Assembly (NCBI RefSeq): GCF_038967635.1
Contig: NZ_CP152413.1
Span: forward strand, 7,072,001 to 7,136,000
Length of the DNA: 64,000 nucleotides
Source of the DNA: Bradyrhizobium sp. B124
GTDB taxonomy: Bacteria > Pseudomonadota > Alphaproteobacteria > Rhizobiales > Xanthobacteraceae
Direction: 5' to 3'
The notes beneath the pieces are model-generated. The model saw only the letters and a program-made list of their open reading frames with translations. It was not told where the DNA came from and did no database searches. A program made the translations under genes and the position numbers. Positions 1-64,000 of the stretch are shown here, piece after piece; within the stretch, counting starts at the first letter, position 1, and each line of letters starts with the position of its first letter.

Positions 1-201
1 CTCGCCCATGTCGAAGCTTCGCGCTACGATTTCCTGGTCACCACCTATCGTGCCACGGCGCGGCGGCTCGAGGACTGCACCAATCGGCCGCGCTCGTCAT
101 GGTCGGACTTCGTCAACGAATGCGAGAACATCCTCGCGACCGAGAACATGTCCTGGATCGCCAAGTTCACCGGCAAGCCCGGGGCGACGTCGAGCCCGTG
201 A
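1..201 (+). CDS. C-terminal fragment of a hypothetical protein (possibly DUF4231/SLATT-like)
   Basis: An open frame enters from the left edge of the window and stops at TGA 199-201, giving the last 66 residues of a protein whose start lies outside. The visible part is charged and probably helical, with the pattern FVNECENILATENMSWIAKF near the end. An acidic helix with Glu, then Glu-Asn and Trp, recalls the C-terminal end of DUF4231/SLATT-type membrane proteins, but this is only a resemblance. The codon usage (G/C in third positions) is that of a real gene, unlike the other frames here. The function is not assigned. The downstream mltB-like gene starts 84 bases later with its own start region. 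Confidence 0.55.
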   Translation, partial: LAHVEASRYDFLVTTYRATARRLEDCTNRPRSSWSDFVNECENILATENMSWIAKFTGKPGATSSP

Positions 202-285
202 GAGGTCAAGTGGCGGTGCCGACGCTTTGACTGCTTCGTTTGCTCCGTGGCATGATCGGCCATTCGAAGCAGGAGGGATTGTTGC

Positions 286-1092
286 ATGCTGAGGTGTCGT
301 TTGGCGGTTGTGTTCGGCGCCTTGCTGCTTGCCACCCCCTCTTATGCCGCCCGCTGCGGCGGCAGTTTCCCGACCTTCGTCCAGTCGTTCTCGCAGGAGG
401 CGGCCGCGGCTGGCATCCAGCAGGACGTGATCGCGCAGGCGCTTGGCGGCGTGCAGCAGGATGGCGGGGTGCTCGCCTTCGACCGGCGGCAGCGCTACAC
501 CTTCAACAAGACCTTTGAGCAGTATGTCGCGACCCGTGTCGGCTCCGGGCGCATCAATGGCGGCCGCGCCATGTTGCAGCGGCATGCCGCGCTGCTCTCG
601 AAGATCGAGCAGCAATACGGCGTGCCGCGCCAGATCCTGGTCGCGATCTGGGGACTGGAGACCGATTTCGGCAAGGGCGACATGGGCAAGCTGCCGGTGT
701 TCCGCGTGCTCACCACGCTGGCGCATGATTGCCGCCGCACCGAGCTGTTCCAGGGCGAGCTGCTTGCCGCGCTCAAGATCCTGCAGCGCGGCGACCTCAG
801 GCTCAACGACATGATCGGCGCCTATGCCGGCGAGATCGGCCAGACGCAATTCCTGCCGTCGTCCTACATCAAGTATGGCGTCGATTTCGACGGCGACGGC
901 CATGTCGATCTGCGCCACTCGGTGCCGGACGTGCTGGCCTCGACCGCGAACCTGCTGCATACGAGCGGCTTCAAGATGGGCGCGCCCTACGGCGAAGGCA
1001 GCGCCAATTTCGAGGCGATGCGCGAGTGGAACAGGGCGGTGATCTATCGCAAGACCATCGGGTACTTTGCCGATCAGCTCATTGGGCGGTGA
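286..1092 (+). CDS. Exported lytic murein transglycosylase, MltB/SLT_2 family
   Basis: This protein should cleave the MurNAc-GlcNAc bond of peptidoglycan and leave 1,6-anhydro ends, in the periplasm. It has 268 residues. The first ~21 residues form a signal peptide ending in TPSYA-A; no lipobox Cys is seen, so it is soluble rather than lipid-anchored like E. coli MltB. The SLT_2 core contains ILVAIWGLETDFGKG at about residues 115-130, where the Glu after WGL is the expected catalytic acid, followed by EIGQTQFLPSSY, the substrate-groove motif of the family. It is shorter than MltB homologues that carry a C-terminal peptidoglycan-binding domain, which is missing here. The start was chosen because the signal peptide begins there. 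It appears to be monocistronic, with a palindromic repeat directly after the stop. Membership of the family is clear; the cellular role is inferred. Confidence 0.9.
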   Translation: MLRCRLAVVFGALLLATPSYAARCGGSFPTFVQSFSQEAAAAGIQQDVIAQALGGVQQDGGVLAFDRRQRYTFNKTFEQYVATRVGSGRINGGRAMLQRHAALLSKIEQQYGVPRQILVAIWGLETDFGKGDMGKLPVFRVLTTLAHDCRRTELFQGELLAALKILQRGDLRLNDMIGAYAGEIGQTQFLPSSYIKYGVDFDGDGHVDLRHSVPDVLASTANLLHTSGFKMGAPYGEGSANFEAMREWNRAVIYRKTIGYFADQLIGR

Positions 1093-1100
1093 GGGCTCTT

Positions 1101-1181
1101 GCAGGGCGGATTAGCGTAGCGTAATCCGCCGCCATCCCACGCGCGATCGGCGGATTACGCCTTCGGCTAATCCGCCCTACG
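1101..1181. repeat. Palindromic intergenic repeat (GGCGGATTA type)
   Basis: Two inverted arms, GCAGGGCGGATTAGCG... and ...GGCTAATCCGCCCTACG, enclose secondary copies of TAATCCGCC / GGCGGATTA, so the whole 81 bp can fold into a long hairpin. I know this type as a dispersed intergenic element in Bradyrhizobium genomes. It lies between the transglycosylase and FRG genes and may act as a terminator or as a REP-like target. A partial copy (GCAGGGCGGATTGCG) follows the FRG gene near 2064. Confidence 0.8.
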
Positions 1182-1207
1182 TTCTGACCGCTTGATGCGG
1201 AGCCCCC

Positions 1208-2053
1208 ATGGAAACGATCGGCAGCCAAAAAATCTGGTCGTTCTTCGACCGCCGTGGCTGCCAGATCGCGAAGAACGCGGCGGTGCGGGAGGGGCCGGGC
1301 CATCGCGTCGCCTCCTATCTCGAGCTCGCGACCAAGATCGCCGAGCTGCAATTCCTCAACCGCGACCATGTGCTGCTGTTTCGCGGCCAGGGCGCCGACT
1401 TCAGGAACGTCAAGCGCAACTCGTCGCTGAAGCCGACGCTGTTCCGCGCCGGCCGTGGCAATCCGGACCGCGAGACGCTGGCGGCGCGGTTCGCGGCGCT
1501 GGCCCGCGCCGAGCAGATCCTGATTGCGGACTACGCGAAAGCAAAGCTGCTCGGGCTGGAGCGGCTGAAGCGGCATCGCATCCTGCGCTGGTCGATCCTG
1601 CAGCATTACGAGGTCTGCACCACGCCGCTGCTCGACGTCACCCATTCGATCCGGATCGCCGCGTCGTTCGCTTCGCTGGCGGAGACCGGCACCGCCTTCC
1701 TCTATGTGCTCGGTGTGCCGAACCTCAGCGGCGCGATCACCGCGAGCGCCGAGGCCGGCCTGCAGATCGTGCGGCTCTCCAGCGTCTGCCCGCCGGCGGC
1801 GGTGCGGCCGCATATCCAGGAGGGTTATCTGCTCGGCGAATATCCTGAAGTATCCGGCACCGACGAGAGGGAAAACTATTTCCCCTACGAGATGGATTTC
1901 GGCCGGCGGCTGGTCGCAAAATTCTCGTTCGCGCCGGCCTCGTTCTGGAAGAACGACAATTTTCCGCAGGTGACGCGAAGCGCGCTCTATCCGTCGGAGC
2001 GGAGCGATCCGCTGTTCCAGCTGGCGCTTGGGGTGAAGAAGCAGTTGGGGTGA
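1208..2053 (+). CDS. FRG-domain protein of unknown function
   Basis: The protein has 281 residues and no signal peptide or membrane segment. Near residue 57 it carries LLFRGQGADFRN, the hallmark FRG(Q) motif of the FRG domain (PF08867), and later RWSILQHYEVCTTPLLDVTHS with the conserved QH-x6-T-x-LLDxT block that completes the domain. The function of FRG domains is not established; some occur in toxin-like or defence-associated proteins. The start ATG follows GCGGAG, and a shorter internal start would cut into the domain. The gene stands alone between two palindromic repeat blocks, 1101-1181 and 2101-2203, an arrangement that fits acquisition as a single cassette. The family call is firm; no biochemical role is claimed. 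Confidence 0.82.
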   Translation: METIGSQKIWSFFDRRGCQIAKNAAVREGPGHRVASYLELATKIAELQFLNRDHVLLFRGQGADFRNVKRNSSLKPTLFRAGRGNPDRETLAARFAALARAEQILIADYAKAKLLGLERLKRHRILRWSILQHYEVCTTPLLDVTHSIRIAASFASLAETGTAFLYVLGVPNLSGAITASAEAGLQIVRLSSVCPPAAVRPHIQEGYLLGEYPEVSGTDERENYFPYEMDFGRRLVAKFSFAPASFWKNDNFPQVTRSALYPSERSDPLFQLALGVKKQLG

Positions 2054-2100
2054 TCCGGTTTCGCAGGGCGGATTGCGCCGAGCTTGTTCTCAATCACAGC

Positions 2101-2203
2101 TGTCATCGCCCGGCTCGACCGGGCGATCCAGTCCGCCGCGGCCCTTCGATTCACGCACAGACGCCTCTGGAATACTGGATCGCCCGCTTTCGCGGGCGAT
2201 GAC
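2101..2203. repeat. Palindromic intergenic repeat (TGTCATCGCCCGG type)
   Basis: Left arm TGTCATCGCCCGGCTCGACC followed by GGGCGATCCAGT is mirrored by ACTGGATCGCCCGCTTTCGC followed by GGGCGATGACA. The arms themselves contain small hairpins (CGCCCGgctcgaCCGGGCG and CGCCCGctttCGCGGGCG). I recognise it as a common Bradyrhizobium intergenic repeat. It separates the convergent FRG and SDR genes and may terminate both transcripts. A decayed half copy lies at 7888-7943. Confidence 0.8.
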
Positions 2204-2230
2204 ACCCGATTACCCCGCGACGCCGCACAT

Positions 2231-3097
2231 TCAACCGGCCCTCGCCGCCTCGCGCGCCAGCCGCCGCGCCGCCGTCTTCTCCATCAGCCGCTGCATCACC
2301 TTCCAGTAAGTCGCAGGACGGAAGCGTTGCAGCAGGTCCATGAAGCGGGCGTCCTTGCCGATCAGGATGCGCGGCTGGTTCTTCTCGATGCCGGCGATGA
2401 TGCGCTGCGCGGCTGTGGTCGGCGTGGTCCTGGCCAGCGCGTCGAAACGCTCGATCGCTTCGGAGCGGCGGGCATTGTCAGTGATGCCGGTGCCGGTGCG
2501 TGAGTTGCGCGCGATGTTGGTGGCGACGCCGCCGGGATGCACGACGGAGAGCCGCACCGGGCTATTCGCCACCGCAAGCTCGTGGCGCAGGCTCTCCGAG
2601 AAGCCGCGCACCGCGAACTTGGCCGCGCAGTAAGCGCTCTGGCCGGGCGGCGCGAGGATGCCGAAGATCGAGGAGATGTTGACGATATGCGCCTCGCGCT
2701 GCCGCGAAAGCAGCGGCAGGAAGGCGCGGCTGCCGTGCACTACGGCCCAGAAATTGATGTTGAACAGCCACTCCATCTGCGCCTGCTCGATCTCGTCGAA
2801 CTGGCCGAGCAGCGCGACGCCGGCATTGTTGACGACGATGTTGAGCCCGGGATGGGCGGCGCCGGCGGCCTCGGCAAACGCCGTGATCTGCCCGGGCTCG
2901 CTGACATCGAGGCGATGCACCGTGACCTTGCGCGGGCTCGCCTTGGCGATCTCGGCGGCGGCGGCCTGCAGGCCGGCCTCGTCGCGGTCGGCGATCGCCA
3001 GATCGCAACCGCGCAGCGCCAGTTCATGCGCGAGCGCGCGGCCGATGCCGCTGGCGGCCCCGGTTACGGCGGCGGCAGATCCAGAGATCGCGGTCAT
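2231..3097 (-). CDS. Classical short-chain dehydrogenase/reductase
   Basis: This 288-residue protein should be an NAD(P)-dependent oxidoreductase of the classical SDR family, cytosolic. It shows TGAASGIG at residues 12-19 (cofactor loop), NNAG near residue 90, catalytic Ser in NISSIFG and the YCAAK active-site pair (Tyr and Lys), so the full catalytic set is intact. The basic or acidic residues after the second strand (IADRDE) suggest preference for NAD(H), which is weak evidence. The C-terminal extension after residue 250 is rich in Arg and Ala and resembles SDRs that act on lipophilic substrates. The gene is alone on its strand, and its ATG lies 160 bp from the divergent response-regulator gene. 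Substrate unknown. Confidence 0.88.
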   Translation of the reverse strand: MTAISGSAAAVTGAASGIGRALAHELALRGCDLAIADRDEAGLQAAAAEIAKASPRKVTVHRLDVSEPGQITAFAEAAGAAHPGLNIVVNNAGVALLGQFDEIEQAQMEWLFNINFWAVVHGSRAFLPLLSRQREAHIVNISSIFGILAPPGQSAYCAAKFAVRGFSESLRHELAVANSPVRLSVVHPGGVATNIARNSRTGTGITDNARRSEAIERFDALARTTPTTAAQRIIAGIEKNQPRILIGKDARFMDLLQRFRPATYWKVMQRLMEKTAARRLAREAARAG

Positions 3098-3257
3098 GTC
3101 AGGTCAGCTCCATCTCAACGAGGGGTGGCGGGAGCCGTGAGGAACACGGCCGGTTTCCCCAATTTTCTCAGATTGGAACCGAACTATCCAGCGCCCAGGT
3201 GTTTGACCTTCGTCACACTTCTCAAACCGAGGCATTCAATCCAAGGGAGGCCCAGCC

Positions 3258-3659
3258 ATGGGACAATCGAGACCCTGTCGTGCGAAGGCCCTGGTTGTCG
3301 AAGACGACCCGATGCAGCGCGAGATGATCGAATTGCTGCTTGCGGAGAGCGAGTTCGAGGTCATCTCCTGCGAGAGCGCGGAGGCCGCAGAATTGGTGCT
3401 GCGGAGCAACGGCGACAGCGTCGTGCTGATGTTGACCGATGTCGAGCTGGCCGGAAACATGACCGGCGTCGAGCTCGCCTATGTCGCGAAGAAATACAGC
3501 CCCGATCTCGATGTGATCGTGACCTCCGGCAAGCCGCTGCGGCAGCGCCTGCCTGACGGCACCCTGTTCTGGCCCAAGCCCTGGGCGCCGCTGGACGTCA
3601 TCCGCGTCGCCGAGATGAAGGCGTCGGAGCTGTCGGGTCGCGGGTCGCGCAGGTCCTGA
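3258..3659 (+). CDS. Single-domain response regulator (CheY-like receiver)
   Basis: A 133-residue protein consisting only of a receiver domain. The acidic pocket is VVEDDP (residues 14-19), the phosphoacceptor Asp is in MLTDVEL, the switch Ser/Thr is in VIVTSGKP and the conserved Lys is in WPKPW, so it should be phosphorylatable. No output domain follows. Such stand-alone receivers in alphaproteobacteria work in phosphorelays or hybrid kinase networks. A strong GGGAGG ribosome site precedes the ATG by 7 bases. No cognate histidine kinase is present in the window, so its partner cannot be named. Confidence 0.9.
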   Translation: MGQSRPCRAKALVVEDDPMQREMIELLLAESEFEVISCESAEAAELVLRSNGDSVVLMLTDVELAGNMTGVELAYVAKKYSPDLDVIVTSGKPLRQRLPDGTLFWPKPWAPLDVIRVAEMKASELSGRGSRRS

Positions 3660-3720
3660 CACGGCAGGGGCTCGCGTAACTGAGCTGTCAGCGCGGCCGA
3701 AACGCGGACCGCCGGCGGCT

Positions 3721-3762
3721 GCTTCCGCCGGCCCGGGCACGGCTTCCGCCGACCCGGGCACC
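3721..3762. repeat. Two tandem 21-bp copies
   Basis: GCTTCCGCCGGCCCGGGCAC(G) is followed directly by GCTTCCGCCGACCCGGGCAC(C), two 21-bp units differing at two positions. They sit 17 bp before the hydrolase start. This may be simple slippage; no coding role is seen. Confidence 0.6.
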
Positions 3763-3778
3763 GTGATATTGGCGGCTT

Positions 3779-4672
3779 ATGCCCCGCCCGTGGTCGGCCA
3801 TCGGATTGGTCTGGTTCACGCTCGCGACCGCAATGGCGGGCGCGGCCGCGGTGCCTGCCGCGGCGGAGACGTTGGTCAATTTCCCCTCGCTCGATGGGAC
3901 GACTGACCTGATCGGTCATCTCGACCGTCGCGAGGGCGACGCGCCGCGGCCGGCGGTGGTGCTGATGCACGGCTGCTCCGGTCTCAACGACAACAAGGGC
4001 CGTATGTTCGGCCTCTATCGCGCCTGGGCGCGGGCGCTGGCGGTGCAGGGCTATGTCACGCTGATCGTCGACAGCGCGACGCCGCGCGGGTTCGGCCAGA
4101 CCTGCTCGAGCGGCCCCGACAGACTCCGGATGTGGCGCGAGCGGCCGAAGGATGCCTACGGCGCGCTGCAGTATTTGCAGGCGCAGCCGTTCGTGAGGCC
4201 CGATCGGATCGCGCTGATGGGGTGGTCGCAGGGCGGCGGGGTGGCGCTGCTTTCCATCAATGACAAGAGCATCGGGCGGCCGGCCGCGCTGGCGCAGGAT
4301 TTCGCCGTCGCGGTGTCGTTCTATCCCGGCGCCTGCGCCGAGATCTACCAATCGAGGCCCTTTACCAATGTGGAGCCGAACAGCTGGACCACCAGGGTGC
4401 CGCTGCTGGTGCTGATCGGCGAGGCCGACGTCTGGACGCCGTTCAAGCCCTGCGATGCCTTCATCGCGGCGGCCAAGGCGCGCGGCAACCCGGTCCAGCT
4501 GAAGAGCTATCCCGGCGCGGTGCACGCCTTCGACGCGCCCAATCTGCCGCGCACCGAGCTGCCGGCCTATACGATGCGGGACAGCGCCATTCCCGTGATC
4601 GGGACCGATCCCGAAGCGCGCAAGGATGCATTTCCGCGCGTGCTGGACTATCTGAAGCAGCATCTGCAATGA
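3779..4672 (+). CDS. Exported dienelactone-hydrolase-family protein
   Basis: This is an alpha/beta hydrolase of 297 residues with an N-terminal hydrophobic segment ending near AAAVPAAAE, so it is probably exported. The oxyanion region is VVLMHGCSGLND, the nucleophile elbow is GWSQGGG (GxSxG with Ser), the acid is likely in LIGEADVWTP, and the catalytic His is in PGAVHAFDAP. Dienelactone hydrolases proper carry Cys as nucleophile; the Ser here argues for an esterase or depolymerase-like member of the same fold family. No strong ribosome site is visible before the ATG. The LysE gene follows after 51 bp on the same strand and may be co-transcribed. The substrate is unknown. Confidence 0.85.
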   Translation: MPRPWSAIGLVWFTLATAMAGAAAVPAAAETLVNFPSLDGTTDLIGHLDRREGDAPRPAVVLMHGCSGLNDNKGRMFGLYRAWARALAVQGYVTLIVDSATPRGFGQTCSSGPDRLRMWRERPKDAYGALQYLQAQPFVRPDRIALMGWSQGGGVALLSINDKSIGRPAALAQDFAVAVSFYPGACAEIYQSRPFTNVEPNSWTTRVPLLVLIGEADVWTPFKPCDAFIAAAKARGNPVQLKSYPGAVHAFDAPNLPRTELPAYTMRDSAIPVIGTDPEARKDAFPRVLDYLKQHLQ

Positions 4673-4723
4673 CGCGCCCCCAATGGACGTGCCCCATGAC
4701 GTGCTCCCCTCCGAGGATTTGAA

Positions 4724-5335
4724 ATGACCTGGTCCTTCCTGCTGACCACCCTGATCGTGGTCGCCTCGCCCGGCACCGGCGTGCTTTATACCCTGGCGGT
4801 GGCGCTGACCCGGGGCTCTCGCGCGAGCGTGGCGGCGGCGTTCGGCTGCACGCTCGGGATCGTGCCGCAGATGATCGCGGCGATGCTCGGCCTTGCCGCC
4901 ATCCTGCACACCAGCGCCATGGCGTTTGCGGCGCTGAAATGGGGCGGCGTGGTCTATCTGCTCTATATGGCCTGGCAGGCGCTGCGCGAGCGCGGCGCGC
5001 TCGCCGTCGACACCGAGATCAAGCCGCGCTCGAGCGGGCGGGTGATCGTGACCGCCATCCTGATCAACATCCTCAATCCAAAGCTGTCGATCTTCTTCCT
5101 GGCCTTCCTGCCGCAGTTCATCGCCGTCGACGAACCCCACCCGCTGGCGCGGATGGTCGAACTTAGCGGTGTGTTCATGGCGATGACCTTTGCGGTGTTC
5201 GCGGTCTACGGGCTGTTCGCGGCGTCGGTGCGCGACCGCGTCATCACCCGGCCGAAAGTGATGGCCTGGCTGCGGCGAAGCTTTGCCGCGGGCTTTGCCC
5301 TGCTCGGCGCCAAGCTCGCCTTCGCGGAGCGCTGA
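4724..5335 (+). CDS. LysE-family amino-acid/metabolite exporter
   Basis: A 203-residue integral inner-membrane protein with about six hydrophobic segments. It begins directly with a membrane helix carrying SPGTGVLYTLAVALTRGSR, the variant of the LysE/RhtB family PGP signature, and has the conserved INPK-like motif INILNPKLSIFFLAFLPQF in the middle. Family members export amino acids such as lysine, homoserine or threonine, or amino-acid-like compounds, by proton exchange; the substrate here cannot be read from sequence. GAGGA lies 7 bases before the ATG. The downstream terminator at 5366-5391 is read on the opposite strand but its stem could stop both. Confidence 0.9.
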   Translation: MTWSFLLTTLIVVASPGTGVLYTLAVALTRGSRASVAAAFGCTLGIVPQMIAAMLGLAAILHTSAMAFAALKWGGVVYLLYMAWQALRERGALAVDTEIKPRSSGRVIVTAILINILNPKLSIFFLAFLPQFIAVDEPHPLARMVELSGVFMAMTFAVFAVYGLFAASVRDRVITRPKVMAWLRRSFAAGFALLGAKLAFAER

Positions 5336-5365
5336 CGTCGCATTCCTTCGCGCCTTGCGGCAGGC

Positions 5366-5391
5366 AATAAAAAAGCAGGCCTTGCGCCTGC
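5366..5391 (-). terminator. Rho-independent terminator of the Lys-rich mini-gene
   Basis: On the minus strand GCAGGC-GCAAG-GCCTGC is followed at once by TTTTTTATT. The six-base-pair GC stem plus U-run is a textbook intrinsic terminator. It lies about 80 bp after the stop of the 24-residue gene and also faces the end of the LysE gene. Confidence 0.8.
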
Positions 5392-5469
5392 TGCCTTGCG
5401 TCCCTGCCTGGATGGTCCGGATCGGGTGCCCGGGCAGGGCAGGAGCCGCTACCCGGGCGAGAAAATTGG

Positions 5470-5544
5470 TTACTTCTTGGCGGCCTTCTTCTTGGTGGCC
5501 TTTTTCGCCTTCGCCTTCTTCGCCTTCTTCGCTTTCTTAGCCAT
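5470..5544 (-). CDS. 24-residue Lys/Ala-rich basic peptide
   Basis: ATG at 5544 (minus) opens a 24-codon frame that reads MAKKAKKAKKAKAKKATKKK then AAKK and stops at TAA. A good ribosome site GAGAGG lies 7 bases upstream, and an intrinsic terminator follows about 80 bp downstream, so it is a complete little transcription unit. The composition (14 Lys, 8 Ala) is that of the C-terminal tail of histone-H1-like proteins, so nucleic-acid binding or nucleoid association is the natural guess. I have seen comparable lysine-rich mini-proteins in Bradyrhizobium annotations, but no function is established. The frame is low-complexity, so coding is inferred from the ribosome site and terminator rather than from homology. 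Confidence 0.65.
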   Translation of the reverse strand: MAKKAKKAKKAKAKKATKKKAAKK

Positions 5545-5971
5545 AGTATCCTCTCAGGGTTTAATGGATTGAACGCGACTCCGAGGCATGCTTGGCGGAG
5601 GGCCAGCCTCGCAACATCCTCAGTATCAAACTCAGCAGATTCGGAGGCTGCTGCCGCGTGCTGTCACTGCGCTGTCATCGTGTTATCCACAGCTGTTACG
5701 TGTTTTCGCCAGTTTTTCGCCAGTGCGCGCGCGTCACGCGTCGCGGCGGCGTCGCATCCGTCATGCTTAACGACGCGCAAACGGCCGGTGCGCGGATCTT
5801 CATCAATTCAAAACCACAGCGCGGATTGGCGCGTGGCGGGTGAGAGTCCGTTAAGCGGCGCGGCCGCATCCTGTCCCGCAAGGCAACGGGGATTGCCATT
5901 GGGAGAAACGCCCCAGGGGCGGACGGTCATTTCAGGAGAGGCGAGGCCGATACGGGTCTCGAACAGGGGCG
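5545..5971. other. Intergenic region, 427 bp, no gene seen
   Basis: It should hold the promoters of the Lys-rich peptide (minus) and of the GGDEF gene (plus). Visible items are one perfect DnaA-box sequence TTATCCACA at 5683-5691 and a short tandem TTTTCGCCAG / TTTTTCGCCAG at about 5702-5722. The frames that run through it have no ribosome sites and no recognisable protein content. Confidence 0.6.
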
Positions 5972-7186
5972 ATGTTGAGCGTTCCGACGCTTTGGACGGT
6001 ATTCGTTATCAATTTTCTCGCGCTCGGCCTGATCTGGGCCTATGTCGCGCGCAGCTATCCAGCTTTCGGTGCGGCGCGGTTCTGGACCGCGTCCACCTTC
6101 GTCGCGTCCGCCGGCGCCGCCTGCGCGATGCTCCGCGTCATGATGACGGACTCGCTGCTGCCGCTGCTTGCGGCAGGGACGCTGATGGTGTTCGCCGCCG
6201 GCCTTGCCGCGATGGGCATCGAGCGCTTCTACGGCAAGCCGGTCGGCTGGCGCAGCACCGCGCTGTCCACCGCATTCGCCTGCGTCGGCCTCGGCGTCTT
6301 CATCTTTGCCTACGACAGCATGCCGATGCGCATCCTGGTCTACACCATAGCCCAGGTCACGCCGCTTGCGTTGACGCTGAAGCTGCTGCTGTCGCCCGAG
6401 AACGGCCGCGTCAACCCCGGCGCGCGGCTTGCCGGCATCGTCGCCTCCGTGCTGATCGGCATTTATGGGCTGCGCCTCGTCGGCGCCTTGCTGCAGCCCG
6501 GCGAGTTCTCCTTCGTTCGCTTCAACGCGGGCCAATCGCTGGTGATCCTGCTGATGATATTCCTGTCGATGGCGCTCAATTTCGGCTTCCTGCTGATGGC
6601 GATCGACCGGCTGCGCAACGAGGTCGCCGACCTCGCGCTGCTCGACGATCTCACCGGCGTTGGCAACCGCCGCCATCTGTTGCAGCGGCTGACCGAGGAA
6701 TGCGCGCGCTCCGAGCGCAACGGCGAGGCCTTCGCGCTGCTGGTGATCGACCTCGACGGCTTCAAGGGCATCAACGACACCCATGGCCACGCCGCCGGCG
6801 ACGCCTGCCTGCAGCACTTCACGCTGATGGCGCAGACAAGGCTCCGCCCGGGCGATATGCTGGCCCGCACCGGCGGCGACGAGTTCTGCATCGTGCTGCC
6901 GTCCTCGACGCTGCGCGAGGGCGCGATGATTGCCCGCCGCGTGCTGGAAGTCTGCCGCGCCGACGCCGAGCAGTGTACCGGCAACGACATTCCGATCGCG
7001 GTCTCGATCGGCGTCGCGCAATGGACCCGCGAGATCGGCCAGCATCCCGACCGCCTGGTCGCCGCCGCCGACCATGCGCTCTACGACGCCAAGAAGGGCG
7101 GCAAGAACGGCTATGCGACCTATGAGCCGAAGCTGCCGCCCGAGATGGTCGATGTGCTGGAGGCGACCCTGCGCAAGCGCGCCTGA
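5972..7186 (+). CDS. Membrane-bound diguanylate cyclase (GGDEF) with product-inhibition site
   Basis: This 404-residue protein should make cyclic-di-GMP from two GTP. Residues 1 to about 205 form some seven hydrophobic segments with short loops, a membrane sensor of unassigned type; the rest is a GGDEF domain starting LLDDLTGVGNRRHL. The active loop is intact (TGGDEFCIVLPSS). RPGD lies exactly five residues before GGDEF, the RxxD inhibitory I-site, so feedback inhibition by c-di-GMP is expected. NDTHGHAAGDACL, the conserved nucleotide-binding block, is present. No EAL domain follows. AGGGGC precedes the ATG. The amidase gene follows after 36 bp in the same direction and could be in the same transcript, which would link c-di-GMP output with wall remodelling only by inference. 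Confidence 0.93.
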   Translation: MLSVPTLWTVFVINFLALGLIWAYVARSYPAFGAARFWTASTFVASAGAACAMLRVMMTDSLLPLLAAGTLMVFAAGLAAMGIERFYGKPVGWRSTALSTAFACVGLGVFIFAYDSMPMRILVYTIAQVTPLALTLKLLLSPENGRVNPGARLAGIVASVLIGIYGLRLVGALLQPGEFSFVRFNAGQSLVILLMIFLSMALNFGFLLMAIDRLRNEVADLALLDDLTGVGNRRHLLQRLTEECARSERNGEAFALLVIDLDGFKGINDTHGHAAGDACLQHFTLMAQTRLRPGDMLARTGGDEFCIVLPSSTLREGAMIARRVLEVCRADAEQCTGNDIPIAVSIGVAQWTREIGQHPDRLVAAADHALYDAKKGGKNGYATYEPKLPPEMVDVLEATLRKRA

Positions 7187-7222
7187 GCATGCTAACGAGG
7201 GGCGATACTGGATACTTCCGCG

Positions 7223-7840
7223 ATGACGCCTCGCCTGCTCACCATACTCCTTGCGCTCGTGCTGTCCTCCGCCGTATCAGCCGAAACCGATCTTGCAGCG
7301 ATCGCGCGATCGCAGGGCACGCCCGAGATTCCCGGGTTGAAGATGGTGTGGCTGTCGCCTTGGGGCGATGTCGCCAAATCCCACCCGTGGCGCAACATCA
7401 TCGTGCACCAGACCGAAGGCCCGGCCGGCTCGGCACGAAATGGGGCCGCCGAGCAGCACAAGAACCCGACCCGCCGCGGCGTGATGGTCTGGGTTGAGAC
7501 CGACGGCACGGTCTATTGGGCGGTCGCCGACAATCTGATCCCAACCCATACCGACGGTGCCGACCGCAACGACAACAAGTACATCAACAACAGCAAGACC
7601 TATCGGCAGGTGAACAAGGACACCTCGATCGGCGTCGAGTTCGCCGGCAACTATCCCGACGTCACCAAGGGACCGACCGATGCGCAGATCGCCGCCTGGC
7701 GCGTTCTGGTGAAGCTGCTGCGCGCGCGTTACGGCATCCCGCTGGAGCGGGTCTATGCGCACAACTGGATCGACTTCAAGGACGCCCGCTATTGCGAAGG
7801 CTGCGCGCTCGCGACCATGGCGCGAGAGTGGGGTGAGTAG
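7223..7840 (+). CDS. Exported N-acetylmuramoyl-L-alanine amidase (Amidase_2/PGRP fold)
   Basis: A 205-residue protein with a signal peptide (cleavage after SSAVSA). It should remove stem peptides from MurNAc in the periplasm. Zinc-ligand candidates are the His in IIVHQTEG and the His in VYAHNWIDFKD; the acidic/Lys position usually before the last ligand fits DARYCEG, where Cys replaces the more common Asp or Cys of T7-lysozyme-type members. GVEFAGNYP and VETDGTVYWAVAD are conserved core strands. Length is normal for a single-domain amidase, and no binding domain is present. It is not part of a phage lysis cassette. The exact start is uncertain because the ribosome site is weak. Confidence 0.85.
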   Translation: MTPRLLTILLALVLSSAVSAETDLAAIARSQGTPEIPGLKMVWLSPWGDVAKSHPWRNIIVHQTEGPAGSARNGAAEQHKNPTRRGVMVWVETDGTVYWAVADNLIPTHTDGADRNDNKYINNSKTYRQVNKDTSIGVEFAGNYPDVTKGPTDAQIAAWRVLVKLLRARYGIPLERVYAHNWIDFKDARYCEGCALATMAREWGE

Positions 7841-7887
7841 GGCGGGTAGTCGTCATGCTTGGACGAGGACGCTCGGCCCAGCAGACA

Positions 7888-7943
7888 GCTGTCATCGCCC
7901 GGCTTGACGCCGCCGCGTACCGGGTTCCCCGCTTTCGCTGAGC
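7888..7943. repeat. Decayed TGTCATCGCCCGG-type repeat
   Basis: AGCTGTCATCGCCCGGCTTG matches the left arm of the repeat at 2101-2203, but the right arm is reduced to CCCGCTTTCGCTGAGC. It looks like an eroded copy downstream of the amidase gene. Confidence 0.6.
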
Positions 7944-8063
7944 CTTTCCAGAACCAGCGCCGGCGTTAACGACGCTTGGCGATTTCCGGCCTGAACGAAA
8001 TCGCTTCGAAGCTTGTTAAAATTTGCTGGGTACCTGTTCGAAGCACAGGGATCGGGGGAAGAC

Positions 8064-8849
8064 ATGGCAAAGCGGGCCAAACGTAGGAAGACTGAAGCGC
8101 TCGCGCTACCGGTGGCGGGAAGAGTTGCAATTGGCGCCGTGGCGGCTGTCGCATTGGGGTACGGCTTGCTGTGGCGGCCGGCGAGCGTTCAACCGATACG
8201 GAAGCAAGCCGCGCACCAGGTCCCGGCGCCATCTAGTCCTACGCCGTCGACTCCCGCACCATCGACTCCTATTCACGTATCGGCGCCAGTGCAGGCACCA
8301 GCGCCAGCTCCGGTTCCAATTCCGGTTCCAGCGCCCGCGCCCCGGATCGAAACACCAAAAGCCGCTGACGCTCCCGGAAGATTTGTTCGGCAGGTGGTTG
8401 ATTACGCCAGCCACCAGACGCCGGGCACCGTCGTCATCGATACCGGAAACACATTCCTTTATCTTGTTCTGAACGACGGGCAGGCGATGCGCTACGGCAT
8501 CGGCGTTGGCCGCGAAGGTTTCACATGGTCCGGTGAACAGACCGTGGCCCGCAAGACAGAATGGCCGGACTGGCGTCCGCCGGCAGAGATGATTTCGCGC
8601 CAGCCTTATCTGCCGCGGTTCATGGCAGGGGGCCCCGGCAATCCGCTCGGCGCCCGGGCGATGTATCTGGGCGATACCGAATATCGAATTCACGGCACCA
8701 ACAAGCCCGATACGATCGGGAAGCGGGTTTCGTCCGGCTGTATCCGGCTGACCAATGAGGACGTCGTGGACCTCTACGATCGGGTGAAGGTCGGAGCGAA
8801 GGTGATCGTGCTTCCGGCACAAGCTGCCCCCATCCTGGCCGAAAAATGA
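8064..8849 (+). CDS. L,D-transpeptidase (YkuD domain) with N-terminal membrane anchor
   Basis: This 261-residue enzyme should form 3-3 peptidoglycan crosslinks or attach proteins to the wall, in the periplasm. A basic N-terminus and one hydrophobic helix (about residues 17-37) anchor it, followed by a Pro/Ala/Val-rich linker of ~60 residues with repeated AP and VP steps. The YkuD domain ends with HGTNKPDTIGKRVSSGCIRL, the HxTx...SxGCIRL catalytic signature with intact Cys, His and Arg. Earlier come GIGVGREGFTWSG and PLGARAMYLG, which are also typical. The start at 8064 is preferred to the in-frame ATG 51 bp upstream because GGGGGAAG lies directly before it. Part of a run of exported proteins from 7223 to 10180. 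Confidence 0.9.
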   Translation: MAKRAKRRKTEALALPVAGRVAIGAVAAVALGYGLLWRPASVQPIRKQAAHQVPAPSSPTPSTPAPSTPIHVSAPVQAPAPAPVPIPVPAPAPRIETPKAADAPGRFVRQVVDYASHQTPGTVVIDTGNTFLYLVLNDGQAMRYGIGVGREGFTWSGEQTVARKTEWPDWRPPAEMISRQPYLPRFMAGGPGNPLGARAMYLGDTEYRIHGTNKPDTIGKRVSSGCIRLTNEDVVDLYDRVKVGAKVIVLPAQAAPILAEK

Positions 8850-8984
8850 AACGTTCGGCTCTCCGGCTTGGACTGGAAGTCCCCCGGTTCGGTCGCTATG
8901 AGCGGCTTTTGACCCGCCGCCGACATTCGTTGCTCTATCGCGTTCGATCAGGCTATGGGTGGTCATCGAACTTGGCGGCGCTCG

Positions 8985-9440
8985 ATGCTTCGATGGTTTT
9001 GGATTTGTACCGCGATACTGTGCGCTTTGGCTTCCCCTGCGTGGTCGGCAGGGTCGTCCGTGCCGTTTGCCGACGGTGGCTACATTCCGGACTTCTTGAA
9101 GATCGTTCGTCAATACAACGCGAGCGGCGATGAATTTCGCATCGAAGGGATTTGCAAATCAGCTTGCACGCTGTTCCTTGGCATCCGGAATGTCTGTGTT
9201 CAGCGCGATGCTCAACTGATGTTTCACGCTGGCCACGACCTCGCGGAAAACCGTACCGGTCCCGATACGCTTGCGAGCCGTGCGCTACTTTCCCAGTATG
9301 ACGAAGGATTGCGGCGCTATCTGCTCGAAGGCCATCATATGGATAGCGATGCATTCCATATGCTGGAAGGTCACGTGCTGATTGAGCGCTTCGGCTATCG
9401 GGAGTGTCCACCGAGCGAGGGGACGCCCTCAACCCGATAG
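8985..9440 (+). CDS. Exported hypothetical protein with SACTLFLG motif
   Basis: About 151 residues with a signal peptide ending SPAWSA-G. The mature part has GICKSACTLFLGIRNVCV, then QLMFHAGHD. A Cys-x-Ser-Ala-Cys-Thr stretch followed by a His-containing FHAG strand resembles the ClpP-like periplasmic proteins of COG3904, where Ser and His would be catalytic; here the protein is short and the usual first strand is reduced, so activity is doubtful. The two Cys of the motif plus two others may form disulfides. An ATG 30 bp upstream is in frame; 8985 was preferred because it puts the signal peptide at the N-terminus. No strong ribosome site is seen for either. Function unknown. Confidence 0.65.
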   Translation: MLRWFWICTAILCALASPAWSAGSSVPFADGGYIPDFLKIVRQYNASGDEFRIEGICKSACTLFLGIRNVCVQRDAQLMFHAGHDLAENRTGPDTLASRALLSQYDEGLRRYLLEGHHMDSDAFHMLEGHVLIERFGYRECPPSEGTPSTR

Positions 9441-9661
9441 GCAGAGCGGGCATGCCTGCGGCTGCTTCTGGCCCTTGGCCGACATGGCCAGGAGCGCATC
9501 GGGCGAGCGGCGAGGGTGGGCCGAAGCACGCCTGAATCCGCCCACGGCTCCCCACTTTCGTCAATTTTGATCGCCATGTCAGATGTGGAATTTTTGCCGA
9601 AGCGTGGCGATCGCAGCCACGTGATCAATGTTTTCATTCCAAATGATTTGCAGGACGGGTT

Positions 9662-10180
9662 ATGAAGAACGCAACACTGTTTGCCCTTGGTTTGTTGGCG
9701 GCGGGAGTTTGGTCACAAGACGGCGCGCGATGTCAGACCTCGCTTTCTCCTCCGCTTTCGATTGCGCCGCCGCCGTCGAATGAGGGAACGGCATCTACGG
9801 CCGCAACCAACAGCGTCTGGCCATCGCCGGCGACCGCCAAGAATTCGGCGCCCCGTGCCGCTAAAGATTTGCCGCCACGCCCGACTGCCCCACGATCTGC
9901 CACTGTCGAGCACACGCCGTTAGAGCCCGACAGCGTTTCGCAGGCACAAGTGATCGACAGGTCGCGGCCGTCGGCTAGACCTGTCCCCGATTACGATGGT
10001 TTTAGCGTCGGCATCGAGGACGACACGTCAAGCCGGCCGACGCGACCCGCCAAGTCGCACCGGGCAAAGCATCCCGCGCTCGATCAAGAAGCTGATCGAG
10101 TCTCTGACCACCAACCGGTCGATCCCGGCGACGATGACAAGCTAAAGAGCAAGCTTACGATTTGCCGCGGCTGCAAGTAA
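9662..10180 (+). CDS. Exported Pro/Ser-rich hypothetical protein
   Basis: 172 residues, starting with a signal peptide (cut near VWSQDGARC or soon after). The rest is low-complexity and rich in Pro, Ser, Ala and Arg, with acidic stretches near the end, and closes with CRGCK, a C-terminal CxxC. There is no recognisable domain. AGGACGG lies just before the ATG, which supports coding. It follows the SACTLFLG protein on the same strand after ~220 bp. It may be a disordered periplasmic or cell-surface protein; no function is proposed. Base composition around it is a little lower in GC than the flanks. Confidence 0.6.
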   Translation: MKNATLFALGLLAAGVWSQDGARCQTSLSPPLSIAPPPSNEGTASTAATNSVWPSPATAKNSAPRAAKDLPPRPTAPRSATVEHTPLEPDSVSQAQVIDRSRPSARPVPDYDGFSVGIEDDTSSRPTRPAKSHRAKHPALDQEADRVSDHQPVDPGDDDKLKSKLTICRGCK

Positions 10181-10529
10181 CAGGTGACACTCCGGGCGGA
10201 CGTTTTGATCGGCCCTTCATTCTTCTGGAAGTCTTGCGGAGCGAGAACTATCGCCCGCAGCAGATTTCTGAAGCTGCCACCGGGCGTCGCCTGTTGACCC
10301 AAAGGAGATCCGTTGATTCCTCGATAGGGAACAAGTTGCCAAGAAACCACAGCTATCGAAGGGAATGCCAGCTGATCGCATTTCTCGTGGCGACGCTCTC
10401 GCTCGCGGCCTATTAGTGAGGGACTGCAATTTATGATTTTGAGTCGAGCATTTTGGTTCTGACGTACTGATTGATCACGGCGGGAAATGGCGGTGGAGCC
10501 ATTCCTAGAGCTGCGGGGCAAATCGCGAA
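10181..10529. other. Intergenic region, 349 bp, no gene seen
   Basis: I see no ribosome-site-supported frame, no clear hairpin and no repeat. It presumably holds the promoter of the CarD-family gene. Confidence 0.5.
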
Positions 10530-11135
10530 ATGAATTTTAGCGATCAAGCGCAATCCAATCGTTCGAATCCTGCGCATTCCATACCGGTACCCTCCGTCGA
10601 TCAAACGAGTGGGAGCCGTTGCATCGAGACGCGCTTTGGATTCAAGGCAACCGATCTGATCGTGTACCCGGCTCACGGCGTCGGGCAGATTGTCGCGATC
10701 GAGGAACAGGCGGTGGCAGGAGCTCAGCTTGAGTTCTTTGTCGTCTATTTTGCGAAAAGCAAAATGACGCTGCGAGTTCCGACAAGAAAGGCGGCAAGTG
10801 TCGGGATGCGTGAGCTTTCCGATCCGGCGGCCATCCAGCAAGCGCGAAGTATCCTGAGTCAAGCGCCTCGCAGAGCGCGTGGTAATTGGTCCCGGCTTGC
10901 TCAGGAATATGAGAGCAAGATCAAGTCGGGAGATATTCTCGCCATCGCAGAGGCGATGCGCGATCTCTATCGGCCGGAGTTCAATTCCAGCCAAAGCTAC
11001 AGCGAACGACAGCTCTATACGGCTGCGCTCGAACGCCTTTCGGGAGAGGTTGCCGTTGTCGACGGCGTCACCGAAGAAGCGGCCGTCAGAGAGCTTGAAA
11101 GTCTGATGATGACTACGGCAAGGCGAGGCGCTTAG
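10530..11135 (+). CDS. CarD/CdnL-family transcription regulator
   Basis: CarD-family proteins bind RNA polymerase beta and stabilise open promoter complexes. This 201-residue protein has a variable N-terminus of ~33 residues, then the RNA-polymerase-interacting Tudor-like domain starting FKATDLIVYPAHGVGQIVAI and ending KMTLRVPTRKA, which are the family signatures. The all-helical C-terminal DNA-binding domain follows, including LAQEYESKIKSGD and LSGEVAVVDGVTEEAA. All expected blocks are present. The extra N-terminal residues make it longer than the ~165-residue essential alphaproteobacterial CdnL, so it may be a paralogue. It is a single gene; its own regulation cannot be read. The start is set at the ATG before the variable region, with a weak ribosome site. 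Confidence 0.9.
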   Translation: MNFSDQAQSNRSNPAHSIPVPSVDQTSGSRCIETRFGFKATDLIVYPAHGVGQIVAIEEQAVAGAQLEFFVVYFAKSKMTLRVPTRKAASVGMRELSDPAAIQQARSILSQAPRRARGNWSRLAQEYESKIKSGDILAIAEAMRDLYRPEFNSSQSYSERQLYTAALERLSGEVAVVDGVTEEAAVRELESLMMTTARRGA

Positions 11136-11635
11136 AGCAGTCTGTGGAGATCGGGACGCTTCTGGCGAATCCTGCGAGACGGTCCGCCGGGGCTTGGGAG
11201 TGCGCTGGAGCTTAGCGGCGAGGCGGCTCATGGCTCTGCGATACTTCCGGCGTGCACGCGCTCCTCACACGAGACAAGCTTCGCGATGCTGATCGCTTCT
11301 CACTTGTCGAGCCTTGTCTCGGCCGGGTCCATCTTGCCGCGCACCGGTTACGACCAGGGCACAACGCCGCCCGCTTAAAATACACACGGGCAGCGTTGGC
11401 TCTAGCCCCAGGATGTAAAGTGCAAAATCCTGACGAATAGAAAACTGCGTTGTCCTGCAAACGTTGCTTACCCAGAAGGGGTAGCGGGGCGATCGTGAGA
11501 TGCGACCAGTGCTGCCTTCGAAGCGCCAGCGCGCCAGCACCACCTGCATGTCAGCATTTGCCCCCTAGCCGACATGGCCAAGAGCGCGGCAGGATGCCGG
11601 GTATCGCTGCGCGCCACCCATCCTGCAGACAAAAA
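11136..11635. other. Intergenic region, 500 bp, no gene seen
   Basis: Convergent region between the CarD gene and rpoH. A few short frames cross it without ribosome sites or recognisable content. A phrase GCCGACATGGCCAAGAGCGC at about 11570 recurs imperfectly near 9478, hinting at a dispersed repeat or eroded gene remnants, but not enough to name one. Confidence 0.5.
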
Positions 11636-11636
11636 C

Positions 11637-11663
11637 AAAAAAGCCGGCGTTGCCGCCGGCTTT
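11637..11663 (-). terminator. Intrinsic terminator after rpoH
   Basis: On the minus strand GCCGGC-GGCAAC-GCCGGC is followed by TTTTTTGTTTTT. A GC-rich six-pair stem with a long U-run lies about 27 bp after the rpoH stop, so it ends the rpoH transcript. Confidence 0.9.
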
Positions 11664-11689
11664 CGTGTCTGTGGCTTGCCGCCGCGCGA

Positions 11690-12586
11690 TCAGTGCGCGG
11701 CTTCGAGTGCGGCTTCCTGCCGGGCGATCGTGCCCTTGACGGCCGACTGCACCTTCTCGAACGCGCGGACCTCGATCTGCCGCACGCGCTCGCGCGACAC
11801 GCCGAACTCGGCGGCGAGGTCTTCCAGCGTCATCGGCTCATCGGCCAGACGCCGCGCCTCGAAGATGCGGCGTTCGCGCGGGTTGAGCACGCCGATCGCA
11901 CCGTTCAGGGCCTGGCGGCGATGATCGAATTCCTCGCTCTCGGCCATCAAGGCTTCGGCGTTGGGCGAGTTGTCGACCAGCCAGTCCTGCCATTCGCCGG
12001 CTTCGCCGTCGTCGCGGATCGGGGCGTTGAGCGACGCGTCGCCACCGAGGCGGCGATTCATGTCGACCACGTCCTGATCGGTCACGCCGAGGCGCTTGGC
12101 AATCAACTTCACCTGGTCGGGGTGGAGATCACCCTCTTCCAGAGCGGAGATCTTGCTCTTCGCCTTGCGCAGGTTGAAGAACAGCTTCTTCTGGTTCGCG
12201 GTGGTGCCCATCTTCACGAGCGACCAGGAACGCAGAATGTACTCTTGTATTGACGCCTTGATCCACCACATGGCGTATGTGGCGAGACGGAAGCCCTTCT
12301 CGGGCTCGAATCGCTTCACCGCCTGCATCAGGCCGACATTGCCTTCCGAGACGACCTCGGAAATCGGCAAGCCGTAGCCGCGATAGCCCATGGCGATCTT
12401 GGCCACGAGCCTGAGATGGCTGGTGACAAGCTTATGCGCCGCGTCGCGATCGTCATGCTCGCGCCAACGCTTAGCGAGCATGTACTCCTGCTGGGGCTCC
12501 AGCATGGGGAACTTGCGGATCTCGGCGAGGTAACGTGAAAGGCCGGATTCTCCATTGAGGACCGGCAACGTAGCTGTACGGGCCAT
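11690..12586 (-). CDS. rpoH: Heat-shock sigma factor RpoH (sigma-32)
   Basis: This factor directs RNA polymerase to heat-shock promoters. It has 298 residues, the usual alphaproteobacterial RpoH length. Region 1.2 begins LSRYLAEIRKFPML, region 2 has YRGYGLPISEVVSEGNVGLM and RFEPEKGFRLATYAMWWIKA, the RpoH box follows as QKKLFFNLRKAKSKI (the RpoH-specific QRKLFFNLR signature in a Lys variant), and region 4.2 is FGVSRERVRQIEVRAFEKV. The start at 12586 was chosen because GGAGGG lies 9 bases upstream and MARTATLPV is a typical beginning; the open frame runs 53 codons further but through the promoter region. Bradyrhizobium species carry several rpoH copies, and which one this is cannot be decided here. 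Confidence 0.96.
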   Translation of the reverse strand: MARTATLPVLNGESGLSRYLAEIRKFPMLEPQQEYMLAKRWREHDDRDAAHKLVTSHLRLVAKIAMGYRGYGLPISEVVSEGNVGLMQAVKRFEPEKGFRLATYAMWWIKASIQEYILRSWSLVKMGTTANQKKLFFNLRKAKSKISALEEGDLHPDQVKLIAKRLGVTDQDVVDMNRRLGGDASLNAPIRDDGEAGEWQDWLVDNSPNAEALMAESEEFDHRRQALNGAIGVLNPRERRIFEARRLADEPMTLEDLAAEFGVSRERVRQIEVRAFEKVQSAVKGTIARQEAALEAAH

Positions 12587-12803
12587 TACTTGCGCCCTCC
12601 AGTGGTTCAGGCCCCCGATAGCGGCGGGCCCGGCAGGTGGCCGCTGGGTTAAAGCCGGCCAGGCTGCGATGTTCCGCGTTGGATATTCAACGCAGGTGCA
12701 ACATACACCAAACTGTCCGTGATAGGGAAGGATTGCTGACGTCACGTCCCCGTGTGGCAGGTATAACCTGTTGTCATAACGGAGCTTTTCCGGGAGGGGT
12801 GCG

Positions 12804-13832
12804 TCATACCGCCGCTGCCAGCGCCCGCTGCAGGAGAAGCAAATCCTCCGGCAAGGCCGACTCCCAGTGTAAAAGTTCCCCGGTGCGGGGGTGTTCCAAA
12901 GTCAGCAGATAGGCGTGCAGGGCCTGCCGGTCGAGCGCGGTAAGTGCGTGCTTACCTTCCACACTCAGCTGTCCGGCCTTGGTCTTGAAGTGGGCGCCGT
13001 AAACGCTGTCGCCCATCAGGGGATGGCCGAGATGGGCGAGGTGGACCCGGATCTGATGGGTCCGCCCGGTCTCGAGCCGGCAGGCCAAGAGCGAGGCGAC
13101 CGCCTTGCCGTCGCGGCCGGCAAAACTCTCTCGCACCTCGAAATGGGTGATCGCCTCGCGGCCGCCCTGGCGCACGGCCATCTTCTCGCGGGCATGCGGG
13201 TGGCGGTCGATCGGCGCGTCGATGGTGCCGTGGGGCCGGTTCGGCACGCCCCAGGCGAACGCCATGTAGCCGCGCTCCATCGGGCCGGTGCGGCCGTGGT
13301 CGGCGAATTGCGCGGTCAGCGACTGATGCGCCTGGTCGTTCTTGGCAATCACCATCAGCCCCGTGGTATCCTTGTCGAGGCGGTGCACGATGCCCGGCCG
13401 CTTGACCCCGCCGATACCCGACAGGCTCGAGCCGCAATGCGCGATCAGCGCGTTGACGAGCGTTCCCGTAGCATGGCCGGCCGCGGGATGCACGACGAGG
13501 CCCCTCGGCTTGTTGATGACGATGATGTCGTCGTCCTCGAACACGATATCGAGCGCGATGTCCTCGCCCTGAGGCTCGGCGGGCACGGCCTCCGGCACGT
13601 CGATTATGATCGTATCGCCCTTGGCGACATGATAAGCGGGGTCGCGCACGATGGCGTCCTTGACGGCCACGGAACCGGCGAGGATCAGCGCCTTCAGCCG
13701 GGACCGCGACAGCTCCGGCGTGCGCTGTGCGAGCACGCGGTCAAGCCGGGCCGAGCCCTCGTCGCCTGCGACGATGACCTCCAGCTTCCGACCGCCATTC
13801 GAAGAAACCTGATTCAAATCGACCTGTTGCAA
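12804..13832 (-). CDS. rluD: RluD-type ribosomal pseudouridine synthase
   Basis: RluD converts uridines of helix 69 in 23S rRNA (1911, 1915, 1917 in E. coli numbering) to pseudouridine. The N-terminus is an S4 RNA-binding domain (ARLDRVLAQRTPELSRSRLK). The catalytic domain has GLVVHPAAGH, then HRLDKDTTGLMVIAK with the invariant Asp after RL, and later RLETGRTHQIRVHLAHLGHP, the standard RluA/RluC/RluD signature. Length is 342 residues from the TTG at 13832. The start is uncertain: no ATG is available near the S4 domain, and a second TTG lies five codons further in. It is divergent from the DUF6476 gene with overlapping start regions (13 bp apart). RluC/RluA paralogues are alternatives, but S4 plus context favour RluD. 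Confidence 0.88.
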   Translation of the reverse strand: MQQVDLNQVSSNGGRKLEVIVAGDEGSARLDRVLAQRTPELSRSRLKALILAGSVAVKDAIVRDPAYHVAKGDTIIIDVPEAVPAEPQGEDIALDIVFEDDDIIVINKPRGLVVHPAAGHATGTLVNALIAHCGSSLSGIGGVKRPGIVHRLDKDTTGLMVIAKNDQAHQSLTAQFADHGRTGPMERGYMAFAWGVPNRPHGTIDAPIDRHPHAREKMAVRQGGREAITHFEVRESFAGRDGKAVASLLACRLETGRTHQIRVHLAHLGHPLMGDSVYGAHFKTKAGQLSVEGKHALTALDRQALHAYLLTLEHPRTGELLHWESALPEDLLLLQRALAAAV

Positions 13833-13847
13833 AGATAGAGCCTTGTG

Positions 13848-14183
13848 ATGACCGACACCGCTGTGACCGAACCGACCCCCGACCAGGCCGCGCTGATCGC
13901 GCGGGTGCGGCGCATGATGCTGATCGCGGGCCTGACCTCGGCCTTGGCCGTGGCCGTCGTGTTGATTGCCATCGGCTACCGCCTTTATCGCAGCGAGGGA
14001 AGCCCCGTTTCCGTCTCCGACGTCACTGCTGCGCTGCCGAAGGGCGCCCGTATCGTCGCAACCGGCGTCGCCGGCGAACGGCTGGTCCTCACGCTCGATA
14101 TAGGCGGTGCAACAGAGATCCGCACATTTGATGCAAAGACACTGAAACCTGTCGGCAGGCTGAGCTTCGTCAACGAGCCCTGA
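13848..14183 (+). CDS. DUF6476-type small membrane protein
   Basis: 111 residues with one transmembrane helix (about residues 24-46) and a soluble tail that includes ALPKGARIVATGVAGERLVLTLDIGG, predicted to be extracytoplasmic. I recognise the pattern from DUF6476 family proteins, which sit next to the rluD gene in Bradyrhizobium and Rhodopseudomonas. No function is known. The preceding GTG at 13845 could also start it; ATG at 13848 is preferred. Because it is head-to-head with rluD at 13 bp distance, the two genes' promoters must overlap each other's coding starts. Confidence 0.75.
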   Translation: MTDTAVTEPTPDQAALIARVRRMMLIAGLTSALAVAVVLIAIGYRLYRSEGSPVSVSDVTAALPKGARIVATGVAGERLVLTLDIGGATEIRTFDAKTLKPVGRLSFVNEP

Positions 14184-14309
14184 TCGAAGCAATCGCGAAG
14201 CGGTGCGGTCGATCAACCAAAAGCTGCAGCGTATTTTTTGCGCATGCGTTCGCGCATCGAGAATGTGTGCCGCCATCTTTTCGGCTGAGTTGCACGCTCA
14301 GCTTGCGCC

Positions 14310-14957
14310 ATGTCGGAGTCCAACCCCAGCGCTTCCGTCGAACAGAGAGTTGAATCCGATGCATCGGGTTCGTTCGCGGACCCGACGCGTCGCGCGGTGT
14401 TGACCGCGCTTGCGGGCTGCGCCTGTCTCGCCGCGATCGAACCCGCAGCCGCCGACGATGAAGACCAGCCCGGCGCCAGTGAGCGACCGCAAAAAGCCGA
14501 CGTGCTGGTGCGCGCCGAAGGCGACAAGGCCGGCCAGGTCATCAAGTCGGATGATCTGAAACTCGGCGGACCGCCCATTCGCGCCTGGCCGCAGGACCCG
14601 AAGACCTCGGTCGTCCGCAAGGGCTCGCGGCTCAACGAGGTCGTGATCGTCAAGCTCGATCCGAGCGAACTCGACGATGCCACGCGCGCCCGCGCGCCTG
14701 ACGGCATCGTCTGCTACTCGGTCATCTGCACGCATGCCGGATGTCCGATCACTGCCTGGTTGAAGGAAGAGCAGGGCGACAAGAACGTTCTGAAATGCCT
14801 CTGTCACAACTCCGAATACGATCCGCGGCAGAATGCGCAGGTCGTGTTCGGGCCGGCGCCACGTCGCCTCGCGGCATTGCCGCTGACGGTTGCCGACGGC
14901 GCGATCACGGTCGCAGCGCCATTCGTCGGGAAGGTGGGTGCTCAGCAAGGAGGATGA
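14310..14957 (+). CDS. Tat-exported Rieske [2Fe-2S] protein
   Basis: 215 residues. DPTRRAVLTALAGCACLAA around residues 23-41 is a twin-arginine signal, so the folded iron-sulfur protein is exported and may stay membrane-anchored. The cluster motifs are CTHAGCPI and CLCHNSEYDP, i.e. CTHxGC and CxCHxS, with both Cys-His pairs intact. It resembles the iron-sulfur subunit of ubiquinol:cytochrome c reductase in fold, but no cytochrome b or c1 genes are adjacent, so it is not part of a bc1 operon. The PQQ dehydrogenase starts 67 bp downstream on the same strand, which suggests that the Rieske protein passes electrons for that enzyme (inference). The insertion between the two Cys-His boxes is of ordinary length. 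Confidence 0.88.
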   Translation: MSESNPSASVEQRVESDASGSFADPTRRAVLTALAGCACLAAIEPAAADDEDQPGASERPQKADVLVRAEGDKAGQVIKSDDLKLGGPPIRAWPQDPKTSVVRKGSRLNEVVIVKLDPSELDDATRARAPDGIVCYSVICTHAGCPITAWLKEEQGDKNVLKCLCHNSEYDPRQNAQVVFGPAPRRLAALPLTVADGAITVAAPFVGKVGAQQGG

Positions 14958-15024
14958 GGCCACACCGGGATTTCTGCATGACCTAAACTGAAAAAATCAA
15001 AACAGAGCAGGGAGGTAGCATCTC

Positions 15025-16755
15025 ATGACAAGCAAGCAGTGGTTACTGTCGAGTTGTGTCGCATTCACATGCCTCATTTCGACCTATGCCGTCGCGGGGC
15101 CGATCGAAAACTACAGTTCGGTGACCTCAGCGCGTCTCGAAAATCCCGAACCCGGCAACTGGATGCTGTATCGCCGCACCTATGACGGACAGGGGTACAG
15201 TCCGCTCAACCAGATCAACACCTCCAACGTCAAGGACCTCAAGCCGGTCTGGACTTTTTCGACCGGCGTCATCGAGGGCCATGAGGCGCCGCCGATCGTC
15301 AACAATGGCGTGATGTTCGCCGCGACCCCGATGGGGCAGGTGATCGCGCTCAACGCCAAGACCGGCGAGGAATACTGGCGTTACAAGCGGCAGCTTCCCG
15401 ACGATCTGTTCCAGTTGCATCCGACCAGCCGTGGCGTCGGCCTGTGGCAGGACAAGGTCTACTTCGCTACCACCGACGACCATGTCGTCGCGCTCGACGC
15501 CAAGACCGGCAAGGTGGTCTGGGACACCAAGGTCCAGGACTACACGAAGGGTCAATATCTGACGCTGATGCCGCTGGTGGTCGACGGCAAGGTGATCGTC
15601 GGCGGCTCCGGCGGTGAGTTTGGCGTGCGCGGCTATGTCGTCGCCTATGATGCCGAGAGCGGCAAAGAGCTCTGGCGCACCTTCACCATCCCCGGCGAAG
15701 GCGAGCCCGGGCACGAGACCTGGAGCGGCGACGACTGGAAGTCGGGCGGTGGATCGGCCTGGATGACCGGCACCTACGACAAGGACAACAAGACGATCCT
15801 TTGGGGCGTCGGCAACGCTGCGCCGTGGCCGGGCTCGGCTCACGCCGGCGACAACCTCTACACCAGCTCGGTGATCGGCCTCGATCCCGAGACGGGCAAG
15901 ATCAAGAAGCACTTCCAGTATCACCAGAACGATTCCTGGGACTGGGACGAGGTCGATGCGCCGATGCTGGTCGACCTGCAGCGTGACGGACGCTCGTTCA
16001 AGAGCCTGATCCACCCGGGACGCGACGCGATCTTCTGGGTGCTCGAGAACAAGCCCGACAAGATCAACTACGTGTCCGGCTGGCCGTTCGTGAAGACCAA
16101 TGTCTGGAAGGGCATCGAGGCCGAGACCGGCCGGCCGATCGTCGATCCCGAGCACAAGCCGGTGATCGGCAAGCGGGTCGAGTTCTGCCCGTCGCTGTGG
16201 GGCGGCAAGGATTGGCCGTCGGCGGCGTACAGCCAGAGCACCAAGCTCGTCTACGTTCCCGCCAACGAGAACTTCTGCGGCGGCTTCACGGGCGAGAAGC
16301 AGCCCTTGGTTCCCGGCCAACTCTGGCTCGGCACCAAGCCGGAGGACATCGGGCTAACGCCGGCACCGAACGCCGATCATTTCGGCGAGTTGCAGGCGTG
16401 GGATCCGGCCACCGGCAAGAAGGTCTGGCAGCACGACTTCAAGACTTCGCAGCTGTTCGGCTCGGTGACGGCGACCGCGGGCGACCTGGTTCTCGCTGGC
16501 GGCACCAATGACCGGATGTTCCGCATCTTCAACGCCAAGACCGGCGAGCTGTTGTGGGAGCAGAAGACCAACTCCGGCATCATGGCGATGCCGATGTCCT
16601 ATGAGGTCGACGGGACGCAGTACATCGCGGTCCAGTCGGGCTGGGGCGTCGACGCGCAGCGCATCCAGGACGCGCTCGCCGGCAAGGTTGCGGGCTTCGA
16701 GAACAACGTCCCGCAAGGCGGCGTGATCTGGGTGTTCGCGCTCGACAAGAAGTAG
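15025..16755 (+). CDS. PQQ-dependent periplasmic alcohol dehydrogenase (methanol/ethanol family), lanthanide-type metal site
   Basis: A 576-residue quinoprotein with a signal peptide ending TYAVA-G. The eight-bladed propeller repeats (ALNAKTGEEYWRY, ALDAKTGKVVWDT, AYDAESGKELWRT, AWDPATGKKVWQH) are clear. Metal ligands appear as Glu in GGEFGVRG, Asn in WGVGNAAPW and catalytic Asp in NDSWDWDEVD. The second Asp two residues later is the extra ligand that marks lanthanide-dependent XoxF/ExaF-type enzymes, while Ca-type MxaF has Ala there. The vicinal Cys-Cys pair that contacts PQQ in methanol dehydrogenases is absent: the expected place reads FQLHPTSRGVG. No cytochrome c domain or gene is present. 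A strong GGGAGG lies before the ATG. Substrate unknown; a hairpin at 16769 ends the unit. Confidence 0.92.
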   Translation: MTSKQWLLSSCVAFTCLISTYAVAGPIENYSSVTSARLENPEPGNWMLYRRTYDGQGYSPLNQINTSNVKDLKPVWTFSTGVIEGHEAPPIVNNGVMFAATPMGQVIALNAKTGEEYWRYKRQLPDDLFQLHPTSRGVGLWQDKVYFATTDDHVVALDAKTGKVVWDTKVQDYTKGQYLTLMPLVVDGKVIVGGSGGEFGVRGYVVAYDAESGKELWRTFTIPGEGEPGHETWSGDDWKSGGGSAWMTGTYDKDNKTILWGVGNAAPWPGSAHAGDNLYTSSVIGLDPETGKIKKHFQYHQNDSWDWDEVDAPMLVDLQRDGRSFKSLIHPGRDAIFWVLENKPDKINYVSGWPFVKTNVWKGIEAETGRPIVDPEHKPVIGKRVEFCPSLWGGKDWPSAAYSQSTKLVYVPANENFCGGFTGEKQPLVPGQLWLGTKPEDIGLTPAPNADHFGELQAWDPATGKKVWQHDFKTSQLFGSVTATAGDLVLAGGTNDRMFRIFNAKTGELLWEQKTNSGIMAMPMSYEVDGTQYIAVQSGWGVDAQRIQDALAGKVAGFENNVPQGGVIWVFALDKK

Positions 16756-16768
16756 GGCGCACGATCAG

Positions 16769-16803
16769 AGCTTCGGTTCCATTGAAGCAGAACCGAAGCT
16801 TTA
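16769..16803 (+). terminator. Hairpin after the PQQ dehydrogenase
   Basis: A perfect 11-bp stem AGCTTCGGTTC / GAACCGAAGCT with a 10-base loop lies 14 bp after the stop codon. The T-run is short (TTTAG), so termination may be partial. Confidence 0.65.
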
Positions 16804-16887
16804 GAAAACGCGCCAACCGATAGGGGGCGATGCGATCGGGAAGCGGCGGTTGGGGAGACCGCCGCTTCCCGGTCCGCCTTGGCTTTC

Positions 16888-16909
16888 AGCATGATCCTTC
16901 CGGATCATG
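16888..16909. repeat. Short GCATGATC palindrome
   Basis: GCATGATC-cttcc-GGATCATGC is a compact version of the longer element at 18286-18332. It sits between the ends of the convergent PQQ dehydrogenase and small exported-protein genes. Confidence 0.6.
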
Positions 16910-16911
16910 CG

Positions 16912-17184
16912 CTATTTGCCCTTGGTGTCGACCTTCTGCTTCTCGTCCTCGTTCATCTTCTTGATCGTGGGATCACGGGTGGCCTCGCCTGTGGTTTGGC
17001 CCGTGGTCGAAGGTGGGCCGCTGCTCGGAACCGAGGTCTGGTCGGGCAGCACTTTCGCTGGACGCGTCGCGGTCGTGCTCGGCGGCGAGGCGGTCTGCGC
17101 AAACGCTGCCTGAGTCGCAAAAAGCAAGACGCCCGCGGACAAGATCGCCGCGGGCGTCTGGAATTTTCGAGGTGGGGTTCTCAT
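16912..17184 (-). CDS. Small exported hydrophilic protein
   Basis: 90 residues. The signal peptide ends with TQAAFA-Q. The mature ~60 residues are polar and low-complexity (many Thr, Ser, Pro, then Lys/Asp/Glu: TIKKMNEDEKQKVDTKGK), with no recognisable domain. A good ribosome site GAGGAG lies 8 bases upstream of the ATG. The IS630 element inserted only 27 bp before the start codon, so the ribosome site is kept but the original promoter is now over 1 kb away; expression may be lost or may depend on the IS. Function unknown. Confidence 0.65.
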   Translation of the reverse strand: MRTPPRKFQTPAAILSAGVLLFATQAAFAQTASPPSTTATRPAKVLPDQTSVPSSGPPSTTGQTTGEATRDPTIKKMNEDEKQKVDTKGK

Positions 17185-17211
17185 CGATCTGCTCCTCTAA
17201 AGCGCGATCTA

Positions 17212-18258
17212 GAGCGTTTCATTTTTTGATGGAAGCGTATCCGGCATTAACGAAGTAGTTGCTGCATTCGCCGGGCAGAACGCTTCTGACAATGTGGCCG
17301 ATGTGGTCGCAAGCGTCGTCGATCGTGCGTTTCTGTGCGATGCGCATCCAGTGCTTGATCTTGGCGAAGACTTGCTCGATCGGGTTGAGGTCGGGTGAGT
17401 ACGGTGGCAGGTACCACAGCCTTGCGCCGGCTTTCCGGATCATCTTGCGGACGGTCGGCGACTTGTGGCTACCAAGATTATCCATGACGACGATGTCGCC
17501 CGGTTTGAGCACTTTGACGAGTTGCTGTTCGACATAGGCGCGGAAGCTTTCGCCGTTGATCGGTCCGTCGAATACGCAAGGCGCAGTGAGCTGGTCGGAG
17601 CGTAGGGCACCGAGGAAGGTCAGAGTTCGCCAGTGACCGTGCGGCGCAAAGCCGCGCAACCGCTCGCCCTTGGATCCCCAGCCGCGCAGCGGGGCCATGT
17701 TGGTCTTGATCCAGGTCTCGTCGATGAACACCAGGCGGTTTGGATCGAGGCGATCCTGCAAGCTGCGCCAGCGCTGCCGCCGCCGCGCGACGTCGGCGCG
17801 GCCCTGCTCAAGGGCGAACAGTGTTTTTTTTGAAGCTGAGACCTTCGCGTCGCAGGAAGGTCCATACCGCATGGTGCGAGACTTTCACGCCTCGCGCGGC
17901 AAGTTCGTCCTTCAGCCCGTGCAGCGTTAGATGTGGCGTCTGCCTGATCCGCTCCACGATGAACGCTCGATGCGGTTCCAGAACCGGCTTACGGTGACCG
18001 CCCATCTTGCCCGGCGCCACCGAACCCGTCGCGCGATAGCGCTGCCGCCACTTCACGACGGACGACACTGCAACATCGAACCGGGCCGCCACAGCATGGC
18101 AACTCTCGCCGGATTCCACCGCTTTTACGGCTCGCTCACGCAGATCATTCGAAAGAGGTCGGACCATCCGATACTGGCCTCCGATCCAGCCAGCATCTTG
18201 AATCACAAACCGCCGCCCGACGGAATCCCTCCCGATTCAATTAATCGATGAACCGCTC
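17212..18258 (-). mobile_element. IS630-family insertion sequence, 1047 bp
   Basis: The ends are imperfect inverted repeats, GAGCGTTTCATTTTTTGA on the left and GAGCGGTTCATCGATTAA on the right (read inward), flanked on each side by TA (17210-17211 and 18259-18260), the target duplication expected of IS630/Tc1-like transposases. Removing the element and one TA restores a perfect 28-bp palindrome (CTAAAGCGCGATCT and its mirror). The transposase occupies nearly the whole element on the minus strand. The intact ends and reading frames point to a recent insertion. Confidence 0.9.
17219..18167 (-). CDS. IS630-family transposase in two overlapping frames (frameshift at A8)
   Basis: The upstream frame (from [17 protein letters not shown] at 18167) encodes the paired helix-turn-helix DNA-binding part ([20 protein letters not shown]) and ends with [10 protein letters not shown]. 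The downstream frame carries the catalytic domain: [16 protein letters not shown] and [11 protein letters not shown] form the DDE triad with 34 residues between the second Asp and the Glu, as in IS630. The frames join at TTC followed by eight A (minus strand, about 17823-17832). Moving from the first to the second frame needs +1 (or -2) slippage. Many IS630 elements are expressed by programmed frameshifting on an A-run; a one-base mutation in a homopolymer is the alternative. Together they give a ~315-residue protein of normal size. Confidence 0.88.
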
Positions 18259-18285
18259 TAGATCGCGCTTTAGCTGATTTGCTGG

Positions 18286-18332
18286 GGCATGATCTTCTCG
18301 GAAAACCGCTTCGCACTTTTCCGGATCATGCC
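18286..18332. repeat. GCATGATC...GATCATGC palindromic element
   Basis: GGCATGATCTTCTCGGAAAA then CCGCTTCGCACTTTTCCGGA and TCATGCC: outer arms GGCATGATC/GATCATGCC and inner arms CGGAAAA/TTTTCCG are both complementary, giving a two-part hairpin. I know this as a frequent Bradyrhizobium intergenic element. It follows the molybdoenzyme operon and may act as its terminator. Confidence 0.7.
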
Positions 18333-18374
18333 TCGGATCGATGAGAACGGCCCGCTTCAGCTAACGTTCCTGTC

Positions 18375-20702
18375 TCACGTCTCCAGCTGCTTGCCGATCG
18401 GAAGGGCGCGGATGCGCTTTCCGGTGGCGGCAAAGATCGCGTTGCTCAGGGCCGGTGCGAACGGCGGCACGCCGGGTTCGCCGACGCCGCTGGGCGGGGT
18501 GTCCGCCCCAGGCGGCACGATGTAGACGTTGGTGATCACAGGCGACTCGTCGATCCGGATCACCGGGAAGTCGTCGAAATTGCTCTGCTGCACCTTGCCG
18601 TCCTTGAAGCTGATCTCGCCATATTTGGCGAGGCTCAGCCCCATGATCGCAGCGCCTTCGATCTGCGAGGCGATCCGCTCCGGGTTGACGTAAGTGCCGC
18701 AATCGATCGCGGTGTCGACCCGCGGCACCGTGAGCTTGCCCTTGTCGTCGATCGCCACCTCGACGATGGTCGCGATGTAGCTGACGAAGGAACGATGCAC
18801 GGCGATGCCGAGACCATGGCCTTTCGGCACGGTACGGCCCCACTCGCCCTTCTCGGCGACCAGTTCGACCACCTTGCGCAGCCGCGCGGTGTCGATCGGA
18901 TAGCTGTCATAGGGCTCGCCGTAGTTCCAGGGATCCTTCACCGAGGACAGGTTGACGATCCGCGGGCTTCCGATCAGCTCCAGCAGCATCTCCTTCTGGT
19001 CGCGACCCGTCGCATGCGCGATTTCCCCGACCATGGATTGCACAGCGAAGGCGCGCGGGATGTTGGAGACCGAGCGGAACCAGCCGATCCGCGTGAACGC
19101 GGCCGCTTCCGGATTCTCGCACTGCAGATTGGCGATCTCGAACGGGTTGTCGATCAGGCCCATGCCGAGCTCGAACGGCGCTTCGTGGTTGGCGCCGGCG
19201 GCGAAGGTCGAGGCGATGGTCGGCGCCACGCTGCGGTGCCGCCACGCGATGACTTTGCCGCTCTTGTCGAGACCGGCCTCGATCCGTTCCACGGAGACGG
19301 TGTGCAGGAAGTCGTGATGCACATCGTCCTCACGGGTCCACTGCACCTTGACCGGCGCGCCGAGTTCCTTCGACAGCAATGCCGCCTCGAGCGCGAAGTC
19401 GCATTTCGACTTGCGGCCGAAGCCGCCGCCGAGCAGTGTCACGTTGACGGTGACATTGTCCTCGGGGATGCCGAGCGTCTTGGCGACATCCTCGCGGGTG
19501 CCGCCGGGGCTCTGCACCGGCGCCCAGATCTGGGCCTTGTCGCCCTTGACGTCGGCAACCGCGACCGGCGGCTCCATGCTGACATGGGCGAGATGCGGCA
19601 GATAATATTCGCCCACGATCACCTTGTCGGCGCTCTTCAGGGCCGCATCGACGTCGCCTTCCTTGCGCACCACGAGGCCGGGCTTGCGCGCGGCCTCTTC
19701 CAGTGAAGCACGATACGTGACGGAGTCGTACTTGCCGTTGGCGCCGTCATCCCAGACGATCTTCAGCGCGTCGCGGCCCTTGATCGCAGCACCGGTGTTG
19801 CGCGCGATCACGGCCACGCCGCCGAGCGGCTGGAACTTGGACGGCCAGGGCCAGCCCTTGACCTCCATCACCTTCTCGACGCCGGGCACTTTCATCGCCG
19901 CGCTGTCATCGAATGACTTGACCTTGCCGCCGGTGACCGACGGACGGGCAATGACAGCATATTTCAGGCCGGGCAGGCGGGTATCGGCGCCGTAATGCGC
20001 CTTGCCAGTCGTGATGTCGTGCAGGTCGACGATCGAGACCTGGCCCTTGCCGAGATAGCGGAAGTCCTTCGGGTCCTTGAGCTTGAGGCCTTCAACGCTC
20101 GGCACCGACTCCTTGGCGGCATCGCCGGCGAGATCGCCGAAGCCGATCTTGCGTCCACTTGAGCTGTGCACAACCTCATGGTTCTGCGCCTTCACCTCGG
20201 TCACCGGCACGCCCCATTTCTTGGCGGCGGCGGCTTCCAGCATTGAACGCGCGGAGGCGCCGATCTGGCGCATCGGGATCAGATAGTGCCGCGTGCTGCG
20301 CGACCCGTCGGTGTCCTGGTTGCCGAACTTGACCTCGTCGCCATGCGCCTGCTGGACATGGACGCGCGACCAGTCGGCCTCCATTTCCTCGGCGACGATC
20401 AAGGGCAGGCTGGTGCGGACGCCGGTGCCCATCTCGGCGCGGTGCGCCAGGATAGTGACGACGCCATCGGGGGCGATCGCGACGAACACGCGCGGGTCGA
20501 CCACGACGCCGTGCGGCATCTTGCCGGCGCCGGTCTCATAGGCGAACGCCTGGCGCGTCATCACGGGCGCGGCGAGCACGAAAGAGCCGGCGATGCCGAG
20601 ACCCTTGAGGATGCTGCGGCGCGAAAGGTTCTCGACCTTCACGTGCTTCTCGAAGCCGCGGAGCTTGCGAGAATTGGTCGGTATGTTGGTGCGGATGTTC
20701 AT
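18375..20702 (-). CDS. Molybdopterin-binding subunit of an exported molybdenum hydroxylase (IorB/xanthine-oxidase family)
   Basis: 775 residues. The N-terminus carries a twin-arginine signal ([20 protein letters not shown] at about 26-45), so the complex is exported folded. The family signs are [20 protein letters not shown] (molybdopterin contact), the EPPVAVADV strand, [20 protein letters not shown], and the C-terminal [14 protein letters not shown] containing the catalytic Glu of GxGE. This fits isoquinoline 1-oxidoreductase beta subunits, which hydroxylate N-heterocycles or oxidise aldehydes using water; the real substrate is not readable. The start at 20702 is chosen because the frame further upstream overlaps the partner gene. 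It follows the 2Fe-2S subunit with a one-base gap (TGA-C-ATG), so the two are translationally coupled. A cytochrome c subunit, often the third partner, is absent. Confidence 0.92.
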
Positions 20703-20703
20703 G

Positions 20704-21156
20704 TCACACTCCCGTCGATGCGAGATGGACGGCATTCTCGATCCGCTGGTAGCAGCCGCAGCGGCAGATGTTGCCCGACATGGCTTCGCGGATCTGGTCG
20801 TGGTTGGGCTTCGGGTTCTGGTCCAGCAGCGCCGCGGCCTGCATGATCTGGCCGGCCTGGCAATAGCCGCACTGCGGAACATTGACCTGGCGCCACGCCT
20901 TCTGCACCGGATGGTCGCCGGTCGGGTGCAGCCCCTCGATGGTGGTGACCTCGCGGCCGGCGACGTCGGAGACCGAGGTGATGCAGGCGCGCACCGCCTC
21001 CTTGTCGATGATCACGGTGCAGGCGCCGCACAGCGCCTGGCCGCAGCCGAACTTGGTGCCCGTGAGCCCTGCTTCGTCACGGAGATACCAGAGCAGCGAA
21101 AGATCCGGGTCGCCGTCCCAATTCTGTTCCTGGCCGTTGATTTTTAGTTTGATCAT
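20704..21156 (-). CDS. Two-[2Fe-2S] subunit of the molybdenum hydroxylase (IorA-like)
   Basis: 150 residues, the normal size of the small iron-sulfur subunit. A plant-ferredoxin-type cluster is bound by CGQALCGACTV, with the first Cys at GTKFGCG. The second, all-helical domain binds another cluster through CGYCQAGQ and CRCGCYQRI. All eight Cys are present. It has no signal of its own and should be carried out by the Tat signal of the partner (hitch-hiker export), as known for this family. It transfers electrons from the molybdenum centre to an external acceptor. The gene starts the operon; the ~500 bp upstream should contain the promoter. Confidence 0.93.
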   Translation of the reverse strand: MIKLKINGQEQNWDGDPDLSLLWYLRDEAGLTGTKFGCGQALCGACTVIIDKEAVRACITSVSDVAGREVTTIEGLHPTGDHPVQKAWRQVNVPQCGYCQAGQIMQAAALLDQNPKPNHDQIREAMSGNICRCGCYQRIENAVHLASTGV

Positions 21157-21654
21157 GGTCTGTCCTCGCTCTGCTTAAGCTATTGACCGGTGCGGGCAGG
21201 GCGGAACGTCTTCCATGGCCTGCGGCCGCGTTGATGTTTGTTTTTGCCAAGATATTCGTGAGCCAAATTATCGTGCCTGCGGGCTTGCGCTTTGTTCCAA
21301 GCACTCCTCTCGCGTCTCGAGCGCCTTGCCCGGCGCAGCATGGTGAAGAGCTGCGATGTTAGCAGAGGCAGGCCGTCGGGTGACTTCACAGCCAGGTGTT
21401 TTGCATTTCCGTTTGGCGAAAGCAGGGCCGTGCACGATGCAGACATGACATCCGCAGGTGGCCATCATGCGCACGGCGCGGCCGCATCGCTGGTCCGTGC
21501 GCTGAAGCCCCGCAGGGCGCAGGGGGCGTTCCGGGGCCGCTCCGGTGCCGAAATCGCCGGCACGGCATGGTAAGCATGGATGACAAAATCCCTGCCGCAG
21601 CGCACAAGCCATCTTGCGGCAGGCCGATTTCAAGGCTATTGCCTTCCCCTCAAC
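21157..21654. other. Intergenic region, 498 bp, no gene seen
   Basis: It lies between the start of the molybdenum hydroxylase operon and the tRNA-Glu gene, so it should contain both promoters. Several open frames cross it but none has a ribosome site or recognisable sequence. Confidence 0.5.
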
Positions 21655-21729
21655 GCTCCCTTCGTCTAGCGGTTAGGACGCGGCCCTCTCAAGGCTGAAA
21701 CAGGGGTTCGATTCCCCTAGGGAGCGCCA
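21655..21729 (+). tRNA. tRNA-Glu (anticodon CUC)
   Basis: The acceptor stem GCTCCCT pairs with AGGGAGC, followed by G and an encoded CCA. The anticodon arm GGCCCT-CTC-AAGGCT shows anticodon CTC for Glu codon GAG, and the T arm is CAGGGG-TTCGATT-CCCCTA. The D arm TCTAGCGGTTAGGA is standard. All stems are intact, so the gene is functional by structure. A decayed relative is found at 34073-34146. Confidence 0.95.
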
Positions 21730-21952
21730 AATGTTCGCTTTTCCGCGACATTGTACGACGCGACTCCGTTCGCGAGCGTCCTCCTGCTCGATAGCTGATT
21801 GATCGTGCCGGCCTGTATCAGCTGAGTTTGGCGCTTGTGCTCATTGGCGGTCCCGGCGACGGAGCTTTGAGCATCCGCGTCGCCCGCCTTGGCGGGCAGT
21901 TCGGCCCGTAAATCAAGCGGCGAGCGTCCCTGATTTCCGCTATGATCAAGCC

Positions 21953-24736
21953 ATGACGATCGGGATTACCGGACCCGGCCGGAAGGTACCACGGCAAAGT
22001 GGCGTGGTCAGGCTGATCGTTGCGGCCGTCGTCATCACGATTTGCCTGATCCTGCTCTCGTTCGCGAGCGACTTCCTGGTCGATTGGCTTTGGTTCTCCT
22101 CGATCGGTTATCTCGAGGTTTTCCTGACGGCGATCGGCGCCAAGGCAATCGTCTTTTCCGCGGTCTTGACGGCGACCGCCGTCGTCCTCTGGCTGAACGG
22201 AGTGCTGGCGGCGCGGTTTGCCATGCAGCAGCCGCGACGGATTCCGGCTGCCCCGTGGAAGGTGGCCGGTGTTACGCCGCCGCCCGATCTGTCCGCAATG
22301 CTGCGCGATCGACTAACACGGCCGTGGTTTGTCGCGCTCGGTGCGGGTTTGCTCGGTGTGCTGGTTGCCGCAGGCGAAGCCGGCAACTGGGGCATCTTCC
22401 TGCAGTTTCTCTACCATGTGCCCTATGGCGCGGAGGATCCGCTCTACAACAGGGACATCGGCTTCTATCTCTTTGCACTACCCGCCTATCTCGCGATCAA
22501 GAACTGGATGCTGCTCGCAATCGTCCTGAGTGCGCTGTTTGCCGGAGCGATCTACTGGGCGCACGGCGACATCGAGTACGATGTTCACAACCGATCAATC
22601 TCGCCGACGGTCATCGCACATGGCTCGGCGCTGGTTGGCCTTCTGTTCGCGGTGAAGGCCTGGTCCTATGGGCTCGACCGCTATCTGCTGCTCTACGGCG
22701 ACAATGGTGTCGTGGTCGGGGCAAGCTACACCGATGTCCATCTGGGGCTGCCGGCGCTGTGGCTGATGATCGGGCTTTCGATTATCGCGGCGTTCATCGC
22801 ATGGGCCAATTTGCGCGCCCGCACCTACCGGCTTCTTGCCGCCGGGTTCATCCTCGTCGGCGCCGGCTCTGTCGTGCTGTCGAGCGTCGTCCCTTCGCTG
22901 TTCCGGCACTTCGTCGTCAAACCGACGGAGTTGCAGCTCGAGAAGCCGTACATTGAACGCAACATCGCGCTCACCAGGCAGGCCTACAATCTCGACCGGA
23001 TCGCAGCCAAGCCGTTTGCCGCCGAACAGCGGCTGACGTTCAAGACGCTGGAAGCGAACAAGGCCACCATCGACAATATCCGGCTCTGGGACTGGCTGCC
23101 GCTGTCGAATACCTACGCGCAACTGCAGGAGATCCGTACCTACTACAAATTCCACGATCTTGACGTCGATCGCTACTGGCTCGACGGCTCCTACCAGAGC
23201 GTGATGCTCTCGGCCCGCGAACTGCGGGCCTCCCTGCTGCCGGCAAACGCCCAGACCTGGGTCAATCGCCACGTGCTGTTTACGCACGGCAATGGTGCGG
23301 TGATGAGCCCGGTCACCCGCAAGAGCCCAGAAGGACTGCCGTTCTTCTATTTGCGCGATATTCCGCCGGTTGCGGACGGCGGTCCCAAGATCGAGGAACC
23401 GCGCATCTACTTCGGCGAAGAGAGCGACGACTACGTCATCGTCAAGGCCAGCATCCCGGAGTTCGATTATCCGAAGGGGAAAGACAACGTCTATGCGGCC
23501 TATGACGGCAGTGGCGGTGTTCCGATCGGAGCATTGGGATGGAGAACGCTGTTCGCCTACTACTTCAATGACGCGAATCTGGTCCTCTCAAGCTACATCA
23601 CGGCCGACAGCCGGATCATGATCCGGCGCAATATCACGGAACGCGTGCGCACGATCGCTCCATTCCTCAGGCTCGATCATGATCCCTATCTGGTCGTCAG
23701 CAACGGGCGGCTGTTCTGGATGCAGGACGCCTACACCACGAGCTCCTATTTCCCCTCCGCGCAGCCCGTGCCGGAGCTCGATCTCAACTACATCAGGAAT
23801 TCGGTGAAAATTGTTGTCGATGCCTATAACGGGACGGTTGATTTCTATCTGATCGACCCACGCGACCCCATTGCAGCGACCTACCAGCGTATCTTTCCGA
23901 GCCTGTTCAAGCCGTTCACGGCCATGCCGGCGGATTTGCAGAAGCACATTCGCTATCCGGAGGATCTGTTCCTGATTCAGGCGCGGCTCTATCAAACCTA
24001 TCACATGGAGCAGGCCGAAACTTTCTATAACCGAGAGGACTTCTGGCAGTTTCCGCGACAGCCGGGCGGCGATGGCACCTCGGTGATGACCCCCTATTAC
24101 ATCATCATGCGGCTGCCCGGCGAGCCGCAGGCCGAGTTCTTCCTCATGCTTCCCATGGTGCCGAGTCGTCGCGACAATATGATCGCGTGGCTCGCTGCGC
24201 GTTGCGACGCCCCCGACTACGGCAAACTGATCGTCTACGAATTCCCAAAGGACAAGCTTGTCTACGGGCCGTTTCAGATCGAGGCGCGGATCAACCAGAA
24301 CACCGAGATCTCGCAACAACTCACGCTGTGGAATCAGATGGGCTCGCGGGTGATACGCGGTGCGAACCTGCTGGTGATCCCGATCGAGAACTCGATCCTT
24401 TATGTCTCGCCGCTCTATATGCGCGCCGAGCTTGGACACCTGCCGGAGCTGAAACGCGTGATCGCAGCCTACGGTGAGCATGTCGTGATGAAGGAGACGC
24501 TCGCTGATGCCCTGGCCGCGTTGTTCGCAGAGCCCGGTGCGGTGCCGGCGGTTTCAAACGCAACGGACGCGGTGTCCCCTGCGGGCGGGGCGGCGAGCCC
24601 GGCGCAGCAGGCGCTCGATCGCTACAATCAGGCGGTGGAGCGATTGAAGGCCGGAGACTGGAAAGGTTTCGGCACGCAGTTCGATGCCCTGCGCGAGCCC
24701 CTGGAGGAAATGAACCGACGCTCCGTCGGTCACTGA
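21953..24736 (+). CDS. UPF0182 family membrane protein
   Basis: 927 residues, matching the ~900-residue UPF0182 (COG1615) family. About seven hydrophobic helices lie within residues 20-325 (for example the stretch around SFASDFLVDWLWFSSIGYLE, a typical family beginning with the Trp/Tyr-rich turn), followed by a large extracytoplasmic region with family blocks such as YIERNIALTRQAYNLD, QVPRQPGGDGT-like FPRQPGGDGTSVMTPYYIIM, and NTEISQQLTLWNQMGSRVIRG. The C-terminal ~60 residues are a variable tail ending in a basic/acidic helix. No function is known for the family; it is widespread in actinobacteria, cyanobacteria and some proteobacteria. It is monocistronic, 223 bp after tRNA-Glu. Confidence 0.92.
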   Translation: MTIGITGPGRKVPRQSGVVRLIVAAVVITICLILLSFASDFLVDWLWFSSIGYLEVFLTAIGAKAIVFSAVLTATAVVLWLNGVLAARFAMQQPRRIPAAPWKVAGVTPPPDLSAMLRDRLTRPWFVALGAGLLGVLVAAGEAGNWGIFLQFLYHVPYGAEDPLYNRDIGFYLFALPAYLAIKNWMLLAIVLSALFAGAIYWAHGDIEYDVHNRSISPTVIAHGSALVGLLFAVKAWSYGLDRYLLLYGDNGVVVGASYTDVHLGLPALWLMIGLSIIAAFIAWANLRARTYRLLAAGFILVGAGSVVLSSVVPSLFRHFVVKPTELQLEKPYIERNIALTRQAYNLDRIAAKPFAAEQRLTFKTLEANKATIDNIRLWDWLPLSNTYAQLQEIRTYYKFHDLDVDRYWLDGSYQSVMLSARELRASLLPANAQTWVNRHVLFTHGNGAVMSPVTRKSPEGLPFFYLRDIPPVADGGPKIEEPRIYFGEESDDYVIVKASIPEFDYPKGKDNVYAAYDGSGGVPIGALGWRTLFAYYFNDANLVLSSYITADSRIMIRRNITERVRTIAPFLRLDHDPYLVVSNGRLFWMQDAYTTSSYFPSAQPVPELDLNYIRNSVKIVVDAYNGTVDFYLIDPRDPIAATYQRIFPSLFKPFTAMPADLQKHIRYPEDLFLIQARLYQTYHMEQAETFYNREDFWQFPRQPGGDGTSVMTPYYIIMRLPGEPQAEFFLMLPMVPSRRDNMIAWLAARCDAPDYGKLIVYEFPKDKLVYGPFQIEARINQNTEISQQLTLWNQMGSRVIRGANLLVIPIENSILYVSPLYMRAELGHLPELKRVIAAYGEHVVMKETLADALAALFAEPGAVPAVSNATDAVSPAGGAASPAQQALDRYNQAVERLKAGDWKGFGTQFDALREPLEEMNRRSVGH

Positions 24737-24873
24737 TGGCCGAGGGGAATTGAAAGCGCGGACGCGCGCCTCAATCGTATTGCTAAAGGTTGCATTGCAA
24801 TTTCGATCGCACAGGGGCTCGCTGTTCTGTTCCGGGTGGCGCGCCACTTCCGCTTCGCGTGCGATACCGCCGA

Positions 24874-25227
24874 TCAATCGTCGCAATTGCTGGTGCCTCC
24901 CGTGGCGTTCCGGATCCTTGCCACAACCTCCGGCCGGTTGCTCTCGAGCCAGGCCACGGCGTCGGGTCCATCGACAACGCACGCGAAGGTTTCCCAGGTT
25001 GGGTCCTCCAGGGATTCCGGTTGCAGTCGCTTCGCCGCATACTCAACGAGGTCGTGCAAGCGTTCATAGCCTCGTCGGCGCTCAAGGGAATCTGCAATCG
25101 CGGTGCTGGCCCATCCTCGCTGGGCCAAATCGATGATGCTCGGAGCGTCAGCCTCGCTGAACCAGGGTGTGGCATCGAACTCGATGCAGCGGACATTATC
25201 GGCGGTATGGCAAGTCGCGTGGATCAT
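24874..25227 (-). CDS. Conserved hypothetical protein (117 residues)
   Basis: The start at 25227 is supported by a perfect GGAGGA six bases upstream; the open frame extends 24 codons further but without a site. The protein is acidic and soluble, with FDATPWFSEADAPSIIDLAQ, then RGYERLHDLVEYAAKRL and DGPDAVAWLESNRPEVVARI. It has no cofactor motif, signal or membrane segment. I believe similar proteins occur in other Bradyrhizobium genomes but cannot name a family. It lies 75 bp downstream of the NAD-glutamate dehydrogenase gene on the same strand, so it could be the last gene of that transcript. Confidence 0.7.
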   Translation of the reverse strand: MIHATCHTADNVRCIEFDATPWFSEADAPSIIDLAQRGWASTAIADSLERRRGYERLHDLVEYAAKRLQPESLEDPTWETFACVVDGPDAVAWLESNRPEVVARIRNATGGTSNCDD

Positions 25228-25302
25228 TGGATTCCTCCGTTCGCCGGCTAACAACCTGCGCCAGCATTGCTCCTGGAGTTTCACATCGCCGCCTCGCACG
25301 CC

Positions 25303-28300
25303 TCAGGCTTTGACCAGGTCCCCCAGCAGGTTCGCCGCCACCGTCAGCTTGGCGAGCGTCAGGCCGCTGGCCGCGATCTCCTCGACCGAGCGGCGGATGC
25401 GCGTCGCTTCGGGGTGGGCCGCGAGCCAGGTCTCGACAGCGTGCTGGCCGGACTGCCCGGTCGCCAGCATGTCCGCGGCCAATCTTCTCTCGGCGCCAGC
25501 GATCTGCTCAACGGCGCGATCAATCGCCATACGTTCGAAATAATCGTTTGCCGGCACGCTGCGCGCGGCGGCGACGATGCGGTCGAGGCGGAAATTCGCT
25601 TCGGCGGCGAAGAAGGTCGCGGCGGCGTCGCCGATGGGGCGGGCGGTGCGCTCGGCAACCGTCACGATATCGGGTGCCGGGACCAGAGCATCGAGATCGG
25701 CGAGTTCGCCGGCGAGGCCGGCCGGGACACCGGCATCGGTCAGGTCCTGTCGACGCTTGGCACGTGCGGCCTGCAAGTCCGGCGGCAGCGCGGTGTCGAG
25801 CCCGGCGACGACCTGGCGGATAGCCGGGCCGAAGCGCGCGACGACGGCCTCCAGCCCGTCCTTGAAATCGACATTGCGCACGTACCAGACCATGCGGGAG
25901 AGCAGGAGGTCCTGGACAGAAGCGTAGAGGGACAGCTGCACCCGCCCGTCGATGCAGGTATCGAGTGCATCGATCGCGTCACTGAGCCACTTGAGCCCGT
26001 AGCATTCATCGACCGCCACATAGGCCATGACGATGGTCGGGATATCGGCGTCCGTCTCGTCGATCAGCCGCACGACACAGGCCGGGCCGCCGCGGTTGAT
26101 CACCGCATTGGCGAGGCTGGTCGCGATGATCTCCCGCCGCAGGCGATGGGATTCGATCGCTCTCGGGTATTTGTCCTGAACCTCCCGGGGAAAATACCGA
26201 GATAGTTCCCGGGCAAGATAGGGATCATCCGGCACGCTGGTGACGAGCAGGTCATCGTAAAGCGTCAGCTTGGCGTAGGCGAGCAGCACGGCAAGCTCGG
26301 GCCGTGCGAGGGACTGGCCGCGCCGTGTGCGCTCGGTGAGCGCTGCGTCGTCGGGCAGGAACTCCACCGTGCGGCTGAGCAAATCGCGCTGCTCGAGCGA
26401 CTGCATCAGGCGCGTGAGGAAGCCGGTCTCGGCCACGCCCTTGCGTTCGGCGAGCGAGAGCGCCAGCGACTGCAGATAGTTGTTGCGTAGCACCAGCGTG
26501 CCGACCTCGTCGGTCATCGCGGCCAGCAGGCTGTTGCGGTCAGCGGGGCTGAGCCGTCCCTCGCGCTCGAGCCGCGCCAGCGCGATCTTGATATTGACCT
26601 CGACGTCGGACGTGTTCACGCCGGCCGAGTTGTCGATGGCGTCGGTGTTGAGCTTGACGCCCTTCTGCGCCGCCTCGATGCGGCCGCGTTGGGTGACGCC
26701 GAGATTGGCGCCTTCGCCGATCACCCGGGCCCGCACGTCGCTGCCCGTGATGCGGATTGGATCGTTGGCGCGGTCGCCGGCCTGATCGTCGCTTTCCGCG
26801 GCGGAGCGGACATAGGTGCCGATGCCGCCAAACCACAGCAGATCCGCGCGCGCCTTCAGGATTGCCGTCATCACCTCGAAAGGCGTCGCTTGCGGCTTGT
26901 CGAGATCGAGCAGGGCGCGTACCTCCGGAGCGAGCGGGATCGCCTTGAGCTGGCGCGAGAACACGCCGCCGCCCGCCGAGATCAGCGACTTGTTGTAGTC
27001 CTGCCAGCTCGATCGCGGCAGGTCGAACAGACGCTTGCGCTCGGCGAGGCTGATCGCAGGATCAGGCGAGGGATCGATGAAGATGTCGCGGTGATCGAAA
27101 GCCGCCACAAGCTTTGTCGCTGGCGACAGCAGCATGCCATTGCCGAAAACGTCGCCGGACATGTCACCCACGCCGACCGCGGTGAACGGCATGGTCTGAA
27201 TGTCGGTGCCGAGCTCGCGGAAGTGGCGCTTGACCGCTTCCCAGGCGCCGCGCGCCGTGATCCCCATCTTCTTGTGGTCGTAGCCCTGGCTGCCGCCGGA
27301 AGCGAAGGCATCGCCGAGCCAATGGTTTTTCTCGGCCGAGATCGCGTTGGCGATGTCGGAGAAGGTGGCGGTGCCCTTGTCGGCGGCGACAACGAGGTAG
27401 GGGTCGTCGCCGTCATGGCGCACGGTGGATTCGGGCGGCACGACGATGTCGCCGTCGAGATTGTCGGTGAGCTCCAGCAGCGAGCGAACGAAGATGCGAT
27501 AGGCTTCGGTGCCTTCCGCGAGCCAGGCGTCACGATTGGAAGGTGGCGGCAGGCGCTTGGGCACGAAGCCACCTTTGGCGCCGACCGGCACGATCACGGC
27601 GTTCTTGACCTGCTGCGCTTTCACGAGGCCGAGGATCTCGGTGCGAAAATCCTGCGGCCGGTCGGACCAGCGCAAGCCACCGCGCGCAACCTTGCCGAAG
27701 CGCAGGTGAATACCTTCGACACGAGGTGAATAGACGAAGATCTCGTAGAGAGGTCGTGGAGCCGGCAGGTCGTCGATCCGGCGCGCGTCGAACTTGAAGG
27801 AGATCACGGGACGCGGATGTCCATCCTCGCCGATCTGCCACAGATTGGTGCGAATCGTCGCCTGCACCAGGTTGGTGAAACGGCGCAGGATGCGGTCTTC
27901 GTCCAGCGAGGCGACGGATTTGAGTTGCTCCTCGACCTCGGCAAGCAGGGCCGTCTCGCGTGCCGAGCGCTCGGCTTCCGTGGAGGCGAGGCGCGGATCG
28001 AGGCGGGTCTGGAACAGCGCGACGAGGCTGGCCGTGATCGCGGCGTTCTTGCGCAAGGTCTCCCACATATAATCCTGGGTGAACGGCGCGCGGATCTGGT
28101 GCAGGTAGCGGGACAGTGCCCGGATGGTCGAGACTTCCCGCCAGCCCAGGGCGGTGCGCAGGATCAGGCCGTTGTATCCATCGGATTCGGCGTGATCGCG
28201 GACCACGGCCATGATCGAGGCTTCAAGGCGATGGCTGAATTCGGGGCTGATCGTGATCGGCTGGCCGTCGCTGGTCTCGATGGTCATCTCGTGGAGCCAA

Positions 28301-30123
28301 ACCGGCGGAGGCGTCGGCGTGGCGCGCGGCGCGATCTGATAGGTGCGTTCGTTGACCACGTGCAGGCCGTGATTTTCGATCACGGGCACGCGGTAGGACA
28401 GCGACAGGGGCGCGCCGTGCGAAAACACCCTCAGTCCGAAGCGCTTGGGATCGGCCTCGCCTTCGTCACGGTAAACCGAAATCGCCACGGGGCGGGTTGG
28501 CGTAAGCTTTTCGATGGTGGCGATGTCGGTGATCGCCCGTTCCGCGCTGAACACCTCGGTATAGCCGCCGCTAAACGCCTGGGCATATCGGTTGGTGAGC
28601 ATGCGTGCCCGCATGCCGTCGGTGGAGGCAGTGAGCGCGGCCTTCAGCTTGTCGGCCCAGGTCGCGGCAATGGCGCTGATCCCGGCTTCGAGCGTGGTGC
28701 GTTCGACGACGGGAGTTTTGCCGTCATAGCGTCCGATGATGTAGTGGACGCGCACAAGCGCCCCTTCAGGGAAGGAAACGTAGGAGGCCGACAGCGTTCC
28801 CTTGTAGACCTGCGACAGGAAGGCCCCGACGCGGGTGCGGACGCTCGTGTCGTATTTCTCGCGCGGAATGAAGGTGAGGATGGAGACGAAGCGATCGAAC
28901 TTGTCCACCCGCGCCAGTGCGCGGACGCGCGGACGCTCGTAGAGGATCAGGATCTCCATGACGAAATTGTAGAGCGTGTCGACGTCGACCTGGAATAGTT
29001 CGTCACGCGGATATTCTTCGAGAATATGCATGAGGGCCTTGCCCGAATGGCCGTTCGGGTCGAAGCCGGCGCGTTGCAGCGCGCGCGTCACCTTGTGGCG
29101 GACATAAGGGATCTGGCGTGCGGAGCGGGTATAGGCGCCCGAGGTGAACAGGCCGACGACCCGCAATTCGCCCTCCAGCCGGCCGTCGGGCGTATAGAGC
29201 TTGATGCCGACATAATCCATGCGAATGCGACGATGAACGCGGCTGGAGACGTTGGCCTTGATGACGATGAGCAGGGTGGGGTCGTGCATGAACTCGCGTA
29301 TTTCCGACGTCATCACCACCATTTCGCTTCCGCGGCGCAGCACCTTCGCATCCGGATCGCGGAGGACGCCGAGGCCTTTGCCGGTCGTGATGTCGTCGGA
29401 TGCATCGCTGTCGGGCGAGAAGCGATATTCGCGCACGCCGAGGAAGGTGAAATTGTCCGCGCACAGCCATTGCAGGAACTGGTTGGCCTCGGCGACCTCG
29501 TCGATCGGCAGCGGCGGCGGATTGGAAGAAAAGGTCTTGATCGCGTCCTCGACCCGGTCGCGCATGGCACGCCAGTCGGTGACGCAGGCGCGGACGTCGT
29601 TCAACGTCCTGGTGAGGCCGTCGATCAGCTTCTGGCGATCGGCATCGGCGTCCAGGCGGGTGATGTGGAGGTGAATCAGGCTTTCCCGCGTGCCGTTTAC
29701 TCCCTCCGGCAGCGCTTCGCCGTGGAAGCGCAGGAGCTTGCCTTGGCTGTCGCGCTCCACCGCGAGGATCGGGTGAGCGACGAGGGTGACTTCGATGCCT
29801 TGCTCGGCCAGCTCCGCCGTCGTGGAATCGAACAGGAAGGGCATGTTGTCGTTGAGAATCTCGAGCACGGAAATCTCGCGCCCGTCCGGCATCATCGGAT
29901 TGACGACACGGATATCGGCGCTGCCGGCCGTACGCTGCTGCACGTGCTCCCAGGCTTGTTCCGCCAGGAAGGCCAGCGACTGGGCATCGTGATTGGCGAG
30001 GTCCTCGACATTGGTGTAGCCGAACAGAAGTTCGGCAAAGCTCCGGGGCGCCTTGCCCGGCTGCACGCTTCCCGCTGCATCGCGGATCAGGATCGAACGG
30101 GCCTTGTCGTCACGCCAAGCCAT
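25303..30123 (-). CDS. NAD-specific glutamate dehydrogenase, ~180-kDa class
   Basis: This enzyme oxidises glutamate to 2-oxoglutarate and ammonia with NAD, mainly for glutamate catabolism. About 1606 residues, the size of the large bacterial class (L_GDH180). The N-terminal ~700 residues are the ACT-like regulatory segments. The catalytic part includes ARGGLRWSDRPQDFRTEILG, VKNAVIVPVGAKGGFVPKRL with the substrate Lys residues, then GVGDMSGDVFGNGMLL (dinucleotide region) and WFGGIGTYV. The start is placed at the third ATG, whose ribosome site is the GGAGGA lying inside the longer frame; beginning four codons earlier would be possible. The gene is single or followed by the small gene at 24874. 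Large-class enzymes are typically allosterically regulated, but nothing here shows how. Confidence 0.95.
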   Translation of the reverse strand: MAWRDDKARSILIRDAAGSVQPGKAPRSFAELLFGYTNVEDLANHDAQSLAFLAEQAWEHVQQRTAGSADIRVVNPMMPDGREISVLEILNDNMPFLFDSTTAELAEQGIEVTLVAHPILAVERDSQGKLLRFHGEALPEGVNGTRESLIHLHITRLDADADRQKLIDGLTRTLNDVRACVTDWRAMRDRVEDAIKTFSSNPPPLPIDEVAEANQFLQWLCADNFTFLGVREYRFSPDSDASDDITTGKGLGVLRDPDAKVLRRGSEMVVMTSEIREFMHDPTLLIVIKANVSSRVHRRIRMDYVGIKLYTPDGRLEGELRVVGLFTSGAYTRSARQIPYVRHKVTRALQRAGFDPNGHSGKALMHILEEYPRDELFQVDVDTLYNFVMEILILYERPRVRALARVDKFDRFVSILTFIPREKYDTSVRTRVGAFLSQVYKGTLSASYVSFPEGALVRVHYIIGRYDGKTPVVERTTLEAGISAIAATWADKLKAALTASTDGMRARMLTNRYAQAFSGGYTEVFSAERAITDIATIEKLTPTRPVAISVYRDEGEADPKRFGLRVFSHGAPLSLSYRVPVIENHGLHVVNERTYQIAPRATPTPPPVWLHEMTIETSDGQPITISPEFSHRLEASIMAVVRDHAESDGYNGLILRTALGWREVSTIRALSRYLHQIRAPFTQDYMWETLRKNAAITASLVALFQTRLDPRLASTEAERSARETALLAEVEEQLKSVASLDEDRILRRFTNLVQATIRTNLWQIGEDGHPRPVISFKFDARRIDDLPAPRPLYEIFVYSPRVEGIHLRFGKVARGGLRWSDRPQDFRTEILGLVKAQQVKNAVIVPVGAKGGFVPKRLPPPSNRDAWLAEGTEAYRIFVRSLLELTDNLDGDIVVPPESTVRHDGDDPYLVVAADKGTATFSDIANAISAEKNHWLGDAFASGGSQGYDHKKMGITARGAWEAVKRHFRELGTDIQTMPFTAVGVGDMSGDVFGNGMLLSPATKLVAAFDHRDIFIDPSPDPAISLAERKRLFDLPRSSWQDYNKSLISAGGGVFSRQLKAIPLAPEVRALLDLDKPQATPFEVMTAILKARADLLWFGGIGTYVRSAAESDDQAGDRANDPIRITGSDVRARVIGEGANLGVTQRGRIEAAQKGVKLNTDAIDNSAGVNTSDVEVNIKIALARLEREGRLSPADRNSLLAAMTDEVGTLVLRNNYLQSLALSLAERKGVAETGFLTRLMQSLEQRDLLSRTVEFLPDDAALTERTRRGQSLARPELAVLLAYAKLTLYDDLLVTSVPDDPYLARELSRYFPREVQDKYPRAIESHRLRREIIATSLANAVINRGGPACVVRLIDETDADIPTIVMAYVAVDECYGLKWLSDAIDALDTCIDGRVQLSLYASVQDLLLSRMVWYVRNVDFKDGLEAVVARFGPAIRQVVAGLDTALPPDLQAARAKRRQDLTDAGVPAGLAGELADLDALVPAPDIVTVAERTARPIGDAAATFFAAEANFRLDRIVAAARSVPANDYFERMAIDRAVEQIAGAERRLAADMLATGQSGQHAVETWLAAHPEATRIRRSVEEIAASGLTLAKLTVAANLLGDLVKA

Positions 30124-30495
30124 CATGTCCTCCATTTGCCGCGCCGTCCGATCGCAGCCGCGATCATCAGCTTGATTCTGGAGTGCATCGCTTCGAGCGC
30201 CACAGCCTTGACCGCGATCGAGCGCGTCCGCGAAATCCCCGGTCTCAAAGTTGCGACAACTCCCGTCGACAATACTCCGATCCCAAAGCTATCCAAGGCG
30301 CATGCTGTCGGGAGAAGTATTGAGATGCCCTGCTGCAGCGCGTGAGGCCGAAGCCGGCGCTGGCGGCCGACGGATCATGGGGTCAGACAAAATCACAAGC
30401 AATTTCAATTGTATATGAGTTCGCAATTGTATTCCGGGGTAGAGCGCCAGCCCACCCCGGACATGCTGCAGGGTCGCATCGAGGTCAGCGCGTGC
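30124..30495. other. Intergenic region, 372 bp, no gene seen
   Basis: It holds the promoter of the glutamate dehydrogenase gene (minus). The part 30380-30440 is AT-rich (CAATTTCAATTGTATATGAG) compared with its surroundings and contains CAATTGTAT twice; no gene is seen. Confidence 0.5.
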
Positions 30496-31791
30496 TTACG
30501 CTGCGACCAGGACTGGTTGCGCCGGCCGCCGGGTGATCGTCAGTGACAGCACGGCCGCGACGATGCCGGTTAAGCCTGCGATCATGAAGGCCTGCAGATA
30601 ATCGCCCTGGGCCGAGCGCATGAAGCCTGCAAAGAACGCGGCGCAGGCGGCGCCGAGCTGATGGCCTGCGACCACCCAGCCGAACACCAGCGGTGCGTTC
30701 TTGTCGCCGAACGCCTCGTTGGCGATGCGCACGGTCGGCGGCACGGTCGCGATCCAGTCGAGACCATAGAACACCGCGAACACCGACAGGCTCACCAGCG
30801 AGAAATCCGAGTAGGGCAAATAGATCAGCGACAGGCCGCGCAGCCCGTAATACAGGAACAGCAGCTTGCGCGGATCGAAACGGTCGGTGAGCCAGCCCGA
30901 CAGCGTGGTGCCGAACAGGTCGAAGAATCCCATCAATGCCAGCAGGCTCGCCGCCTGCACCTCGACGATGCCATGGTCGCCGCAGAACGCGATCAGATGG
31001 GTGCCGACCAGGCCATTGGTGGTGAAGCCGCAGATGAAGAAGGTCGCGAACAGGAACCAGAACGCCCGCGTCTTCGCGGCGCGCGCGAGGTTGCTGATGG
31101 CGGCGACGAACGGGTTGCCTTGCGCCGGCGGCGCCGCGTGATCGTCGTGCGGGCTGCCGAACGAGCGCAGGCCGACCGAGGCGGGCCGCTCGGGCACCAG
31201 GAAGTACACCAGCGGGATCAGCGCCGCGCAGCACGCGGCCACCGTCAGCACCACCGGCTGCCAGCCGCCCCATTCCACCAGCGCCGCGAGGCCCGGCATG
31301 AAGATGAGCGTGCCGGTCGCGGTGCTGGCCGTCAGCAGCCCCATGACAAGGCCGCGATTGGTGGTGAACCAGCGATTGACGATGGTGGCGCCGAGCACGT
31401 TGGCGACCGCGCCCGAGCCGATGCCGGAGAGCAGTCCCCAGCTCATGAACAATTGCCACGGCGCGGTCATGAAGTAGCTGGCGCCGGTCGAGGCCGACAT
31501 CAGCACCAGCGCGCCCAGCACCGTGCGGCGGATGCCGAAGCGCTGCATCACGGCCGCGGCGAACGGGCCGGCGAGGCCGTAGAGGAAGATGCCGACCGCG
31601 GCGGATGAGGAGATCACGCCGACGTCCCAGCCGAACGCCTTTTGCAGGGGCAGCATCAGCACGCCCGGCGTTGAACGCAGGCCGGCTGACGCGAGCAGCG
31701 CGAGAAAGATCACGGCGACGACGACGAAGGCGTAGTTCTGGCCGAATGGCCGTCTCGACACGGGGGCGGGTTGAATGGAGGCATTGGGCAT
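30496..31791 (-). CDS. MFS transporter under TetR control
   Basis: 431 residues with twelve hydrophobic segments of the major facilitator fold. Loop 2-3 reads MQRFGIRRTVLG, and NRWFTTNRGLVMGLLTASTATGT in helices 4-5 is a pattern of the oxalate/formate-antiporter and monocarboxylate-type branch. The central loop is at about residues 205-225 and loop 8-9 has GWLTDRFDPRKLLF. It should move a small organic anion or act as an exporter; the substrate is unknown. The gene is divergent from a TetR gene, and the palindromic operator at 31792-31844 touches its start codon, so repression by TetR is expected. A strong ribosome site is not visible, since the operator occupies that place; the transcript may be leaderless or nearly so. 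Confidence 0.88.
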   Translation of the reverse strand: MPNASIQPAPVSRRPFGQNYAFVVVAVIFLALLASAGLRSTPGVLMLPLQKAFGWDVGVISSSAAVGIFLYGLAGPFAAAVMQRFGIRRTVLGALVLMSASTGASYFMTAPWQLFMSWGLLSGIGSGAVANVLGATIVNRWFTTNRGLVMGLLTASTATGTLIFMPGLAALVEWGGWQPVVLTVAACCAALIPLVYFLVPERPASVGLRSFGSPHDDHAAPPAQGNPFVAAISNLARAAKTRAFWFLFATFFICGFTTNGLVGTHLIAFCGDHGIVEVQAASLLALMGFFDLFGTTLSGWLTDRFDPRKLLFLYYGLRGLSLIYLPYSDFSLVSLSVFAVFYGLDWIATVPPTVRIANEAFGDKNAPLVFGWVVAGHQLGAACAAFFAGFMRSAQGDYLQAFMIAGLTGIVAAVLSLTITRRPAQPVLVAA

Positions 31792-31844
31792 GTTACTTAC
31801 CGGTACGTATTGCGATGCGGTGTGTATACGTACCGGTCAGTAAC
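31792..31844. promoter_or_regulatory. TetR operator between the divergent MFS and TetR genes
   Basis: GTTACTTACCGGTACGTA (31792-31809) is mirrored by TACGTACCGGTCAGTAAC (31827-31844), inverted repeats with a 17-bp spacer and a single unmatched base in each arm. Each arm also contains the smaller palindromes TACCGGTA/TACGTA. The block adjoins the MFS start codon and lies 41 bp before the TetR start, so one bound repressor pair would cover both promoters. Confidence 0.88.
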
Positions 31845-31885
31845 ATTGTCAAGCGTGCCGTGTGTAAAATCGGGAGGGAGCCGTC

Positions 31886-32482
31886 ATGAAGAAAACCGCC
31901 GAACCATCCGCGGAACGCCCTGTGCGCGCCGCCGACCGGATCCGCGCGTCCGCGGCCGAGCTGTTCTATCGCGAGGGCATCCGCGCCGTCGGCGTCGACG
32001 AGGTGGTCGACCGGGCCGGCGTCACCAAGCCGAGCCTCTATCGCAGCTTCGCATCCAAGGACGATCTCGCCGCTGCCTATATGCGCGACTACGAGCTGGA
32101 CTTCTGGGAGAGGTTCGAGAAGCCCGGCGGAAAATCCTATTCAGATGCGCGCGAACACGTGCTCGCCTACATTCGTGAGCTGTCGACGCGCGCCGTGCGC
32201 AAGGGCTATCGCGGCTGCGGCCTCAGCAATGCGACCGTGGAATATCCGGCGCGGGACAATCCCGCGCGGCAGGTCGCCGAAGCGCACAAGAAGCTGTTTC
32301 GCAAGCGCCTGCGCGAGCTCGCAGCCGGCATGGGCGCGCGTCACCCCGCCGTGCTCGGCGACGCCCTGCTGCTGCTGATCGAAGGCATCTACGTCACCGG
32401 CCAGCAGTCGGAGGAGGGGCCGGCGCAGTCGGCGCTCGCGGTGGCGAAGCTCGTGATCGATGCGAGCGTAGCGAAGGCGTGA
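31886..32482 (+). CDS. TetR/AcrR-family repressor
   Basis: 198 residues. The N-terminal helix-turn-helix domain shows IRASAAELFYREGIRAVGVD and then VVDRAGVTKPSLYRSFASKD, the normal TetR recognition helix. The C-terminal ligand domain is variable, with RGCGLSNATVEYPARDNPAR in the middle, similar to TetR_C members that sense small hydrophobic or acid ligands. GGGAGGGAG lies before the ATG. It is divergent from the MFS gene and shares the operator at 31792-31844, so it likely represses both itself and the transporter and is released by a transported compound. Confidence 0.92.
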   Translation: MKKTAEPSAERPVRAADRIRASAAELFYREGIRAVGVDEVVDRAGVTKPSLYRSFASKDDLAAAYMRDYELDFWERFEKPGGKSYSDAREHVLAYIRELSTRAVRKGYRGCGLSNATVEYPARDNPARQVAEAHKKLFRKRLRELAAGMGARHPAVLGDALLLLIEGIYVTGQQSEEGPAQSALAVAKLVIDASVAKA

Positions 32483-32516
32483 GGTGCATGAGACGTTGGA
32501 GCTGCGTCGAAGGTCC

Positions 32517-32660
32517 ACCTCTCCCTTGGGAGAGGTCGGCGTGCAGCGCCGGGTGAGGGGTTACGGTCCCTCGTGAGACCTGCGGCCCCTCACCCGATCT
32601 GCTCCGCAAATCGACCTCAGAGCGAGCTTCGCTCGTCTCGACCCCGCCGGGGAGAGGTGA
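32517..32660. repeat. CCTCTCCC...GGGAGAGG intergenic repeat
   Basis: CCTCTCCCTTGGGAGAGG opens the element, CGGGTGAGGGG / CCCCTCACCCG form the central arms, GAGCGAGCTTCGCTCGTC is an inner hairpin, and CCGGGGAGAGGTGAG closes it. This is a composite palindromic element of the kind scattered through Bradyrhizobium genomes. It separates the convergent TetR and ketoacyl synthase genes. Confidence 0.75.
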
Positions 32661-32673
32661 GCCGCAAGTCGGT

Positions 32674-33936
32674 TCAAGACCACCGTCGAAAGACGACGCT
32701 GGCATTGACGCCGCCAAATCCAAAGCCGTTCGAGATCGCGTGTTCGATGGCCATCGGCCGCGCAACGTTTGCGACGAGGTCGATGCCCAGCGCGGCCGGA
32801 TCGGCGTTCTCCAGGTTGAGCGTCGGCGGCGCGACCTGATCGCGCAGCGCCAAGATCGTGAAGATCGCCTCGACGCCGCCGGCAGCTCCGAGCAGATGTC
32901 CGGTCGCCGACTTGGTCGCACTGACGGCAATCCTTCCCTCGCGCCCGAACACGCGCTTGATGGCTTCGAGTTCGGAGAGATCGCCGACCGGCGTCGAGGT
33001 CGAATGCGCGTTGAGATGCTGGATCTCATCGGGCCGCAACCCGGCCTGCCGCAGTGCCGCCTCCATCGCCCGTCGCGCGCCCTCGCCGTCTTCGGGACCC
33101 GCGGTGATGTGATAGGCGTCCGCCGTCGTGCCGTAGCCGGTGAGCTCGGCGATCGGCCTCGCGCCGCGCCGCAGCGCGTGGTCGAGCTCCTCGATCACGA
33201 GCACGCCCGCGCCTTCGCCCATCACAAAACCGTCGCGGTCGCGGTCGAACGGCCGCGACGCCCGCGCCGGCGTGTCGTTGAACGACGTCGACAGCGCCCG
33301 CGCCGCCGCAAAGCCGCCAAGGCTCACCGGATCGATGCAGGCTTCACTGCCGCCGCAGATCGCAACGTCGGCCTCGCCCGACCTGATCAAGCGCGCGCCA
33401 TCGCCGATCGCCTGGACGCTCGCCGCGCAGGCGGTCACCGGCGCGCCGATCGGACCCTTGAAGCCGTAGCGGATGGTGATGTGCCCGGCCGCGAGATTGG
33501 CCAGGAAGGAGGGAACGGTGAACGGCGACAGCCGGCGCAGCCCGCTTGTCTCCGCGGTGCGCACGGCATCCGCGATCGCGGGAAACCCGCCGATCCCCGA
33601 TGCGATCACGGTCGCGGTGCGCTCCTGCGATCGCGCCTCGGCCGGCATCCAGCCGGCCTGCGCCACCGCTTCCGCCGCGGCCAGCAGCGCGAACAGGATG
33701 AACCGGTCCATCTTCTTCTGGTCCTTGCGCGGCGCCGCGAGATCGGGATCGAACCCGCCCTCGGCATCTGAGGCCTTGTCAGGGACCTGTCCTGCGACGC
33801 GCGCCGGCAGCGCCGCCGCCCACGCCGGCAATGCCGCAAGCCCGGAACGCCCCGCAAGCAGCCTCGACCAGACCAGTTCGGTACCACAGCCCAGCGGGGA
33901 CACCGTCCCCAGGCCTGTCACAACAATTCGACGCAT
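32674..33936 (-). CDS. Beta-ketoacyl-ACP synthase, FabF (KAS II) type
   Basis: 420 residues, normal KAS II length. The catalytic triad is complete: Cys in VTACAASVQAI, His in LNAHSTSTPVGD and His in SATKSATGHLLGAAGG. FDRDRDGFVMGEGAGVLVIE is the conserved FabF segment. It condenses malonyl-ACP with an acyl-ACP. No acyl carrier protein, malonyl transferase or reductase gene is adjacent, so it is not the housekeeping fab operon copy and may serve a special lipid. CAGGAG precedes the ATG. A palindrome GATGA-ATA-TCATC lies ~80 bp upstream and may be a regulator site. Confidence 0.92.
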   Translation of the reverse strand: MRRIVVTGLGTVSPLGCGTELVWSRLLAGRSGLAALPAWAAALPARVAGQVPDKASDAEGGFDPDLAAPRKDQKKMDRFILFALLAAAEAVAQAGWMPAEARSQERTATVIASGIGGFPAIADAVRTAETSGLRRLSPFTVPSFLANLAAGHITIRYGFKGPIGAPVTACAASVQAIGDGARLIRSGEADVAICGGSEACIDPVSLGGFAAARALSTSFNDTPARASRPFDRDRDGFVMGEGAGVLVIEELDHALRRGARPIAELTGYGTTADAYHITAGPEDGEGARRAMEAALRQAGLRPDEIQHLNAHSTSTPVGDLSELEAIKRVFGREGRIAVSATKSATGHLLGAAGGVEAIFTILALRDQVAPPTLNLENADPAALGIDLVANVARPMAIEHAISNGFGFGGVNASVVFRRWS

Positions 33937-34013
33937 GGTTCTCCTGTCGCGCCCTTGGTGTGAACCGGCAGGGCCGGGACGCGAGACTGCCCGGGCGGCG
34001 GGTCATTTTATAT

Positions 34014-34026
34014 GATGAATATCATC
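34014..34026. promoter_or_regulatory. Short palindrome upstream of the FabF-like gene
   Basis: GATGA-ATA-TCATC in an AT-rich stretch 78-90 bp before the start of the ketoacyl synthase gene. Position and composition suit an operator or promoter element; no regulator can be named. Confidence 0.4.
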
Positions 34027-34072
34027 TATTATCTCGACCGGCCGGACGTCAAGATATTGACTCCGTCTGAAC

Positions 34073-34146
34073 GGTCCCTTTGTCTCGCGGCTAAGGTGCA
34101 GCCCCTCAGGGCGGAAACAGGGGTTTGATTCCGGTAGGGAGAGCCA
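34073..34146 (+). pseudogene. Decayed tRNA-Glu copy
   Basis: The 74-bp stretch aligns along its full length with the functional tRNA-Glu at 21655-21729, with about a dozen substitutions and one deleted base. Acceptor GGTCCCT no longer pairs well with AGGGAGA, the anticodon loop has lost a base (CCCCTCAGGG), and the T stem ACAGGGG / CCGGTAG is broken, while the AGCCA end is kept. It cannot fold as a working tRNA, so it is a tRNA pseudogene. It lies at the left boundary of the accessory patch 34.1-36.7 kb. Confidence 0.75.
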
Positions 34147-34269
34147 AGCCTACGCTTTTCGAACGGGTCTCTGAGAGGGCCGAAGGCTGTCCCTGCGCAG
34201 GTGCATTGCTTCTCGCTTTCCCAAAATGACTAATTCTAAAGGCCCGCAGTCTTCATAAAAACTAGGCGT

Positions 34270-34289
34270 TACGGTGACAGTGCACTCAA
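34270..34289 (+). repeat. Left copy of 20-bp direct repeat flanking the SecB-like/XRE cassette
   Basis: TACGGTGACAGTGCACTCAA; the right copy at 35661-35680 is TACGGTGACAATGCACTCAA (19 of 20 identical, same orientation). I believe the motif is a dispersed intergenic repeat in Bradyrhizobium, so the cassette may have been bracketed by recombination between repeats rather than by site-specific integration. Confidence 0.7.
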
Positions 34290-34454
34290 TTGATGCCTGA
34301 TACCATTGCTTGTAACGCGGTCATCCCGCCTCGCAAGTGTCGTCATTCCTGACTGACCGAACCGCGTCGCTTTGCGCGGCAACGCCACGCGCGGACGATT
34401 CCGAGAATGGAAACTAAGGGCACTCTCACCGTAACGCAGAGGGAGAGGGTTGCG

Positions 34455-34558
34455 GTGGCATTGGGGAAGAAGGGCGGGAAGGCGAGGGCAGAAAGCCTAT
34501 CTGCCAAAAAACAAGAGCAATCGCACAGCTTGCGGCCAAAACGAGATGGCGCCGCTAA
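34455..34558 (+). pseudogene. Frameshifted KGGKARA-type mini-gene
   Basis: GTG at 34455 with an excellent ribosome site (GGGAGAGGG, five-base spacing) opens MALGKKGGKARAESLSAKK. The same frame then degenerates, but after a -1 shift at the A6 run (34505-34510) the reading continues TRAIAQLAAKTRWRR and stops at TAA 34556-34558. The joined product, ~34 residues, has the layout of known alphaproteobacterial mini-proteins of the form GxKGGxARAxxLS...IAxxAAxxRW. Either a single-base indel has inactivated the gene or the A-run (C AAA AAA) allows -1 slippage. The role of the family is unknown; it looks like a tiny basic DNA-associated protein. Its end overlaps the stop of the convergent SecB-like gene by four bases. 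Confidence 0.65.
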
Positions 34559-35076
34559 GCTTCCGAGTCCTTAGAACGCATGTCTTTTGCGGTCACCACG
34601 AACGACATGACGGGCAGAGGCCGAGACCCTAGGTTCGCAGACCAATCAAGCTGAGCGTACAGCGCTCGAAAGTATGCATAGGTGGCTGTTTTACCTACGT
34701 GGTCGATAAACCTTTTTATGATGTCTTCTGAGAAGTCTTTTAGGTCGTAGTAAAAGACCACATAGCTCGCCTTGCACCACGCGACCTTTTTACGCTTGTC
34801 GCGCAGAACTATGTCCCAGCTAATTGTAGCGATGCACTCGCCATCGGCGGGGTCATAGCGCAGTAATTCAGTTTCAACGTTCAACTCGCGCTTTAACGCG
34901 GCCGCCTCAACGCGAAGGGCGGCCGGTAAGACCCGGAAATCAACCTTCTCCAAGACAATTGAAGACAGCTTCGCGAGTCGCGTAGCTTTGTTGTACTGGC
35001 GAATGTTCTCGGTTACGGCCCCATCGAGCACCGGCGTTCCGGGCGCCAGCGCTTCGATTTTCTCAATGTCTGGCAT
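34555..35076 (-). CDS. SecB-like chaperone-fold protein (possible toxin-antitoxin chaperone)
   Basis: 173 residues, no signal or membrane helix. The core pattern matches the SecB fold rather than housekeeping SecB: an N-terminal strand block (VDFRVLPAALRVEAAALKRE), ATISWDIVLRDKRKKVAWCK, SYVVFYYDLKDFSEDIIKRF, and then ATYAYFRALYAQLDW with NLGSRPLPVMSF. In SecB-like proteins of toxin-antitoxin-chaperone (TAC) systems the same region reads WPYFRExxxxLtxxxGLPPLxLP. Such chaperones protect an aggregation-prone antitoxin. It starts 7 bp after the XRE gene (AAGAAG site), so the two are co-translated. GC content is visibly below the surroundings, consistent with transfer. No certain toxin is adjacent. 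The assignment to the SecB fold is my reading of the pattern. Confidence 0.6.
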   Translation of the reverse strand: MPDIEKIEALAPGTPVLDGAVTENIRQYNKATRLAKLSSIVLEKVDFRVLPAALRVEAAALKRELNVETELLRYDPADGECIATISWDIVLRDKRKKVAWCKASYVVFYYDLKDFSEDIIKRFIDHVGKTATYAYFRALYAQLDWSANLGSRPLPVMSFVVTAKDMRSKDSEA

Positions 35077-35083
35077 TGTCTTC

Positions 35084-35524
35084 TTAAGCGGCTTTCAGCT
35101 TCAAAGAGCGCACGCTTCCGTCAACGGACATGTAATTGTCATTGGAGGCGCCAGACCAGTCGTTGCCGCGCTCGCGGGCGCGCGCCAATTGCCGGGCCGG
35201 AAGACGGGCCTCTTTAGACACATGACCGATCTCCCACTGCCCGTCACCTCTTTGTTGCGGGACGGAGGCGGGGTCGCTTCGATGGGAGGCAATTTTCGGC
35301 TCCACTTTTACGCCCAGGGCGTGAAAGAGACGCGCAAACGTCTTGACGCTGGGATTCGCCTCAGCACTCAGGATTTGGGAAAGGCGCGCCTTGCTAATCC
35401 CGGTCCGTTTGGCGAGTTCGGTCTTCGAAACGCCCTTCGCGTTAAGAACGTCCTGCACAAGGAACTGAAAATCGATGAGGAGGTCCTCTTCGGCTTCCAC
35501 AAAATCGATGATGTCCTGGCTCAT
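35084..35524 (-). CDS. XRE-family regulator / HigA-like antitoxin with C-terminal extension
   Basis: 146 residues. A Cro/C1-type helix-turn-helix lies at about residues 26-76: LVQDVLNAKGVSKTELAKRT then GISKARLSQILSAEANPSVK and TFARLFHALGV, a complete five-helix domain. The first ~20 residues are acidic (FVEAEEDLLIDF). The last ~60 residues, after a Gln/Gly-rich linker, are basic and end NYMSVDGSVRSLKLKAA; in TAC antitoxins such a tail is the chaperone-addiction segment bound by the SecB-like partner, which is encoded 7 bp downstream. GAGGAA precedes the ATG by 7 bases. It would repress its own operon and neutralise a toxin if one exists. The name HigA-like is by domain only. Confidence 0.8.
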   Translation of the reverse strand: MSQDIIDFVEAEEDLLIDFQFLVQDVLNAKGVSKTELAKRTGISKARLSQILSAEANPSVKTFARLFHALGVKVEPKIASHRSDPASVPQQRGDGQWEIGHVSKEARLPARQLARARERGNDWSGASNDNYMSVDGSVRSLKLKAA

Positions 35525-35537
35525 GTCGTTCTTCCTC

Positions 35538-35654
35538 TTACTCCCGGTATTCGATCAATTCGGCGATGTCGGCAGCGGCTATCCTAGCACCTGAAGCCAA
35601 TTTCAGTTGAGCAGCGCACGATGAATTGCAGCTCTCACAGTAGAGTTTCCCCAT
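35538..35654 (-). CDS. 38-residue Cys-containing mini-protein at the head of the XRE/SecB-like operon
   Basis: ATG at 35654 opens MGKLYCESCNSSCAAQLKLA and continues SGARIAAADIAELIEYRE to TAA at 35538, 13 bp before the XRE start. CxxCxxxC near the N-terminus suggests a small metal-binding knuckle; the rest is an amphipathic helix. Its position is where TAC and HigBA operons carry the toxin, but it has none of the RelE/HigB or MqsR features and is far shorter. No strong ribosome site is seen (the repeat copy 35661-35680 occupies that place), so coding is supported only by operon position and non-random composition. It could be a mini-toxin, a truncated toxin or a leader peptide. Confidence 0.45.
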   Translation of the reverse strand: MGKLYCESCNSSCAAQLKLASGARIAAADIAELIEYRE

Positions 35655-35660
35655 CGGAAC

Positions 35661-35680
35661 TACGGTGACAATGCACTCAA
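35661..35680 (+). repeat. Right copy of 20-bp direct repeat flanking the SecB-like/XRE cassette
   Basis: TACGGTGACAATGCACTCAA, one mismatch to the copy at 34270-34289 and in the same orientation, 1391 bp apart. It begins 7 bp before the start of the 38-residue gene on the opposite strand, so it also forms that operon's upstream region. Confidence 0.7.
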
Positions 35681-35796
35681 ATATCTGTCGTCGCTGTGAT
35701 CCATCTCAATCACAACTTCGCAACACATGCGGGGGTGAGCACACTCGGATTTACCTCTCACTTGCGCAAATTATGTTGGTGCACCGAACCGCAACA

Positions 35797-36063
35797 TCAC
35801 GTCATCCCCTCCAGCACCTTCCGCACTTCCCCCAGCAACGCCCGTATCTCCCTCCGCTCTTCGATCGCATCCCTCGTGAACAGCCCGTGCTTGCGCGCGT
35901 TCCGGTTTGCCCTTGGCGCGCCGGATCCCTCGGCGCCACCATGCATGCGACAGCGCGTCTTGCCGTGCACCGCCGGCGCGCGGCACGAACCGCCCGAGCG
36001 GATTTTGGCGCCGCAACGCGGGCTCGCCAGCATCGGACCGGTGGTTCTGGTGTGATCGTTCAT
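35797..36063 (-). CDS. Small HGG...GAPxxNxNARKHG protein
   Basis: 88 residues. The N-terminal half has CGAKIRSGGSCRAPAVHGKT then RCRMHGGAEGSGAPRANRNA and RKHGLFT, with four Cys/His residues (CG, SC, RC, HG) that could bind zinc. The pattern C...C..P...G..RCxxHGG.sxGaPxGnxNaxKHG is a well-known small alphaproteobacterial and phage-associated family, without an assigned function; some copies sit next to terminase-like or transposon genes. A helix with RREIRALLGEVRKVL closes it. It overlaps the upstream gene by four bases (ATGA), showing translational coupling. The pair forms a unit on the minus strand. Confidence 0.7.
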   Translation of the reverse strand: MNDHTRTTGPMLASPRCGAKIRSGGSCRAPAVHGKTRCRMHGGAEGSGAPRANRNARKHGLFTRDAIEERREIRALLGEVRKVLEGMT

Positions 36064-36719
36064 GCCTGTGCGTCTTGCCTGGCATCGGCGGCATCATGCC
36101 GTCTCCTGGCGCCCGCGGGCCTCAATGCCCGCGCCGCGGCTGCCGGGGTCTGGTCGGAGACGATCACGCTCGCATGCTGGGTGACGTTGCCGACGATGGC
36201 GTTGCCGCCGTCCTCCACCTTCACGTTCTGCACGGTGATGGCGGGCTCGCGCTGGCTGCGATAGCGGGTCAGCGCGTCGATCTGGGCGGGAAAGGTGCGG
36301 GTGAGCCGGCCGAGCGCCCGCGCGGCGCTGTCGTGCTGGGCGAGGTCGTCGGCATGCGCGAGGTGATGGGCGCAGCGCATCGCCATCACATGCACCGACA
36401 CCATCTGCGCCACCAGCATGGCCTCGACGGAATCCCGCGGGCCAATGCTCTTCACCATCGAGATCATGAAGGCGAGGTTGACCTCGCAGGGCTTGCCGCC
36501 GCTCACGCTGGCCTTGACCAATTGCCGCAGGATGCCGTCCATCGCGTCGCGATCGGCGGCGCCCAGCGCGTTCGCCATCAGCGCTTCGCCGAGCTTCCGG
36601 TCGGGATGGTCGATCGCGAATCCGCGCCGCGAGAGTTTTATGCGCGGCGTCGCGGTGGCGTGGCTCGGGGCGGTTGTGGCGGCCGTGGTCGGCGCGGTGG
36701 TTTCAAGCGCAGGTGTCAT
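36060..36719 (-). CDS. Hypothetical protein coupled to the HGG protein
   Basis: 219 residues, helical, without signal or membrane segment. The first ~25 residues are Thr/Ala-rich; then RKLGEALMANALGAADRDAM, EVNLAFMISMVKSIGPRDSV and MVSVHVMAMRCAHHLAHADD form a helical core, followed by RTFPAQIDALTRYRSQREPA and ITVQNVKVEDGGNAIVGNV. The last phrase (xVxxVxVxdGGqAIVGNV) is shared with a family of prophage-like hypothetical proteins in Bradyrhizobium and Methylobacterium, found as partner of the HGG protein. A CCGGAG site precedes the ATG. Function unknown; perhaps a remnant of a mobile element. Confidence 0.65.
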   Translation of the reverse strand: MTPALETTAPTTAATTAPSHATATPRIKLSRRGFAIDHPDRKLGEALMANALGAADRDAMDGILRQLVKASVSGGKPCEVNLAFMISMVKSIGPRDSVEAMLVAQMVSVHVMAMRCAHHLAHADDLAQHDSAARALGRLTRTFPAQIDALTRYRSQREPAITVQNVKVEDGGNAIVGNVTQHASVIVSDQTPAAAARALRPAGARRRHDAADARQDAQA

Positions 36720-37135
36720 GTCGACGGTCTCCGGAACACGCGCGGCACGCGCAGGCGATCGCTCGCTGCGGGAGCCGGTGCGATGTCAATTGTGGGGAGG
36801 GGGTCGGTCGCAAGTGCATCCGTCGCGCCCGCTGTTGCGGGCGAAGGGGCGCTTGCACGATTTCGGAATATTGGAAATGTACCCCTGAGTTGCCCGACGT
36901 GTCAAGTTGCCTCGTCGAGCGTCGGCAGCCACCGCCTACTGTGCATGGGGTTGTTTTCGATATTTTGGCTGCGCGCCCCTGCGGCGGGTGCTCCGCCACC
37001 GTCGCCGCAGTTATGCCGGCAAGGCACGGGGCGATATCCGGTCAGCGGGTACCGCGCGCCGATTGGATCACTATACTGGCCGACGCGTTGCGACCGGCGT
37101 GGCCTGACCGCCGGCCCGCGGATGAAGGAAACTCG
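36720..37135. other. Intergenic region, 416 bp, no gene seen
   Basis: It separates the phage-like pair (minus) from the molybdoenzyme gene (plus). The long open frame of the molybdoenzyme extends through it without recognisable sequence; no hairpin or operator was found. Confidence 0.5.
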
Positions 37136-39457
37136 ATGAGCGAAACCATTGGTTACCCCGATCCCGGCCTCGATCTGTCCGATGGTTTCAAGCCGCATAC
37201 CTCGCATTGGGGCGTGTTCTCGGCCCGGCTCGGCAAGCAGGGTCTCGAAGTCCGGCCCTATCGCGGCGATCCCGATCCGAACGGCATCATCAACAACTTC
37301 CCCGGCGCGCTGCGCCACCAGGCGCGCATCGCCCAGCCTGCGATCCGCCGCGGCTGGCTCGAGCGCGGCCCTGGTCCCGATGATCGTCGCGGCCGCGATG
37401 AGTTCGTCTCGGTCAGCTGGGAAAGGGCGATCGACCTGCTCGGCGGCGAGCTCGCGCGGGTCCGCGACACGATCGGCCCGGGCGCGGTGTTCGGCGGCTC
37501 CTATGGCTGGTCCAGCGCAGGCCGCTTCCATCACGCGCAGAGCCAGGTGCATCGCTTCCTCAACATCGCACTCGGCGGCTATGTCCGTTCGGTGAACTCC
37601 TATTCCTCGGGCGCGTCCTCGGTGCTGCTGCCGCAGATCCTGACGGGCTACGAGGACATCACCAAGCGCAACGTCACCTGGGAGCAGATCGCTGCCGAGA
37701 CCGACATCGTGCTGGCGTTCGGCGGCATGGCGTTGAAAAACTCCATGGTGGCCGGCGGCTCGATCAGCAAGCATGTCGAGCGCGGCGCGATGGAGGCGGC
37801 GCAGCGGCGCGGCTGCCAATTCATCCTGGTCAGCCCGCTGCGCGACGATCTGCCCGTCGAGGCCGGCGCCGAATGGATGACTGCCGTGCCCGGCACCGAC
37901 ACCGCGCTGATGCTCGGCATCGTTCACACCCTGGTCAGCGAAGGCCTGCACGATCAGGCCTTCCTCGATCGCTACACCGAGGGCTGGCCGGTGTTCCTGC
38001 GCTATCTGACCGGCGAGGCCGACGGTGAGCCCAAGAGCGCCGAATGGGCCGCCGCGATCTGCGGCATCGAGGCCGACGCGATCAGGACGCTCGCCCGTCG
38101 GCTTCCTGGCCGGCGCGCGCTGATCACCGTGTCGCATTCGCTGCAGCGCGCCGAGCATGGCGAGCAGCCGGTGTGGATGGGCATGGTGCTGGCGGCAGCG
38201 CTCGGCCAGATCGGCCTGCCCGGCGGCGGCTATGCCTATTCGCTGGGCGCGATCGGCTATTACGGGCGTCGCGTCAACGCGGTGCCCGGACCGACGCTGG
38301 GGCAAGGCCGCAACGGCGTCGCCGACTTCATTCCGGTGGCGCGCATCGCCGACATGCTGCTCAATCCCGGCACCACCTATCGCTACAATGGCGAGACGCG
38401 GACCTATCCGGATATCCGGCTGGTCTATTGGGCCGGCGGCAATCCGTTCCACCATCATCAGGACCTCAACCGGCTGCGCAAGGCCTTTGCGAAGCTCGAT
38501 ACGCTGGTGGTGCACGAGCTCGCCTGGACCGCCACCGCGCGCCACGCCGACATCGTGCTGCCCGCGACGATGACGCTGGAGCGCGAGGACATCGGCTATT
38601 CCAGCAACGATCCGCTGATGGTCGCCATGCACCGGATCGCCGAGCCATTCGGCCTCGCCCGCGACGACTACGACATCTTCGCCGATCTCGCCGAGCGGCT
38701 TGGCGCCCGCGAGCCCTTCACCGAAGGGCGCACGTCGCGGCAATGGCTGGAACATCTCTATGAGCCGACCCGCAAGGCGCTCGCAGCGCGCGGGCTCGAG
38801 GCCCCTCACTTCGAGGAATTCTGGGAGCGTGGCAGCCTGGTCGTGCCGCAGCATCTCGACGACGGCGGCTCGCTGCGCCGCTTCCGCGAGGACCCGGTGG
38901 CGCGGCCGTTGCCGACACGAAGCGGCCGCATCGAGATCTTCTCGCAGAAGATCGCGGATCACGGCGATGCCGATTGCCCGGGCCATCCGGTCTGGCTCGA
39001 GAAGACCGACACGCCAAAGCCGGATACGCCGTTCTTCCTTGTCGCCAACCAGCCGGTGACGCGCCTGCACAGCCAGCTCGATTTCGGCGGGCACTCGCAA
39101 GAGGCCAAGCATCGCGGCCGCGAGGTCGCGCGCATGAACCCGCGCGACGCCAAGGCGCGCGGCATCGTCGACGGCGACATCATCCGGATCTTCAACGCCC
39201 GCGGCGCCTGCCTCGCCGCGGTGCATGTCACCGACGGCATCGCGCCCGGCGTGGTGCAGCTGCCGACCGGCGCCTGGTACGACCCGATGGACCCGGAGGA
39301 GGAGGCGCCGCTCTGCGTCCACGGCAATCCGAACGTGCTGACCCGCGACATCGGCACGTCATCCTTCGCGCAGGGCTGTACCGGCCAGCTCACGACTGTC
39401 GAGGTCGAGCGTTTCAACGGCAATCTGCCGCCGATCCGGGCGTTCGATCCGGCGTAA
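37136..39457 (+). CDS. Cytosolic molybdopterin oxidoreductase, DMSO/biotin-sulfoxide reductase type
   Basis: 773 residues. It should reduce an S-oxide or N-oxide (or oxidise an equivalent) at a bis-MGD molybdenum centre. GGSYGWSSAGRFHHAQSQVH at about residues 118-137 contains the serine expected to coordinate molybdenum in TorA/DorA/BisC enzymes. The N-terminus has no twin-arginine signal and no Cys motif for an iron-sulfur cluster, so it is cytosolic and cluster-free like BisC. Other blocks: NPFHHHQDLNRLRKAF, ELAWTATARHADIVLPATMT, EREDIGYSS and LPTGAWYDP. The start at 37136 is preferred over the far longer frame because AAGGAA lies before it and the family N-terminus (HTSHWGVF) follows. No molybdenum chaperone is adjacent. 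The natural substrate is unknown. Confidence 0.9.
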   Translation: MSETIGYPDPGLDLSDGFKPHTSHWGVFSARLGKQGLEVRPYRGDPDPNGIINNFPGALRHQARIAQPAIRRGWLERGPGPDDRRGRDEFVSVSWERAIDLLGGELARVRDTIGPGAVFGGSYGWSSAGRFHHAQSQVHRFLNIALGGYVRSVNSYSSGASSVLLPQILTGYEDITKRNVTWEQIAAETDIVLAFGGMALKNSMVAGGSISKHVERGAMEAAQRRGCQFILVSPLRDDLPVEAGAEWMTAVPGTDTALMLGIVHTLVSEGLHDQAFLDRYTEGWPVFLRYLTGEADGEPKSAEWAAAICGIEADAIRTLARRLPGRRALITVSHSLQRAEHGEQPVWMGMVLAAALGQIGLPGGGYAYSLGAIGYYGRRVNAVPGPTLGQGRNGVADFIPVARIADMLLNPGTTYRYNGETRTYPDIRLVYWAGGNPFHHHQDLNRLRKAFAKLDTLVVHELAWTATARHADIVLPATMTLEREDIGYSSNDPLMVAMHRIAEPFGLARDDYDIFADLAERLGAREPFTEGRTSRQWLEHLYEPTRKALAARGLEAPHFEEFWERGSLVVPQHLDDGGSLRRFREDPVARPLPTRSGRIEIFSQKIADHGDADCPGHPVWLEKTDTPKPDTPFFLVANQPVTRLHSQLDFGGHSQEAKHRGREVARMNPRDAKARGIVDGDIIRIFNARGACLAAVHVTDGIAPGVVQLPTGAWYDPMDPEEEAPLCVHGNPNVLTRDIGTSSFAQGCTGQLTTVEVERFNGNLPPIRAFDPA

Positions 39458-39560
39458 TTTCACCACCGGATCACGAACAAATCATCGCTGGGCGCTGGAT
39501 GGCGCCCGACCGTTCGGCTACGGCATCACGACGTCGTCCCCGAGTTCTGGATTTGCCGAG

Positions 39561-40604
39561 ATGCACCTGAAAGCCCTGTTTCATCTTGCCGTCGCCGCGA
39601 CCGTCGCGCTCGGTTCGTGCAGCGCGTCGGCGCAATCCGCGGCCGAGCCGGCCTACGGACCGGAATTGCAGGGCTTCGACTATCCCTATCCGGTCGAGCA
39701 TTATCGCTTCAGCTCGCAGGGGCAGGAGCTCGACATGGCCTATCTCGACGTCAAGCCGGCGACGCCGAACGGGCAGACCGCGGTGCTGCTGCACGGCAAG
39801 AATTTCTGTGCCGCCACCTGGGACGGCACCATCAAGGCGCTCAGCGGCGCCGGCTATCGCGTGATCGCGATGGATCAGATCGGCTTCTGCAAATCCAGCA
39901 AGCCGGAGCGTTATCAATTCACCTTCCAGCAGCTCGCCGGCAACAGCCGCGCGCTGCTCGCTTCGCTTGGGATCGAACACGCGATCATGGTCGGCCACTC
40001 GACCGGCGGAATGCTGGCGATGCGCTACGCGCTGATGTATCCGGAGGCCACCGACCGCCTGGTGCTGGTCGATCCGATCGGGCTGGAGGACTGGAAGGCC
40101 AAGGGCGTGCCGTGGCTCAGCCTCGACGGCTGGATGCAGCGCGAGACGCGCGTCACCGCGGACAGCATCCGGGCCTATGAGCGCGCCACCTATTATGCCG
40201 ACACCTGGGATCCGTCCTACGAGACATGGGTGCAGATGCTGGCCGGCATGTATCGCGGGGAGGGCCGCGCCGCGGTGGCGTCGAGCTCGGCGCGGCTCTA
40301 CGACATGATCGCGACCCAGCCGGTGTTCTACGAGTTCGAGCAGATCAAGCCGCCGACGCTGCTGTTTGTCGGCGACAAAGACACCACCGCGATCGGCAAG
40401 GACACCGCGCCGCCGGAAATCCGCAAGACGCTCGGCAATTATCCGGTGCTGGGCAAGGAGGCCGCGAAGCGGATTCCGCATGCGCAGCTGATCGAATTCC
40501 CCGACCTCGGCCATTCGCCGCAGATCCAGGCGCCGGCGCGCTTCCACGCGGCGCTGCTCGGCTGGTTGCAGCATCCGGAAACCGGCGCGACGCTGGTCAA
40601 ATAA
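39561..40604 (+). CDS. Exported alpha/beta hydrolase
   Basis: 347 residues with a signal peptide ending SASAQS. The oxyanion loop is LLHGKNFCAATWDG, a second block is AMDQIGFCKSSKP, the nucleophile elbow is VGHSTGGMLA (Ser), the acid is likely Asp in VGDKDTTA and the His is in LGHSPQIQAP. It belongs to the large esterase/epoxide-hydrolase/haloperoxidase-like group; the substrate cannot be told. It is 103 bp after the molybdoenzyme gene and 27 bp before the PhzF-type gene, all on the plus strand, so the three may form one transcript. Confidence 0.88.
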   Translation: MHLKALFHLAVAATVALGSCSASAQSAAEPAYGPELQGFDYPYPVEHYRFSSQGQELDMAYLDVKPATPNGQTAVLLHGKNFCAATWDGTIKALSGAGYRVIAMDQIGFCKSSKPERYQFTFQQLAGNSRALLASLGIEHAIMVGHSTGGMLAMRYALMYPEATDRLVLVDPIGLEDWKAKGVPWLSLDGWMQRETRVTADSIRAYERATYYADTWDPSYETWVQMLAGMYRGEGRAAVASSSARLYDMIATQPVFYEFEQIKPPTLLFVGDKDTTAIGKDTAPPEIRKTLGNYPVLGKEAAKRIPHAQLIEFPDLGHSPQIQAPARFHAALLGWLQHPETGATLVK

Positions 40605-40631
40605 GAGTTGGTGGGACAAGCGAACGACATC

Positions 40632-41507
40632 ATGACGACAGCCGAGATGGTCAGCGTATTCACGGTCGATGGGCAGGGCGGCAATCCCTGTCCGATCGTG
40701 GCCGATGCAAGCGGCATGAGCGCGTCCGAGATGCAGGACGTTGCCCGCCGCCATGGTCACGAGTCCGGATTCGTGTTGCCGGCGCAGAGTGACGATTTCG
40801 ACGCCACGTTCCGTTTCTTCGTTCCGAACCACGAAATGGAGATGTGCGGCCATGCAACCATCGGTGCGCTTTGGCTGCTGGCGCGCCATGCAAAGCTGCC
40901 CGGCGACACGGTCCGGATCTCGACGCGCAGCGGCCCCGTCACCGGCTTCATCAGCCGGGATCGCAGCGGCGAGCCCAGTGTCGAGATCACCCAGCCGGCG
41001 GGGAAGACTGTTCCGCTCACCGATGCGCAACGCGATGACGTGCTGCGGGCGCTCGCAATCGGGCCGGATGCGATCGGCGGGGCTGCGCCCTGCAATGCGG
41101 TCACATCGCGGGTCAAGACCTTGATCCCGATGCGCTCACCGGAGGCGCTGAATGCGCTGGATCCGTCGGCTGATGCCGTCGAGGCGGTCTGCGGCCGGAT
41201 CGGCTCGACCGGGCTCTATCCGTTCGCGCTGATCGACCGCGAGGCGCGTCTGTTCGAGGCGCGGCAATTCCCGCGCTCGTCCGGTTATCGCGAGGATGCC
41301 GCGACCGGCATCGCGGCCGCGGCGCTGGCATTCGGCTTGCTCGACAACGGCCTGGTCGCGCCGAACGACGAGGAGATTCGAATCCTGCAGGGCAGGGCGA
41401 TGGGGCGTCTGTCGGAAATCCGCGTCCGCATCGGCTTTGCCGGTGGCCGTCCTGTCGGTTGCCTGCTCGGCGGCAATGTCGTGCTGATGGCCGCGCCGTC
41501 ACACTGA
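40632..41507 (+). CDS. PhzF-family isomerase-like protein
   Basis: 291 residues. The family has a two-fold diaminopimelate-epimerase-like fold. The first half has VFTVDGQGGNPCPIV and ARRHGHESGFVLPA with the Glu that acts as general acid/base in PhzF, and NHEMEMCGHATIGALWLL; the second half has GYREDAATGIAAAALAFGLL. Both halves and the Glu are intact. PhzF isomerises dihydro-3-hydroxyanthranilate in phenazine synthesis, but most homologues, including this one with no other phz genes nearby, have unknown substrates. The ATG at 40632 is preferred over the TTG eight codons earlier. It converges with hxlR, whose stop lies 13 bp away. Confidence 0.88.
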   Translation: MTTAEMVSVFTVDGQGGNPCPIVADASGMSASEMQDVARRHGHESGFVLPAQSDDFDATFRFFVPNHEMEMCGHATIGALWLLARHAKLPGDTVRISTRSGPVTGFISRDRSGEPSVEITQPAGKTVPLTDAQRDDVLRALAIGPDAIGGAAPCNAVTSRVKTLIPMRSPEALNALDPSADAVEAVCGRIGSTGLYPFALIDREARLFEARQFPRSSGYREDAATGIAAAALAFGLLDNGLVAPNDEEIRILQGRAMGRLSEIRVRIGFAGGRPVGCLLGGNVVLMAAPSH

Positions 41508-41520
41508 AGCGAGCTGATCT

Positions 41521-42033
41521 CTAGGTCGATTCGGCGGCGCGCTTGGCGCGCTCCCGCGCGCTGGCGTGCACCGGCGACGATTTCCGAGCACCGGGGCCTG
41601 GATGCACATGGACCGCCTTCGCGCTCAGCGGCTCGCCGCATTCCGAGCAGACCATGACGGGATCGAACATCTTCCCACAGGTCTTGTGTTCGTGCAGCAA
41701 CGGCCGGCCGCGGGCGTCGACCATATGGACGTTGCCCCAGTGCACGATCGACATGATGATCGGATAGAGGTCGAGACCCTTCTGCGTCAGGATGTATTCG
41801 TAGCGCTTCGGCGCTTCCTGATAGGGAATCTTGCGCAGCACGCCGAAGCGCACCAGCTTCTTCAGCCGGTCGGCGAGCAGATGCCGGGTGATCCCGAGCG
41901 ATGCCTGGAAGTCATCGAACCTGCGGATGCGCAGGAAACACTCGCGCAGGATCAACAGACTCCAGCGGTCGCCGATCACAGCGACGGTGCGGGCCAGCGA
42001 GCACGGCTCCTCCTCGAGGGTATCCCATTTCAT
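41521..42033 (-). CDS. HxlR-family regulator of the divergent catabolic operon
   Basis: 170 residues. The winged helix-turn-helix core is CSLARTVAVIGDRWSLLILR, ECFLRIRRFDDFQASLGITR and RLKKLVRFGVLRKIPYQEAP, the standard HxlR arrangement with Cys near the N-terminus that in several members is a thiol or aldehyde sensor. A C-terminal extension of ~60 residues, with HKTCGKMFDPVMVCSECGEP, holds a CxxC and a further Cys and may bind zinc. The start at 42033 has AGGAGA upstream. It is divergent from the 12-gene operon, and its own promoter overlaps an operator (see 42072-42100). It likely represses both directions and is relieved by a pathway intermediate. Confidence 0.9.
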   Translation of the reverse strand: MKWDTLEEEPCSLARTVAVIGDRWSLLILRECFLRIRRFDDFQASLGITRHLLADRLKKLVRFGVLRKIPYQEAPKRYEYILTQKGLDLYPIIMSIVHWGNVHMVDARGRPLLHEHKTCGKMFDPVMVCSECGEPLSAKAVHVHPGPGARKSSPVHASARERAKRAAEST

Positions 42034-42071
42034 CGGCGTCTCCTGCGATTTGCGACGGCATCGCATATAAA

Positions 42072-42100
42072 ATTCTAAAACAGAACTGACGTCATTTCAA
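42072..42100 (-). promoter_or_regulatory. hxlR promoter with overlapping operator
   Basis: On the minus strand TTGAAA (42100-42095) and TAGAAT (42077-42072) are spaced by exactly 17 bp, a good sigma-70 type promoter. The palindrome-like ATTCTAAAACAGAAC (42072-42086, plus strand) covers the -10 and part of the spacer, and is nearly identical to the palindrome at 42159-42173. Binding there would shut off hxlR itself. Confidence 0.75.
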
Positions 42101-42152
42101 TAGGATGCCTGCGCGGTGGCTGCCGCACGGTCATTGGATGACAAATATCATA

Positions 42153-42180
42153 TTGACAGTTCTAAAATAGAACTTATGGT
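42153..42180 (+). promoter_or_regulatory. Catabolic operon promoter with operator in the spacer
   Basis: TTGACA (42153-42158), 16-bp spacer, TATGGT (42175-42180). The spacer is filled by GTTCTAAAATAGAAC (42159-42173), a palindrome with arms GTTCTA/TAGAAC around AAA. A repressor bound there would block polymerase. The second copy is 87 bp away in the hxlR promoter, suiting binding by two HxlR dimers. Confidence 0.8.
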
Positions 42181-42241
42181 CCGGACCACGATCAACCGGC
42201 GGCAACAGGCGATTGCCGCCCATCGAAGGGAAGGGCGTTCC

Positions 42242-42880
42242 ATGGCTGCTCCGCTCAAGGTCGAATTCCACTTCGATTTCGGAAGCCCCAACGCCTATCT
42301 CGCCGAACTCGCGCTGCCCGGGATCGAGAAGCGCACCGGCGTCAAGTTCGACTACATCCCGGTGCTGCTTGGAGGCGTCTACAAGGCGACCGGCAACATG
42401 TCGCCCGGCGAGTCGCTGCGCGGGATCAAGAACAAACCCGAATACAACGCGCTCGAGACGGAGCGCTTCCTGCGCCGCCACAACGTCACGAAGTTCACCA
42501 TGAATCCGTTCTTTCCGGTGAATACGCTGGCGCTGATGCGCGGCGCGGTGGCCGCGCAGTTCGAGGGCGTGTTCGAGCCCTATTTCCGGGCTGCCTACAA
42601 CCACATGTGGGTTGAACCCAAGAAGATGGACGACCCGCAGGTCTTCCGCGAGGCATTTCTGTCCTCGGGTATCGACATCGATCGTCTGATCGCCCGCGCC
42701 CAGCAGGATGACGTCAAGAAGAAGCTGATCGACAACACCGGCGATGCGGTCGCGCGCGGCTCGTTCGGATCGCCGACGTTCTATGTCGGCAACGAGATCT
42801 TCTTCGGTAAGGACAAGGTGCGCGAAGTCGAGGAAGAGATCGTCGCGCAGCTGGCTGCGGGGCAGCGCAAGACCGCCTGA
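42242..42880 (+). CDS. 2-hydroxychromene-2-carboxylate isomerase-like (DsbA-fold, kappa-class GST)
   Basis: 212 residues. Enzymes of this type use glutathione to isomerise 2-hydroxychromene-2-carboxylate to the open benzalpyruvate in naphthalene-type degradation; related proteins are kappa GSTs with other substrates. The thioredoxin-fold start VEFHFDFGSPNAYLAELALP has Ser in place of DsbA Cys, as the isomerase requires. Asn/Pro-rich MNPFFPVNTLALMRG and GSFGSPTFYVGNEIFFGKD with cis-Pro are also conserved. The ATG at 42242 has AAGGG upstream and begins the real N-terminus. It is the first gene of the HxlR-controlled operon. In a cluster without naphthalene dioxygenase genes, its exact reaction stays open. 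Confidence 0.88.
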   Translation: MAAPLKVEFHFDFGSPNAYLAELALPGIEKRTGVKFDYIPVLLGGVYKATGNMSPGESLRGIKNKPEYNALETERFLRRHNVTKFTMNPFFPVNTLALMRGAVAAQFEGVFEPYFRAAYNHMWVEPKKMDDPQVFREAFLSSGIDIDRLIARAQQDDVKKKLIDNTGDAVARGSFGSPTFYVGNEIFFGKDKVREVEEEIVAQLAAGQRKTA

Positions 42881-42929
42881 GCGGAAATTCCTCAACACAA
42901 GCCCGAAGGGCAGCGACAGGGAGGTTTGA

Positions 42930-44477
42930 GTGCAGGCGCCGATCCGGATTATCGAAGGAAGTGTGGAAGGCTTGCCGAACCGCCTCCACGAGGTGATCGA
43001 TCACCACGTCGCGGCGACGCCGGATCATCCGGCGCTGATCGACGACAAGGGGCGGCTGACCTATCGCGAGCTCGATCGAACGGTCGGCCGTGTCGCCGAG
43101 GCCTTGCAGGGGCTCGGCATCCGCGCCGGCGACCGCATGATGATCGTGAGCGAGAATTCGATTCCGCTGGCCTGCCTGCTGCTGGCGGCGAGCCGGCTGG
43201 ACGTCTGGTCGATCGTGGTCAATCCGCGGCTGTCGCCGCGGGAGCTGGATCAGATCAGGGATCACAGCGGCGCCCGCCGCGTGCTGCTGACTGCTGACGT
43301 CTCGCAAGAGGCGGCCACCCATGCCGCGCGCTATGAGGCTGCCGTGCAGGATGTCGGCCCGCTCCGTGGCGTTGCCGTCACCGGCCTGAATCTCGCGACC
43401 ACGGCCGAGCCGGTCGAGGCCGACGGCGCCAACCAGGTCGCGGTCCTGATCTACACGTCCGGCACCACAGGCACGCCGAAGGGCGTGATGCTGACTCATC
43501 GCAATCTCCTGTTCAGCGCCCGGGGCACCGCGGGCTTCCGCAAGATGGCGGCCGACGACGTGCAATATTGCGTGCTGCCGATCTCGCATATCGTCGGCAT
43601 CTCGCTGCTGACGATGACCCTGATGGTCGGCGCCACCGTGCGCCTGGTCGCCAAGTACGATCCGGCCGCGCTGGTCAGGGCGATGGCCGAGGAGGGCATC
43701 ACGATCCTGAACGGCGTGCCCGCGACCTATCAGCGTCTGCTCGAATACCGGCGCAACGCCGGCCTGCCGAAGCTCGATCGCGGCCGGTTGCGCGTGATCT
43801 CGGTGGCCGGCGCGCCACTCGATCTCGAGCTCAAATCCCGAGTCGAGCAGGAACTCGGGCTGCCGCTGCTCAACGGCTACGGCATCACCGAATGCTCGCC
43901 CGGCATCTCCGGCGTCCGGCCCGATAACCCGCGGGCCGACCACGCGGTCGGCACCGTGATGCCTGGCCTCGAGGCGAAATTGGTCAGCCGCGACCTCAAG
44001 CCGGTTGCATCGGGCGAAGTCGGCGAGCTGCATGTTCGCGGCCCTAACGTGATGCGCGGCTATTACCGCGCGCCTGATCTGACCGCCAAGGCGATCGATC
44101 CCGACGGCTGGTTCAACACCGGCGATCTGGCGCGCTTCGAGAATGACGTTCTCTACATCGTCGGGCGCACCAAGGAGATGATCATCCGCTCCGGGTTCAA
44201 CGTCTATCCGGCCGAGATCGAGGCTGTGCTGAGCACGCACGACGCCGTTGTGCAGTGCGCCGTGGTCGGCCGGCCGGTCGAGGGCAATGAGGAAATCATC
44301 GCGTTTGTGCAGCTGATCAAGGGTTCGACGGCCACCGTGCAGGACCTGATGGCCCATATTGCCCCGCAACTCACCTCGTACAAGCGCCCATCCAAGATTA
44401 TCCTGATGGACGCGCTGCCCGCGACATCGACGGGCAAGCTCCTGAAGCACAAGCTCGCGGAGTCGCTGCGCAGCTGA
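42930..44477 (+). CDS. Acyl-CoA synthetase (AMP-forming ligase)
   Basis: 515 residues; it should activate the pathway acid to its CoA thioester using ATP. The P-loop-like motif is LIYTSGTTGTPKGVMLTHRN, the A5 block is NGYGITECSPG, and the hinge/catalytic part is DGWFNTGDLARFENDVLYIV with GRTKEMIIRSGFNVYPAEIE, ending in the Lys of STGKLLKHKLAE. All core motifs are intact. The substrate group (aromatic, cyclic or fatty acid) is not decided by these motifs; the length is like FadD3-type or benzoate-type ligases rather than long-chain FadD. It starts at GTG with GGGAGG upstream, 49 bp after the isomerase gene. Confidence 0.92.
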   Translation: MQAPIRIIEGSVEGLPNRLHEVIDHHVAATPDHPALIDDKGRLTYRELDRTVGRVAEALQGLGIRAGDRMMIVSENSIPLACLLLAASRLDVWSIVVNPRLSPRELDQIRDHSGARRVLLTADVSQEAATHAARYEAAVQDVGPLRGVAVTGLNLATTAEPVEADGANQVAVLIYTSGTTGTPKGVMLTHRNLLFSARGTAGFRKMAADDVQYCVLPISHIVGISLLTMTLMVGATVRLVAKYDPAALVRAMAEEGITILNGVPATYQRLLEYRRNAGLPKLDRGRLRVISVAGAPLDLELKSRVEQELGLPLLNGYGITECSPGISGVRPDNPRADHAVGTVMPGLEAKLVSRDLKPVASGEVGELHVRGPNVMRGYYRAPDLTAKAIDPDGWFNTGDLARFENDVLYIVGRTKEMIIRSGFNVYPAEIEAVLSTHDAVVQCAVVGRPVEGNEEIIAFVQLIKGSTATVQDLMAHIAPQLTSYKRPSKIILMDALPATSTGKLLKHKLAESLRS

Positions 44478-44525
44478 GGCTGAGCCGCCGCAAGCCAGTT
44501 CACTCAAACAAGACCGGAGTACACC

Positions 44526-45263
44526 ATGCAGAAGAGAAACAAGACGGTCGCCGTCATTGGTGCCGGTGATTTCATCGGCGGCGAGATCGCCAAGAAGTTC
44601 GCCTCCGAAGGCTTCACGGTCTTCGCCGGCCGCCGCAACGGCGACAAGCTCGCGCCGCTGGTCAAGGAGATCGAGGCCGCCGGCGGCGAGATCCACGCGC
44701 GTTCACTCGATGCGCGCAAGGAAGAGGAGATCATCTCCTTCCTCAACGACGCCGACAAGCATGCGCCGCTGGAGGTCTGCATCTTCAACATCGGCGCCAA
44801 TGTCAACTTCCCGATCCTGGAGACCACCGAGCGCGTGTTCCGCAAGGTCTGGGAGATGGCCTGCTACTCCGGTTTCCTCGCGGGGCGCGAGGCGGCGCGG
44901 CTGATGACGGCGCGTGGAGAGGGCAACATCTTCTTCACCGGCGCGACCGCGTCGCTGCGCGGCGGCAGCGGTTATGCCGCCTTTGCCAGCGCCAAGTTCG
45001 GCCTGCGCGCCGTGGCGCAGGCGATGGCGCGTGAGCTTGGACCGAAGAACATCCACGTCGCGCATCTGATCATCGATTCCGGCGTCGACACCGAATGGGT
45101 GCGGCAACGCCGCATCGAGGCGCTCGGCCCGAACGCGCTCGACAATCCGGACCTGCTGATGCCGCCCGCTTCGGTCGCCACGTCCTACTGGCAGCTCTAC
45201 CAGCAGCCGAAGAGCGCCTGGACCTTCGAGCTGGAAATCCGGCCCTTCGGCGAGAAGTGGTAG
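44526..45263 (+). CDS. SDR-like protein with Phe in place of the catalytic Tyr (SDR_c10 type)
   Basis: 245 residues with Rossmann fold. The cofactor loop is VIGAGDFIGGEIAKKF, an incomplete match to TGxxxGIG. At the active site, TGATASLRGGSGYAAFASAK reads FASAK where YxxxK is expected, so the catalytic Tyr is Phe while the Lys is kept. The known SDR_c10 subgroup has exactly these properties. Without the Tyr it is unlikely to act as a normal ketone reductase; it may have a different chemistry or bind a CoA ester without redox. RPFGEKW closes it, and the same RPFGEAW ending appears in the paralogue at 52755. Position: 48 bp after the ligase, 12 bp before the acyl-CoA dehydrogenase gene. Confidence 0.88.
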   Translation: MQKRNKTVAVIGAGDFIGGEIAKKFASEGFTVFAGRRNGDKLAPLVKEIEAAGGEIHARSLDARKEEEIISFLNDADKHAPLEVCIFNIGANVNFPILETTERVFRKVWEMACYSGFLAGREAARLMTARGEGNIFFTGATASLRGGSGYAAFASAKFGLRAVAQAMARELGPKNIHVAHLIIDSGVDTEWVRQRRIEALGPNALDNPDLLMPPASVATSYWQLYQQPKSAWTFELEIRPFGEKW

Positions 45264-45275
45264 GGAGCACGGCAG

Positions 45276-46457
45276 ATGGAGCTCGCGCTATCTCCTGAAG
45301 ACGCGGCGTTTCGCGACGAAGTCCGCGCATTCATCAAGGACAATTATCCGGCGGAGATGCGCGTCCCCAATCCGGAGACCGATCTCTCCAAGGAGCAGAT
45401 GCTGCTCTGGCATCGCATCCTGCACGAGAAGGGCTGGATCGCGCCGCTCTGGCCCAGGGAATATGGCGGGCCCGGCTGGTCGATCACCCGCCGCTTCATC
45501 TTCGAGCAGGAGACGACGCGCGCCGGCACGATGCCGCCGCTGGCGTTCAGCGTCACCATGGTCGGCCCTGTCATCTACACGTTCGGCAACGATGCGCAGA
45601 AGAAGAAATTCTTGCCGCGCATCCTGTCCGGCGAGGACTGGTGGTGCCAGGGCTATTCGGAGCCGGGCTCCGGCTCCGACCTCGCCAGCGTTCGCACCAA
45701 GGCGGTGCGCGACGGTGACCACTATATCGTCAACGGGCACAAGACGTGGACCACGCTGGCTCAGCACGCCGACTGGATCTTCTGCCTGGTCCGCACCGAT
45801 CCGGCCGCCAAGCCGCAATCCGGCATCTCGTTCCTGCTGATCGACATGAAGTCACCGGGCGTGACGGTGCGCCCGATCATCACCATCGATGGCTCGCACG
45901 AAGTCAACGACGTCTTCCTGGAGGATGTCCGCGTTCCGGTCGAGAACCTGATCGGCGAGGAAAACAAGGGCTGGACCTACGCCAAATTCCTGCTCGGCAA
46001 TGAGCGCACCAGCATGGCCGGAATCGGCCGCTCGACGCGCTACATCGCGCGGCTGAAGAAGATCGTGAAGGCCGAGATCCCGGAAGACGATCCGGCGCAT
46101 CTCGAATTCATCAGGGATATCGCCCGCGTCGAGCTCGACGTGCTGGCGCTGGAGGCGACCGAGCTTCGGGTCGTCGCGCAGATGGCCCGCGGCATCGATC
46201 CGGGGCCAGCGGCCTCGCTGTTCAAGATCCGCGGCACCGAGATATTCCAGGACATCACCGAGCTGACGCATCGGGCGATCGGCAATGACGGCCTTGCGAT
46301 CCGCGAGCATCCGGTCAGCGCCAATCACTTCATGCCGGGTCCGGACTACGGCCACACGGCGTCGGAGAAATATCTCAATTCGCGCAAGCTCTCGATCTAC
46401 GGCGGATCGAACGAGATCCAGCGCAACATCATCGCGAAGGCGGTGCTTGGTCTCTAG
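45276..46457 (+). CDS. Acyl-CoA dehydrogenase, large partner
   Basis: 393 residues, full ACAD fold. It should introduce a double bond alpha-beta to the CoA carbonyl with FAD. WCQGYSEPGSGSDLASVRTK is the FAD/substrate motif of the middle beta-domain, KTWTTLAQHADWIFCLVRTD follows, and the C-terminal helix bundle ends YGGSNEIQRNIIAKAVLGL, the classical ending with the adenine-binding part. RTSMAGIGRSTRYIARLKKI is the start of the last domain. With a second, shorter dehydrogenase directly downstream it may form an alpha2-beta2 heterotetramer, as steroid-type enzymes do. Start ATG with GGGAG upstream, 12 bp from the SDR. Confidence 0.94.
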   Translation: MELALSPEDAAFRDEVRAFIKDNYPAEMRVPNPETDLSKEQMLLWHRILHEKGWIAPLWPREYGGPGWSITRRFIFEQETTRAGTMPPLAFSVTMVGPVIYTFGNDAQKKKFLPRILSGEDWWCQGYSEPGSGSDLASVRTKAVRDGDHYIVNGHKTWTTLAQHADWIFCLVRTDPAAKPQSGISFLLIDMKSPGVTVRPIITIDGSHEVNDVFLEDVRVPVENLIGEENKGWTYAKFLLGNERTSMAGIGRSTRYIARLKKIVKAEIPEDDPAHLEFIRDIARVELDVLALEATELRVVAQMARGIDPGPAASLFKIRGTEIFQDITELTHRAIGNDGLAIREHPVSANHFMPGPDYGHTASEKYLNSRKLSIYGGSNEIQRNIIAKAVLGL

Positions 46458-46481
46458 AGCATGAAGCTTGGACAGGGAGCC

Positions 46482-46503
46482 AAAGCGCATCGCATCGCGC
46501 TTT
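46482..46503. repeat. AAAGCGC...GCGCTTT palindrome remnant
   Basis: AAAGCGC-atcgcatc-GCGCTTT lies in the 71-bp gap between the two dehydrogenase genes. It is of the same kind as the palindrome that was hit by IS630 at 17.2 kb, and shows that such elements are tolerated inside an operon. Confidence 0.5.
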
Positions 46504-46528
46504 AGCAACAGCGGCACGAGAGGATCGG

Positions 46529-47659
46529 ATGGATATCCAGTTCACGGAAGAGCAGGAATTGTTGCGGTCCAGCGTGCAGCGGCTGCTGCGTGAACGGTAT
46601 GACTTCGATGCGCGCCGCAAGATCGTCGCGAGCGAGGACGGCTTCAGCCGCAAGCATTGGGCCGAGTTCGCCGAGCTTGGTCTGTTCGCCGCGCCATTCT
46701 CCGAAGCCGTCGGCGGGCTCGGCGGCGGGCCGCTGTCGACCATGATCATCATGCAGGAGTTCGGTCGCCATCTCGTGGTCGAGCCGTTCGTCGAGACTGT
46801 TGTCGTTGCGGGTGGATTGCTCGAGCAGGCAGGTTCCGACGCGCAGAAGCAGGCCTACATCGCCGACATCATCGCGGGGACCAAGCTTTGGGCATTGGCG
46901 TGGACCGAGAGGGGCTCGCGCTTCGATCTCGCCACGGTCACCACGACAGCGCGCCGCGACGGCAACGACTATGTCCTGACCGGCGAGAAGACGGCGGTGA
47001 TGGCCGCACCCTGGGCGGATCACCTGATCGTCTCCGCCCGCACCTCGGGCCATCGTCACGATCGCGGCGGCGTCAGCCTGTTCGTGGTCGATCGCCGCGC
47101 CGCCAACCTCGATCTGCAGAGCTTCAAGACGATCGATGGCCGCCGGGCGGCCGAGATCAGCCTGCGCGGCGTACGCGGAGAATTGCTGAGCAGGGAAGGC
47201 GAGGGCGTCGCCGCGCTGGAAGCCTGCCGCAACCGCGCCATCGGCGCACTCTGTGCCGAAGCGGTCGGCGCGATCGGCGAGCTGAACGACGCGACGCTCG
47301 ACTACTCCAAGACGCGCAAGCAGTTCGGCGTCACGATCGGTAGCTTCCAGGTGCTGCAGCACCGGATGGTCGACATGTTCATCGCGCATCAGGAGGCGCT
47401 GTCCCTGATGCAGCATCTCAGCCTCAGCCTCAGCGACGACGAGGCGGGAATCTCCCGGCTGGCGTCGGGCGCCAAGTCCAAGATCGGCTATGCCGGCAAG
47501 TTCGTGGCTGATCAGGCGGTACAGCTGCACGGCGGCATGGGCATGACCGACGAGCTCAATGTCGGCCACTACTTCAAGCGGATTTCCTCCATCAACATCC
47601 AGTTCGGCGATCCCGCCTATCACGTGCTGCGCTTCGCGCAGCTCGACGCGGTCGCATAA
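46529..47659 (+). CDS. Acyl-CoA dehydrogenase, small partner
   Basis: 376 residues. The fold is ACAD, with LGLFAAPFSEAVGGLGGGPL and SMFL-like helices at the N-terminus, but the usual middle motif is altered (LAWTERGSRFDLATVTTTAR) and the C-terminal end QLHGGMGMTDELNVGHYFKR lacks the YxGxxEI ending and the following segment. In two-subunit acyl-CoA dehydrogenases such as FadE28/FadE29 one partner is similarly reduced and contributes part of the FAD site. The neighbouring full-length enzyme is therefore its probable partner. The start is ATG with AGAGGA upstream; 71 bp and a palindrome separate it from the preceding gene. Confidence 0.9.
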   Translation: MDIQFTEEQELLRSSVQRLLRERYDFDARRKIVASEDGFSRKHWAEFAELGLFAAPFSEAVGGLGGGPLSTMIIMQEFGRHLVVEPFVETVVVAGGLLEQAGSDAQKQAYIADIIAGTKLWALAWTERGSRFDLATVTTTARRDGNDYVLTGEKTAVMAAPWADHLIVSARTSGHRHDRGGVSLFVVDRRAANLDLQSFKTIDGRRAAEISLRGVRGELLSREGEGVAALEACRNRAIGALCAEAVGAIGELNDATLDYSKTRKQFGVTIGSFQVLQHRMVDMFIAHQEALSLMQHLSLSLSDDEAGISRLASGAKSKIGYAGKFVADQAVQLHGGMGMTDELNVGHYFKRISSINIQFGDPAYHVLRFAQLDAVA

Positions 47660-47674
47660 GCCAGAGAGGCAAGC

Positions 47675-48862
47675 ATGTCACAGGATGCAGTCATCGTTTC
47701 CACCGCGCGCACCGGCGTCGGCAAGGCCTATCGCGGCGCGCTCAACAATACCGACGGCCCGACCCTGGCCGGCCACGTGATGGCCGAAGCCGTCAAGCGC
47801 GCCGGCATTGCGCCCGGCGAGGTCGAGGACGTGGTGATGGGCTGCGCCATGCAGCAGGGCACCATGGTGATGAACGTTGCGCGCAAGGGCGCCATCCGCG
47901 CCGGACTTCCGGTGACGGTTGCCGGCACCACCATCGACCGGCAATGCGCCTCCGGCTTGCAGGCGATCGCTGTCGCGGCGCGTTCGGTGATATCAGACGG
48001 CGTCGAGATCGCGATCGGCGGCGGCATCGAGTCGATCAGCCTGGTGCAGAACGAGCACATGAACCGGTTCCACGCCGTCGACGACGAGCTGATGGCGATA
48101 AAGCCCGAGATGTACATGTCGATGCTGGAGACGGCCGAAGTCGTCGCCGAGCGCTACGGGATCGGCCGCGACAAGCAGGACGAGTACAGCCTCGAGTGCC
48201 AGCGCCGCGTCGGCGCCGCGCTGCAAGGCGGCCGCTTCAACGACGAGATCGTGCCGTTCGCGACCAAAATGGCCCTGGTCAACAAGGACACCAAGGAAGT
48301 CAGCTTTCAGCAAGTGACACTGGCGAAGGACGAAGGCCCGCGGCCGGATACCACGGCGGACGGGCTCGCCAAGATCAAGCCGGTGTTCGAGGGCAAGACC
48401 ATCAGCGCCGGCAATGCCAGCCAGCTCTCTGACGGCGCCTCGGCCTGCGTGATCATGAGCGACAAGATTGCCGCGCAGAAGGGGCTGAAGCCGCTCGGCA
48501 TCTTCCGTGGCTTCGTCGCCGCCGGCGTCGAGCCGGACGAGATGGGCGTCGGCCCGGTCGCCGCGATCCCGCGGCTGTTGAAGCGGCATAATCTGAAGAT
48601 CGACGACATCGATCTCTGGGAGCTCAACGAGGCCTACGCGGTGCAGGTGATCTATTGCCGCGACAAGCTCGGCATCGATCCGGACAAGCTGAACGTCAAT
48701 GGCGGCTCGATCGCGATCGGCCATCCCTATGGCATGACCGGCGCGCGGCTCACCGGCCACCTCCTGATCGAGGGCCGGCGGCGCAAGGCGAAATACGGCG
48801 TGGTGACCATGTGCATCGGCGGCGGCATGGGCGCGGCGGGCCTGTTCGAAATCGTCCACTGA
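47675..48862 (+). CDS. Acetyl-CoA acyltransferase (thiolase)
   Basis: 395 residues, normal thiolase length. It should cleave a beta-ketoacyl-CoA with CoA. The nucleophile is Cys in [15 protein letters not shown], the second site is [18 protein letters not shown] with His, and the third is [16 protein letters not shown] with Cys. All three catalytic residues are intact. The closest family type is FadA/FadA6-like degradative thiolases rather than the biosynthetic PhaA. It lies 15 bp after the small dehydrogenase and 21 bp before the NMO-type gene. Confidence 0.94.
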
Positions 48863-48883
48863 TCGGAAACGCGGGAGAGACTT

Positions 48884-49894
48884 GTGAAGACAGCAATCAC
48901 TGAACTGTTCGGCATCCAGCATCCGATCATCCAGGGCGGCATGCATTATGTCGGCTTCGCCGAGATGGCGGCCGCGGTGTCCAACGCCGGCGGCCTTGGG
49001 ATCATCACCGGCCTGACCCAGCGGACGCCGGAGCTGCTGGCGAAGGAGATCGCGCGCTGCCGCGACATGACGGACAAGCCGATCGGCGTGAACCTCACCT
49101 TCCTGCCGAGCTTCACAGCGCCGCCCTATCCCGAATATATCGCTGCTATCCGCGAGGGCGGCGTCAAGGCGGTGGAGACCGCGGGCCGCAGCCCGGAGCA
49201 GTACATGCCGGCGCTCAAGGCCGCCGGCATCAGGGTGATCCACAAATGCACCTCGGTGCGGCATTCGCTGAAGGCCGAGAAGATCGGCTGCGACGCGGTC
49301 AGCGTCGACGGCTTCGAGTGCGGCGGCCATCCCGGCGAGGATGACATCCCGAACATGATCCTGCTGCCGCGCGCGGCGGACGAGCTGACGATCCCGTTCG
49401 TGGCCTCGGGCGGTATGGCGGATGCGCGCAGCCTCGTCGCGGCGCTATCGATGGGCGCGGCCGGCATGAATATGGGCACGCGCTTCATCGCGACCAAGGA
49501 AGCGCCGGTCCATGCCAATGTGAAGCAGGCGCTGCTCGATGCCGACGAGCTCGATACGCGCCTGGTGATGCGGGCGCTGCGCAACACCGAGCGGGTGTTG
49601 AAGAACAAGGGCGTCGATGAGCTGCTCGAGATCGAGCGCGAGAAGGGCGCCAAACTGAAGATCGAGGACATCCACGAGCAGGTCGCCGGGGTCTACCCGA
49701 AGGTGATGATCGACGGCGAGATGGATGCCGGCGCCTGGAGCTGCGGCATGGTGGTCGGCCTGATCCACGACATCCCGACCGTCAAGGAGCTGATCGACCG
49801 CATCATGACCGAGGCCGAAGCGATCATCCGGCAGCGGCTGACCGGCTTCCTCGACGGCAGGTTTGAAACCACGGCGGCCCGCGCGGTCGCCTGA
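48884..49894 (+). CDS. Nitronate-monooxygenase-family FMN oxidoreductase
   Basis: 336 residues, TIM-barrel flavoprotein. Start GTG with GGGAGAG upstream. The N-terminus FGIQHPIIQGGMHYVGFAEM is the class signature; KCTSVRHSLKAEKIGCDAVS and VDGFECGGHPGEDD contain the conserved His-Pro-Gly loop; VASGGMADARSLVAALSMGA and AGMNMGTRFIATKEAP bind FMN phosphate. In some cholesterol-degrading bacteria an NMO-superfamily member (IpdC) acts on CoA-linked ring intermediates, which makes a role in the CoA pathway of this operon reasonable; true nitronate oxidation is an alternative. It sits between thiolase and enoyl-CoA hydratase genes. Confidence 0.9.
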   Translation: MKTAITELFGIQHPIIQGGMHYVGFAEMAAAVSNAGGLGIITGLTQRTPELLAKEIARCRDMTDKPIGVNLTFLPSFTAPPYPEYIAAIREGGVKAVETAGRSPEQYMPALKAAGIRVIHKCTSVRHSLKAEKIGCDAVSVDGFECGGHPGEDDIPNMILLPRAADELTIPFVASGGMADARSLVAALSMGAAGMNMGTRFIATKEAPVHANVKQALLDADELDTRLVMRALRNTERVLKNKGVDELLEIEREKGAKLKIEDIHEQVAGVYPKVMIDGEMDAGAWSCGMVVGLIHDIPTVKELIDRIMTEAEAIIRQRLTGFLDGRFETTAARAVA

Positions 49895-49906
49895 CGGGAG
49901 CGTGCC

Positions 49907-50680
49907 ATGACCGAGCATGTCAAAGTCGAAATCGCTGCCGGCGTCATGACGCTGACGTTGCAGCGGCCCGAGAAGAAGAACGCCCTGACCGGCGCCATGT
50001 ATGACGCGATGTCGAACGCGCTGAAGCAGGCCGAGGCGGATCCAGCCGTCCGCGTGATCCTGTTCCAGGGCGACGGCGACAGCTTTACCGCGGGCAACGA
50101 CCTAGCCGACTTCGCGAGCCAGGCGCGCGGCGAAAGCGCAGTCGATAGCCCCGCGCATCGCTTCATCGAAACCATCAGCAAGGTCGGCAAGCCGCTGGTC
50201 GCGGCCGTGCAGGGCAATGCGGTCGGCGTCGGGACCACCATGCTGCTGCATTGCGACCTGGTCTATGTCGCCGAGACCGCGCGGCTGATCACGCCCTTCG
50301 TCAATCTCGCTCTGGTGCCGGAGGCGGCGTCGAGCTGGCTGCTGCCGCTCAGGATCGGGCATGCGCGCGCCTATGCGATGTTCGCGCTCGGCGAGCCGAT
50401 GGATGCGGCGGGCGCGCTGGCATCCGGCCTCGCCAACGCCGTGGTGCCGCAGGCCGATCTGCGCAAGAAGGCGCATGACGCGGCAGTTGCGCTGACCAGG
50501 CGGCCGGCCGGTTCGCTCAGCATGACCAAGCAGCTGATGCGCGAGCAGCAGCGGATCGCGGCCCAGATCGCCGCGGAAGGCGTGCTGTTCAAGCAGCGCC
50601 TGACGACGCCCGAAGCGCGCGAGGCCTTTGCCGCGTTCGCCGAACGGCGCCAACCGGACTTCACAAAACTGTCGGCCTGA
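49907..50680 (+). CDS. Enoyl-CoA hydratase/isomerase family protein
   Basis: 257 residues of crotonase fold. KVEIAAGVMTLTLQRPEKKN is the N-terminal beta motif, FTAGNDLADF the oxyanion-hole loop, and KPLVAAVQGNAVGVGTTMLL the second oxyanion segment. The positions that hold the two catalytic Glu in classical hydratases carry Val-Pro-Glu-Ala in LALVPEAASSWLLP, with one Glu only, so it may be an isomerase or a hydrolase-type crotonase. Twelve bases separate it from the NMO gene, and a good GGGAGCG site is present. Confidence 0.9.
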   Translation: MTEHVKVEIAAGVMTLTLQRPEKKNALTGAMYDAMSNALKQAEADPAVRVILFQGDGDSFTAGNDLADFASQARGESAVDSPAHRFIETISKVGKPLVAAVQGNAVGVGTTMLLHCDLVYVAETARLITPFVNLALVPEAASSWLLPLRIGHARAYAMFALGEPMDAAGALASGLANAVVPQADLRKKAHDAAVALTRRPAGSLSMTKQLMREQQRIAAQIAAEGVLFKQRLTTPEAREAFAAFAERRQPDFTKLSA

Positions 50681-50721
50681 AGCCGCCGGGAGTTCACGGA
50701 TACATCGAGGGAGTGGAAAGC

Positions 50722-51882
50722 ATGGGCGTCGTCGGCAGCCATCAATATCCCAGCATGGAATCCGTGATCTACGGCAAGCCGGCAGCCGAGGCGCTGCGCG
50801 AGGAGGCCGAACGGCTGGGCGCGAAGCGCGTCTATCTGATCGCCAGCCGGACGCTGAACACCACGACCGACGAGATCGAGAAGATCCGCAAAGGACTCGG
50901 CGATCGCCATGCTGCGACCTTCGACGGCGTGCCGCAGCACACGACGCGCGATGTGGTGACGCAGATCGCGCGGCAGGCCAGCGAAGCCAAGGCGGACCTC
51001 GTGGTCGCCATCGGCGGCGGCTCGGTGGTCGATGCGGCGAAGATCGTGCTGATGTGCATGGAGCACGAGATCTTCGAACCTGATGGCCTCGACGGCTTCG
51101 AGACCACGCCGGACCGCCGGTTCGGACCGTTCCGCACGCCAAAAGTCCGGATGATCGCGATCCCCAGCACGCTTTCGGGCGGCGAGTACAATTCCGGTGC
51201 GCTGGTCACCGACACCAGCCGCAAGCTGAAGCAGATTTTCAATCACCCGATGATGATGCCGCGCAGCATCATCCTCGATCCCGCGATTACCAAATATACG
51301 CCGGAGAAGCTTTGGCTCGGCTCCGGCACGCGCGCGATGGACCACGGCATCGAGGCGATCTGCTCCAGCCGGCCCAATGTGCTGGTCGATGCGGTGTGCC
51401 AGCAGGGGCTGCGCTATCTGCATCACGGCCTACTACGCACCAAGGCCAATCCCGACGACGAGGCGGCGCGGCTGAGCTGCCAGCTCGGCTCGTGGCTGTC
51501 GGCCTTCGGCTTGCAGTCGCGGGTGCTCATGGGTGCAAGCCACGCCATCGGCCACGTGCTCGGTGGTACCTGCGACGTGCCGCATTATTTCTGCACGGCG
51601 GTGATGATGCCGAGCGTGCTGCGCTACAACCGTCCCGCGACGGAAGCGGCCCAGCAAGCGATTGCCGCCGCGCTCGGCGCGCCCGGTCGCGACGCGAGCG
51701 AGGCGTTCGCCGGCTTCATCGCGGAGCTCGGCCTGCCGCGGCGGCTTGCCGATGTCGGAGTCGGTGAAGATCGCTTCGAGCTGATCGGCCGGAACGCCAT
51801 GTTGTCGATCTTCACCCGCGCCAACCCGCAGCCGATCCGCGAGCCAGGCGACGTCGTTAAGATCCTGCAGTTGGCCGCCTGA
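50722..51882 (+). CDS. Maleylacetate-reductase-type iron-containing alcohol dehydrogenase
   Basis: 386 residues. VVAIGGGSVVDAAKIV is the NAD(P) phosphate loop, IAIPSTLSGGEYNSGALVTD the conserved middle, MDHGIEAICS and SHAIGHVLGGTCDVPHYFCT the metal/substrate region with several His, as in maleylacetate reductases (HHKICHVLGG, LPHAET). Those enzymes reduce maleylacetate to 3-oxoadipate at the end of resorcinol, hydroquinone and chlorocatechol routes. No ring-cleavage dioxygenase is in the operon, so the substrate may be another keto or enol acid. The start at ATG 50722 is preferred to the GTG three codons earlier because the GAGGGA site is nine bases away. Confidence 0.88.
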   Translation: MGVVGSHQYPSMESVIYGKPAAEALREEAERLGAKRVYLIASRTLNTTTDEIEKIRKGLGDRHAATFDGVPQHTTRDVVTQIARQASEAKADLVVAIGGGSVVDAAKIVLMCMEHEIFEPDGLDGFETTPDRRFGPFRTPKVRMIAIPSTLSGGEYNSGALVTDTSRKLKQIFNHPMMMPRSIILDPAITKYTPEKLWLGSGTRAMDHGIEAICSSRPNVLVDAVCQQGLRYLHHGLLRTKANPDDEAARLSCQLGSWLSAFGLQSRVLMGASHAIGHVLGGTCDVPHYFCTAVMMPSVLRYNRPATEAAQQAIAAALGAPGRDASEAFAGFIAELGLPRRLADVGVGEDRFELIGRNAMLSIFTRANPQPIREPGDVVKILQLAA

Positions 51883-51908
51883 AGCAACAGCACCTGGAGG
51901 AGCCCACC

Positions 51909-52715
51909 ATGGCCGCCTTGCGCATCTTCTCCTATCTGCCGAACCCGCGGGTCTGGAAGGCAACCATTGCCGCGCGGTTCTGCGGCGTCGACGTTGAGGT
52001 CAGGGGCGCCTCCGGCAAGGAATTGCGCGACTGGCTGTGGGATTACGATGCCCATCCTCTTACCGAGCAGGAACGCGCTGCGCTGTCGTCGTTGGCGCGA
52101 ACCGGCCGGGTCGGACTGACGGGCGCGCAGCTCTTCAAGACCGATGCGTTCATGGAAGCGCAGCCGTTCGGTAACGTGCCGGCCGCGTTCGGCGCCGATG
52201 GCAAGGTCGGGATCTTCGAATCGAACAGCATCATGCGCGCGGTGGCACGGCTCGGTGAGGCGGCGTTCCCGCTCTACGGACGTGACGCCTATGAGGCGTC
52301 CAGGATCGACAGTTTCCTCGATGTCAGCCTGGTCTTTGCGCGGGATACGCAGATCTATCTGCTGGCGTTGTCGGGCGGCACGGTCGATGCCGCTATTCAC
52401 GCGCGCGCAAAGGACGCGTTCGCGATCTATGCCTCGGGGATTGAGCAGGCATTGTCGCCACGGCGAGAGGCGCTGGTCGGGAACGGCATCTCGATTGCCG
52501 ACATCTGCCTTGCCGCCGAACTCGCACTGTTCATGAATGAGCATGCGCGGACCGAGCAATTGCGCAAGCAGGGGTTGGAGAGAATTCTGCACCCGGGGGT
52601 AAGGGATGAATATCCGCTGATGTTCGCGCACTTCGCCCGGCTGGTCGGGCACGAGCACATCAGGCCGGACCTCAAGCCTTACGTCGAGAAGTTGCTGTCG
52701 AAGGCAGCGGCCTGA
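51909..52715 (+). CDS. Glutathione S-transferase family protein
   Basis: 268 residues. The thioredoxin-like N-terminal domain has FSYLPNPRVWKATIAARFCG and IFESNSIMRAVARLG, where the Glu-Ser pair binds the gamma-glutamyl part of glutathione. The helical C-terminal domain follows with SIADICLAAELALF. The N-terminal domain has an insert of ~35 residues (about 40-75) compared with short GSTs. The catalytic Ser/Tyr/Cys cannot be assigned with confidence. A perfect GGAGGAG site precedes the ATG. With the kappa-like isomerase it is the second glutathione-linked enzyme of the operon, pointing to an electrophilic or isomerising step. Confidence 0.9.
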   Translation: MAALRIFSYLPNPRVWKATIAARFCGVDVEVRGASGKELRDWLWDYDAHPLTEQERAALSSLARTGRVGLTGAQLFKTDAFMEAQPFGNVPAAFGADGKVGIFESNSIMRAVARLGEAAFPLYGRDAYEASRIDSFLDVSLVFARDTQIYLLALSGGTVDAAIHARAKDAFAIYASGIEQALSPRREALVGNGISIADICLAAELALFMNEHARTEQLRKQGLERILHPGVRDEYPLMFAHFARLVGHEHIRPDLKPYVEKLLSKAAA

Positions 52716-52754
52716 TCTCGAGAACGATTGGCCGCAACGCGGAGGATTGACTGC

Positions 52755-53456
52755 ATGACCGCACCCGTCTGTCTGATATCCGGCGTTGGGCCCGGCACCG
52801 GTTCGGCGCTCGCCAGGAGGTTCGCGGAAGGCGGCTATCGGGTCGCGCTTCTCGCCCGGAACGAGGAGCGCCTCGCCGGGCTCGAGAAGCAGCTGCCGGG
52901 GGCAAAGGCCTATCGATGCGACGTGTCAGATCCGGTGCAGGTCGAGCTGGTGGCATCGGCGGTGGAGCGCGATCTCGGCCATCCCATTGTCGTGGTCCAC
53001 AACGCCGTCGGCGGCGCGTTCGGCACTTTCCGCGAGATCGATCCGCAGATTCTCAATCGCAACTTCCAGGTCAACACGATGGGCCTGTTGTACCTGGCGC
53101 GGCGGTTTGCGCCGGCGATGATCAGCGCCGGCAAGGGCGCCATCGTTGCGACCGGCAACACCTCGGCATTGCGCGGCAAGGCCGGCTTCGCGGGATTCGC
53201 GCCGACCAAGGCGGCGCAGCGCATTCTGGCCGAGGCAATGGCGCGTGACCTCGGGCCGCAAGGCGTCCACGTCGCCTATCTCGTGATCGACGCGGTGATC
53301 GACCTGGAATGGACGCGGAAGCGCTGGCCGGAGCGGCCGGACGACTTCTTCATCAAGCCGCGGGCGATTGCGGACGAGGTCTGGCACGTCGCCCATCAGG
53401 ACCGCAGCGCGTGGTCGTTCAACGTCGAGATCAGGCCGTTCGGCGAAGCCTGGTAG
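52755..53456 (+). CDS. Second SDR-like protein without catalytic Tyr (SDR_c10 type)
   Basis: 233 residues. Glycine loop SGVGPGTGSALARRFAEGGY, then VHNAVGGAFG in place of NNAG, and GNTSALRGKAGFAGFAPTKA where YxxxK is FAPTK: the Tyr is again Phe. It is a paralogue of the 44526 gene, with the same closing RPFGEAW and VAYLVID-type strand. The ATG at 52755 has a GGAGGA site; the open frame extends nine codons further. Two members of this rare subgroup in the same operon suggest a heteromer or two related steps on one CoA ester. Confidence 0.88.
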   Translation: MTAPVCLISGVGPGTGSALARRFAEGGYRVALLARNEERLAGLEKQLPGAKAYRCDVSDPVQVELVASAVERDLGHPIVVVHNAVGGAFGTFREIDPQILNRNFQVNTMGLLYLARRFAPAMISAGKGAIVATGNTSALRGKAGFAGFAPTKAAQRILAEAMARDLGPQGVHVAYLVIDAVIDLEWTRKRWPERPDDFFIKPRAIADEVWHVAHQDRSAWSFNVEIRPFGEAW

Positions 53457-53509
53457 ACGTCGCGCGGCGGTCGCAAGCGCCGTTCAATTCATAAGCTCAG
53501 GGGGAATTC

Positions 53510-54712
53510 ATGTCGTTGAAGCCGTTTGCTGTGTCGATTGCGTTGCTCGTGGCCGTTGCCGCCACTGCGGTCCGCGCCGAAACGCCCGGCGTCTCGGAAT
53601 CGGAAATCAGAATCGGGGCGACATTCCCGTTCAGCGGCCCGGCATCCCCGCTCAGCAATACCGGCAAGGGCCTCATCGCCTACGTCCATTCCGTCAACGA
53701 TCGCGGCGGCATCAACGGCCGCAAGATCAACCTCATCACCTATGACGATGCCTATTCGCCGCCCAAGGCGGTGGAGCAGACCCGCAAGCTGATCGAGAGC
53801 GACGAGGTGGCGTTCCTGTTCAGCCCGCTGGGGACGCCCGGCATCGGCGCAACCATCAAGTATGTGACCGCGAAGAAGGTGCCGCACCTCTTCGTCGTCA
53901 GCGGTGTGACCAAGTTTGCGAACTTCGCCGAGTTTCCGCTGACGACCACCGGGCTGCCCAGCTACAACACCGAGGGAAAGATCTACGCCAGGTATATTGC
54001 TCAGACGGCGCCCGACGCGAAGATCGCGATCCTCTACCAGAACGACGATCTCGGCCGTGACTTCGTGGCCGCGTTCAAGGAAACCCTGAAGGGCGAGTTC
54101 GACAAGAAGGTGGTGACATCTCCGTATGAGGTCACCGAGCCCACGATCGAGTCACGCGTCGTGACGCTGAAGGCGTCGGGCGCCCAGGCATTCCTGATCG
54201 CGGGTACGCCGAAATTCGCCGCGCAAGCGATCAAGAAGGCGAGCGAGATCGGCTGGTCACCGCTCACCATCGTGAATTACGTGTCGAGCTCGGTGTCCTC
54301 GACCATCGTGCCGGCCGGAGCGGACAAGGCGGTGGGCGTCGTCGTGGCGACGATCGCGAAGGATCCGAACGACAAGAGGTGGGCCGACGATCCCGGCATC
54401 AAATGGTATCGCGCTCATTTCGAGAAGTATCTTCCCGGTGCCGATATCGGCGACAGCAACTATCTGTTCGGGACCCAGCAGGGCCAGATCCTGGAGCAGG
54501 TGCTGAAACAGTGCGGCGACGACCTGTCGCGCGAGAACATCGTGAGGCAGGCGCGCAACATCAAGGGGCTTGTGCTGCCGACGCTGATGCCGGGCATCAC
54601 GGTCAACACCGGGCCGGACAACAGCATGGCCTATACGCAGCTTCAGCTGCAGCGCTGGACAGGGAGCTCGTGGGAGCAGTTCGGCGGCGTGCTGAGCGCC
54701 GAGCCGAACTGA
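53510..54712 (+). CDS. Periplasmic substrate-binding protein, branched-chain amino acid (Peripla_BP_6) type
   Basis: 400 residues with a signal peptide ending AVRA. The bilobed ABC-transporter binding-protein pattern is ESEIRIGATFPFSGPASPLS, GINGRKINLITYDDAYSPPK, then AKIAILYQNDDLGRDFVAAF and ILEQVLKQCGDDLSRENIV. In soil bacteria this class binds aromatic and other acids as well as amino acids. Permease and ATPase genes are absent from the operon, so it must use an ABC system encoded elsewhere or act as a sensor partner. It is the last gene of the HxlR operon. Start ATG with GGGGGA upstream. Confidence 0.92.
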   Translation: MSLKPFAVSIALLVAVAATAVRAETPGVSESEIRIGATFPFSGPASPLSNTGKGLIAYVHSVNDRGGINGRKINLITYDDAYSPPKAVEQTRKLIESDEVAFLFSPLGTPGIGATIKYVTAKKVPHLFVVSGVTKFANFAEFPLTTTGLPSYNTEGKIYARYIAQTAPDAKIAILYQNDDLGRDFVAAFKETLKGEFDKKVVTSPYEVTEPTIESRVVTLKASGAQAFLIAGTPKFAAQAIKKASEIGWSPLTIVNYVSSSVSSTIVPAGADKAVGVVVATIAKDPNDKRWADDPGIKWYRAHFEKYLPGADIGDSNYLFGTQQGQILEQVLKQCGDDLSRENIVRQARNIKGLVLPTLMPGITVNTGPDNSMAYTQLQLQRWTGSSWEQFGGVLSAEPN

Positions 54713-54741
54713 GCCGTCACCGGGATAACCAACGCATCGCG

Positions 54742-56298
54742 CTAGTGGAGCCGTCGTGCGATCGGCTTCGCCAGCGGGCTATGCCAGCCCCATTGCGATG
54801 AGCGATCGCTCGACCGCAGGCTCGCCAGCAACGCCGTGGTCTTCGGCTGCACCCGCGAGCCGTCGATCACCTCGAGCTGACCGCACCGGTTGAGCGTGTG
54901 CAGCTTGCGTCCGCTCCATAGCGGCCCGGGCCTGAGCAGATGCCGGACGGCCTGCTTGTAGGTCGTCGGCGACAATTCGAGCACTTCCGCGAGGCCGAGT
55001 GCCGCGCCGTATCCGTTGGTGCAGTCCTGCACCGGCCGCCACAGCTTCCCATTGACGGTCACGAAGTTGCCCGCCGGCCGCGTGGTCGCGCGATCCATCA
55101 GGATCGGATTGGCCGCGTGCGGTTCCCAGGGGCCGAGCAATTGCCCGGCGTAATAGATCGCGAGCGTGTCGGAGTATCCGCCGGTGCCGTCGCGCCAGGC
55201 CCCGAACATGTAGTGGAGGCCGTTGTGCTGCGTGATCGTCACGTCGGCAAGTTCGAGACCGGACAGCAGCGTTGAGTGCCGCTCCCACTTGTCCGGAAAG
55301 CGGATGCATTTGTAGATCGGAACGTCCCGATGCGCGGTGCTTTCCGGGATCATCCAGAGCTCGCCGCTATCCTCGATCAGGAACGGGTAGGACAGATGCC
55401 AGGGCTCTTCGAGCACGGGCATCACCGTGCCGATCGGCCCGCTGCCGTCGAATTCGATCGCGGAAATGATGCCCTTGCCGGTCCGGTGGTCGAGGTCTTC
55501 GAAGAACACGAACGTCCTGCCCTGCCATTTCACCGGGACAGGATCGGCATAAAAGTGGTTGCCGGCATCGCCGAGCACGTTCCAGGCAGGTCCCGACAGG
55601 TCGCCGGTGCGCCAGATATCCGTGTTGTCGGCAAAGCGCCAGCCGACATGCCAGTGCGGCGCGTAGCAGCACAGGCGATAGATTTCCTTCGCGATCGAAG
55701 TCGCCACGCCACGCATGACAAAGGGCGCCGGATTTCGCGGTACGCTGCCATTCGCCGAGGCAGCCAATTGCGGCACCAACCGCGGAGCCCCCGACAGAAT
55801 CGGCGGCAGCATCGACAGGGTGCGTGCCATCACCGTTTCGAGCCCGCCGCTCAGGCCGGCCGCGATTTCAGCCGAGGGATGACCGCGGTCCAGCACCGAG
55901 CCGTCGAGCTCATTGACGATTTCGATCACCGGCAGATCGCCGGCGAGAATGGCCGAAAGTACTGCACTTTCTCCCGCGTGCCCGTTGAACCGTGGACGGA
56001 GATAGAGCTTGGCGGAGCAGTTCGGGTCCCGTGCGGCACTGGTGAAGTCGACCACCACGTCGGGGTTGCCGGCGCGCGGACGCTCCGGGATCGCCTTCAG
56101 CCGGTCGGCTTCGCCGGTCTTGCCCTTGCGCAGGACGATGCGTTCGAGCTCGAACAGCATGTCGAGGCCGGCGGGTCGAGGCTCCGGCGTCGTGGTCCAG
56201 GCGATTTGAACGGGAATATCTTGATCGTTGACGCGCAGCGACTCGCGGCTCATCCAGAGCCGCGGCTGCGCGCGATCGCAGCGAAACTCGATAATCAT
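54742..56298 (-). CDS. GINT1-type beta-propeller protein of polysaccharide synthesis
   Basis: 518 residues. The C-terminal half (from about residue 240) is a five-bladed propeller with YADPVPVKWQGRTFVFFEDL, PWHLSYPFLIEDSGELWMIP, ESTAHRDVPIYKCIRFPDKW, GAWRDGTGGYSDTLAIYY and ARPAGNFV-like TRPAGNFVTVNGKLWRPVQD, a pattern of the family named after the N-terminal domain of plant glucosamine inositolphosphorylceramide transferase. The first ~230 residues, which begin MIIEFRCDRAQPRLWM, are a separate domain resembling the formyltransferase-like part of bacterial members but without a clear motif. The role is not established; it occurs with exopolysaccharide clusters. The partner GT4 gene ends 15 bp upstream on the same strand. 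Confidence 0.8.
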   Translation of the reverse strand: MIIEFRCDRAQPRLWMSRESLRVNDQDIPVQIAWTTTPEPRPAGLDMLFELERIVLRKGKTGEADRLKAIPERPRAGNPDVVVDFTSAARDPNCSAKLYLRPRFNGHAGESAVLSAILAGDLPVIEIVNELDGSVLDRGHPSAEIAAGLSGGLETVMARTLSMLPPILSGAPRLVPQLAASANGSVPRNPAPFVMRGVATSIAKEIYRLCCYAPHWHVGWRFADNTDIWRTGDLSGPAWNVLGDAGNHFYADPVPVKWQGRTFVFFEDLDHRTGKGIISAIEFDGSGPIGTVMPVLEEPWHLSYPFLIEDSGELWMIPESTAHRDVPIYKCIRFPDKWERHSTLLSGLELADVTITQHNGLHYMFGAWRDGTGGYSDTLAIYYAGQLLGPWEPHAANPILMDRATTRPAGNFVTVNGKLWRPVQDCTNGYGAALGLAEVLELSPTTYKQAVRHLLRPGPLWSGRKLHTLNRCGQLEVIDGSRVQPKTTALLASLRSSDRSSQWGWHSPLAKPIARRLH

Positions 56299-56313
56299 GG
56301 CCAGCCCAACTTC

Positions 56314-57615
56314 CTAGTGCGCGTCCGCCCCCACAGCGTCGCCGAGAATGCGGACGTATTCCTCTATCATGGCATCCAACGAATAACGCGACTTCAGGCC
56401 CACGGCGCTTTGCCGCAGCTGAGCGCTCAACACACGATCTGTCAGGACCTTCGACACGGCCGCTGCGAATTCGGCCTCGTTCGAAGCGTCAACGAACACC
56501 GCGGCAGGCTGTCCCTGGTAGGACAGCACCTCGCGCAGCACGGGGAGATCGTTGACGACGCAGGGAATGCCGGCGCTCGCGGCTTCGACCGCGGCAAGGC
56601 CGAAGGTTTCGGCCTGCGTGGGGAATACGAAGACGTCGAGGCAGGCCAGAAAATCGGCCATCTGGCGCGGCGCAATCTCGCCGATGATGTGCAGCCGGTC
56701 CGAGACATCAAGCTCGTCCGCCAAGGCTCTCAGCCGCCCTTCATCCGCGCCCTGGCCGGCGAGCGCAAGGTGCCAGGATGGATCGGCAGCCAGCAGGCGG
56801 ATTGCCGCATCGAGCCGCTTGTGCGGGTGCAGCCGTGCCGCGCAGCCGAGCAGGGTGCGGTCCGGCGGCAGCTTGAACTGTTGCCGCGCAACGTCCTTCG
56901 GCAGGCTGTGCGACTTGTCGTCGAAGCCGTGCGGGACGTGCTTCATGCGCGATCGGTACGGAGCCGGATAGCGCGCATATTCGCGCTCCATGTCCCGCGA
57001 GTTCAGCGTGATGCAGTGGAAGAAACCGGTAGAGCCCATGATGATGTCGGCAGCACGCACCGGCATGCTCATCGACAGCGCCGAGGATACCTGGTTGGCG
57101 ATCACGGGGGCGCGGCTGACGAGGCGCGACACGCCTCCGCCGATCACATTGCCGAAGTGCTGGAAGGTCAGCACGACATCGGGTCTGACGGTCCTGAGAT
57201 GGCCGGCGAGCGCCCACAGCATGCGCAGCAGCGCCACCGGATTTCCCGGACGGGTCTGCGCGCAATAGAACGTATTGGGCGGCTCGTCGAAGGAATCCGA
57301 TTTGCGGAAGAAGAACAGGTTGGCGACGTCGTAGCCGCGCGCGGTGAGGCCGGCGCCGAGCAGCCGCGAGATCTCCTGCGCGCCGGCGTTCTCGGCCTGG
57401 GTCTGCACCAGGACAACACGCAGCTTTCGCTTGCTCTCGTTCGGTTGATCGCGTGATGCGGTCGATGCCTCGCGCAATTCTGTGCTTGGCGTGTGCTGGA
57501 GCACGGAGTCCTCACCCGTCGAAGGGGTGGATTGGTCCCCTTCATTTTTGCGCGCGTAGCTATCACGCGAGGCGCGCTCGTGCATCGAGTAGCGCGTGTT
57601 GAGGTTACTGCTCAT
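56314..57615 (-). CDS. GT4-family glycosyltransferase
   Basis: 433 residues, GT-B fold. The N-terminal domain begins after a ~65-residue polar, probably disordered lead with VVLVQTQAENAGAQEISRLL, a usual start of GT4 enzymes. The C-terminal nucleotide-sugar domain has GCAARLHPHKRLDAAIRLLA, LALAGQGADEGRL, and FPTQAETFGLAAVEAASAGI with the E-x7-E motif. It transfers a sugar, retaining the configuration, to a lipid-linked or free acceptor in surface polysaccharide synthesis. The long lead (residues 1-65) is unusual; a start further in could be true. It is the first of a two-gene minus-strand unit with the propeller protein. Confidence 0.9.
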   Translation of the reverse strand: MSSNLNTRYSMHERASRDSYARKNEGDQSTPSTGEDSVLQHTPSTELREASTASRDQPNESKRKLRVVLVQTQAENAGAQEISRLLGAGLTARGYDVANLFFFRKSDSFDEPPNTFYCAQTRPGNPVALLRMLWALAGHLRTVRPDVVLTFQHFGNVIGGGVSRLVSRAPVIANQVSSALSMSMPVRAADIIMGSTGFFHCITLNSRDMEREYARYPAPYRSRMKHVPHGFDDKSHSLPKDVARQQFKLPPDRTLLGCAARLHPHKRLDAAIRLLAADPSWHLALAGQGADEGRLRALADELDVSDRLHIIGEIAPRQMADFLACLDVFVFPTQAETFGLAAVEAASAGIPCVVNDLPVLREVLSYQGQPAAVFVDASNEAEFAAAVSKVLTDRVLSAQLRQSAVGLKSRYSLDAMIEEYVRILGDAVGADAH

Positions 57616-57781
57616 TTAGCAATCAGACATGTGTCGGCAATCGAGAGCTATTATCTCACAGATAGGGTACAGCCGGCTCGTTAACTAATTGGTTACGGCA
57701 ACGCGAAGAGGGGGTAACCGGCGATTAACCATGGATATTTACGTTGGCGCAGTACTGTCAGTTGAATTCGAGTCAGAACCC

Positions 57782-59887
57782 ATGAAGTTCGGTAGCCGGA
57801 TAGGCCCGAGACGTTCCGAAGTCACGGAACCCGCAGCGTCGTGGGAAACTGCCGGCGTACCGGCTGGCCAATCCTCCGCGGAAACCACCAAGGGCGTGCT
57901 TAGCATTCCGGGTGTGGTGGCCTTTTTTCGCGAGAAGGGTCAACGCATCCTGATGCTCGCCGCGGTCATCTTCGCGGTCGGGGTGATCCTGTTGATGTTG
58001 ATTCCGGCGCGCTACGCCGCGACGGCGCTCGTCGTGCTCGATCCGCGCGAGCAGCGCGTGACCGCCGACCAGGACGTCTTGCCCGGCATCGGTCAAGATG
58101 CCGCAGCTCTGCAAAGCTACGTCGAAATCGCCAAATCCGATGGATTTCTCGGGCCGCTGATCGATCAGCTCAAGGTCGCAGAGGACAGCGACATCGCCGG
58201 CGGCAGGACCGACGCCACGCGCCTGCTCGACCGGTTTCGCAACCGGCTCGATATCTCGAGGCGCGGGTTAACCTATGTTATCGCCATTAAGTTCACGTCC
58301 AATAATCCGCAGCGCGCTGCGTACTACGCCAATGCGGTGGCCGAGGCGTTCGTCGCCAGCCAGCGCGGGACGCGCAGTGTGGCAACCGACGAGGCCGCCG
58401 ATTGGCTGAAGAGCCGGCTCAAGACCTTGAACGACCGGCTGCGGTCATCGGAAGATGCCGTTGCCAAGTTCAAGCTCGAGCACCGGATCGTCAACGCCGG
58501 CAAGGAATCCACCACGCAGCAATTGCGCGTTACCGACCTGACGCAACAGGTCGCCGCGGCGCGCGCCCGTGCCGAGGAGGCCAAGTCGCGCTATGAGCAG
58601 CTGCAACGCGACCTGAAGGCCAATGTCGACGGCCCGGTCAAGCAGGACCTGCTGAGCGCGCTGCGGGCCCAGCGCTCCGCGCTCAACGACCAGATTGCGC
58701 AGAAGCGCGGCGTGCTCGGCGATCGTCATCCCGACCTCGTGATGGCGCTCAGCCAGTTGAGCGATCTCAACCGGCAGATCGAGATCGAGCGCAAGAAGAA
58801 CATCGAAACCGCGAAGTCGGAATACGAGGCGCAGCGCGATCAGCAGAAGGCGCTCGAAGACCAGCTGAAGGCGGCCGAGCAGCAGATTCTTGTCGATGGT
58901 CAAGCGCTCGTCAAGCTGCAGGAATTGCAGCGCGATGCCGATGCCAACAAGAATATCTACGAGCAGTTCCTGTCGCGCTACAGGACGACCGACGAGCAGC
59001 GCGGTCTTCAGAACTCGCAGACCAAGGTGGCATCGCCCGCGACGCCGCCGGTGCGTTCGACGCTTCCGCCGCTGCCGCTGTTGCTCGTCGCGCTCGCGAT
59101 CGTCTCGCTGCTGACGTCGACGGCGATCGTCGCCGTGCCTGGTCTCGATCTGAAGCAGCTCCCGATCAAAAGCATTGCGCCGATTCGCCGCGCCGAGGCG
59201 CCGGCACCGGCCCCGGCCGCGCCGCAATCTGCGCTCCCGCCGGGCTTGCCGGTGCTGGCCCGCATTCCCAACATGGTGTCGTCAGATGCCGTCAGGAGCG
59301 TCTGGCAGACTCCGATTTCGACGGCGGCCGAGCCCGATCTCAGTCCGCATCTTCAATTGCTGATCGAGAACATCGAGCAGCTTCCGGGTGAGCACGGCAA
59401 GGTGGCGCTGCTGCTGTCGGTCGAGACCGGTGCGGGCGGCAGCACCGTCGCACGGTCGCTCAACCGGTCCGCCGTCAAGAACGGGATGCTCAGCGTCCTG
59501 ATCGAGATGGAAACCAGGCGCGCCGAAGCCGCGCCGCCGCAAGGCTCAGGGATCATCAAGGCCGATCTGCCGTCGGTCGTCGAACTGCTGGGCGCCAGCA
59601 GCAAGGCGCCGCCCTATCCCCAGGACGACATTCGCGCCGATTTCGGCCTGATCATCGTCGACGCATCGTCGCTTGCCATGCAGCCGGCCGCGGTCGCGCT
59701 GGCCGCCCAGGCTGACCTGGTGATCCTGGTGGTTCGCGAGGGCGCCGCCGACCCGGCTGCGATCGGCAAGGCGCGGACCGATCTGTCCGGCTTCGGTTCG
59801 GTCCCGATTGCGCTCGTCGTCAATCGCGTGGCGGCCAATGCCGCGGTCAGCAACCCTCAGCGCGAAGCCCTGGGATTGGCAAGCTGA
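57782..59887 (+). CDS. Wzz-like polysaccharide co-polymerase with degenerate tyrosine-kinase domain
   Basis: About 701 residues. TM1 (ILMLAAVIFAVGVILLMLIP) and TM2 (LPLLLVALAIVSLLTSTAIV) enclose a large periplasmic coiled-coil part (QVAAARARAEEAKSRYEQLQ; long heptads) as in polysaccharide co-polymerases that set chain length. The cytosolic C-terminal domain has the layout of BY-kinases, but the Walker A place reads SVETGAGGSTVARSL with Gly instead of Lys, and no Tyr cluster ends the protein, so it should be catalytically dead. Walker B remains as FGLIIVDAS. The start is uncertain: ATG 57782 is used, ATG 57731 and a TTG further up are in frame, none with a good site. It is divergent from the GT4 gene. 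Confidence 0.85.
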   Translation: MKFGSRIGPRRSEVTEPAASWETAGVPAGQSSAETTKGVLSIPGVVAFFREKGQRILMLAAVIFAVGVILLMLIPARYAATALVVLDPREQRVTADQDVLPGIGQDAAALQSYVEIAKSDGFLGPLIDQLKVAEDSDIAGGRTDATRLLDRFRNRLDISRRGLTYVIAIKFTSNNPQRAAYYANAVAEAFVASQRGTRSVATDEAADWLKSRLKTLNDRLRSSEDAVAKFKLEHRIVNAGKESTTQQLRVTDLTQQVAAARARAEEAKSRYEQLQRDLKANVDGPVKQDLLSALRAQRSALNDQIAQKRGVLGDRHPDLVMALSQLSDLNRQIEIERKKNIETAKSEYEAQRDQQKALEDQLKAAEQQILVDGQALVKLQELQRDADANKNIYEQFLSRYRTTDEQRGLQNSQTKVASPATPPVRSTLPPLPLLLVALAIVSLLTSTAIVAVPGLDLKQLPIKSIAPIRRAEAPAPAPAAPQSALPPGLPVLARIPNMVSSDAVRSVWQTPISTAAEPDLSPHLQLLIENIEQLPGEHGKVALLLSVETGAGGSTVARSLNRSAVKNGMLSVLIEMETRRAEAAPPQGSGIIKADLPSVVELLGASSKAPPYPQDDIRADFGLIIVDASSLAMQPAAVALAAQADLVILVVREGAADPAAIGKARTDLSGFGSVPIALVVNRVAANAAVSNPQREALGLAS

Positions 59888-59972
59888 AGGTCTCTTGTTT
59901 GACGGGTTTTCTTCACGCGAAGCGGCGTCCATCCCGCATCAAGTGCGGGACAGGCTTTCGGTTGAAGACGCT

Positions 59973-61298
59973 CTAGTCCTTGGTATCCGCAACGCGGACT
60001 GCGTAAGCGCCAGCCTTCGACGACGACAGATGCGACAGCACCAGAATTGACGGGTCGACGCCGGTCCGCCGGCGGCACAGCACATTGAGCGCGATGGTGG
60101 CGAGCACCAGAGAAACCGTCGCCGAGATCGCCGCCCCGAGCACGCCGAGCCAGGGGATCAGCACGACAAATCCGATCAGCCGCAACGCCACGTTGGCGGC
60201 GACAACAGGAACATAATCGCGCTCATGCCCCGTCAGCTGCAGGACCGCGGCGGACGGCCCGCCTGCCGCCTGGAAGGCCGTTCCGATCGCGAGCACGATC
60301 AACACCCACTGCTGCGCGGCGAAATGCGGTCCGAACAGACCGAGAAGGTAGGGAGCGCCGACCCAGACAATGACGAGCCCGCTGAGCACGCAGAGCGCGG
60401 TCACCTCGGCCATCAGCTTCAGCGTATGTTCGAGCTCGCGGTGATTCTTGCTGAAATACAGCGACGGCAACCGGCGCGCGCCGAACGTGTAGAGCGCAGC
60501 GGAAAGCATCGCGAAGATGTTCGCCAGACGCGAGGCGGCGAAATAGACGCCCGCAGTGGCTGGATCCAGCATCCAGTAGACCAGGATGACGTCGAAATAT
60601 TGGTTCGCTGCTTCGAGAATCGAGGCGAGCCAGAAGCGGAACGCGCTGCGGTTCCAGCGCGATGTCTCGAAGAGCGCCGTGACCGTGCGCAGGTTCGGCA
60701 GCACGCGCACGATCGACACGATCTGCACGATCAGCCCCAACGCCATCGCGACCGTCATCGCGGTGAACAGTTCGGCCGGGGTAAGCTGGCGGTGGCCGAA
60801 CAGCGCCGCGATCAGGACCAGGACCACAGCGACCCGCCAGAAGAATTCGCGATTACCTTCGCCCATCAGGATGCTGACCAGTGATCGTGCGATCTGGCTG
60901 CCGAGCATCAACCCGGCATTGACGGCGGTGAACGCCGAGACCGAGAGGATCAAGAGCCACCATTCGCCGCGAATGCCTGCCACCGCGGCGATCGCGGCGA
61001 TCGAGATCAGCATTCCGATCGCCGAGTACTTCAGGCTCGACAGCAGCACGCCCTTGGTCAACTCGGCCTGGCCGCGCACCTCGTACTCATTGAGAAAGCG
61101 AACCAGCAGCAGCTCCTGACCGACCAGGCCCACGACCGCCGCGATCTGGGCGATGGAGAGCAAGGTTGCGAAGTCTCCGAACGCGTCAGGCGTCATCGTC
61201 CGCGCCGCCAGCGAGAACAGGGCGAACGCGAGCCCGCCGCTGCCAACCTTGAGGAGGATGGTCCCGGCAACGCCGCGCGTCACATCGCGCCGTAGCAT
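59973..61298 (-). CDS. Wzx-type oligosaccharide flippase
   Basis: About 441 residues with twelve to fourteen hydrophobic helices of the polysaccharide-transport (MOP/PST) family. It should flip the lipid-linked repeat unit across the inner membrane. GTILLKVGSGGLAFALFSLA with TMTPDAFGDFATLLS is the typical N-terminal signature (AR.L.p.eFG.fa...). The ATG at 61298 is chosen because it begins just before the first helix; the frame extends 21 codons further with a TTG. It is convergent with the Wzz-like gene. The polysaccharide type cannot be told. Confidence 0.85.
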   Translation of the reverse strand: MLRRDVTRGVAGTILLKVGSGGLAFALFSLAARTMTPDAFGDFATLLSIAQIAAVVGLVGQELLLVRFLNEYEVRGQAELTKGVLLSSLKYSAIGMLISIAAIAAVAGIRGEWWLLILSVSAFTAVNAGLMLGSQIARSLVSILMGEGNREFFWRVAVVLVLIAALFGHRQLTPAELFTAMTVAMALGLIVQIVSIVRVLPNLRTVTALFETSRWNRSAFRFWLASILEAANQYFDVILVYWMLDPATAGVYFAASRLANIFAMLSAALYTFGARRLPSLYFSKNHRELEHTLKLMAEVTALCVLSGLVIVWVGAPYLLGLFGPHFAAQQWVLIVLAIGTAFQAAGGPSAAVLQLTGHERDYVPVVAANVALRLIGFVVLIPWLGVLGAAISATVSLVLATIALNVLCRRRTGVDPSILVLSHLSSSKAGAYAVRVADTKD

Positions 61299-61804
61299 TT
61301 GGAGAACAGAGGCAATCACAAGAGACGTCTCAATATCCTGTCGGACTACTGACCTTAGCAACCGGTGAGGTCTGGAGTGTTAATGTTCTCTTGCTAAAAT
61401 TCCGTTCCTTCCAGCGGGGCTTGAGGCGCTACGGCCAATATGTCGCGCTGCTCCATTCTGGAACGCTGCCGTCCTCGCTGTGTCCAAACGGCGCAGATCG
61501 GATTTTTTGCCTGGCGCCCGGTTCGACAGCGTGGGCCGCGCTGGTTGAAGCCGCGTTAGCGCGTCAACGGCATCCGTCGAAGCTCCATGGCCTGGCAGTT
61601 GCCCCGCCAGCCTGCCGTGGAGCGCCCAAAACGTCGGTTTCATGACCGCTGTGGCTGCAAGCCATGTGCCGGGAACGGGCTGATCGCGGTGGGGGCGGTG
61701 TCGTTAACCTCAATACTGGAACTCGTCGTGCCCGTCCTGCGCAGCGGCAGTGCAGGCAAGGAAATTGCAGTTCCGTGACCAATTAGCCGTCGGAGCGGAC
61801 AAAG
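61299..61804. other. Intergenic region, 506 bp, no gene seen
   Basis: It lies between the flippase start (minus) and the FAD enzyme gene (plus), so it should hold both promoters. Several short frames cross it, without ribosome sites or recognisable content, and no hairpin stands out. Confidence 0.5.
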
Positions 61805-63025
61805 ATGATTGCCGAGGAAAGCATGGCCCAGCCAATCGCAACCTGCGAGGCTGAAACGATCGACGCGGATGTAGCCATTGTCGGCGCCGGTTTGGCGGGC
61901 TCGCTCGCGAGGGCCGTCCTCTCCCGGGCTGGCTATCGGGTCGTCCTGATCGACAAGCGCTCGATCCCGCCGGATGAATTCCGCGTCGAAAAGATCGCCG
62001 GGCGGCAGATCGATATCTTCCGCCGCCTGGGGTTCATCGACGACGTCGAGGCCGTCGCCTCGTCCTATGACCGGGTGCTCAACATCAGGGACGGCAGACT
62101 GGTCGATATCGGCGTCGGCCGGTCCTACGGGGTTTCCTATGCCAACCTCGTTGACATGGCCCGCGGGCTGACGCCTGATACATCCAGCTTCCTGCTCGAC
62201 CAGGTGATCAATGTCAGCTGCAGCGAGGATCGTCAGCAACTGACGCTGGCCTCCGGAAAACGCGTCGTCTCGCGCCTGGTCGTTCTGGCGACCGGCATGG
62301 CGGGCGCGCTTGGCTACAATCTCGGAATGCGCCGGCAGATGATCGCCGCGCGCCACTCGGTGACGTTCGGCTTCACGATCGCGCGGCCGGATAACGCGCC
62401 ATTCGGCTTCGACGCGCTGACCTGCTACGGCAAGCAGGCGGCTGACGGCGTCGACTATCTCAGCCTGTTTCCGATGTCGGGCGGCATGCGCGCGAACCTG
62501 TTCATGTTCCGCGATCCGACCGATCCGATCATGCGTGAGCTGCGCCGCGACACCCGACGGACGCTGCTTCGCCTGATGCCGGGATTGGAGCGCTACCTTG
62601 GCGATTTCCAGATCGTCGGCCAGGTGCACAATTGGGTCATGGACCTGTCCGTGACCGAGGGCCATCTGCAGCCGGGCGTCGTGCTGATCGGCGATGCCTA
62701 CCAGACCAACTGTCCTGCGGCCGGAACCGGCGTGAGCCGCCTGCTGGTGGACGTCGAGCGTCTTTGCACCGAATATGTGCCGCGCTGGCTCGAGACCGAC
62801 GGCATGGGTACGGAGAAGATTGCGCAGTTCTATTCCGATCGCGACAAGCTCGCCGCCGACCTGCATTCGCTGCAACTGGCGCGCTTCCGCCAGGCTTTGA
62901 CCTCCAACACCGATGTGCGCTGGACCATGCAGCGGAAGCTGCACTTCCTGCGTCGCATGATCACGCATCAGGTGGACCGGATTCATCCGGGATGGGTCAT
63001 GCGCGTTCGTAGCGCGCTCCGCTAA
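61805..63025 (+). CDS. FAD-dependent oxidoreductase (PHBH/geranylgeranyl-reductase-like group)
   Basis: 406 residues. VAIVGAGLAGSLARAVLSRA is the N-terminal dinucleotide loop, followed by GYRVVLIDKRS and later VVLIGDAYQTNCPAAGTGVS, the GD motif that binds FAD ribose; the DG motif is weak. The fold group covers aromatic hydroxylases, halogenases and lipid reductases. The C-terminal ~80 residues are basic and helical (RWTMQRKLHFLRRMITHQVD). It lies in a polysaccharide region, so a decorating role or a lipid carrier modification is possible, but no substrate is seen. Start ATG 61805 with GGAG nine bases before; ATG 61823 is an alternative. Confidence 0.88.
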   Translation: MIAEESMAQPIATCEAETIDADVAIVGAGLAGSLARAVLSRAGYRVVLIDKRSIPPDEFRVEKIAGRQIDIFRRLGFIDDVEAVASSYDRVLNIRDGRLVDIGVGRSYGVSYANLVDMARGLTPDTSSFLLDQVINVSCSEDRQQLTLASGKRVVSRLVVLATGMAGALGYNLGMRRQMIAARHSVTFGFTIARPDNAPFGFDALTCYGKQAADGVDYLSLFPMSGGMRANLFMFRDPTDPIMRELRRDTRRTLLRLMPGLERYLGDFQIVGQVHNWVMDLSVTEGHLQPGVVLIGDAYQTNCPAAGTGVSRLLVDVERLCTEYVPRWLETDGMGTEKIAQFYSDRDKLAADLHSLQLARFRQALTSNTDVRWTMQRKLHFLRRMITHQVDRIHPGWVMRVRSALR

Positions 63026-63053
63026 GCGGCAGTAAGGCTTTTCCCAGGCGGCA

Positions 63054-64000
63054 TTACCGCGTGCCGGTCGAGGTGCGGACCGGCCTGAGGTCGGTCACCC
63101 GCTTGGCGGCCTGCTTGATCCAGGGCGCCTGCTTCAGCGCAAACAGTGCAAGCGATCCGGCCGCGCTGCCGGCCTGCGTCATGCTCGACATCGGCGTGGG
63201 CTGGCCTCCGAACTGCATCTTGTAGGGTTCGTCACCGATGGTGAAATCCAGCACCCGGTCGCCGCGCTCGATGCAGTCCTTGGCAACACTCTCGAACGTC
63301 AGCGCGCCGATCGACTGGCTCTTGTATCCCTCGATGTCGAAAGCCGTCATGACGACGAGCAGGCTGCCGCGGTGAGCCAGCCCAAGGGCGGTGGCGATGA
63401 CCTCGTCATCCATCTTCATGGCGTAGAGCCGGGTAAACGAGCCCATGCCGCGAAGCGCCACGCTCGAGTAGAAATCGAAATATTCCGGACGCTGCAGCAG
63501 GTCACCGTCGCCGTGTGCCTGGAAACGCGGGCCGCGAAACTTCCTCATCACGTCCATGGCTTCGCCGATGGAAGCGCTGTCGTTGCAGCATGCGAAGGTG
63601 AGCGTGCCCTTCTTGTGGATCTGGCGCCATTTCTTTGCCAGTTCCTTTTGATAGGATTTTCCCAGCGCGTTGAGCTCCCATTGCTCGAACGGCGCGGACA
63701 GGACCGTCGCATAGGCATTGGTATCCATCAGGCTGCGGTGAGGCGCCCCGAGCAGATTCTCGATCGGCATCCTGGCATCGAGCAGCTTGGGTATGCGCAG
63801 CAGATCGAATGGCCGGACCAGTTTGCGAAGCTGCTCGCAGGCCTGCCGGTCCTGCAGCACGTCGGCGAATGTCGTGGCGGCGCAGACCGGCGACAAATAG
63901 TCGGACACGCGAAGGTCCGCGAACTCGATCGTGCGCATCGGGCCGCGCCGCACGCGGAGCAGCGGGAGCACGGCCGCAAGCGCGCCGTTCGCGCGATGAC
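63054..64000 (-). CDS. CelD/BioF2-type acetyltransferase, N-terminus cut by window edge
   Basis: The frame stays open to the last base on the right, and the residues just beyond the first possible GTG read on sensibly (HRANGALAAVLPLLRVRRGP), a phrase expected inside such proteins, so the true start is outside. At least 315 residues are visible. LSVSDYLSPV-like RVSDYLSPVCAAT, SYQKELAKKWRQIHKKG and VLDFTIGDEPYKMQFGG are the signatures of GNAT-fold CelD proteins, which acylate sugars or act in cellulose and exopolysaccharide synthesis. The end has ALKQAPWIKQAAKRVTDLRP. It fits the surface-polysaccharide cluster. The substrate is unknown. Confidence 0.85.
   Translation of the reverse strand, partial: HRANGALAAVLPLLRVRRGPMRTIEFADLRVSDYLSPVCAATTFADVLQDRQACEQLRKLVRPFDLLRIPKLLDARMPIENLLGAPHRSLMDTNAYATVLSAPFEQWELNALGKSYQKELAKKWRQIHKKGTLTFACCNDSASIGEAMDVMRKFRGPRFQAHGDGDLLQRPEYFDFYSSVALRGMGSFTRLYAMKMDDEVIATALGLAHRGSLLVVMTAFDIEGYKSQSIGALTFESVAKDCIERGDRVLDFTIGDEPYKMQFGGQPTPMSSMTQAGSAAGSLALFALKQAPWIKQAAKRVTDLRPVRTSTGTR

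Follow-up and report, generated by a model that had tools for sequence, protein, structure and literature searches.

Results

Organization of the locus

The window, a stretch of 64,000 nucleotides from Bradyrhizobium sp. B124 (contig NZ_CP152413.1, positions 7,072,001 to 7,136,000), contained three frames on the minus strand: a 38-residue frame, an XRE gene and a gene for a 173-aa SecB-like protein, with spacers of 13 bp and 7 bp, respectively (Table 1). The initial annotation had described three co-directional, tightly spaced genes of lower GC than the surroundings between two direct repeats, and the coordinates, spacers, repeats and GC difference were all confirmed. The GC content was 0.552 at 34269-35680 compared with 0.642 in the whole window, and 8 of 1252 sub-windows of equal length (step 50; partly 34269-35680 itself) were as low or lower. 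GC3 was 0.63 in the chaperone gene and 0.68 in the XRE gene, against 0.81-0.86 in three neighbouring genes, in line with a foreign origin. The 20-bp repeat TACGGTGACARTGCACTCAA was located at 34270-34289 and 35661-35680 in the same direction. With up to 3 mismatches these were the sole copies in the window and none was obtained in 100 shuffles; with up to 1 mismatch they were the sole copies in the whole 9.17-Mb genome. A shorter, looser pattern additionally matched at 8899375, with 1 mismatch, and at the opposite end of the left element; a control pattern also gave 2. The tRNA-Glu-like stretch was not called as a tRNA itself; the window segment that it matches includes a tRNA-Glu at 21655-21729.

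Table 1. Features at the insertion site, with the evidence for each
Feature	Position in window	Strand	Evidence
SecB-like TAC chaperone, 173 aa, intact frame	34555..35076	-	predicted fold
XRE/HigA-type antitoxin, 146 aa, HTH at residues 26-74	35084..35524	-	HTH_3 E 2.9e-11; tail conservation
38-residue frame, starts MGKLYCESCNSSC, CxxCxxxC confirmed	35538..35654	-	PSSM rank 1 of 1352 tails; no full-profile match
Putative toxin-gene remnant proper, 15 codons + stop, limit approximate	35538..35585	-	rank 1 at 14, 16 and 18 residues, lost at 22
Right REP-like half-site, common to right flank of relatives	35655..35680	+	89.7% alignment of 35655-36800 with G250
Left REP-like element, 166 bp, inverted ends	34269..34434	.	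G239 has a diverged pair of copies at this site
tRNA-Glu-like stretch adjoining the insertion site	34055..34160	+	78% match to window 21637-21743

The 173-residue protein is predicted to be a SecB-like chaperone

No Pfam, PADLOC or NCBIfam family matched the 173-aa protein at E up to 1. A total of 84 homologues besides the protein itself were found, none of which had a precomputed Pfam domain. The protein failed the Pfam cut-off of PF02556, the SecB family, which matched 1 of the 85 family members, at E 0.087. The genome encodes a separate canonical SecB (contig positions 5605569-5605985), the sole PF02556 match there at E up to 1. Searched by sequence against PDB chains, the profile of the family gave one chance match alone (E 0.27), and the APOBEC1 Pfam matches among the homologues (18 of 85, best E 0.0033) were set aside as weak noise. 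The AF2 model based on 85 sequences (pLDDT 85.4, pTM 0.76) displayed four strands and a long helix, and its closest solved structure was Rv1957, the M. tuberculosis TAC (toxin-antitoxin-chaperone) chaperone, followed by export SecB. The predicted fold thus agreed with the SecB-like identity proposed from the sequence.

The XRE regulator carries a conserved addiction-like tail

The XRE gene was adjacent to the chaperone gene in all 13 distinct loci, with a gap of 159 bp in L005. It encodes the HTH domain of a DNA-binding antitoxin (Table 1), and its matches to addiction-module antitoxin models stayed under their cut-offs. The tail contains a Trp, GASNDNYM and a C-terminal Ala-Ala. In the alignment of the window protein with 54 of the 110 matches, the tail Trp and the C-terminal Ala were nearly invariant and Asp-Asn was invariant. 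After 14 of the 110 matches shorter than 136 aa were dropped, the C-terminal end of the remaining 96 homologues was AA in 86 and VA in 6, a Trp beyond residue 80 was found in 94 and an [AS][SC][NS]DN motif near the end in 79. For HigA1, ClpX recognition through Val-Ala (PMC8165232) and binding of the tail Trp and Tyr by the chaperone (PMC6377645) have been reported, and CmdA, which ends in LAA, is degraded by ClpP (PMC11618068). The family alignment and the C-terminal end supported the earlier suggestion of an antitoxin with a chaperone-addiction-like tail, as judged from sequence.

Shortened or altered tails were also observed in four XRE proteins (P0097, P0098, P0099 and P0104; contigs of 21 kb to 1.03 Mb) of the near clade, the closest relatives with chaperones 67-90% identical; these were possibly decaying copies or assembly errors.

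Fuller relatives carry a HigB-type toxin and an operator-like motif

In 9 of the 13 loci of the chaperone family, a toxin gene was present, and the operon of these fuller relatives began with the gene for a HigB-type toxin (RelE fold, about 145 residues), followed by those for the XRE antitoxin and then the chaperone. Locus L038 of the soil relative Bradyrhizobium sp. SSUT77 carries a HigB-type gene of this kind. The RelE-type fold of the upstream toxin was obtained by structure prediction. Six toxin residues were invariant (K93, R98, Y100, D118, K121 and K122 in P0214 numbering), and the protein is probably an mRNase. PADLOC did not recognise the toxin P0214, and its family had no Pfam or NCBIfam match. 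Apart from the C-terminal remnant described below, a toxin gene was found neither in the window nor elsewhere in the genome.

An AT-rich, operator-like motif resembling TTAACATATATGTTAA was located shortly upstream of the toxin frame in 7 of the 9 fuller loci, with 12-16 of 16 positions matching and no more than 2 of 300 mononucleotide shuffles doing as well in those loci. Throughout the locus counts, the duplicates L003 (= L038) and L043 (= L037), identical in scores, had been dropped. The two other fuller loci reached 10-11, within chance, and the window 9-10. Since the motif was derived from the tested loci, this result is descriptive.

By indirect matching with a query of at most 100 words, and leaving out P0001 (own) and P0027, toxin hits were obtained on none of the 11 near-clade contigs that were 2.5 kb or longer, compared with 1 of 7 contigs of the middle group and 9 of 30 of the distant group. 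It may therefore be that the entire near clade lacks the HigB-type toxin or carries another.

A three-gene TAC-like operon was additionally detected on a Sphingobium baderi conjugative plasmid (L094, NZ_CP128179.1, 2047-3471), consisting of a 136-aa protein, an HTH regulator and a distant SecB-like protein (31% identity).

The end of the 38-residue frame resembles the end of the toxin

A score matrix was built from 41 toxin C-termini and scanned over the tails of all 1352 open frames in the window, allowing the end to be offset by up to 2. The tail of the 38-residue frame ranked first at 14, 16 and 18 residues and sixth at 22, so that only its last 14-18 codons look toxin-derived. At 14 residues it scored 12.8 and the next tail 6.1; the corresponding scores were 13.0 and 9.4 at 16 residues and 10.3 and 8.3 at 18, a lead that shrinks with length. 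The last 14-18 residues thus look like the 3' remnant of a HigB-type toxin gene, an identity resting on those residues and their position. None of the six invariant toxin residues lies within them, and the earlier codons of the frame were matched by nothing found. The full toxin profile detected no toxin in the whole window; a fragment of this length would be expected to escape it, but the result counts against the remnant.

Alternatively, the near clade might have another, diverged toxin at this position, which the window would then have lost. In favour of this, the upstream frames of the plasmid operon and of L006, of 136-137 residues, were unrecognised by the toxin profiles; the remnant, however, fits the HigB-type C-terminus best among all tails in the window, and we regard this explanation as improbable.

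The right-flank homology in relatives started at 35655 (G250), 35656 (G117), 35657 (G001) and 35661 (G175) and ran outward, so the ATG of the 38-residue frame (35652-35654) sits at the junction of insert and flank. The stretch 35560-35800 was matched in 8 of 257 genomes and, outside the own genome, nowhere left of 35643 among the matches listed. From this arrangement the usual promoter region appears to be gone from the window locus. By eye, no ribosome-binding site preceded the ATG of the 38-residue frame, whereas GAGGAAG precedes the XRE gene and AAGAAG the chaperone gene. In 9 of the 13 loci a larger gene occupies the place of the 38-residue frame, and no such frame stood before the pair in any of the 12 other loci looked at. 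The open frame with its CxxCxxxC pattern therefore exists as first described, but it is probably not a functional gene.

The proposal of a new minimal TAC, with the 38-residue CxxCxxxC peptide acting as its toxin, has in its favour an open frame with an ATG directly upstream of the XRE gene. It is unsupported, given that the frame ends like the usual toxin, that the rest is unmatched and that none of the 12 other loci has such a frame before the pair; with the junction ATG and the lack of a Shine-Dalgarno sequence by eye, the mini-toxin was rejected as very improbable.

The direct repeats are REP-like sequences at a variable site

At one mismatch or fewer, the repeat was present in 168 of 265 same-genus genomes, a few of which had 16-21 copies. 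Among 30 fetched loci (L007-L036), 13 contained an inverted pair within about 165 bp and 4 a near full-length Y1_Tnp (RAYT-type) gene, which lay between inverted copies in 3 and had a copy on one side in 1; these calls used a query from one of the loci, and Pfam confirmed two. One RAYT query, run with no positive control, gave no match in the own genome. Given the inverted pairs and Y1_Tnp genes of relatives, the repeat is a REP-like sequence of a RAYT family. TAC-specific mobile-element ends and attC-like cassette sites were rejected, RAYT/REP being the simpler reading since some copies flank Y1_Tnp genes. The direct repeats are therefore RAYT-associated REP-like sequences at a variable site.

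The site is bounded by a gene at 32674-33936, which we take to be KAS-type, and a gene at 35797. Between the same flanks, the insert was about 6.3 kb in G239, 3.3 kb in G036, 5.1 kb in G250 and 3.4 kb in G175. Of 17 stretches scanned with 2 mismatches allowed, 11 contained a repeat copy and 6, including G036, did not. A right-border copy placed as in the window was observed in G250, G175 and G117, and G175 had same-direction copies near both insert ends. In the close relative G239, the insert (L068) encoded a PD-Lambda-3_A-like protein (3885-4364, E 1.5e-15) and a PtuB-like HNH protein (6107-6850, E 8.1e-16), and one protein of the G036 insert, with a PLD domain, gave a DrmC-like match (E 2e-7). 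PADLOC matched none of the 7 proteins of the G250 and G175 inserts, one of which (G250) has a CarD domain. A defence hotspot was thus only partly supported. Rfam gave only matches below gathering scores at 30-40 kb.

The chaperone family was rare: with the own genome counted each time, it occurred in 4 of 265 same-genus genomes, in 3 of 391 sampled from the taxonomic family and in 4 of 397 sampled from the order, and elsewhere in no phage record, 1 plasmid record, 1 viral contig and 5 loci in genome contigs. Of 257 genomes sampled within the genus, 1 had the HigB-type toxin.

Discussion

The locus belongs to a so far unannotated HigB-type TAC family. We consider it quite probably the antitoxin-chaperone part of such an operon, amputated of its toxin at the 5' side by a rearrangement. 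The initial annotation had proposed an antitoxin-chaperone unit without a recognisable toxin; among its options, a TAC that lost its toxin was best supported, by the remnant and the fuller relatives, and a new minimal TAC with a Cys toxin did not hold. In fuller copies the XRE tail would be held by the SecB-like chaperone, and the Ala-Ala degron would otherwise be exposed. A rearrangement at the variable site would have deleted the promoter/operator region together with the toxin gene up to its last 14-18 codons, leaving the antitoxin and chaperone frames intact. The parts of this scheme that were computed are the fold predictions for the chaperone and for the relatives' toxin, the gene order, the lack of a toxin gene and of the operator motif, the C-terminal remnant and the conservation of the degron-like end. 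By analogy with described systems, the chaperone would bind the XRE tail, ClpXP would degrade the antitoxin, and the mechanism of the fuller members would follow the TAC model.

The intact state of the two frames is also compatible with selection for the pair after toxin loss, either as an anti-addiction module against incoming TAC toxins or as a regulator-chaperone pair. The invariant chaperone residues and tail motifs are present, near-clade contigs gave no toxin hit, a distantly related TAC-like operon is carried by a conjugative plasmid, and toxin-less "AC" loci are known (PMC4257090). However, the usual promoter/operator region is lost, the tails of four near-clade XRE proteins are shortened or altered, and L005, also without a HigB-type toxin, carries a stop in the chaperone; selective retention is thus unlikely. 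Little credence is likewise given to the broader idea that an alphaproteobacterial clade keeps the toxin-free pair, descended from a TAC family that present SecB and toxin models do not see, as a permanent antidote to TACs arriving on plasmids, with the cassette exchanged at the REP-bordered variable site. Following amputation of the toxin, the pair in the window would have become a relic and would serve, if anything, as an antidote reserve; a relic is likeliest, and a retained antidote is possible.

TAC and "AC" loci (PMC5105189, PMC4257090) and the role of TACs in phage defence (PMC11618068, PMC11980606) were already known. The consulted portion of the open-licence PMC literature contained no description of the TAC family of this chaperone, including for Bradyrhizobium. 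The M. tuberculosis TAC (HigB1-HigA1-SecB^TA, Rv1955-1957) is similar in the gene order of the fuller relatives, the SecB fold nearest Rv1957, the HigB-fold toxin of relatives and an antitoxin tail with a Trp and a hydrophobic, degron-like C-terminal end. Differently, the window is without a toxin, and both toxin and chaperone escape Pfam and NCBIfam. CmdTAC and E. coli HigBAC (PMC11618068, PMC11980606) likewise pair a SecB-like chaperone with an antitoxin, and CmdA has a comparable end; CmdT, however, is described as an ADP-ribosyltransferase (PMC11618068). The "AC" loci share an antitoxin and a SecB-like chaperone with no toxin, but the survey, as reported in PMC4257090, used PF02556, and here the toxin remnant suggests an origin. 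Compared to RAYT genes with REP sequences (PMC3733652), the repeat of relatives similarly ends units with a Y1_Tnp gene and occurs in inverted pairs; it was not matched to a named REP family, and the own-genome RAYT query was negative.

The TAC family appears sparse and mostly alphaproteobacterial. Its toxin and chaperone are both missed by standard annotation, so TAC censuses based on PF02556 would undercount. A TAC amputated of its toxin also makes it testable whether an antitoxin-chaperone pair persists as an antidote or decays.
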